Shown: piece after piece, positions 1 through 26,930 of the stretch | How positions within the stretch are numbered: the stretch's first letter is position 1 | How the letters are laid out: each line of letters starts with the position of its first letter | Source of the DNA: a virus | Length of the DNA stretch: 26,930 nt | Direction: 5' to 3' (one strand) | IMG/VR virus record: IMGVR_UViG_3300030450_002050 | Span: 1-26,930 of that record | The notes under the pieces: generated by a model | Database searches by the model: none | What the model saw: the letters and a program-made list of their open reading frames with translations, nothing else | Told to the model about the DNA's origin: nothing | Position numbers and translations under genes: made by a program

Positions 1-1041
1 GCCAAACAAAAACAATCAGCACAAGATTTAAATAGAATAGAAAGAAAAGCATTCCGTGAGTTTGCAAGAATTGAAAATGCCGTTGGCAAGTATAATGAAG
101 AATTAGTAAAGATATTTAAAGATAACAATTTATCTAAATTAACAAAAAAACATAAATCTAAAAATAGTGCTGTTGGTGTTATACAATTTTCTGATGTACA
201 TTTCAATGAACTGGTTTCAATTCCAAATTGTAATAAATATGATTTTAGTATAGCATCAGCAAGATGCAGAACATTTGTTGATCAAGCCATAAAATATTTT
301 AAAGCATTTGATATAGATAATGTATTATTGGTACAATCAGGTGATCTATTAAATTCAGACAGAAGGTTAGATGAATTATTGCAAATGGCCACTAATAGAA
401 CTAAAGCAACATTTCTTGCGGTAGATATATTTCAACAAATAATACTACATTTAAATGAAAGTTTTAATGTGTCTGTAGTGAGTGTTACTGGTAATGAATC
501 AAGGGTAAAAAAGGACTATGGTTGGGTTAATTTAATTGCTACAGATAACTATGATTATACTATATTTCAGACATTAAAGTATTTGTTTAAGGGTTCAGAT
601 ATTAATTTTATAGATGGTGACCCTATGGAAAAAGTCGTTAATGTAGCAGGACAAAATCTATTGATAATACACGGACACGGTGGAATTAAAACTGGTATAG
701 AAAAATCAATAAACCAAATGATTGGTAGATATAGAATGCGAGGAACTAAAATTGACTATATTATATTTGGACACATACATAGTGCTAGAATTGGAGATCT
801 TTATTCAAGATCCAGTAGTATGGTAGGTGCCAATGACTATTCAGAAAAAGCACTTAATTTGTCAGGTAGAGCATCACAGAATTGTTATATATTTTATGAA
901 AATGGCAATAGAGATGGTATTAAAATAGACTTACAAAACTATGGTAAAGGGTATGACATAGATGATAGTCTAGCAGAATATAATCCTAAAAGTCACGATA
1001 AATTAAATCAAGGAACAACGATATTTAAGGTAGTAGTTTAA
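1..1041 (+). CDS. Calcineurin-like metallophosphoesterase, 5'-truncated
   Basis: The reading frame is open from the first base, so the N terminus lies outside the window; 346 residues are visible. The metallophosphoesterase metal-binding signature is present in order (fragment numbering): DVH at 65-67, GD at 114-115, GNE at 164-166, HGH at 224-226 and GHIH at 257-260. These residues normally hold two metal ions that hydrolyse phosphate esters; the substrate cannot be told. The third motif is usually GNH(D/E), but here it reads GNES, so the catalytic His is absent or displaced. The first 60 residues are charged and probably helical. The stop overlaps the next start by one base (TAATG), which implies translational coupling. 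The TTG at 328 is not the start, because the essential DVH motif is upstream of it. The fold call is firm; the role in the phage is unknown. Confidence 0.88.
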   Translation, partial: AKQKQSAQDLNRIERKAFREFARIENAVGKYNEELVKIFKDNNLSKLTKKHKSKNSAVGVIQFSDVHFNELVSIPNCNKYDFSIASARCRTFVDQAIKYFKAFDIDNVLLVQSGDLLNSDRRLDELLQMATNRTKATFLAVDIFQQIILHLNESFNVSVVSVTGNESRVKKDYGWVNLIATDNYDYTIFQTLKYLFKGSDINFIDGDPMEKVVNVAGQNLLIIHGHGGIKTGIEKSINQMIGRYRMRGTKIDYIIFGHIHSARIGDLYSRSSSMVGANDYSEKALNLSGRASQNCYIFYENGNRDGIKIDLQNYGKGYDIDDSLAEYNPKSHDKLNQGTTIFKVVV

Positions 1042-1349
1042 TGGATTGGCTACAAGTATTAGAACAATATGGAGTACCATTAGTAGTCGCTATAGCATTT
1101 TGGATGTTTATACAAAAACAGAATAAATATATACAAGATGAACTATCTAAAGAAATGAGAGAATCATTTGGAAGAGTTGAAGGAATTATTATAAAACTAA
1201 TTGACCAACAAAAAAAAATGCAGTTGGAACAAAAAGGATTAGAAAATTCTTTTAAAACTTTAGTTGAAATCATAGCAGCTTTGTCCGGAAATGGACTTAA
1301 GGACAAATTTTTAAGAATGCAGGAAAAAAATGAGAACAAAAAATATTAG
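1041..1349 (+). CDS. Small membrane protein with cytoplasmic coiled coil (BhlA/UviB-like, holin candidate)
   Basis: This 102-residue protein has a hydrophobic segment at about residues 11-25 (GVPLVVAIAFWMFIQ), then a charged helical stretch at 26-80 with heptad-like spacing and many Lys/Glu, and a basic tail. One N-terminal membrane segment followed by a coiled coil is the layout of BhlA/UviB-type small phage or bacteriocin membrane proteins, some of which act as holins. It starts one base inside the stop of the phosphoesterase gene. No endolysin is visible nearby, so a lysis role is a guess. It could instead be a small membrane anchor for one of the downstream proteins. Confidence 0.6.
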   Translation: MDWLQVLEQYGVPLVVAIAFWMFIQKQNKYIQDELSKEMRESFGRVEGIIIKLIDQQKKMQLEQKGLENSFKTLVEIIAALSGNGLKDKFLRMQEKNENKKY

Positions 1350-1422
1350 TACAAAAGCATTTGTATTTGTGTTATGGATATTAGATAAATTGATGATACT
1401 TTATTTATTAGCTTTAAGATAA
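1330..1422 (+). CDS. 30-residue hydrophobic peptide
   Basis: A short frame starts with ATG at 1330, with AGGA six bases upstream, and overlaps the end of the preceding gene by 20 bp. The product is basic for 9 residues and then hydrophobic (AFVFVLWILDK followed by LMILYLLALR), which suggests one membrane-spanning or membrane-lying helix. It occupies most of the gap before the next gene and has a usable SD site, which supports it being real. I do not recognise it. Small membrane peptides are common in phage lysis and superinfection-exclusion regions, but nothing here assigns such a role, and at 30 codons a chance frame cannot be excluded. Confidence 0.4.
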   Translation: MRTKNISTKAFVFVLWILDKLMILYLLALR

Positions 1423-1451
1423 TTGGAATTTTAAAAAAAATAAGATATATT
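1423..1451 (+). promoter_or_regulatory. Possible sigma70-type promoter
   Basis: TTGGAA at 1423-1428 and TATATT at 1446-1451 are separated by 17 bp, in the gap before the gene at 1457. A start site six or so bases after the -10 box would fall almost on the ATG, giving a transcript with little or no leader, which fits the lack of an SD site there. The DNA is AT-rich enough for this to arise by chance. Confidence 0.28.
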
Positions 1452-1456
1452 AGCTC

Positions 1457-1642
1457 ATGCCAAACGATAAACAATTAGATGTTTTATATAAGAAAGTCAA
1501 TATGTTGGAAATGACTTTGGAAAACACAGAAAAAGAATTATATACACTAAAAGCTAAAGTAAAATCTAAATGGTATTTGCTGGATATATTTGAAGCTTTT
1601 TACAATAACCTAGAATACATAGAGAAAGGGGACATTAACTAA
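1457..1642 (+). CDS. Small coiled-coil protein, unknown function
   Basis: The product has 61 residues. Residues 4-36 have heptad-spaced Leu/Val/Met with many Lys and Glu and should form a coiled coil. The C-terminal part (WYLLDIFEAFYNNLEYI) is aromatic and could be an amphipathic helix. No SD site precedes the ATG; a promoter-like TATATT ends 5 bases before it, so the message may be leaderless. The stop overlaps the start of the DUF2589 gene by one base (TAATG), which ties it to that operon. I do not recognise the family. A small oligomerisation or membrane-associated partner of the neighbours is possible but unproven. Confidence 0.6.
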   Translation: MPNDKQLDVLYKKVNMLEMTLENTEKELYTLKAKVKSKWYLLDIFEAFYNNLEYIEKGDIN

Positions 1643-2190
1643 TGGCTGACTCAAATCAAATTGCTAATCAGTTTACTGGTTTGCCAATAGAAAACTTAAT
1701 ATCAGCGCCATTGTTGGCCGCAGCAGAGGGACAAAAATCTCTAGCACAAACAACAGCATCGTTTATAACAGAGGTAGGTATGGACGATAAAGGTAATACA
1801 AAATCAGTTACATTTAATTATGAAGATGGATCAGAAGAGGTAAAACTTAATGTACCATTATTATCAATTATAAATGTACCAAGTTTATGTGTAGATAGTA
1901 TTGATGTTGAATTTAATATGGAGGTATCAACACAATCATCTACAAAATCATCAACTGATACAAGTGCAACAGTAAATGCTTCTTGTGGGTTTGCTTGTTG
2001 GAAAGCATCATTTGAAGGTAAAGTATCACATCATTCTGAAAGTAATAGATCCTCTGATACCTCAGCTAAATACACAGTATCAGTTAAAGGAAAACAAGAA
2101 AAACCTGAAGGATTGATGAAGGTTATGGATATGCTTAATAGTTCTATTGGTAAAGGTTCAACATCTGCTAAGTCTGATGGGAACAAATAA
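1642..2190 (+). CDS. DUF2589 family protein, copy A
   Basis: This 182-residue protein matches the pattern of DUF2589 (Pfam PF11655). It has an N-terminal helix with LPIENLISAPLLAAAEGQ (14-31) followed by SLAQTTASFITEVG (33-46), a beta-rich middle including VPLLSIINVPSLCVDSIDV and FNMEV, a Ser/Thr-rich loop, and a C-terminal beta strand leading into the family-like ending PEGLMKVMDMLNSSI. The family is of unknown function; in my recollection members often occur as adjacent paralogues, as here. AGAAAGGGGA lies upstream of the start. The next gene begins 14 bp before its stop, so the two copies are probably co-translated. No signal peptide is visible. A virion or envelope-contacting protein is plausible but is inference only. 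Confidence 0.75.
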   Translation: MADSNQIANQFTGLPIENLISAPLLAAAEGQKSLAQTTASFITEVGMDDKGNTKSVTFNYEDGSEEVKLNVPLLSIINVPSLCVDSIDVEFNMEVSTQSSTKSSTDTSATVNASCGFACWKASFEGKVSHHSESNRSSDTSAKYTVSVKGKQEKPEGLMKVMDMLNSSIGKGSTSAKSDGNK

Positions 2191-2650
2191 CTACAAAAAA
2201 GGTAGTTTTTTAGATCATTTAACTAAAGGATTGTATGACGCTGTAGTTCAAGCACAAGCGTTAGCGGAAAATCAACATATAGAATCATTAAGTAAGTTTT
2301 TTGATAAAGATGGTAAACCTTTAAAAATGAATATTAAAGTACCTGATTCAAACGGAAATGAACAGGATATAAGTGTCCCTCTAGCAACATTGACACCTCA
2401 AAGTTCTATAAAGATTAAAGAACTGTCAATGGAACTAAAGGTTAAGTTAGGATCATTTGGAAAGAGAAAGTCAAGATTAGGTGGTGGAATATTTTGTAAG
2501 GAAGATGCAGGTGCTATTACAGCAGATCTAGGTGCATCAATCTTACCTAAAAGAAACCAGTATGCAAATTTAAAAATAACATTTGAAGGAACTGATCCGC
2601 CAGAAGGCGTGGTTAGATTAAACAACAATTTAATTAAACAGATACCATAA
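2177..2650 (+). CDS. DUF2589 family protein, copy B
   Basis: From the ATG at 2177 this gives 157 residues. A TTG 30 bp upstream is in frame but deep inside the previous gene, so the ATG is preferred. It is a divergent sister of copy A: an N-terminal helix (FLDHLTKGLYDAVVQAQALA), a short acidic linker, beta strands with VPLATLTPQSSIKIKELSMEL, and the typical ending PPEGVVRLNNNLIKQI. Compared with A it lacks the long Ser/Thr-rich loop and carries a Gly/Arg/Lys-rich loop (GKRKSRLGGG) instead. The different surface loops on a shared core suggest that the two form a heteromer or have divided roles. The function is unknown. The start overlaps the stop of A by 14 bp. Confidence 0.7.
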   Translation: MGTNNYKKGSFLDHLTKGLYDAVVQAQALAENQHIESLSKFFDKDGKPLKMNIKVPDSNGNEQDISVPLATLTPQSSIKIKELSMELKVKLGSFGKRKSRLGGGIFCKEDAGAITADLGASILPKRNQYANLKITFEGTDPPEGVVRLNNNLIKQIP

Positions 2651-2666
2651 AGGTAAAGGAGAAAAT

Positions 2667-2945
2667 ATGGATTTTATTATGAACAATTTAAACTTATTGG
2701 CAGGTGGTGGAACTGGTGCAGTATTATTATGGGTATTTAAAAGAATACCTAATCAAAAACTATATGATCTAGTAGAGAATGTAAGTTTTGCTCTAGGTAG
2801 TTTAGTAACATTAAGACTATCTAAAATGAAACTAACAAAGAATTTATGGAATGCTACTATTGAACCATATTTTGTGGATCTAATAGATAACACTGTAGGT
2901 GCATTTGTAAATGGATTTATAAGTGGTTTGAGAAGTGATGACTAA
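2667..2945 (+). CDS. Small membrane protein, unknown
   Basis: The product has 92 residues behind a strong SD (AAAGGAGAAAAT before the ATG). A glycine-rich hydrophobic segment at residues 9-24 (NLLAGGGTGAVLLWVF) is a likely membrane helix, followed by KR and a second moderately hydrophobic stretch at 39-51. The C-terminal part (EPYFVDLIDNTVGAFVNGF) is amphipathic. It lies directly after the DUF2589 pair and before the fibre-like genes, with the next ATG immediately after its stop. It could be a holin or a membrane partner of the DUF2589 proteins. I do not recognise a named family. Confidence 0.65.
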   Translation: MDFIMNNLNLLAGGGTGAVLLWVFKRIPNQKLYDLVENVSFALGSLVTLRLSKMKLTKNLWNATIEPYFVDLIDNTVGAFVNGFISGLRSDD

Positions 2946-3566
2946 ATGAATATTTCAGATATTAAGAGATTATTATCAAAATCGTTCCAAAACACTATCA
3001 AAAACATCGTTTCTTTAGGTGATGATAGTACACTGGAATCAGATAGAAAACCTCTTAAAATTGGTGGAAAAACTACACCACTGGAATTATCAACTGATAA
3101 TGTTTATGTAAATGGACAGGAAATAGATTTAAAATATCAGTATCAATTGTATCATTTAGGATATAATGCTACTGTTACAGATATTTATTTTCCTATAAAT
3201 GGATATATTTTTGAAGGTACAACAGCTTCACACAGAAATGAATATCAAGGACTTGTAGCACCATATAATGGAACAATAGAAAAATTAGTATTTAGATCAG
3301 AAACTGCACAAAGCGGTGATATATCTTTAAAAGTATATGAAGGTACAGATGGAACTGAAATACCTGCTACTGGTATTTTTACTGCTACAACTGCAGTTGA
3401 TATAGCTGATGATATATATCAAGAATTGGATTTAAAAACACCTAGTACGGGAACATCTAATTGTCCTCTGACAAGAGGTAACATTTACCAGTTTGAATTA
3501 GAAACGCCAATAGCTAGTGCAGATACAAATATAACTATGGTTTTTAAGTGGGATATTACTACTTAA
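2946..3566 (+). CDS. Probable virion fibre/decoration protein with beta-sandwich C terminus
   Basis: The product has 206 residues. About 75 N-terminal residues form a linker rich in Lys, Leu and Asp that includes SDRKPLKIGGKTTPLELS, which resembles the short repeats of tail-fibre shafts. Residues from about 80 to the end alternate like a beta sandwich: GLVAPYNGTIEKLVFRSE, then QSGDISLKVYEGTDGTEIP, ending in a strand TNITMVFKWDIT. This C-terminal pattern is common in structural proteins of marine phages, and the next gene carries a similar domain (shared A.SGD(I/V) block and similar last strand). The likely role is host attachment or virion surface decoration. The exact position on the particle cannot be told. 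The start follows directly on the previous stop and its SD is weak. Confidence 0.6.
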   Translation: MNISDIKRLLSKSFQNTIKNIVSLGDDSTLESDRKPLKIGGKTTPLELSTDNVYVNGQEIDLKYQYQLYHLGYNATVTDIYFPINGYIFEGTTASHRNEYQGLVAPYNGTIEKLVFRSETAQSGDISLKVYEGTDGTEIPATGIFTATTAVDIADDIYQELDLKTPSTGTSNCPLTRGNIYQFELETPIASADTNITMVFKWDITT

Positions 3567-3578
3567 TTTATTTATGTG

Positions 3579-3606
3579 TTTATAAATTAAATTATTGGGT
3601 TATATT
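3579..3606 (+). promoter_or_regulatory. Possible promoter in the gap before the second fibre-like gene
   Basis: The 65-bp gap 3567-3631 contains TTTATA (3579-3584) and TATATT (3601-3606) with a 16-bp spacer. A weak AT-only inverted repeat (AATTTAT with ATAAATT) lies around 3565-3589. The gene that follows has its own SD (AAGGAAAAAT). The match is modest for such AT-rich DNA. Confidence 0.22.
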
Positions 3607-3631
3607 ATAACAAACTTTTAAGGAAAAATAT

Positions 3632-4414
3632 ATGAGTTTGACTAACAAATCACCATCAGAAACATACAAAGATCTTTTATATGTTGATAACTCTAATAGT
3701 GGTATAGATTCAACAAAAAGAGATTTAAAATCAGGGAGTGGAACATCTTCAAGTTTATCTGTTTCTGATAGAGGTTTAACAGTTAAATCCAATACAGACA
3801 ATACAAGTGCATTTTCTGTTACTGATTCAGGAGGAACTGATAAATTAATAGTTGATACAACTAATGATACAGTTAAAGCTTTAGGTTTGCATGTTAATAC
3901 ACAGTATGTAAATTTTGGAATAAATAATACGTCATCTAGGACATTTGTTGCTGATACACATTATCCTATTCCATTTGCAAATGGTGACCCGCCTTCTGAT
4001 ATTGATTTTGGTACTGGAACAGATCCAGCTACATCGTTTACTACAGCAGATGCTACTGATACAAGAGCCGCAGATATTGTACCAATGCTATGGTATATTC
4101 ACGATGATATTACTATAGATGAGGTTAAATGTTTTGAAGGTGCTGATGCAGCCAGTGGTGATGTAACAAGGTTTCATTTATTTTCTTATGATTTTACTAA
4201 TGGATCAACATCGTGTTTATCTAATGGAACATTATTAGCACGGACTGGAATAGATGTAAATAATGCAGGCAGTGAACAAGCATATTTAACTACATTAACA
4301 ATAGATAGTGCAAATGTAGCATCAGGAAAAGTTGTATTGGCATTTTTTGAATCAGATAGTATAAATTCAGATTATAGTTTAAGTGTAAATATTAAGTACC
4401 ACATTACAGGCTAA
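3632..4414 (+). CDS. Probable tail-fibre-like virion protein
   Basis: The product has 260 residues. The N terminus (MSLTNKSPSETYKDLLYVDN) and the following Ser/Thr/Asp-rich repeats to about residue 90 (SGTSSSLSVSDRGLTVK, then a similar strand pair ending DTTNDTVKALGL) look like the trimeric beta shaft at the base of phage fibres. The C-terminal part is a beta-sandwich-like domain with ITIDEVKCFEGADAASGD, similar in layout to the end of the previous gene product. The final strand (YSLSVNIKYHITG) resembles that neighbour's last strand. This fits a fibre or spike protein that meets the host surface. It has a good SD (AAGGA, 7 bases before the ATG). It could also be a head fibre. Confidence 0.65.
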   Translation: MSLTNKSPSETYKDLLYVDNSNSGIDSTKRDLKSGSGTSSSLSVSDRGLTVKSNTDNTSAFSVTDSGGTDKLIVDTTNDTVKALGLHVNTQYVNFGINNTSSRTFVADTHYPIPFANGDPPSDIDFGTGTDPATSFTTADATDTRAADIVPMLWYIHDDITIDEVKCFEGADAASGDVTRFHLFSYDFTNGSTSCLSNGTLLARTGIDVNNAGSEQAYLTTLTIDSANVASGKVVLAFFESDSINSDYSLSVNIKYHITG

Positions 4415-4422
4415 GGAGAAAT

Positions 4423-6111
4423 ATGGCAAAGAAAAATTTTACAACAGATTTAACAATAAAAGCAGATGCTACTTATTCTTGCAGTATAAGTAAAAATTAT
4501 ACAGATATATTTAGTATAAAGCAAGAATTAGACAATTCTGATGCTTTTATAACAATGGTAACAGGTGGAGCTGGTAAAGCAACTAATACTCTTGCATCAG
4601 CACAAGCAATATTACTTAAAAATACAAGTAAGATAGCAGCTGAAATTTTAATAACAGTTATGGACTGGAAAAATAGTAGTGATACCGATGTTGCTAATTC
4701 AGTTGATGTTGGTGGTGGTGGAGCTACAAGTTTAAGAAGCTGGAGTTTCTTATTGCCAGCTGGCGAATTTATGTATCTACCAAACAATAGAATTTTAAGT
4801 TACGCTTCATCAGATGCAGATCCATTTGAATCTGCTGCTAAAGCGGGTGATGGTGCAATATCAACAGAACCTAAAGATATTAATAGTGGTAATGAATATG
4901 TTGATTCAGGTGCTGATGTTGATTCTGCTACTGAAGATGCTATAACTGATGACCTTACAGCTCTAATTTTATATATGGAAAATGGACATTCTAAATTTTT
5001 TAAAAATGGGGATTTAGTACAAATTGATAGTGAGGTAATAGAATTACAATCAGTAGGTGATGGTTTAACTTTAGGAAAAAGTATAGCAACTATGAAAAGA
5101 GGATTGATAGGTTCTACAGTTGCTGTTCATGCAGATGATCAACCTGTTAATTTTTTCTTTGGAAATGAATATTTGTCTTTTGATGTAGGTAAATGTATGT
5201 CTGATAAAAAAGGTAGATTCTCACAAAGAGGTGCCTTCTTTGGTAAAGCTAGAACATCAGATAATAAAGTTGATGGATTAGTAGCTGGATCAGTAACAAT
5301 AGGGCCATTTTATACAGAAGGTGGTTATTTAGATTGGGGTTTAAGTGGCGTTACTGCAAATACAGAAACTGGTTTGGCTGCATCTACTACTTATACATTT
5401 CATATAGTTGTAGATGAATTTAACAATGGTGGAATTGATTCTACATCAACAGAAACAGCAATAGCATTTACAACAGATGCTTCAGATACAACATTTAATG
5501 GGAGTTCAAATGCAGTTTTACCTAAAATTCAAGCAGTATTAGATACACAATACTATACTACATCTTCAGGACTTAATGGTAAAAAAGTAAGAATATTTTT
5601 GCATGATGGTGATGTTAGAGTTCAATCAATGTCTAATAACTCTGATACAATAGTTGGGATTGCAAATGTTTCAGGAACTACACCATTTGGTGTGGGTGCA
5701 TTTCCTGCATTAGCAAGTAGTGTTCCTGATCTTTTAGGTTCAGAACACGGCGGCGGTACAACAGATGATATTGTATATGGCCCAAAATCAACATTGGCAC
5801 AAGAAGAAATAACAGATCCGGTAACAGGAGTATCTACTTTAAATGAAAGTGCTTTTATATTTGATGATGGACAAGGTAATTTGTTATATCAAGGTTCAGT
5901 AGTTGGAAAAATTGATTATGAAAAAGGACATTGTAGTTGGACAGTAGCCTCACTACCTGAAGCAGAGTTTAAAGTACACGGACAATCTAATTCTGCACAT
6001 TCAGGTGGAATTAAATATGCTGCAAATGAATACAATTCAATCCAAGAAATAAAAGCAAGGAGCATTAACTCTATTAAAGATACAACAATAGAAACAATAG
6101 TGTTAGGATAG
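4423..6111 (+). CDS. Large virion structural protein, probable fibre or decoration
   Basis: The 562-residue product is rich in Ser, Thr, Asp and Gly with alternating beta patterns and no membrane segment. Residues 1-130 look like a beta domain that handles ligand or spin-type contacts (TLASAQAILLKNTSKIAAEI). A region around 180-250 has GDLVQIDSEVIELQSV and then MKRGLIGSTVAVH, a motif seen in phage baseplate or fibre proteins that coordinate local assembly. Residues 455-520 contain IFDDGQGNLLYQGSVVGKID and a downstream DYEKGH, a loop-strand pattern common in phage structural proteins. SD AAGGAG is 7 bases before the ATG. It probably forms part of the same surface structure as the two preceding proteins; the precise role is unknown. 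Confidence 0.65.
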   Translation: MAKKNFTTDLTIKADATYSCSISKNYTDIFSIKQELDNSDAFITMVTGGAGKATNTLASAQAILLKNTSKIAAEILITVMDWKNSSDTDVANSVDVGGGGATSLRSWSFLLPAGEFMYLPNNRILSYASSDADPFESAAKAGDGAISTEPKDINSGNEYVDSGADVDSATEDAITDDLTALILYMENGHSKFFKNGDLVQIDSEVIELQSVGDGLTLGKSIATMKRGLIGSTVAVHADDQPVNFFFGNEYLSFDVGKCMSDKKGRFSQRGAFFGKARTSDNKVDGLVAGSVTIGPFYTEGGYLDWGLSGVTANTETGLAASTTYTFHIVVDEFNNGGIDSTSTETAIAFTTDASDTTFNGSSNAVLPKIQAVLDTQYYTTSSGLNGKKVRIFLHDGDVRVQSMSNNSDTIVGIANVSGTTPFGVGAFPALASSVPDLLGSEHGGGTTDDIVYGPKSTLAQEEITDPVTGVSTLNESAFIFDDGQGNLLYQGSVVGKIDYEKGHCSWTVASLPEAEFKVHGQSNSAHSGGIKYAANEYNSIQEIKARSINSIKDTTIETIVLG

Positions 6112-6114
6112 ATT

Positions 6115-6186
6115 ATGCCTAAAGGTACATATACATATAAGAAAAAGAAAAAACCCTCTAAAAAGGGTAGAAAAAGAGGTAGATAA
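6115..6186 (+). CDS. 23-residue highly basic micro-protein
   Basis: The ATG at 6115 has AGGA six bases upstream and lies 3 bases after the previous stop; its stop overlaps the next start by one base (TAATG). The peptide opens MPKGTYTY and continues with a Lys/Arg run; 12 of 23 residues are Lys or Arg. The start MPKGxY followed by a basic tail resembles tiny proteins seen next to head-tail genes in other marine phages. It may bind DNA or an acidic surface of the particle. The good SD, tight fit between two genes and extreme composition argue that it is real, despite its size. Confidence 0.6.
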   Translation: MPKGTYTYKKKKKPSKKGRKRGR

Positions 6187-7169
6187 TGGCTAGTAATTTT
6201 AAGTATGCAACAATACCTGATCTTTTAAAGTATTTTAATAGGGCTGAAGATTACGATAGTAAAAGACAAATATTCCCAACATTAACATCAGGGAATTTAC
6301 ATTTATTTAGAGATAGTGGTTATGCTACTGTATTATTTGTTAATGGTGAAGAACTTGCAGCCGCACAAGGAACATCAGGTGCAGTAGATAGTAATGGAGA
6401 ATGGTTTTACAATCAAGAAACAAATCAAATTGAATACTATAATAGTAATTATACATCAACTACAATAAATGAACAAATATTTGAAACAGGCGTTGATAAC
6501 TATAATTTTCTTGGACAGGCTTTAGTTGATGCTTCATTAGAATTGCATAATTATTTAGATGCTAAATTTTCCACACCTATACAAAAATCTAAACAAGTAG
6601 ATATTGACACTACACCAGTAAGTGTTTCTGAAGAATATGATCCAATCATAATTAAATCAACTTGTTATATTGCAGCTGCTAATCTTATAAGGGCTAAAGA
6701 AGGACAATCTGAAGAAGCGGATTATTATCATTCGCTAGTAACTAATGCTGAAGGTACTGGATTGATAGATAGATTAAATCAAGGTATATACAAACTATCT
6801 AATGAACTTGATGCTAATGATAAAAAAGGTAAAATATTACATAGAGATGTATCCGGAACTATGGATCTTGTAGAATTAGAAGGACAATATTTTGGTGAAA
6901 CATATGATTTAATCAAAGTTCTTTGTACTACTGGTGGTGTTTATGGAACAGCTGAGTTTACTGTATCTTATTATTCTGAAAATAAATTAGAAGGAAAAAC
7001 ATCAACTACAAAAATTATATCAGGTACTATACAAGATATACATAGTGGCTTAAGAGGCAGATGGCAAGGTTCATCAGCAGATGCAGATGATGTATGGTAT
7101 ATAGAGGTTTATGGATCACATATGCAGCAGACTAACAAAAGTAATGCATCAATTGAAATGAGAAGATAG
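6186..7169 (+). CDS. Head-tail adaptor (connector) protein with added beta domain
   Basis: The product has 327 residues. The N-terminal half is the helical adaptor pattern of the gp6/gp15 type: TIPDLLKYFNR near the start, then QALVDASLELHNYLDAKF, DPIIIKSTCYIAAANLI and a C-terminal helix reaching GTGLIDRLNQGI at about residue 200. In related phages such proteins sit under the portal and seal the DNA-filled head. A block of about 60 residues at 45-105 (VLFVNGEELAAAQGT and following) is inserted between the first two helices, and about 110 residues at the end (MDLVELEGQYFGETYDLIKV onward) form an extra beta domain. The following genes (terminator, tail tube, chaperones) support the call. Confidence 0.75.
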   Translation: MASNFKYATIPDLLKYFNRAEDYDSKRQIFPTLTSGNLHLFRDSGYATVLFVNGEELAAAQGTSGAVDSNGEWFYNQETNQIEYYNSNYTSTTINEQIFETGVDNYNFLGQALVDASLELHNYLDAKFSTPIQKSKQVDIDTTPVSVSEEYDPIIIKSTCYIAAANLIRAKEGQSEEADYYHSLVTNAEGTGLIDRLNQGIYKLSNELDANDKKGKILHRDVSGTMDLVELEGQYFGETYDLIKVLCTTGGVYGTAEFTVSYYSENKLEGKTSTTKIISGTIQDIHSGLRGRWQGSSADADDVWYIEVYGSHMQQTNKSNASIEMRR

Positions 7170-7603
7170 TGGCAGTAACCTATGTAAATAATTGGAATAA
7201 TATTATGACGGCGATCAAGAGTAAAATGAGAGCTGAGATGAAATGTCCTATATTTAGTGGTTTTGATCAAATAAATAAATCTAACCAATTTATAAAATTG
7301 ACATCAACTGGATCTAGTCAATTAGAAAAAGCAACATTTTTGGAGGTTAGAGAATATAGTATAGATTGTCAGTATTTTATTTTAAGAAGAAATGATGCTC
7401 AATTTGAAAAATATTTATATAATCAGGTAGGTATATTAGAAGCCTTAATGCATGATAATATTGTTATAGATCTAGCTGATGGAACAAAAGCAGTAGATGT
7501 TACAATGGGACTTATGGAATTTGATGTAGAGGTTGAAGATTTTGAAGATTACTTTGTAATGCAATGGGAACTAACTTGCACACATTTTGGAAACGCAGCT
7601 TAG
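7169..7603 (+). CDS. Tail terminator / tail completion protein
   Basis: The 144-residue product starts with GTG, overlapping the previous TAG by one base. Its alpha/beta pattern is that of tail terminator proteins of the lambda gpU / HK97 gp10-neighbour class: an N-terminal helix (YVNNWNNIMTAIKSKMRAEM), then strands QFIKLTSTGS and EYSIDCQYFILRRN, a helix FEKYLYNQVGILEALMHD, and a final strand DYFVMQWELTC. Such proteins cap the tail tube and join it to the head connector. The position between the adaptor and the major tail protein is the classical one for this function. No enzymatic motif is present. Confidence 0.7.
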   Translation: MAVTYVNNWNNIMTAIKSKMRAEMKCPIFSGFDQINKSNQFIKLTSTGSSQLEKATFLEVREYSIDCQYFILRRNDAQFEKYLYNQVGILEALMHDNIVIDLADGTKAVDVTMGLMEFDVEVEDFEDYFVMQWELTCTHFGNAA

Positions 7604-7610
7604 GAGAAAT

Positions 7611-7802
7611 ATGAAAATAAAAGCTAAATTAGATAAATTTAATAGATTACAAGCACAAACTATACCTTGTTCTATTAATGAAAGAAAAGCTCTTAAAAAG
7701 GGTGAAATAGTAGATGTTAAAGATACAGTAGCTAAAGGTTTATTGTCATTGGGCATCGTAGAAAAAACAACAACAAAGAAAACTAATAAAGGAGAGAAAT
7801 AA
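7611..7802 (+). CDS. Small basic protein between tail genes
   Basis: The product has 63 residues from the ATG at 7611, which is placed 5 bases after a strong TAGGAG; earlier in-frame ATG codons lie inside the previous gene and lack an SD. The body contains KALKKGEIVDVKDTVAKGLL and LGIVEK, a short beta-hairpin plus helix pattern that appears in many small proteins located in head-tail regions of phages. The tail is Lys/Thr-rich (KTTTKKTNKGEK). Its last base is the first base of the major tail protein start. The function is unknown; it is probably a minor structural or assembly factor. Confidence 0.65.
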   Translation: MKIKAKLDKFNRLQAQTIPCSINERKALKKGEIVDVKDTVAKGLLSLGIVEKTTTKKTNKGEK

Positions 7803-8890
7803 TGGCAGACGCTAGGATTTTACCTATTAGTGATGTAAAGATTGGCATAAAAGGTGAAAGTACATTTGGAACAGGATTAGATTCATCAGGTAATGATGGA
7901 ACAGCATATAGACAACTGAATGTGGTGCAAGCTTCTAAACCTACCTTTAACATTACTAGAGAATCAAGATTATTATCAGGAAGAGGAACTATTAAAAATG
8001 CTGCAGATACAGTAATTGATATGAAGGGCGGAACTGTAGTTACACCATTTGAAATGATTGCTACTCCTAAATTATTAGTTCAACATTTAGTATTGGTTGG
8101 ACAAGAATATTCATCATCAGGCGGTGGTGGAAGTGAGGTGCATGAAATAGAATTTGACGGATCATCAAACGGAACATCTGTTGGTGGATCTGTTTCTAGT
8201 GCATTACCACATTCAGTTAATTTAGCATACTATCCAGCAGCTGGTGAAGGTATTAAAGTAGCTGGAAATGTTGTATCTGATCTATCACTTGCTTGGGACT
8301 ATGGCACTAATGGTGGAAATTTGACTATGTCAGGTAATTATTTTAGTGGTTTTTCTAATCCAGTAAGTACCGGATCTGTTTTGGAACAAACATTTGATGG
8401 AACTTGGGTAGATCCTGAAACTAGTTATTATAACATTGGTGGAATAACTACTAAAACATTAGATGTTGAAGGTAATGCAACACAAAACCTTATATTAAAA
8501 TCATTCAATTTAAATATTGCTAATGGTGTAAATAGAGTTGGATCTAACAGTAATGGTGATGCTGAAGCATATGCACTACCTGAATATGTTATTACTGGCG
8601 ATATTACTATCAAATATGATGATGAATTTGATTATGGTTCAGGAAATAATGTTATACAGGACTTTCTTGATGGTGATACATTATCATTAGCTTTGACAAC
8701 TGGCGATGGAACAGTATCATCTGCAGGTGAAATGAATATAGCAGCAGAAATTCAATATACTGGTGATCCATCACAAGACATATCAGAAAATGGAGTATTT
8801 CATACTTTACCATTTGAATGTGTTCAAAATTCAAGCACAGAGGCTTTGAAAATTACAGCATTTAGTGGTGAAGCTAACAGTGCATGGTAG
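7802..8890 (+). CDS. Major tail protein (tail tube)
   Basis: The product has 362 residues with SD GGAGAG upstream. The sequence is beta-rich and has the features of siphovirus tube proteins: an N-terminal segment with VKIGIKGESTFGT and a following block QLNVVQASKPTFNITRE, a central beta sandwich (SLAWDYGTNGGNLTMSG), an ILKSFNLNIANGV strand, and an ending with FECVQNSSTEALKITAF. A Gly/Ser loop (SSSGGGGS) near residue 105 separates two subdomains and may be an added surface domain. Hundreds of copies would stack as rings around the tape measure. It is followed at 25 bp by the tail chaperone genes, the standard order. Confidence 0.8.
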   Translation: MADARILPISDVKIGIKGESTFGTGLDSSGNDGTAYRQLNVVQASKPTFNITRESRLLSGRGTIKNAADTVIDMKGGTVVTPFEMIATPKLLVQHLVLVGQEYSSSGGGGSEVHEIEFDGSSNGTSVGGSVSSALPHSVNLAYYPAAGEGIKVAGNVVSDLSLAWDYGTNGGNLTMSGNYFSGFSNPVSTGSVLEQTFDGTWVDPETSYYNIGGITTKTLDVEGNATQNLILKSFNLNIANGVNRVGSNSNGDAEAYALPEYVITGDITIKYDDEFDYGSGNNVIQDFLDGDTLSLALTTGDGTVSSAGEMNIAAEIQYTGDPSQDISENGVFHTLPFECVQNSSTEALKITAFSGEANSAW

Positions 8891-8914
8891 TAAATAAATA
8901 ACGAGGATAAGGAA

Positions 8915-9181
8915 ATGAAAAAAGTAAAGATAAAAGGTGATAACTTTGATGCCTTTGAAATAGAGATTAAGGAATTAAACTTAACACAAAGAGAAAAACT
9001 AAACGCTATTTTATATAAATTGTTCAAAGATGAGAATGGAATGTTTGGGCCTTCAGTCAATATAATAAGATTGGCAACAACTATGACAGATGAACAAATT
9101 AATGATCTGTCTAATGATCAAATATTTCAAACTGCAATAGAGATTTCAAATTTTGTCAATAAAAAAAAATTGAAAAAATAA
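8915..9181 (+). CDS. Tail assembly chaperone, short (G-type) form
   Basis: The product has 88 residues with SD AAGGAA. Helical and acidic, it lies between the major tail protein and the tape measure, which is where lambda gpG-type chaperones are encoded. Its 3' end holds nine consecutive A residues (9161-9169), read as AAA AAA AAA in this frame, then TTG AAA AAA TAA. Ribosomes that slip back one base there would enter the frame that stays open to 9576. The non-shifted product ends KKKLKK. The family has low sequence conservation, so the call rests on position, size and the frameshift site. Confidence 0.75.
   Translation: MKKVKIKGDNFDAFEIEIKELNLTQREKLNAILYKLFKDENGMFGPSVNIIRLATTMTDEQINDLSNDQIFQTAIEISNFVNKKKLKK
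9163..9169 (+). other. Programmed -1 ribosomal frameshift site (A AAA AAA)
   Basis: The slippery heptamer A AAA AAA is in the correct phase of the upstream gene (codons 9164-9166 and 9167-9169). After a -1 shift, reading resumes with ATT at 9169 and stays open until the TAG at 9574-9576. A TAA at 9160-9162 closes the -1 frame just before the site, so slippage must happen here or at the AAA AAA at 9173-9178. The location between major tail protein and tape measure matches the conserved G/GT frameshift of long-tailed phages. Confidence 0.78.
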
Positions 9182-9576
9182 TATTTTTAATAAATATACA
9201 TCTTTCAATTAATGGATTAAATAATAATGGTGATAATGGGTTTGTTTATCCTTATTATGCTTTATCGCCTGTTACAAATAAACAAAAATTATTTGAATCA
9301 AGAGAGGACATATACAAAGAATTAGAAATGTGTTATGATGAACTTATACAAAAAAATACAAAAGATATAGGTGAAACGCTTTATATAGAACATTTCTTTT
9401 TCTGCAATAGTTATGAATTACTTGACAAAGAATGTCAAAAAAGGATCAAAGAATATAACTTTTGTAAAACTTTTAACACACCACCTTATCCATCACTACA
9501 AGAAACACCAGCAGACATAATTGATGATTTTATAGCTATAGAAAAAGAACATAGTAAAAAACAACAAAAAGGATAG
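9169..9576 (+). CDS. Tail assembly chaperone T-type extension, made by -1 frameshift
   Basis: This is the downstream part of the fused chaperone: 85 residues of the upstream gene plus 135 from this frame, giving 220 residues. The frame has no stop from 9163 to 9574. It has no convincing start: the first ATG, at 9328, lacks an SD and would discard 53 in-frame codons (including GFVYPYYALSP). The product is acidic/aromatic with paired helices (LYIEHFFFCNSYELLDKECQ). By analogy with lambda gpGT, the extension would bind tail tube protein while the N-terminal part coats the tape measure. It ends 2 bases before the tape-measure start. Confidence 0.72.
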   Translation: MEKIIFLINIHLSINGLNNNGDNGFVYPYYALSPVTNKQKLFESREDIYKELEMCYDELIQKNTKDIGETLYIEHFFFCNSYELLDKECQKRIKEYNFCKTFNTPPYPSLQETPADIIDDFIAIEKEHSKKQQKG

Positions 9577-9578
9577 AT

Positions 9579-11183
9579 ATGGCAACAAAAGATACACATA
9601 TTATAGATATTAGAACAAAGGGTGCAAAAAAATCCAAAACCGCTATATCAGGAGTTAGTTCAAGTTTAAAAACATTAGGTAAAAGAGCTGGTGCTGCAGC
9701 GTTAGCTTATTTTGGTACAGTAGGTTTAATTAATGGTATAAAAAGTGCAACAGATGCATTTGGACAACAAGAATTAGCAGAAAGAAAATTAAGGTTTTCA
9801 GCTGGAAAGTCTACTGATGAATTAATAAAACAAGCTAAGGCTATACAAAGAGTTTCAAAATTTGGTGATGAAGCTATAATAGCACAACAAGCGTATGTTA
9901 AATCATTAGGAATATCTACTGAACAAACAAAAGAAATAATAGCTGCTTCTGTAGATCTAGCATCTGCAATGGGTATTTCATTAGAAAGTGCTGTTATGAA
10001 TACTACTAAAACATTGAGTGGTATGCAAGGTGAACTTGGTGAGAAACTACCAGCAGCATTTAAAGAATTAACACCTGAAGCTCTTAAAGCTGGTGAGGGT
10101 ATAAAATTTATTGCGGATCAATTTAAAGGACAAGCTAGAAATGAGGTTGAAACATATACTGGTTCATTAGCTCAAATGAGCAATGCTGTTGGTGATGCAG
10201 CTGAAGAATTAGGTGAAATGTTTGCTCCTGCTGTTATAGGTGCTGCAAATGCAATTAAATTTATGGCTGAGAAATTTTCAGATGTATTAAATTTTCAAGA
10301 TAAGTATGATAGACATTTAGAAGCTGAGGTTGAATTATTAACTGAAGCTAAGTTAGCAGCTATGTCATATGAAGAAAGTTTAACTGAAATGAGTAAAGCT
10401 GAACTATTAAATGAACTTTTAGAATTAGGTAATGCAATAGATGGTGTTTCACATAGTCAGATAGATGCAATGATCAGTAGTGGCGAGTTAAGGGACACTA
10501 TAAATTCAATGATTGAGGTTGGAGCATTAGAATCAGAACTTTTATTAAAAATATTAGATATATATGTTAGTTTGCCAGATGTTGTAGATAGTACATCATC
10601 ATCATATGCTAAATTTGAAGAAGCACAACTAAGAAGAATTAAACAGCAAGAAAAAGAAGCTGAATTAATGGAACTCTTTATACAAAAAAATCCTGAACTA
10701 GCTAAATCAATGGGATTGGTTTCAAAAGAAGAAAAAAGAAGAACTGAACTTACCAAAACTTTAGGAAAACAATATAAAGAAATACAATTATCACAAATTA
10801 TAGGTGATACATTTGCTGCTGCTAGAGCACAATTTAAAGAGTATTCAAAAGCTTATCCTGCACCATTAGGAAACATTCTAGGCGCTGCTGCATATACTGC
10901 AACAGTTGCACAAGGATATAAGGATTATGATTCAGTAAGAGCTGCACAATATGGTGCTGATTTTATAACTGATGGGCCACAAATGATGTTAGTGGGTGAA
11001 GGAACAGGGCCTGAAAGAGTTCAAGTTACACCATTAGTTGATGAAAATATTGACGGCCCACAAGGTGGTATGACTATTAACATACAAGGATCTGTTATTG
11101 GTACTGAAGAGTTTACTGAAGATGTATTAATTCCACAGATAAAAGAAGGTTTAAGACTAGGAGGCGATATTGGCTCTAATTAG
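9579..11183 (+). CDS. Tape measure protein
   Basis: The product has 534 residues with SD AAAGGATAG. It is Ala-, Lys- and Glu-rich and largely helical; a hydrophobic segment lies at about residues 38-55 (AGAAALAYFGTVGLINGI). Residues 60-240 match the usual tape-measure core (ATDAFGQQELAERKLRFS, LASAMGISLESAVMNTTKTL, MFAPAVIGAANAIKFMAEKF). The C terminus has the conserved MLVGEGTGPERVQVTPL block at about 470-486. It sets tail length and enters the cell at infection; at roughly 0.15 nm per residue it predicts a tail near 80 nm, which is short for a siphovirus. The next gene overlaps it by 14 bp. Confidence 0.88.
   Translation: MATKDTHIIDIRTKGAKKSKTAISGVSSSLKTLGKRAGAAALAYFGTVGLINGIKSATDAFGQQELAERKLRFSAGKSTDELIKQAKAIQRVSKFGDEAIIAQQAYVKSLGISTEQTKEIIAASVDLASAMGISLESAVMNTTKTLSGMQGELGEKLPAAFKELTPEALKAGEGIKFIADQFKGQARNEVETYTGSLAQMSNAVGDAAEELGEMFAPAVIGAANAIKFMAEKFSDVLNFQDKYDRHLEAEVELLTEAKLAAMSYEESLTEMSKAELLNELLELGNAIDGVSHSQIDAMISSGELRDTINSMIEVGALESELLLKILDIYVSLPDVVDSTSSSYAKFEEAQLRRIKQQEKEAELMELFIQKNPELAKSMGLVSKEEKRRTELTKTLGKQYKEIQLSQIIGDTFAAARAQFKEYSKAYPAPLGNILGAAAYTATVAQGYKDYDSVRAAQYGADFITDGPQMMLVGEGTGPERVQVTPLVDENIDGPQGGMTINIQGSVIGTEEFTEDVLIPQIKEGLRLGGDIGSN
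11159..11164 (+). promoter_or_regulatory. Strong SD that selects a TTG start
   Basis: AGGAGG lies 5 bases before the TTG at 11170, inside the end of the tape-measure gene. It is one of the best SD sites in the window, and it makes the TTG, not a later ATG, the start of the large tail-tip gene. Confidence 0.8.
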
Positions 11184-14100
11184 TCAAAAGTTTAAAAATG
11201 ACACAAAGACTAATTCAATTGATGTAGAACCAGTAATAGTTTTAGCTGATTCAACAGATGATAGTTATACAGTATTAGATATATATAGTAATAGTACTTT
11301 AAATTTAAAAGATCAAGATTCTAACACATTAAAACAATCGCGTCCAATAATAAACAAAATATCTAGTATTAAAAATAGTATTGATTATGAATCTAAAAAT
11401 ATAAAAGTCAATACATTTAGATTTAGTATTCACAATTATCACGACATTACAAAAAAACTAACATCATCAGATAGTTATTCATTGTTATCTAATAACTCAT
11501 TAATGGGTAAAAATGTAATTTTGTTCTATAAAACACAAACTTGTGAAAATTTATTTTTATTAAAAGATACAACTTTATTTGATACAGGATCATATGAAAA
11601 TGATCCGTTATGTTCTATTATGTTTTATGGTGTAATAAATAGAGTAACACAAACAGATGAAACTATTACTATACAAGCAGAAGATTTATCACAAGAATAT
11701 ATTAAAGATAAAGAGTTACCAGTAAATAATGTTGGAGGATTACCTGATAATATTAAAAGTAATATATCTGATAGAGATGATACACAGCCAATTCCAATGG
11801 TATTTGGATCTGTAGAACATGCTCCAACTATTTCATATAAAACAAATTTAAAAAATTCAGATGGTTTTACATCTCTTGGTTTTATACACGATTCATATCC
11901 AATCAACTCTTTTGATAATTATTTGATTAAAGGACAAGACCGGACACCTTATCATTTATTTTTAGAAGATGATGACGACTATGTTGCTTTTCCATATCAA
12001 ACTGGTAAAAATTTAAGTTTAGGCAGAAGCTATTTTGTAGATATTGGAGCTTATGCAGAAAATGAATCTTATATTGTTCCTGAAATCCAAGAAAACGCAC
12101 AAGAAAAACAATCTATATATTGTATAGGTTTTTTACCTATATCTAATGTAGTGGGTGATGGAACAGGCGATAACAAATTAGATGGATTATTAGGACAAAT
12201 ACAAGACATACAACCATTATCAAATACTGAAGCAATAACTAGAGAATATTTAAGTAAAAATATGTGGAAAAAAGAAGATGATCTTTTAGAAACAACACCT
12301 TTAATTATTGATCCAAAAACATTTACAATTAGTACAGAAGCAGGAACAGCAAGGTGGATTTTATTGCAATTAAACGCAGATAAGGTTTTTAATAGAATAG
12401 ATGGAACAATTGGATTATATACAGAATTAGGATCTGATGGTGTTCCAAATCCTTTTGGTATTACAAATACTGAAAATGTCAATTTATATATAAAGCCATT
12501 TAGTCCTGAATATTTTAAATTATTATTTGAAAATGTTACAAATGCTAATAGTTGGTTAGATAAAATTTTAGATGATATGCCAATTGATGGTGATGTTCCT
12601 AATTATTCACACGGTGTTAGAACATTGTTAGCAAATCAATCTTTAGACATAGGAACAACTACAGCTATAGGTGATCAAGTAGGTGATAGTTATTTTGATT
12701 TCAACCATCAGGATTTAAAAGATTACTATGAAAATTCTGATAGTGTAAACAGAATATTATTATTTGATTTTTATAAAACAACTGACTTTAGCACTGATAT
12801 TACTTTTGGACATTTTTGTTCTGATTTAAAAATGCAGTATATAAAAGAAATAACTGATTATGAAAATGAAAAGTTTTATGCATCTATAATTGGAAGAAAA
12901 GATTATGTATCAACTGAAAAAATAGAACATTTAGAAGAACTAGAAGCTGAATTACAAGTAACTCCATTTGAAGCAGCTTTAGGGGCAGATAATGAATTAC
13001 CTGATTTTGAAGCCTTGATAAATGAATGGGACGAATATTTTATTGATAAATATACAAGACATTCACCTTTTGAGCAATTGACAGATGTTTCATTTTTAAC
13101 AATAAACTTATCTATGGGAGGGAATTTTTTTACTCCATTGCCAGAATATAGTTATATGGACGATATAGGTATTCAACCAAATAATACAATACCATTTGAT
13201 TACAATTACAAAACAACATCTGATGTTGATGATTCAACTTTTATGACATCACACCAAATAATACATTATGTTCTTCACGGCTGCATGAAAAAATTAAATA
13301 AAAATATTTTAGATTATATTATTTTTGAAACTGAAGTTTTTGATTATATAATGGAAAACTTGCCTGATTACTTTATAGGTGGTTTTATGCAAAATGACAA
13401 TATACAAAGTCCATTTTATAATGGTTTAATACATCATACTTTTGTGTTTTTTAATGATAATGATGAATTTATATCTTTATTAGAATCTAAAATGTCAGAA
13501 TACAATACACATAGAAGGGCACTTTTAAGAAGAATATTTAAATACCTATATCAAAACCCTTTAAATGAAGAAAACAATGTAGATAGTGTGTTTTCTGGCT
13601 TCACATATGAATATAATAGTTTTGAAGATATAATTGGTGGTGGTTTTGCTACTGAACAAGTTTGGTTAGATAATTTACAAACATATTTAGATGACACAAT
13701 GAAAACTATCAACACATCAATTTATGATATAGGATCTGATTTAAGTCCAACGGCTGATAATGCTAATGTTGGACACAGAGCGGAATTATATGTTTGGGAC
13801 GACAATCCTTCATTTATAGGCACACGGTATCCATTTATGATGAATTTGTTTTATTATATTAATTATGATTCTATACAAAGTGAATGTTTCACAAATTTAG
13901 ATCTACCATATGAAACAAGCGGTGTAGTTGAAAAACCAGTAGATATATTCATAAATATATTAATTAGAGAATTAGGTTATGGATCAACTGGTATATTTTT
14001 AGATAAATATGCATTTAACTCAAATTTAATAGAAGATGCGCGTGAATATTATGAAGGTTGGAGAATGGGTTTTTGTATTGATGAATCAGTTAAGGCTACA

Positions 14101-15105
14101 AGTTTACTTAAAAATTTCTGTAATGAAACAAAATCTATTTTTAATTTTACAAATGAAGGCAAATTTGGTTTAATAACAATAAAAAATTCATATAATTATG
14201 ATGATTTAGATTATACAATAGATAAAAATGATGTTATATCATATAAAATAAGTAGAACTAAAAGAGAAAATATTATAACAGGAAATAAATACTATTATAA
14301 TTATGATAATGGTAAGGATAGATATAAAAATGATACTGGAACTGTAGATGTAAAAGACTTATATCCACAATACAATGGTTATGAGTATTATAATGTTTTA
14401 TCTGAAAATACATTTAAAGAAAAAGAATTAAGGTATCATTCTGATAGAGTTACTGCTAAAGACTTTCAAGTATATGATTTAGGTTTTAACATAAACCAAC
14501 ATTTATTAATATCTTTAGATTTGCCCTTAAATTATACAAACATTGATGTTGGATCAATAATACACATACCTCTTTTAAATGACAACAAAGCTTTTGGTTT
14601 AGATTATAGTAAAATACAGACTTTAAATGATCAAACCATATATCCAATATGGATAGTTACTGGCATTAATATAACAACAAATAAAATCAATATAACAGCT
14701 ATGCAGCTACATCACATAAAAACAAATGTAAACGATGTAAATACTTATACACAACCTGATGAAAATGTAGTAATAAGTGTAAACACACAACAATATCATA
14801 CATTTTATAAGTATCCTAATGGTGATCCTGTTGAAAATTGGAACTATGTAAGTCCACAATCTTATCAAAATTTAAATTATATAGTTGAAGATAGTGGTTT
14901 ACAAATACCATATGGTGATATAACTGGTAATGGTGAAATTAATGTTGTAGATGTTTTAAATGGTGTAAACAGCATATTAGGAATTACAGAACTATCAACT
15001 ACACAAAACATTAGAGGTGATATAGATAGAAATGGTTCACTTAATGTTGCTGATGTAGTCAATATGATTGATATAATATTAAGTTCAGGAGCTCAAAATG
15101 AATAA
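11170..15105 (+). CDS. Large tail-tip / baseplate protein with C-terminal dockerin-like repeats
   Basis: The product has 1311 residues, begins at TTG with a strong SD and overlaps the tape measure gene by 14 bp. The N-terminal 200 residues look like a distal-tail type beta domain (VLDIYSNSTLNL, then VNTFRFSIHNY, IMFYGVINRVTQTDETITIQAEDL). A long acidic/aromatic middle (about 350-950) is unlike families I recognise. Residues 1000-1220 resemble the baseplate-hub part of tail-associated proteins: FNFTNEGKFGLITIKN, ISYKISRTKRENI, DVGSIIHIPL and IWIVTGINITTNKINITAMQ. The last 60 residues contain two dockerin-type calcium loops, GDITGNGEINVVDVL (1249-1263) and GDIDRNGSLNVADVV (1283-1297). It is probably the central tail-tip structure. 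The middle could be several fused tail genes. Confidence 0.75.
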   Translation: MALISQKFKNDTKTNSIDVEPVIVLADSTDDSYTVLDIYSNSTLNLKDQDSNTLKQSRPIINKISSIKNSIDYESKNIKVNTFRFSIHNYHDITKKLTSSDSYSLLSNNSLMGKNVILFYKTQTCENLFLLKDTTLFDTGSYENDPLCSIMFYGVINRVTQTDETITIQAEDLSQEYIKDKELPVNNVGGLPDNIKSNISDRDDTQPIPMVFGSVEHAPTISYKTNLKNSDGFTSLGFIHDSYPINSFDNYLIKGQDRTPYHLFLEDDDDYVAFPYQTGKNLSLGRSYFVDIGAYAENESYIVPEIQENAQEKQSIYCIGFLPISNVVGDGTGDNKLDGLLGQIQDIQPLSNTEAITREYLSKNMWKKEDDLLETTPLIIDPKTFTISTEAGTARWILLQLNADKVFNRIDGTIGLYTELGSDGVPNPFGITNTENVNLYIKPFSPEYFKLLFENVTNANSWLDKILDDMPIDGDVPNYSHGVRTLLANQSLDIGTTTAIGDQVGDSYFDFNHQDLKDYYENSDSVNRILLFDFYKTTDFSTDITFGHFCSDLKMQYIKEITDYENEKFYASIIGRKDYVSTEKIEHLEELEAELQVTPFEAALGADNELPDFEALINEWDEYFIDKYTRHSPFEQLTDVSFLTINLSMGGNFFTPLPEYSYMDDIGIQPNNTIPFDYNYKTTSDVDDSTFMTSHQIIHYVLHGCMKKLNKNILDYIIFETEVFDYIMENLPDYFIGGFMQNDNIQSPFYNGLIHHTFVFFNDNDEFISLLESKMSEYNTHRRALLRRIFKYLYQNPLNEENNVDSVFSGFTYEYNSFEDIIGGGFATEQVWLDNLQTYLDDTMKTINTSIYDIGSDLSPTADNANVGHRAELYVWDDNPSFIGTRYPFMMNLFYYINYDSIQSECFTNLDLPYETSGVVEKPVDIFINILIRELGYGSTGIFLDKYAFNSNLIEDAREYYEGWRMGFCIDESVKATSLLKNFCNETKSIFNFTNEGKFGLITIKNSYNYDDLDYTIDKNDVISYKISRTKRENIITGNKYYYNYDNGKDRYKNDTGTVDVKDLYPQYNGYEYYNVLSENTFKEKELRYHSDRVTAKDFQVYDLGFNINQHLLISLDLPLNYTNIDVGSIIHIPLLNDNKAFGLDYSKIQTLNDQTIYPIWIVTGINITTNKINITAMQLHHIKTNVNDVNTYTQPDENVVISVNTQQYHTFYKYPNGDPVENWNYVSPQSYQNLNYIVEDSGLQIPYGDITGNGEINVVDVLNGVNSILGITELSTTQNIRGDIDRNGSLNVADVVNMIDIILSSGAQNE
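14914..15081 (+). other. Dockerin-like pair of calcium-binding repeats
   Basis: Two repeats of the form GDxxxNGxxNxxDVxxxxxxIL, about 34 residues apart, lie at the very end of the tail-tip protein (residues 1249-1304). The Asp/Asn at loop positions 1, 5, 9 and 12 are present in both, as in type I dockerins. Dockerins bind cohesin partners in cellulosomes; no cohesin is recognisable in this window, so here they may only stabilise the tip with calcium or bind an unknown partner. Confidence 0.75.
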
Positions 15106-15679
15106 TTTAAATATAAATGAGGAACTTGTATCAATAAAAACTGATATAATTTATAAAGCTATAGAAATTAATTATTATGGTGAACTTTATATAAATAATT
15201 TGATGCCTGATAGTTATATAGTACAAAAAAATAATGGTAAAATATTAATATTTAGGTTTAACAGAAATGATGAAATAATAGAAGATTTGTTTTTATATAA
15301 TGGGACTTGTAAAATATACAATGCTTACTTGTTAGATTCTGAAAATAAAAAACATATATTAAATGTAAAGAGATTATCATTGCTTAATTTTAATGTTATG
15401 TATGATACTAATTGGGAATCATTAACCAGTAATTATCAAGAAATACAAAGCAAGTCAAGAAATGATATATATAAAGGTTTAAAATATAAAACTTTAGTTA
15501 ATTCTGAAAATTTATCAACTACTAAAGAAACAGAATCAGTATTTAAAATAAGTAGAATATCTAAAAAAGACAAAAATTTAACTACTATAGAATCTTTTGA
15601 AGAACAAACAGAAAATGAAATAGAAGCAAGTGATGATACTGGTGATCAAATAGCAAATTTAAGAAGATATAGACTTTAA
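15098..15679 (+). CDS. Tail-region protein, unknown
   Basis: The 193-residue product overlaps the previous gene by 8 bp and has SD CAGGAG 7 bases before its ATG. The N-terminal half alternates beta strands (IIYKAIEINYYGELYINN, GKILIFRFNRNDEIIEDLFL, KKHILNVKRLSLL) and looks like a compact beta domain. The C-terminal half is Lys/Glu/Ser/Thr-rich and probably flexible, ending LRRYRL. I do not recognise a family. Its place between the tail-tip gene and another tail protein suggests a minor tail or tip component. Confidence 0.6.
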   Translation: MNNLNINEELVSIKTDIIYKAIEINYYGELYINNLMPDSYIVQKNNGKILIFRFNRNDEIIEDLFLYNGTCKIYNAYLLDSENKKHILNVKRLSLLNFNVMYDTNWESLTSNYQEIQSKSRNDIYKGLKYKTLVNSENLSTTKETESVFKISRISKKDKNLTTIESFEEQTENEIEASDDTGDQIANLRRYRL

Positions 15680-15687
15680 GGAGAATT

Positions 15688-16719
15688 ATGGCGAAATCTA
15701 ACTACAGCAAACCCACGAAACTGACCTTTTATCCATCGTATTTACAATACGCATATGCAACTGGATTAATAGAAGGTATATCATATGATACACTGGTAAA
15801 TCCTGATTTGAATGATGAAGATGTATATAATATGGTAGTAGTAGATCCATCAAATACAACAAGGTTTAGTTCAACAAGTGAAAGTTATTTTGCTTGGAAG
15901 ATACCTGATAATTGGAATTTTGATTTTGGTATGATTTTAGGACATAATTTTAATAACTACCTTACATATCAACCATATTCATTTACTGGTGAAGATGATC
16001 CTATTAGGGACACTATAATACACGGTGATAATATAGTTAATTATAATGCTTTTGGAGCTCCACAATTTAATGGTTGGAGCGCATTTACTTTAGGTAATTT
16101 ACCTACGGATCAAAATTGGATCGGTATTGATGAAACGCATGAAGGTTCATTAGTATTAACAGATACATACATAGGTTCAGTATTGTTTGGTAAAAAATGG
16201 GAAGCTCCTATTAATGTCAATATTAATTCATCAATCCATTATAATTATGGCAACAAAATTAAAAAAACTATTGGTGGTAAAACATTATCACAAATGAATT
16301 ATTATAAACCTAATAGATGGGGTGATCTTGATGCTTGGGAACTGCACGAAGATCTACCTACAAATAGAGTAGATTCTAGAAATGGTATTAGGAAATGGGA
16401 CGTAACTATGTCATTTTTAAAAGATGAAGATGTACTGCCACAAAATATGATGTCTAATAGTAACTCTTGGCAAAGAGATAATGATTCTGATTATTATGTA
16501 GGTGCTGATGGAACAAGCCTTTATAATTCCAGTAATGGTAGGGATTTCTATACATCAGTTATTAAGATGACAATGGGATCACATTTAAATACAGTAGTCA
16601 AAATATCAGAATCTAATAACCCTGATCAGTGGGCCATTGTAAAAATAACCAAATATAGCATAAGATCCACAAACCCTAAATTTGTTGATGTTTCATTAAC
16701 ACTAGAAGAACAAGTATAG
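15688..16719 (+). CDS. Probable minor tail protein
   Basis: The product has 343 residues with SD AAGGAG. It has a beta-rich, aromatic composition: YFAWKIPDNWNFDFGMILGH near residue 75, QNWIGIDETHEGSLVL, a block GIRKWDVTMSFLKDEDVLP at about 235-252 and an ending QWAIVKITKYSIRS followed by a strand FVDVSLTLEEQ. The KWDVTMSFL and late 'NPKFVDVSLTL' strands are typical of tail proteins from uncultured marine siphoviruses. It is the last gene before a terminator. The first 17 codons use AAC, TAC, AGC, CCC, ACG and CTG, unlike the AT-ending codons elsewhere. A baseplate-periphery or receptor-contact role is possible. Confidence 0.65.
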   Translation: MAKSNYSKPTKLTFYPSYLQYAYATGLIEGISYDTLVNPDLNDEDVYNMVVVDPSNTTRFSSTSESYFAWKIPDNWNFDFGMILGHNFNNYLTYQPYSFTGEDDPIRDTIIHGDNIVNYNAFGAPQFNGWSAFTLGNLPTDQNWIGIDETHEGSLVLTDTYIGSVLFGKKWEAPINVNINSSIHYNYGNKIKKTIGGKTLSQMNYYKPNRWGDLDAWELHEDLPTNRVDSRNGIRKWDVTMSFLKDEDVLPQNMMSNSNSWQRDNDSDYYVGADGTSLYNSSNGRDFYTSVIKMTMGSHLNTVVKISESNNPDQWAIVKITKYSIRSTNPKFVDVSLTLEEQV

Positions 16720-16750
16720 CCAAAGTCCTTATCCTCTGCAATGGCTAGGA

Positions 16751-16790
16751 AGAAGCCCTGATTTGTATTCATTTCAGGGTTTTTTCTTCT
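16751..16790 (+). terminator. Rho-independent terminator after the tail operon
   Basis: CCCTGA (16756-16761) pairs with TCAGGG (16774-16779) across a 12-base loop, followed directly by six T residues (16780-16785). An outer AGAAG/CTTCT pairing (16751-16755 with 16786-16790) encloses the T run. It sits 31 bp after the stop of the last tail gene, at a change of gene function, and is clearly less AT-rich than its surroundings. Confidence 0.82.
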
Positions 16791-16891
16791 CTATAACTTA
16801 AATTAATTTTAAATAATACTACCTACTTATATATATTTTAAGTTAAATTACTTATGTTGTAAGGGAAAATAAAACAAATATGGAGAATGAA
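16791..16891 (+). promoter_or_regulatory. Likely promoter region for the replication operon
   Basis: This is about 100 bp of almost pure A/T DNA after the terminator. A candidate promoter is TTAAAT (16809-16814), 17 bp, TATATT (16832-16837). An inverted repeat AACTTAAA / TTTAAGTT flanks it (about 16796-16803 and 16837-16844) and could be an operator, though AT-only repeats are cheap here. A promoter must exist near here, because transcription should restart after the terminator; the exact boxes are uncertain. Confidence 0.4.
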
Positions 16892-17137
16892 ATGAAAAAA
16901 TATACTGAAACTTGGAACTATGATCTAAATAAAATGCCAAAAATAGGTGAAAAAATTATTATTGATTTTGGTAATGGAGTAGGTACAAACAAAAAATACC
17001 CTTATTTGGTGGAAGAAATTACTAAATCTAAAAGAGGTGATTTTGCTTTGTATAATGTCGAGGGCAGACAATTAAAAGTAGATGGTAGTTTCAGGAATGT
17101 GTGGTTTCAATTATTTTTTAAAACGGAGAATAAATAA
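16892..17137 (+). CDS. Small protein, unknown
   Basis: This is the first gene after the terminator. The ATG at 16892 is preferred over the in-frame ATG at 16880, because GGAGA (16882-16886) is ideally spaced for the former while nothing suitable precedes the latter. The 81-residue product has a beta pattern with IGEKIIIDFGNGVG, LVEEITKSKRGDFALYNVEG and an aromatic end (VWFQLFFKTENK), suggesting a small beta barrel. I recognise no family. As the first gene of an early-type operon it may be an anti-host or regulatory protein. Confidence 0.6.
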   Translation: MKKYTETWNYDLNKMPKIGEKIIIDFGNGVGTNKKYPYLVEEITKSKRGDFALYNVEGRQLKVDGSFRNVWFQLFFKTENK

Positions 17138-17289
17138 TGGAAAAAAATATAATTAAATATGTATCAATAATCCAGTTTTTGTTGGTGTTTGCTTTAGTGT
17201 TTAATCACTTTTTAAGGGATTTGAGATGGTTGCCTATGATATGGTTGTTGATCCCTTCTTTTTTAATGGTGGTAGTATTAAATGATTAA
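17137..17289 (+). CDS. 50-residue protein with two membrane helices
   Basis: The ATG overlaps the previous stop (TAATG), with GGAGAA seven bases upstream. The product has hydrophobic stretches at residues 9-22 (VSIIQFLLVFALVF) and 32-47 (LPMIWLLIPSFLMVVV) separated by a basic turn (HFLRDLR), so it is a small hairpin membrane protein. I recognise no family. Small membrane proteins made early in phage infection are sometimes exclusion or host-takeover factors, but nothing in the sequence shows that here. Confidence 0.6.
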   Translation: MEKNIIKYVSIIQFLLVFALVFNHFLRDLRWLPMIWLLIPSFLMVVVLND

Positions 17290-17434
17290 TCCTGACTCAT
17301 ATGAATTTCAATTATTTACATATTGGCTGGTAGATAAAAAGAACTTTAAAGCAAGAGAAATATTAGATGTTATTTATTATTCACATAAGTATGAAAAATT
17401 AATGAAGGAGTATTTAGATGTCAATAATGCATGA
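17282..17434 (+). CDS. 50-residue soluble protein, unknown
   Basis: The ATG at 17282 overlaps the previous gene by 8 bp and the frame ends with TGA inside the next gene. The product is helical and aromatic: FQLFTYWLVDKKNFKAREI, then VIYYSHKYEKLMKEYLD. The SD is weak (GGTGG some 10 bases upstream), so it probably depends on coupling to the preceding gene. There is no recognised family. The tight overlap on both sides and amphipathic helices suggest a real gene. Confidence 0.5.
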   Translation: MINPDSYEFQLFTYWLVDKKNFKAREILDVIYYSHKYEKLMKEYLDVNNA

Positions 17435-17618
17435 TGGTATAGAATTTGAAGAGGTGTCTGTATTTGATAATTTTTCTGCTGGTGAATGTGAAATACATTT
17501 AGAAGGTTATGATAAAAATGGTAATAAGTATATGGCTTCCGGATATAAAGATTGTGTTGGAAACATAGAGATTTATGAAGATTCAGTAGATTGTATTATA
17601 AAAACAAAACGAGGATAA
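17418..17618 (+). CDS. Small acidic protein, unknown
   Basis: The product has 66 residues with SD AAGGAG eight bases before the ATG; it overlaps the previous gene by 17 bp. The composition is acidic with a beta pattern: GIEFEEVSVFDNFSAGECEI, then a strand HLEGYDKNGNKYMASGY and DCVGNIEIYEDSV. It contains three Cys (24, 46, 54 approx.). It looks like a compact beta domain of the kind seen in small phage proteins of unknown function. It is encoded in the micro-gene run upstream of the annealing protein. Confidence 0.6.
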   Translation: MSIMHDGIEFEEVSVFDNFSAGECEIHLEGYDKNGNKYMASGYKDCVGNIEIYEDSVDCIIKTKRG

Positions 17619-17622
17619 GGTT

Positions 17623-17748
17623 ATGGCAAAAATGAAAGATTATTGGGCTGAACAAACTGGTGCTTATGTTAGTTTACAAGAGATTGTTCTACCTGAAATA
17701 AATAAAGATAAGGAGGATAAAAGTGAAATCAATAAAAATAAAGGGTAA
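17623..17748 (+). CDS. 41-residue protein, unknown
   Basis: The ATG at 17623 is preceded by CGAGGATAAGG, which contains a fair SD. The sequence begins MAKMKDYWAEQTGAYVSLQE and ends in a Lys/Asp/Glu/Asn-rich tail. The strong SD and start codon of the following annealing protein lie inside its 3' end (26-bp overlap), so it may serve partly to couple translation. I recognise no family. Confidence 0.5.
   Translation: MAKMKDYWAEQTGAYVSLQEIVLPEINKDKEDKSEINKNKG
17710..17716 (+). promoter_or_regulatory. Strong SD that selects a GTG start
   Basis: AAGGAGG is 6 bases before the GTG at 17723 and fixes that codon as the start of the annealing protein. The site lies inside the preceding 41-codon gene. 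Confidence 0.75.
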
Positions 17749-18355
17749 TGACTATATTCAGGTAAATGAAAGAGTTAAAGAATTTCATAAAAATTACCCT
17801 AATGGCAGTATTGTTACCAATATAATAAGCAGTGAAGGTGGTGTTTTTATAACTAAAACGACTGTAACTCCTGATAGTACGAGTCCGGATCGTAAGTTTA
17901 CAGGACTTGCGTATGAGGTTATTGGTGAGGGTATGGTAAATTCAACATCTGCATTAGAAAATTGTGAAACAAGCAGCTGTGGACGAGCTCTAGGTTTTTT
18001 AGGTATTGGGATTGATACATCTATTGCAAGTGCTGAAGAGGTAGATAACGCTATAAAACAACAAACTAAAAAACAATCCATAAAACCAACAAACAAAACT
18101 GTTGAGGTTTCTAGTATTGAAGACGCTGCAGAAATTATAGAAGAAAAGTTTGGCAAACCTGATAATAGTGCAGAAATACACTATCCTATTAACTTTGGCA
18201 AACATAAGGGCAAAGAATGGAAAGATGTAGATCTATCATATGTAGAATGGGTTGCTAAAAATTCAAAAGTTGATTGGCAGAGAGAAGAGGCAAGTGCGGA
18301 GCTTGACAGAAGAAACACAAACGGCGAGGAAACAAAAGATAAGATCCCGTTTTAA
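17723..18355 (+). CDS. Probable single-strand annealing / ssDNA-binding protein with ExoX-like C-terminal domain
   Basis: The product has 210 residues, with a GTG start behind AAGGAGG. Residues 1-110 match a phage family with VNERVKEFHKNYP (14-26), an inner beta sheet, and the signature ENCETSSCGRALGFLGIG (79-96); this signature is shared with Rad52/ERF-like recombination proteins of many phages. A Lys/Gln/Thr linker follows. Residues 157-197 (INFGKHKGKEW, then LSYVEWVAKN) fit the small ExoX-type C-terminal domain. The last residues, DKIPF, resemble the IPF tip of bacterial SSB that binds host repair proteins. The likely role is ssDNA binding or annealing in phage recombination, supported by the nearby resolvase and initiator. 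The exact superfamily is uncertain. Confidence 0.65.
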   Translation: MKSIKIKGNDYIQVNERVKEFHKNYPNGSIVTNIISSEGGVFITKTTVTPDSTSPDRKFTGLAYEVIGEGMVNSTSALENCETSSCGRALGFLGIGIDTSIASAEEVDNAIKQQTKKQSIKPTNKTVEVSSIEDAAEIIEEKFGKPDNSAEIHYPINFGKHKGKEWKDVDLSYVEWVAKNSKVDWQREEASAELDRRNTNGEETKDKIPF

Positions 18356-18361
18356 TTAATA

Positions 18362-18428
18362 TAGGGAGGCTGAGTTGATTCCCACGACACACCAAGTTAC
18401 TCCATTTCGACTTAGCCTTCCTTCCCTA
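18362..18428 (+). ncRNA. Structured RNA element or hairpin upstream of the HTH gene
   Basis: TAGGG (18362-18366) pairs with CCCTA (18424-18428), and AGGCTGAGTTGA (18367-18378) pairs with TCGACTTAGCCT (18407-18418) including two G-U pairs, with a one-sided 5-base bulge TCCTT and a 28-base loop. The element is markedly richer in G and C than its surroundings and fills the gap between two genes. No T run follows, so it is not a simple terminator. The loop contains CTCC (18400-18403), complementary to GGAG (18433-18436) in the SD of the next gene, so it could gate translation. It does not fold as a tRNA. Function unknown. Confidence 0.55.
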
Positions 18429-18442
18429 ACTAGGAGATGTAT

Positions 18443-18613
18443 ATGAATTTGATTGAATATTTAAAACTATGGTTGAAAAAGAATGAGAGATCAATCAGTT
18501 GGTTAGCTAGAAAGTGTGATGTTTCACCTGCTGCTGCCAAATACTGGATAGATAAAAAACACGAACCGTCTGAAAAACATAAAAAAATTATAAAAGAGGT
18601 TATAGGATTATGA
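18443..18613 (+). CDS. Small helix-turn-helix DNA-binding protein (Cro-like)
   Basis: The 56-residue product has SD AGGAG 6 bases before the ATG. ISWLARKCDVSPAAAKYWID (18-37) fits a helix-turn-helix: first helix at about 18-24, turn CDVS, recognition helix PAAAKYWI. The basic tail follows. The size and layout resemble Cro or small XRE-type regulators; it could control the early operon or act in replication. A hairpin lies just upstream. The stop overlaps the methyltransferase start (ATGA). Confidence 0.6.
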   Translation: MNLIEYLKLWLKKNERSISWLARKCDVSPAAAKYWIDKKHEPSEKHKKIIKEVIGL

Positions 18614-19035
18614 ACAAAGTACATTATAGTTCTAAAACAAATGAGTGGACAACTCCTAAACATTTATATGATGAATTAAATAATGAATTTAATTTTACTC
18701 TTGATCCTTGTTGTACTAAAGAAACTGCTAAATGTGAAAAGTTTTACACAATAGAAGAAAATGGTTTAATACAAGACTGGAGTAATGATATTGTATTTAT
18801 GAACCCTCCATACGGTAAAGAAATTACAAAGTGGATAGAAAAAGCATATAAAGAATCATTAAAAGGATCTGTTGTTGTTTGCTTGATACCATCAAGAACC
18901 GACACTAGATATTGGTTTGATTTTATATTTCCATATGCAGAAATAAGATTTATAAAAGGAAGGTTAAAGTTTGGAGGACACAAAAACCCAGCACCTTTTC
19001 CTTCCGCTATAGTAATATTTAAAGGAGAAAAATAA
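18610..19035 (+). CDS. Phage-type DNA N6-adenine methyltransferase
   Basis: The product has 141 residues and matches the short phage Dam-like family (PF05869 type): EWTTPKHLYDELNNEF (12-27), LDPC (31-34), the catalytic NPPY (65-68), LIPSRTDTRYWFDFIF and IRFIKGRLKFGG (about 118-129), and the ending PFPSAIVIF. The enzyme would transfer methyl from S-adenosylmethionine to adenine in DNA, perhaps to protect against restriction or mark replicated DNA. No cognate restriction enzyme is nearby, so it is a solitary methylase. It overlaps the HTH gene by ATGA and the initiator gene by TAATG. Full length for the family. Confidence 0.88.
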   Translation: MNKVHYSSKTNEWTTPKHLYDELNNEFNFTLDPCCTKETAKCEKFYTIEENGLIQDWSNDIVFMNPPYGKEITKWIEKAYKESLKGSVVVCLIPSRTDTRYWFDFIFPYAEIRFIKGRLKFGGHKNPAPFPSAIVIFKGEK

Positions 19036-19814
19036 TGAGTGGGTGGATCAAACTACATAGAAAAATCAACAATAATCCAATACTAAAGAAGAATCGTATA
19101 TATTCTAACTTTGAAGCGTTTACTTGGCTATTATTAAGGGTTAATTATGATGACGCTAAGGTTGTTATAGGCAGTAAGATTTATAAGGTAAAAAAGGGTG
19201 AATTAATAACATCACAAAAGAAATTATGCAAACAATTTGGTTGGGGTAATTCAAGGCTTAGAACCTTCTTAAAACTTTTAAAAAATGATGGTATGATTGA
19301 ATATAAATCAAACACACAATTAACACAGTTAGTTCTATTAAATTGGGATAGTTATCAAGATACCGAATCACAACCAACTACCAAACGAACCACAAACAAA
19401 TCACAAGCGACTACTAATAAGAAGAATAAAGAAATAAAGAAGAATAAAGAAATATTAACAGAACAAAAATTTATTGATAAAGTTTCAGCTGAAGGAATGA
19501 AGATAAATCCAGTGGTTCACCCTGAAACAATAGATGATTTCTGTAATTACTGGACAGAAAGAAATATGACTACTGGTAAGATGAGATTCCAGTTAGAAAA
19601 AACCTTTAGTATAAAACGGCGTTTAATGAGGTGGAACAAGAATAGCTTTAAGTTTGATCCGACATTAAAAGAAGAGAAGGTTGTAAAGGAAAAAGAAGAT
19701 ATTGTTGAAAAGCGGTATCAGGAACAAATGAGAAGAATGAGGGAAGCTGATTTAAATGCTGCTAGTGATGATGATATAAAATCTATTTTAAATTCATACA
19801 AAAAGGAGAAATGA
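19035..19814 (+). CDS. Replication initiator (lambda O / replisome-organiser-like)
   Basis: The product has 259 residues with SD AAAGGAGAAA. The N-terminal 110 residues form a winged helix typical of phage replisome organisers: GWIKLHRKINNNPIL at 3-17, GELITSQKKLCKQFGW, SRLRTFLKLLKNDGMIEY. A Thr/Lys/Asn-rich linker at about 112-138 follows, and a C-terminal domain with ETIDDFCNYWTERN and FSIKRRLMRWNKNSF, probably contacting host helicase machinery. The linker DNA contains repeats that could be the origin (19366-19456). No phage helicase or loader is seen, so it probably recruits host DnaB. Stop is TGA. Confidence 0.75.
   Translation: MSGWIKLHRKINNNPILKKNRIYSNFEAFTWLLLRVNYDDAKVVIGSKIYKVKKGELITSQKKLCKQFGWGNSRLRTFLKLLKNDGMIEYKSNTQLTQLVLLNWDSYQDTESQPTTKRTTNKSQATTNKKNKEIKKNKEILTEQKFIDKVSAEGMKINPVVHPETIDDFCNYWTERNMTTGKMRFQLEKTFSIKRRLMRWNKNSFKFDPTLKEEKVVKEKEDIVEKRYQEQMRRMREADLNAASDDDIKSILNSYKKEK
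19366..19456 (+). repeat. Iteron-like and A-rich repeats inside the initiator gene (candidate origin)
   Basis: AATCACAACCAACTACCAA (19366-19384) and AATCACAAGCGACTACTAA (19399-19417) match at 16 of 19 bases; between them AACCACAAACAA (19388-19399) is a partial third copy. Next comes GAAGAATAAAGAAATAAA (19421-19438) repeated with two changes at 19439-19456. Repeats followed by an A-rich stretch in the linker of an O-type initiator gene is the arrangement of the lambda origin. Low-complexity coding (TT/NK/KE) is the alternative explanation. Confidence 0.45.
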
Positions 19815-19815
19815 T

Positions 19816-19914
19816 ATGATGATAGACTGGGTAAAACTAATAACATATGTGGTAATATTTTTTTTAACAATATATCTTTGGTTTTTAATCATAAGTAAAT
19901 TGGTTGGATCTTAA
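19816..19914 (+). CDS. 32-residue single-pass membrane peptide
   Basis: The ATG at 19816 (or the next codon) lies 7 bases after AAGGAG. The peptide begins MMIDWVKLITYVVIFFLTIY and continues with a further hydrophobic stretch, so residues 8-26 should span a membrane. It fills the gap between the initiator and the winged-helix gene and almost touches both. No family is recognised. The strong SD supports translation. Confidence 0.5.
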   Translation: MMIDWVKLITYVVIFFLTIYLWFLIISKLVGS

Positions 19915-19915
19915 T

Positions 19916-20239
19916 ATGTATAAAAGATCTAAAACTACTTTAAAGGATCATATATTGTATGATCTTAAAAATCATAAAGGGCATAAAAAGTTTAAGATGA
20001 GAGAACTTGCTGAAAGATGGAGTACAACAACTAGAGCTATAAGAGAAGCAATTAATAGTTTGAGGGTAGATGATAACCAACCTATATGTGGTGACAATAC
20101 TGGTTATTATTTTCCAGTATATAAATCAGAATGGGAACATACATCTAATAGATTAAAAGCACAGGCTAAGAGTTTGTTTGAAGCTGCTGCTGGTGGTGAT
20201 AAGTATTATGAAGAAGATAATCAAGGACAATTATTCTAA
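19916..20239 (+). CDS. Winged-helix DNA-binding protein
   Basis: The product has 107 residues from the ATG at 19916, 1 base after the previous stop; GGA six bases upstream is a weak SD. An in-frame TTG 12 bp earlier lies inside the previous gene. KFKMRELAERWSTTTRAIRE (about 29-48) is a clear helix-turn-helix, with AINSLRVDD and a wing GDNTGYYFPVY after it. The C terminus is helical (SNRLKAQAKSLFEAAAG) and ends in an acidic tail with GQLF. It could be a regulator or a replication accessory protein. Confidence 0.65.
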   Translation: MYKRSKTTLKDHILYDLKNHKGHKKFKMRELAERWSTTTRAIREAINSLRVDDNQPICGDNTGYYFPVYKSEWEHTSNRLKAQAKSLFEAAAGGDKYYEEDNQGQLF

Positions 20240-20415
20240 TGTATAAAAAGAAACCTAAAAAAACACACTGTATTGTTTGTAAAGAAAAATTTAATAAAGA
20301 AAACAGAATACAAAGGCTAGGATATAAACTGGCTACTTGTAGACTTTGCGCTAATAAAAAGGGTAGAGAAAAACAAAGAAAGAGGGCTGCAGAATTAAGA
20401 AAGATGAGGTGGTAA
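20239..20415 (+). CDS. 58-residue zinc-ribbon protein
   Basis: The start overlaps the previous stop (TAATG) and the stop directly precedes the next ATG. Two CxxC pairs, CIVC (11-14) and CRLC (34-37), about 20 residues apart, should bind one zinc ion. The rest is very basic (KKKPKK at the start, KKGREKQRKRAAELRKMR at the end). It probably binds nucleic acid. Its place just before the RusA-like gene hints at replication or recombination. No specific family is recognised. Confidence 0.65.
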   Translation: MYKKKPKKTHCIVCKEKFNKENRIQRLGYKLATCRLCANKKGREKQRKRAAELRKMRW

Positions 20416-20772
20416 ATGTCAGATGTTTTAGAAATACATAAAAAAATAGAATCCGGAAACAAAATTATCAGGAATCATTGGGCAGTAAACAGAAGAAACA
20501 AACAAGAGTATTGTTTGCTGGTTAGGAATCAAATGAGATTAAGAAAAATAGAAAAAGCTAAAGAAGGACAAAAGTATGTTTTAATGATAATATCATACAG
20601 AAAGCGTTTACTTGATCCTGATAATATTGTAACTGGCTGCAAAGGGCTTATTGATAGTTGTGTTCAAGAAAAATTAATTTGGGACGATAATCCTGATTGT
20701 ATAGATTTAAAGGTTCAGCAGTTTAAAGCGAAAGAAGAACATACTATGATAATAAGAAAAACATGCGATTAA
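20416..20772 (+). CDS. rusA: RusA-like Holliday-junction resolvase
   Basis: The product has 118 residues. RKRLLDPDNIVTGCKGLIDS (62-81), followed by KLIWDDNPDCID, is the RusA signature; D67, D69, D80 and D90/D91 are candidates for the acidic metal-binding residues. RusA dimers cut four-way DNA junctions, in phages usually to debranch DNA before packaging. The family is normally about 120 residues, so it is full length. It lies immediately downstream of the zinc-ribbon gene and close to the terminase genes. SD is GATGAGG about 8 bases before the ATG. Confidence 0.83.
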   Translation: MSDVLEIHKKIESGNKIIRNHWAVNRRNKQEYCLLVRNQMRLRKIEKAKEGQKYVLMIISYRKRLLDPDNIVTGCKGLIDSCVQEKLIWDDNPDCIDLKVQQFKAKEEHTMIIRKTCD

Positions 20773-20924
20773 CTGAATATATACATTTTTTAAAAAGAGA
20801 TGATATTGGTATAGCAAGGAATCCTGATCCTGATGAATATACACACCTTACACCATCATTAGAAGATAAAAGAGAAAGATACCTATACCAGTGTATCATT
20901 AAAGGTAAAAAACCTGTAAAATAG
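20763..20924 (+). CDS. 53-residue protein, unknown
   Basis: The ATG lies 10 bp before the stop of the resolvase gene and the frame ends with TAG in the gap before the terminase genes. The sequence begins MRLTEYIHFLKRDDIG, has NPDPDEYTHLTPSLEDKRE in the middle and a basic end. No SD is obvious, so translation would depend on coupling. No family is recognised. It is the last candidate gene of the replication operon. Confidence 0.42.
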   Translation: MRLTEYIHFLKRDDIGIARNPDPDEYTHLTPSLEDKRERYLYQCIIKGKKPVK

Positions 20925-20975
20925 TAGTTATTGTTTTTAAAATAGATTTAATCGTTTATATTACATTATCTATTT
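20925..20975 (+). promoter_or_regulatory. Gap before terminase genes with a promoter-like TATATT
   Basis: This 51-bp gap contains TATATT (20957-20962), 13 bases before the ATG of the small terminase, and no SD. A -35 box is poor: TTTTTA at 17 bp or TTGTTT at 20 bp. If used, the leader would be about 7 bases. No hairpin with a T run is visible, so read-through from upstream is also possible. Confidence 0.28.
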
Positions 20976-21326
20976 ATGACAAAAAAGACACAAAAGACAC
21001 AAAAAAAATCTAAAAAAGAAATATTCCTAAAAGCGTTAGAAAACAATCTAGGACATATTTCAAAATCTTGTGATCAAGCAGGGATCGCAAGAAAAACATA
21101 TTACAGATGGATAGAAAGAGATGTTGAGTTTCAAGAGGAATGTGATAATGTACTTGAAGGATTGTTAGATCTAGCTGAAAGTAAATTACTGGAAAATATC
21201 CGGAACAATGATAATACTTGTATAATATTTTATTTAAAAACTAAAGGCAAGAAGCGTGGATATGATGAACGGCAAACAATAGAAATTAAAAAACCATTTG
21301 AGGAAATAGGATTTGAAGATCTCTAG
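20976..21326 (+). CDS. terS: Terminase small subunit
   Basis: The product has 116 residues. After a Lys/Thr/Gln-rich start, residues 14-60 have the DNA-binding pattern of small terminases: FLKALENNLGHISKSCDQAG, then IARKTYYRWIERDVEFQEEC. A helical oligomerisation part (LLDLAESKLLENIRNND) and a C-terminal TKGKKRGYDERQ motif follow, the last being very common in this family. It recognises the packaging site and feeds DNA to the large subunit, whose gene overlaps its 3' end by 14 bp. No SD precedes the ATG. Confidence 0.85.
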   Translation: MTKKTQKTQKKSKKEIFLKALENNLGHISKSCDQAGIARKTYYRWIERDVEFQEECDNVLEGLLDLAESKLLENIRNNDNTCIIFYLKTKGKKRGYDERQTIEIKKPFEEIGFEDL

Positions 21327-22590
21327 AATAGATTTAAAAGAAAAGAATTATTTTCCACACCAATGGGACTTTCTTGTAAACAAACCTAAAGCACGCATTA
21401 AAGCGATGGTTGGAGGTTTTGGATCAGGTAAAACACATTGTTTATTAGTTAATACATTTCTGTGTATGGTAAACAAAAAGAATCCAAGAACTGGTAAGTC
21501 TAATGGTTTGATCTTGTATCCAACCTATTCACTAGCTGATGAGGTATTTGTACAGCCATTTAGAGAAATGTTAGAAAGAAATGATGTATGGTATGAATAT
21601 AACATTGCATCACATAAATTTAGGACTGTGTTTGGTGATCTAAAAATATATGTTACTAATCAATCACACAAGATAGTTGGATCATCATATACATATTGTG
21701 GCGTAGATGAAATTGATATTGAAGCGTTTGCACATGCAGAAAGATCCATCAATAAAGCGTTAGGTAGGTTAAGAGGCTGTGAAGATGCTGAACTATACAT
21801 AACAACTACACCTGAAGGTTATCATTTTGTATATGATTATATGGTTCAAAAAGCATCACCTAACAAGTATCTAGTACACGGTAAAACAACAGACAATCCA
21901 TATCTACCAAAGTCATACATAGAAAGTTTAAAACAAAACTATGATGATAATTTACTTAAAGCATATTTAGAAGGACAATTCACAAACTTACAGAGAGGAC
22001 AAACTTATAATGCATTTGATAGATCTAAACACATTGGAAAATGTGAATACAACAGAAATCTACCCATACACTGTGCTATCGACTTTAATGTTGAACCAAT
22101 GTGTGCAGTCATCGTACAAGAACAACACAATACACCTAATATACGAGTTATAGATGAATTTCAATTGACATCTGATGGTAGTGGTGATTTATTAACAGAC
22201 AGAATGTGTCAGACTATAAAACAAAAGTATCCAAACAATAAATACTTTGCTTATCCTGATGCTACTGGAGCAGCAAGACATTCATCATCTAGATTTAGTG
22301 ATATAGACATTATTAGAAGGAATGGGTTTACAGTATATGTTAAGCATGTTAATCCATTAGTAATCAATAGAGTTAATAGTATGAATAACAACTTAAGTAA
22401 AGGTAATCTATTGATAGATCCTAAATGTAAGGGATTGATAAGAGATTTAGAGCAGGTAACAAATAAAGAAGGTACTAGAGATATTGATAAATCAAATAAA
22501 GAATTGTCACATTTAAGTGATGCTTTAGGATATTACATTGAATACAAGCACCCTACTGTGAAACCGTTCTTTGGAACAGCAGATAGATAA
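21313..22590 (+). CDS. terL: Terminase large subunit
   Basis: The product has 425 residues, TTG start with GAGGA 8 bases upstream. The ATPase has Walker A GGFGSGKT (34-41), Walker B with D132-E133 (YCGVDEID), and coupling motif ITTTPEG (163-169). The nuclease domain shows acidic residues at D257 (AIDFNVEP), D316 (YPDATGAAR) and D403 (HLSDALGYYI). All motifs for a working packaging motor are present and the length is normal. The TTG start makes it overlap the small subunit by 14 bp, as the tail-tip gene does with the tape measure gene. Confidence 0.95.
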   Translation: MKISRIDLKEKNYFPHQWDFLVNKPKARIKAMVGGFGSGKTHCLLVNTFLCMVNKKNPRTGKSNGLILYPTYSLADEVFVQPFREMLERNDVWYEYNIASHKFRTVFGDLKIYVTNQSHKIVGSSYTYCGVDEIDIEAFAHAERSINKALGRLRGCEDAELYITTTPEGYHFVYDYMVQKASPNKYLVHGKTTDNPYLPKSYIESLKQNYDDNLLKAYLEGQFTNLQRGQTYNAFDRSKHIGKCEYNRNLPIHCAIDFNVEPMCAVIVQEQHNTPNIRVIDEFQLTSDGSGDLLTDRMCQTIKQKYPNNKYFAYPDATGAARHSSSRFSDIDIIRRNGFTVYVKHVNPLVINRVNSMNNNLSKGNLLIDPKCKGLIRDLEQVTNKEGTRDIDKSNKELSHLSDALGYYIEYKHPTVKPFFGTADR

Positions 22591-22603
22591 AAAGGAGTAG
22601 AAT

Positions 22604-23962
22604 ATGATTCCAAATATTGGAAAGTTAGCAGTCTTACAATCAAAGTTTGACTATAATCAAAAAAAGAAAGATAAGTGGACATCAAGAAGATTTGAAGCTA
22701 TGGAGTATTATAGTGGTAATACTAAAGATTTTACCAGTCAATACTTTTCACAATCTACATTAAAAAAGATTGTAGTAGGTAATGTTAATGTTACCAAAAG
22801 AGTGATAGACAGAATCTCACTTGTTTATATGACACCTCCAATGAGAACATATTCAATAGAAGATATTCCTGATATATTCACTAATAAAGATTTAAAGCTG
22901 CAAAGATTAGAAAGAGTAACTAACCTTCTTGATGGTGTACTGATCAAACCTTGTTGGAGGGTAGATGATCAGGGTAATGGATCTATAGAATATGATATAA
23001 TATGGGACTATGAACCTATATTTGATGATAGTGATCCACTAACTCCTGTAGGTTTTACATATCCAATAGCAAAGAAATCTTCTGTATTAGATGATGATCC
23101 TGAAATGTATGCATACTGGGACAAAGACAATCATTTTACATTTGATAAGACTGGTAAGATGTACACTGAAGAAGATAATCCGGATATGATCAATCCATAT
23201 GGAAGGTTACCATTTGTTGAATGTTTTAGAGAAGGTAAACCTGAATTTAATTATATGGACACAAATCCATCAATGGATCTAATATCAACTAATTTAGCTA
23301 TTAATGTAGCAGAAACTAATAAGAATGCTAATGTTATGTTTCAATCATTTGGTTATCTGTTTGTAAATGGAAATGGAATTGATACACAAGATGTAATTAA
23401 TGTAGGACAAGATAAGATAAACTATTTAGGTGTAGATGGTAGTATAAGTATAGTATCACCTCCTAACGCTATTCCAGCTCTTGATGAATCAATAAAGTCA
23501 TCATATAAGCTGTTATCACAAAACTATCATCTACCCACCTCTTTTGTTGAAGGAACTACAGCAGAATCAGGTGTAGCATTAAGATTAAGAAACCAAGAAC
23601 TATCTGATGATAGAAGATCTGATGTTACAAGATGGCGTGATATAGAACATAAGTTGTTTGATGTTGAAAGTACAATCATAGCTGTTGAATTAGGTAGAGA
23701 TGCAGGTGAATTAGAAGATGTAGATTTCAGTGAGTCTATTGACATATTATCAGATCAAGAACAAAGAGATAAATGGGACTGGGAACTTGCAAACGGACTT
23801 ATAGATAAAGCAGACATTCTGATGCAAAGAAATCCGGATCTAACTAGAGAAGAAGCTGAAGATTATCTATTTGAAAGACAAGGTGTAGAACTAGAAACAG
23901 AAGAAGAGGAGCAAACACCTGAAAGTACATTACTAGAAGCATTGGGAAGACCAGTAGAATAA
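22604..23962 (+). CDS. Portal protein
   Basis: The product has 452 residues with strong SD AAAAGGAG. It follows the terminase and matches SPP1/HK97-type portals: early RRFEAMEYYSGN, VNVTKRVIDRISLVYMTPP, a central NPYGRLPFVECFREG, then DLISTNLAINVAETNKNANV, SFVEGTTAESGVALRLRNQE and a helix with VTRWRDIEHKLFDVE. The acidic C terminus (ETEEEEQ) is typical. Twelve copies would form the ring at the head vertex through which DNA is packed. Confidence 0.9.
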   Translation: MIPNIGKLAVLQSKFDYNQKKKDKWTSRRFEAMEYYSGNTKDFTSQYFSQSTLKKIVVGNVNVTKRVIDRISLVYMTPPMRTYSIEDIPDIFTNKDLKLQRLERVTNLLDGVLIKPCWRVDDQGNGSIEYDIIWDYEPIFDDSDPLTPVGFTYPIAKKSSVLDDDPEMYAYWDKDNHFTFDKTGKMYTEEDNPDMINPYGRLPFVECFREGKPEFNYMDTNPSMDLISTNLAINVAETNKNANVMFQSFGYLFVNGNGIDTQDVINVGQDKINYLGVDGSISIVSPPNAIPALDESIKSSYKLLSQNYHLPTSFVEGTTAESGVALRLRNQELSDDRRSDVTRWRDIEHKLFDVESTIIAVELGRDAGELEDVDFSESIDILSDQEQRDKWDWELANGLIDKADILMQRNPDLTREEAEDYLFERQGVELETEEEEQTPESTLLEALGRPVE

Positions 23963-24258
23963 TGGCAGAATATCAAGGTAAACAAGTAAAGATAAACAAA
24001 CCTTCTAGAATAACTAAAGGTGAAGCTGGTTATGGTAGAAAGAAATTCAAGGTATATGTTAAAGATGGCGATAAAGTGAAGAAAGTAATGTTTGGTGATC
24101 CTAATCTATCTATTAAAAGATTTAGTGATAAGAACAGAAAATCATTTAGAGCAAGACATAAGTGTGATACTAACAGACCTACAGATAAAACTAAAGCAAG
24201 ATACTGGAGCTGTAAGTTTTGGGAATCTAAAAAATCAGTAACGGAACTATTAAGTTAA
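23962..24258 (+). CDS. Conserved small basic phage protein
   Basis: The product has 98 residues; start overlaps the portal stop (TAATG). The first half is beta-like with KKFKVYVKDGDKVKKVMFGD, the second has the conserved block FRARHKCDTNRPTDKTKARY followed by WSCKFWE. This FGDPN...RARHxCD...KARYWSC pattern recurs in marine phages, but I know of no function. The Cys/His positions (H, C, C) could bind zinc. Position between the portal and head morphogenesis genes suggests a role in head building. Confidence 0.72.
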   Translation: MAEYQGKQVKINKPSRITKGEAGYGRKKFKVYVKDGDKVKKVMFGDPNLSIKRFSDKNRKSFRARHKCDTNRPTDKTKARYWSCKFWESKKSVTELLS

Positions 24259-24980
24259 TGGCAAATCAAAACAACATAGACAATGCTTCTGATCAGATAG
24301 CTGATCTTGTAGAAAAAGCAAGAGTAGCAATGGTTACGGATCTATTTAATATAAGTGGTAATGTTGATGATATAGATGCATTTATAAAGACTTTATTAGA
24401 TTTAGATATAGAAGGAACTTTGAAGAACAAACTGCAGAAAGCTACAGCAGTATATGCTAATGCACACAGACAAGTATTGGAATCAACAATTGGTTTTGCT
24501 TCAATAGAATCAGGAGCATTATCATTATATGCCACATTAAATGAAAGATTATTTGATAGTACAATCACAAGAGTTATAGCTGAACAAATAAAAAATCAAG
24601 TTATTAAAGGTGTTAAAACTGGACTTGGTGCAGAAGCTATAATTGAAAATGTTATAACAAATAGCATTTCAAATGCACAAATGAAAACATTGGTAAACAC
24701 AACATTAAACACATATTCAAGACAAGTAACAAATGAGATGATGGACATTGCTCCTGATAATACAAAGTTTGTATATATTGGCCCAATAGATGAGAAAACA
24801 AGAGATGTATGTAGAGAGTTTTATAATGCAGGTAAGATCACACAAAAAGAAATTAAGAGTAAAGGTGAAAAGTGGAAAAACTCATTAATTGATGGTGGTG
24901 GTTACAATTGCAGACATAAATGGGAAATTGCTTCATCAGAAGGTTTAAAGTTTTACGAGGACACAGAAAATGCTGGATAG
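24258..24980 (+). CDS. Minor head protein, Mu gpF / SPP1 gp7-like
   Basis: The product has 240 residues, overlapping the previous stop by one base. A long helical N-terminal two thirds ends in NTTLNTYSRQVTNEMMD. The C terminus has the head-morphogenesis signature: FVYIGPIDEKTRDVCREFYN, then GGGYNCRHKWEI with paired Cys and His. In related phages this protein sits near the portal and is injected or helps DNA exit. The gene order (portal, this, scaffold, capsid) is classical. Confidence 0.8.
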   Translation: MANQNNIDNASDQIADLVEKARVAMVTDLFNISGNVDDIDAFIKTLLDLDIEGTLKNKLQKATAVYANAHRQVLESTIGFASIESGALSLYATLNERLFDSTITRVIAEQIKNQVIKGVKTGLGAEAIIENVITNSISNAQMKTLVNTTLNTYSRQVTNEMMDIAPDNTKFVYIGPIDEKTRDVCREFYNAGKITQKEIKSKGEKWKNSLIDGGGYNCRHKWEIASSEGLKFYEDTENAG

Positions 24981-25404
24981 AACATTTTTTTTTAATATAA
25001 GTACAAATGTAAGAGATAGATACAGGGACTTTGTATTCTTTGGAAAAAGAAAAGATGTCTTTGGCAAAAACTATCCATCATATAGTGAAAGTTATAAAAA
25101 AGCAAAGCGTAGTGGAAAAGTAAAAAGACAATCATCACAATATTCAGGTTATAATTCACCAGTTTTATCAGGTGATTTAGCTAATGATGTTACACCAAAA
25201 AAAATAACTAATAATGGATTTCAATTAGTATTTGCTGCACACGGAGCTAAAGTAGAGTGGTTAAGAAAGATGAAAAAACCAAGAATTGTTTCAGATCCGG
25301 ATCAACCACTACCTAACGAGGTAATCAAATATTTAAGCAATAAAGCACAGAGGTATATGGCAAGTAAAAGACCGCAAGGTAAAAAAACATATAGAATTGG
25401 ATAA
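24970..25404 (+). CDS. Neck / tail-completion protein (HK97 gp10 or virion-morphogenesis type)
   Basis: The product has 144 residues; the ATG overlaps the previous gene by 11 bp with GAGG 9 bases upstream. The pattern RDRYRDFVFFGKRKDVFG, SPVLSGDLANDVT, QLVFAAHGAKVEWL with a helical end is close to head-tail joining proteins of the gp10 or Mu virion morphogenesis class. The location before the scaffold instead of after the capsid is not unusual in marine phages. It could also be a head completion protein. Confidence 0.62.
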   Translation: MLDRTFFFNISTNVRDRYRDFVFFGKRKDVFGKNYPSYSESYKKAKRSGKVKRQSSQYSGYNSPVLSGDLANDVTPKKITNNGFQLVFAAHGAKVEWLRKMKKPRIVSDPDQPLPNEVIKYLSNKAQRYMASKRPQGKKTYRIG

Positions 25405-25462
25405 TTATTTTGTATATATTACGATTAAGAATTTTCACTAATAACTCACTGAAGAGGAAAAA
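25405..25462 (+). promoter_or_regulatory. Gap before scaffold gene, possible promoter
   Basis: The 58-bp gap has TATATATT (25413-25420) and ACGATTA after it. No good -35 box is found at 16-18 bp. The scaffold gene has SD GAGG 6 bases before its ATG. A late promoter serving scaffold and capsid would make sense here but is not demonstrated. Confidence 0.2.
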
Positions 25463-26023
25463 ATGTCAGAAGAAAATGTAAAAACACAAAGCGATGATAA
25501 CGCTGTCAATAATCCCAGCACAGAAGCTGTTGATAAAAATGTTCCTTATGATAGATTTCAAGAGGTTAATGCAGCAAAGAATGATGCTCTTGATCAGATA
25601 GGTAAATTACAAGCACAGATTGATAAAATGAATCAAACTACTAAGCAACAACAAGAAGCTAAAATGATTGAAGATGGAAAACTCAAAGAGGCTTTGGATA
25701 TTGTTACTAAAGAAAGAGATACATTTAAAACACAAGCTGAGCAATGGAATGGTTACCAAACTGATAAAAGAGATTCACTAATGTCTAAATTGACAACTGA
25801 TGAGGATAAGTCTATAGCTGAAGGACTAACGGATTTAAATAAATTAGAAACTTATGTTAATAAAGTTACTAATGTTTCTTCACCTTCAACATCATCTGCT
25901 AGAGCTACTACTGGTAAAGCTGGTGATATGGGTGGTTATTCATCGTGGCAAGAATTTGCGATGAAAGATCCTAAAGGAGCTGCAAAAGCAATAGAAGAAA
26001 GCACTACTAACTTTATTAAGTAA
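25463..26023 (+). CDS. Scaffolding protein
   Basis: The product has 186 residues. Acidic N terminus (MSEENVKTQSDDNAVNN), a coiled coil at about 40-110 (IGKLQAQIDKMNQTTKQQQ, then KEALDIVTKERDTFKTQAEQ), and a Ser/Thr-rich linker before a short helical C terminus (YSSWQEFAMKDPKGAAKAIE). This acidic helical make-up directly upstream of the capsid gene is characteristic of phage scaffolds, which guide capsid assembly and are then removed. No protease motif is seen. Confidence 0.82.
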   Translation: MSEENVKTQSDDNAVNNPSTEAVDKNVPYDRFQEVNAAKNDALDQIGKLQAQIDKMNQTTKQQQEAKMIEDGKLKEALDIVTKERDTFKTQAEQWNGYQTDKRDSLMSKLTTDEDKSIAEGLTDLNKLETYVNKVTNVSSPSTSSARATTGKAGDMGGYSSWQEFAMKDPKGAAKAIEESTTNFIK

Positions 26024-26026
26024 TCT

Positions 26027-26067
26027 TCTGTCAAAATGAAGGCTTATATAAGCAGTTGAAAGACAGA
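26027..26067 (+). repeat. Nested inverted repeat between scaffold and capsid genes
   Basis: GCTTATATAAGC (26042-26053) is a perfect 12-base palindrome. It is flanked by arms TCTGTC (26027-26032) and GACAGA (26062-26067). RNA could fold into a long imperfect hairpin just upstream of the capsid SD (AGGAG, 26076-26080). There is no T run, so termination is unlikely. The TATATAA core may instead be promoter-like. Confidence 0.5.
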
Positions 26068-26086
26068 TAAATATTAGGAGTGTTTT

Positions 26087-26930
26087 ATGGCAAACACAGA
26101 TGTAGGAATAGCAGCTGGTGGTTTAGGTAAAACCATAGCAGCAGCTATTGTTCAATTTAACAAAGCAGCAGTAACACCTGCTACTGTATCTATGGCAGCT
26201 GCAGTAACTGGATCAAACACTGTACAATTCCCAGTATATTCAAAATTAGGTGTCAGTGATGTCACTAATGAAGCGACTGGCGATGAGGATACAGAGGTAG
26301 CAGCAACAAGCATTACAACTGCGGCTACAAATGTTGAGGTATTAAGAAATCATATTAACGCAAGAGTAACTGACCTTGCTGCATATGGTAACTCTGATGC
26401 TTTAATGGTAAACGCAGGACAAGTACTAGGTAATGCAGTAGCAGCAGAATTTGATGCTAACATTTGTGCACTATATGATGGTTTTGCAACATCAAAAGGT
26501 ACAGATGATTCATTAAGATTCATTGACATAATGGATGCATTGGCTTCTTTAGAAACTAATGATGCTCCAAGACCTTATAACGCTGTTCTTCACCCACAAC
26601 AAATGTATGGTTCTTTTGGTTTATCAAATGAACTAGCATTAACAGCAACTGCTTCAAGTGTTGGTGCATTCGCACACGGTGGTGCTGCTTCTGTTGGTGA
26701 ACAGTTTTATGGTGCTGGCTTTGTAACAAGTCTAGCTGGTATTTCATTCTTCACATCACCACAAGTGATTGATGGATCAACTGGAAGAAAAAAAGGTGCT
26801 ATCTATGCTAAAACTGCTCTAGGAGCGGGATATATAGATTTTGGCGGCGGCAACTTTATCGAGTTGAGAACAGAAAGAAATGAACTAGGTGCTTCTACTA
26901 ATTTAGTTGCTAACGGATATTGGGCAGCTT
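26087..26930 (+). CDS. Major capsid protein, 3'-truncated
   Basis: The ATG has AGGAG 6 bases upstream and the frame is open to the last base (281 codons visible). The sequence has the HK97-fold style: MANTDVGIAAGGLGK start, VQFPVYSKLGV, an N-arm then an Ala-rich helix (LMVNAGQVLGNAVAAEFDAN), RFIDIMDALASLETND, YNAVLHPQQMYGSFGL, ISFFTSPQVIDGSTG and GAGYIDFGGGNFIELRTERN. The length fits a capsid gene missing only its last few codons. C-ending codons seem more frequent than in neighbours, as expected for a highly made protein. The order after scaffold supports the call. Confidence 0.88.
   Translation, partial: MANTDVGIAAGGLGKTIAAAIVQFNKAAVTPATVSMAAAVTGSNTVQFPVYSKLGVSDVTNEATGDEDTEVAATSITTAATNVEVLRNHINARVTDLAAYGNSDALMVNAGQVLGNAVAAEFDANICALYDGFATSKGTDDSLRFIDIMDALASLETNDAPRPYNAVLHPQQMYGSFGLSNELALTATASSVGAFAHGGAASVGEQFYGAGFVTSLAGISFFTSPQVIDGSTGRKKGAIYAKTALGAGYIDFGGGNFIELRTERNELGASTNLVANGYWAA

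Follow-up and report, generated by a model that had tools for sequence, protein, structure and literature searches.

A dockerin pair at the end of a phage tail-tip hub and a cohesin-like neighbour as its candidate partner

The tail-tip hub protein encoded in the window, the whole stretch of 26.9 kb analysed here (an IMG/VR virus record with the gene order of a tailed phage), ends in a pair of dockerin repeats, and the gene that follows it, here called gene A, has a cohesin-like predicted fold. Dockerin and cohesin are among the best studied protein plugs and are known from cellulosomes and from scattered cellular proteins. Given a dockerin on the hub and such a fold encoded next to it, part of the host-recognition end of the tail is, in this phage and its relatives, probably snapped together in the way cellulosomes are assembled. 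We assign a probability of roughly 60% to the reading that a phage-encoded, calcium-dependent dockerin:cohesin-like joint plugs the gene A protein onto the tail tip; that the two proteins physically bind we infer, and likewise the calcium dependence, the stoichiometry and the receptor-binding role of the joint. The features concerned are collected in Table 1.

Table 1. Positions of the hub, its dockerin pair and the neighbouring genes in the window
Feature	Position	Strand	Basis
Tape measure protein (534 aa), encoded ahead of the hub	9579..11183	+	Matches PHROG tape measure families at E~2e-5; in relatives, homologues lie before the hub
Tail-tip hub, 1311 aa, TTG start, lambda gpJ-like by predicted structure	11170..15105	+	Structural matches of the C-terminal model
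Low-confidence linker from hub domain to dockerin	14734..14898	+	Model pLDDT <50 (residues 283-310, 312-337)
Type I dockerin pair; first repeat from 14914, second from 15016	14911..15078	+	PF00404, PDB sequence match, 1ohz/2ccl fold match, ligands conserved in 89 relatives
Gene A N-terminal domain, residues 1-95, predicted cohesin-like beta-sandwich, proposed dockerin partner	15098..15382	+	AF2, structural search, gene position
Gene A C-terminal part, low-confidence	15383..15679	+	Low pLDDT; in many relatives basic, Gly/Ser-rich and ending in GGY; LamG lectin domain instead in L143
Gene B, conserved third gene of the block (343 aa)	15688..16719	+	Family downstream of the hub in 112/127 loci listed

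The tail-tip hub and its C-terminal dockerin pair

The hub gene immediately follows the tape measure gene, the end of which is overlapped by the start of the hub ORF; the hub genes of lambda (gpJ), JBD30 and Chi likewise come after the tape measure gene. When the last 405 residues were modelled with AF2, pLDDT values were mostly above 85 in the hub regions and 93–97 across the dockerin pair. The hub regions matched the tail tips of lambda, Chi, JBD30 and T1 with Z-scores of 16–18 (JBD30 8rk3_b, Z 18.2; Chi 8vjh_A, 18.1; lambda 8xcg_F, 17.7), and the last 60 residues of the modelled hub matched dockerins, with a Z-score of 12.0 for 2ccl. Since one part matches tail-tip proteins and the other dockerins, the 1311-aa protein is, by its predicted structure, a tail-tip hub of the lambda gpJ type that bears a dockerin at its C terminus. 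It shares the hub fold with lambda gpJ and the JBD30 and Chi hubs but differs from them in that its C terminus ends in a dockerin, and we know of no such feature in gpJ. Homology between the hub and its relatives is confined to residues ~1–240 and ~919–1185 with 25–30% identity, while the middle part and the linker are variable. In three relatives (L028, L030 and L055) the C-terminal region of the hub carries cysteine repeats of the GCTDxxAxNYNPxAxxDDGSC type in or near the linker beside the dockerin. Positions 1642–2190 of the window, close to the tail region, encode a DUF2589 protein (PF11655, E = 9.4e-34).

The two repeats, GDITGNGEINVVDVLNGVNSILG (starting at 14914) and GDIDRNGSLNVADVVNMIDIILS (starting at 15016), lie in frame with a spacing of 34 residues near the C terminus of the ORF. 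A DNA pattern for the repeat motif matched twice in the window, compared with a mean of 0.00 matches in 100 shuffles. Scored locally, the stretch 14911–15078 gave a full-length match to PF00404 with 24.5 bits, over the cut-off of 22.9; in the whole 1311-aa protein the score was 17.6 bits (E = 0.0045), which is under the cut-off. PF00404 was found above the cut-off in 48 of 49 records. A phmmer search against PDB sequences returned the dockerins 2ccl_B (E = 9.3e-7) and 1ohz_B (E = 1.4e-5). The preliminary description of this DNA had proposed dockerin-like calcium repeats at the C terminus of a tail protein, and this proposal is borne out by the PF00404 profile, the match to PDB sequences and the predicted fold, in which the calcium loop-helix pair is present.

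Two calcium loops, each followed by a helix, are seen in the sequence, in 89 relatives and in the model, and calcium binding is predicted. In the 89 relatives, the residues at ligand positions 1, 3, 5, 9 and 12 are nearly invariant in each repeat. The first repeat of the window deviates at two of these positions: T occupies position 3 and N position 5, whereas N and D, respectively, predominate in the relatives. With this nuance the earlier statement that all main calcium ligands are present holds.

Comparison with the type I dockerin of C. thermocellum Xyn10B (1ohz, 2ccl; PF00404) revealed a duplicated calcium loop-helix with all ligand positions in both cases, the same placement as a plug at the C terminus of a larger protein and a closely similar predicted fold, as the modelled pair superimposes on 1ohz_B within 0.8 Å over 55–56 residues. 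However, the dockerin of the window is located on a phage tail-tip hub rather than on a secreted enzyme, there is no scaffoldin, and the residues at positions 10 and 11 are hydrophobic in its group (V/I-L) instead of Ser-Thr. At these positions the relatives carry V/I and mostly L, and the window carries V-V and V-A; the Ser-Thr pair of clostridial specificity is absent from the dockerins of the window and its relatives. In C. thermocellum dockerins, positions 10 and 11 (Ser-Thr) are used to recognize the cohesin; the PF00404 family does not require this pair.

Distribution of the hub dockerin

The tail-tip dockerin is common to a large group of uncultured phages and is no curiosity. Scanning 2.9 million viral contigs with a generic pattern for dockerin repeats yielded 55 stretches. 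When L026, which an earlier pattern had found, is included, 38 of the loci hold a homologue of the window's hub. With the hub motif NxHx6LPxxYxxLExGD, a dockerin-independent search in which the dockerin is not part of the query, we found at least 131 viral loci. Among the loci listed, a significant dockerin is present in 112 of the 117 hubs whose C terminus is complete, a fraction that is biased upwards because the motif was derived from dockerin-bearing hubs. In 107 of these 112 hubs the dockerin ends at most 18 residues before the stop codon. Two of the five complete hubs that have no significant dockerin keep a single degenerate loop by eye. Hubs that are conserved yet carry no dockerin, a case considered in the preliminary description, do exist among the relatives but constitute a small minority, namely these five hubs and a small clade described below.

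A full-length hub query found no relatives among viral contigs and 50,697 phage records, and the hubs of three relatives and one B protein used as queries had no match in the 50,697 phage records. Relatives found through TerL cover other parts of the genome and not the tail. Ten matches in bacterial genomes (L191–L200) were rejected as chance, as they are without a hub or dockerin HMM match. Dockerin repeats also occur on viral proteins other than hubs (L062 5566–5934, L063 2232–2591, L080 1329–1697, L075 900–7704, L081 473–2599 and L043 2155–6776). The carriers include a protein of 119–122 aa in three contigs, and gene A was found in none of these records.

The distribution bears on a role suggested in the preliminary description, in which the dockerin is a receptor-binding element that docks the phage onto a cohesin of the host surface. 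The dockerin is distal, being placed on the tail-tip hub, and cohesins as well as dockerins are also found in bacteria and archaea that do not degrade cellulose (PMC9012536). However, a near-universal module with a calcium core conserved across hubs that are 24–35% identical to that of the window is unlike a host-range determinant, and the phage genome itself provides a candidate partner. We regard docking onto a host cohesin as very improbable.

Gene A, a cohesin-like neighbour

Gene A (15098–15679) immediately follows the hub gene in 123 of the 127 loci listed. Its AF2 model showed block means of 91–97 for residues 1–90 and of 69 for residues 91–100. In the VIA search the best PDB match of the N-terminal domain was the cohesin 2vo8 (Z 9.5, 92 residues aligned), and the same structure was the top match in Foldseek (E = 4.6e-4). 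Cohesins made up 37 of the best 50 VIA rows, many of them from cohesin-dockerin complexes. The margin is modest, as other beta-sandwiches (GH20 N-domain, YcnI, chitin-binding domain) reach Z-scores of 8.3–8.9 in VIA, close to those of the cohesins, and the PDB contains many cohesins. The predicted beta-sandwich resembles cohesin modules (PF00963; 2vo8, 6kgc, 3ul4) over 90–94 residues with Z-scores of 7.6–9.5 and an rmsd of 2.4–3.0. In contrast to these modules it comprises ~95 instead of ~140 residues, is without sequence or profile similarity to them, and occurs once per virus record, alongside a tail-tip dockerin.

PF00963 had no match in 49 virus records at E 0.1 and none among 82 members of the gene A family in a Pfam search, where the family gave no consistent match. 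An hhalign comparison of the gene A profile with 26 bacterial cohesins resulted in a probability of 0.2%, and profiles of gene A, gene B and the hub C terminus yielded nothing informative against PDB, Pfam or PHROGs. In view of the null result of the cohesin profile comparison, gene A is cohesin-like in its predicted fold but no member of PF00963 by sequence. The earlier statement that no cohesin is found among the neighbours does not hold at the level of the fold, since it is the gene right after the hub that has the cohesin-like prediction. In one relative (L143) the gene A homologue (6281–7852, 523 aa) contains a Laminin_G_3 domain (PF13385, E = 1.8e-23) at residues 163–320, after the cohesin-like domain; this lectin domain points to a receptor-binding role.

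A putative calcium-dependent joint at the tail tip

Among the 47 records searched, 32 contained gene A, each in one copy, and it was absent from the 13 records in which the dockerin is located on a non-hub protein. In one locus (L101; record G304, locus L231) the C-terminal half of the hub, the dockerin and the gene A domain form one ORF of 967 aa. The dockerin is found on a separate gene between hub and A in L026 and inside the hub in L120 and L183, and an extra dockerin is present on gene B in L064; in all of these loci A stays in the hub block. These arrangements are relevant to a reading in which the dockerin is a self-contained, calcium-stabilized cap at the C terminus of the hub trimer, serving self-association or rigidity, with no separate partner. 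Its location at the extreme C terminus, its conserved calcium ligands and the V/I and mostly L at positions 10 and 11, the presumed cohesin recognition positions of C. thermocellum dockerins, would suit such a cap. However, a C-terminal cap would tolerate neither transfer to a separate gene nor a position inside the hub, and it leaves the adjacent cohesin-like fold unexplained, which makes this reading quite unlikely.

After removal of hub distances, the distances of dockerin and gene A correlated with r = 0.15, a value reached by 2 of 300 permutations; the same partial correlation for dockerin and gene B was 0.10, reached by 12 of 300 permutations. The mirror-tree comparison thus gave a weak positive signal for a link between dockerin and A. 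A clade comprising L161, L124 and L233–L237, obtained by a direct search from a dockerin-less hub, keeps gene A while its hub has no dockerin, so that A must bind in another way or have another role there. At about the place of the dockerin these hubs share a short C-terminal peptide, EQExDxxL..NPxL, with the EQ and mostly also the NP motif, which may be an alternative docking element. The hubs of L161, L124 and L233 end in a Gly-rich tail with a final Tyr that is elsewhere found on gene A. According to one reading another attachment replaced the dockerin in this clade; according to another, A never needed it.

Gene B had no match among PDB profiles, and in its family one match to PHROG was found, in 1 of 50 members. 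Its homologue in L064 (2140–3954, 604 aa) contains an internal dockerin pair of its own, besides the dockerin of the hub. The proteins at 2946–4414 of the window, which had been named as possible dockerin partners, lie outside the conserved hub-A-B block and are without support. We consider it unlikely that the partner of the dockerin is a different phage protein (a fibre or the gene B product) and that A is a conserved neighbour which joins the hub otherwise. Gene B is part of the block as well (112 of 127 loci listed), it bears a dockerin itself in L064, and A is kept in the clade that has none. Nevertheless, of the two proteins it is A that was modelled and has the cohesin-like predicted fold, A is directly adjacent to the hub, the fusion in L101 links the dockerin to A, and the partial distance correlation is lower for B than for A.

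In the preferred reading, the joint between dockerin and gene A protein, flexible linkers would present the dockerins of the hub, and a trimeric hub, as in lambda, would offer three of them per tip. The gene A protein would be a small adaptor that plugs onto the hub dockerin via its N-terminal cohesin-like domain, and the two would form a calcium-dependent joint inside the virion. Through this joint the distal tail tip would gain the C-terminal part of A, which is a basic Gly-rich tail in many relatives and a lectin domain in L143, and the plugged-on protein would probably belong to the host-recognition end. The idea that the dockerin pair clamps a structural part of the phage was already contained in the preliminary description and is upheld, with the product of the next gene, A, as candidate partner. 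Cohesin-dockerin assembly is calcium-dependent and is disrupted by EDTA (PMC9112005).

The joint is supported by the dockerin fold and the nearly invariant calcium ligands in both repeats, and by retention of the dockerin in 112 of the 117 complete hubs listed although linker and middle part vary strongly. Further support comes from the first rank of cohesin in both structural searches with A, from the position of A directly after the hub (123 of 127 loci listed) together with the fusion of dockerin and A domain, and from the persistence of A in the hub block where the dockerin moves or is added. The single copies of A and its absence from records with non-hub dockerins, the lectin domain on A in L143 and the weak distance correlation also speak for the joint. 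On the other hand, A is without cohesin similarity at the sequence level, other beta-sandwich folds score close, a clade has A but no dockerin, and the mirror-tree signal is weak. A more far-reaching version appears rather doubtful to us: the joint could be calcium-gated, with the dockerin unfolded in the Ca-poor cytoplasm and locking on the A adaptor, together with the lectin or other adhesin that it bears, only after lysis into Ca-rich water, and with exchangeable host-binding heads as in a phage analogue of the cellulosome. The calcium timing of assembly after lysis is speculation.

Our search of open-licence PMC papers revealed no description of a dockerin-cohesin pair as part of a phage virion. 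Papers that mention both dockerin and phage are concerned with other subjects; the nearest reports describe a Vibrio phage gene with similarity to dockerin (PMC3558961) and dockerin/cohesin proteins in methanotrophic archaea (PMC9012536). In such non-cellulosomal archaeal and bacterial proteins (ANME, PMC9012536) the pair is also used outside cellulose degradation, but these are cellular surface proteins and not virion parts. If true, the joint would represent a new calcium-dependent means of attaching adhesins in virology, explain a conserved pair of unannotated genes, serve as a genomic marker for a large uncultured phage group and offer natural plug-and-socket pairs for study.

A C-terminal tail of the form G[GSKR]Y is found in 72 of 117 gene A proteins compared with 10 of ~2095 other ORFs, the latter being largely the N-terminal halves of split hubs plus two dockerin-less hubs. 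It is located at the C termini of gene A proteins in L026–L190, of the hubs in L161, L124 and L233, and of upstream ORFs in L120, L132, L183, L188, L189 and L231. Apparently the tail shifts from protein to protein within a single complex.
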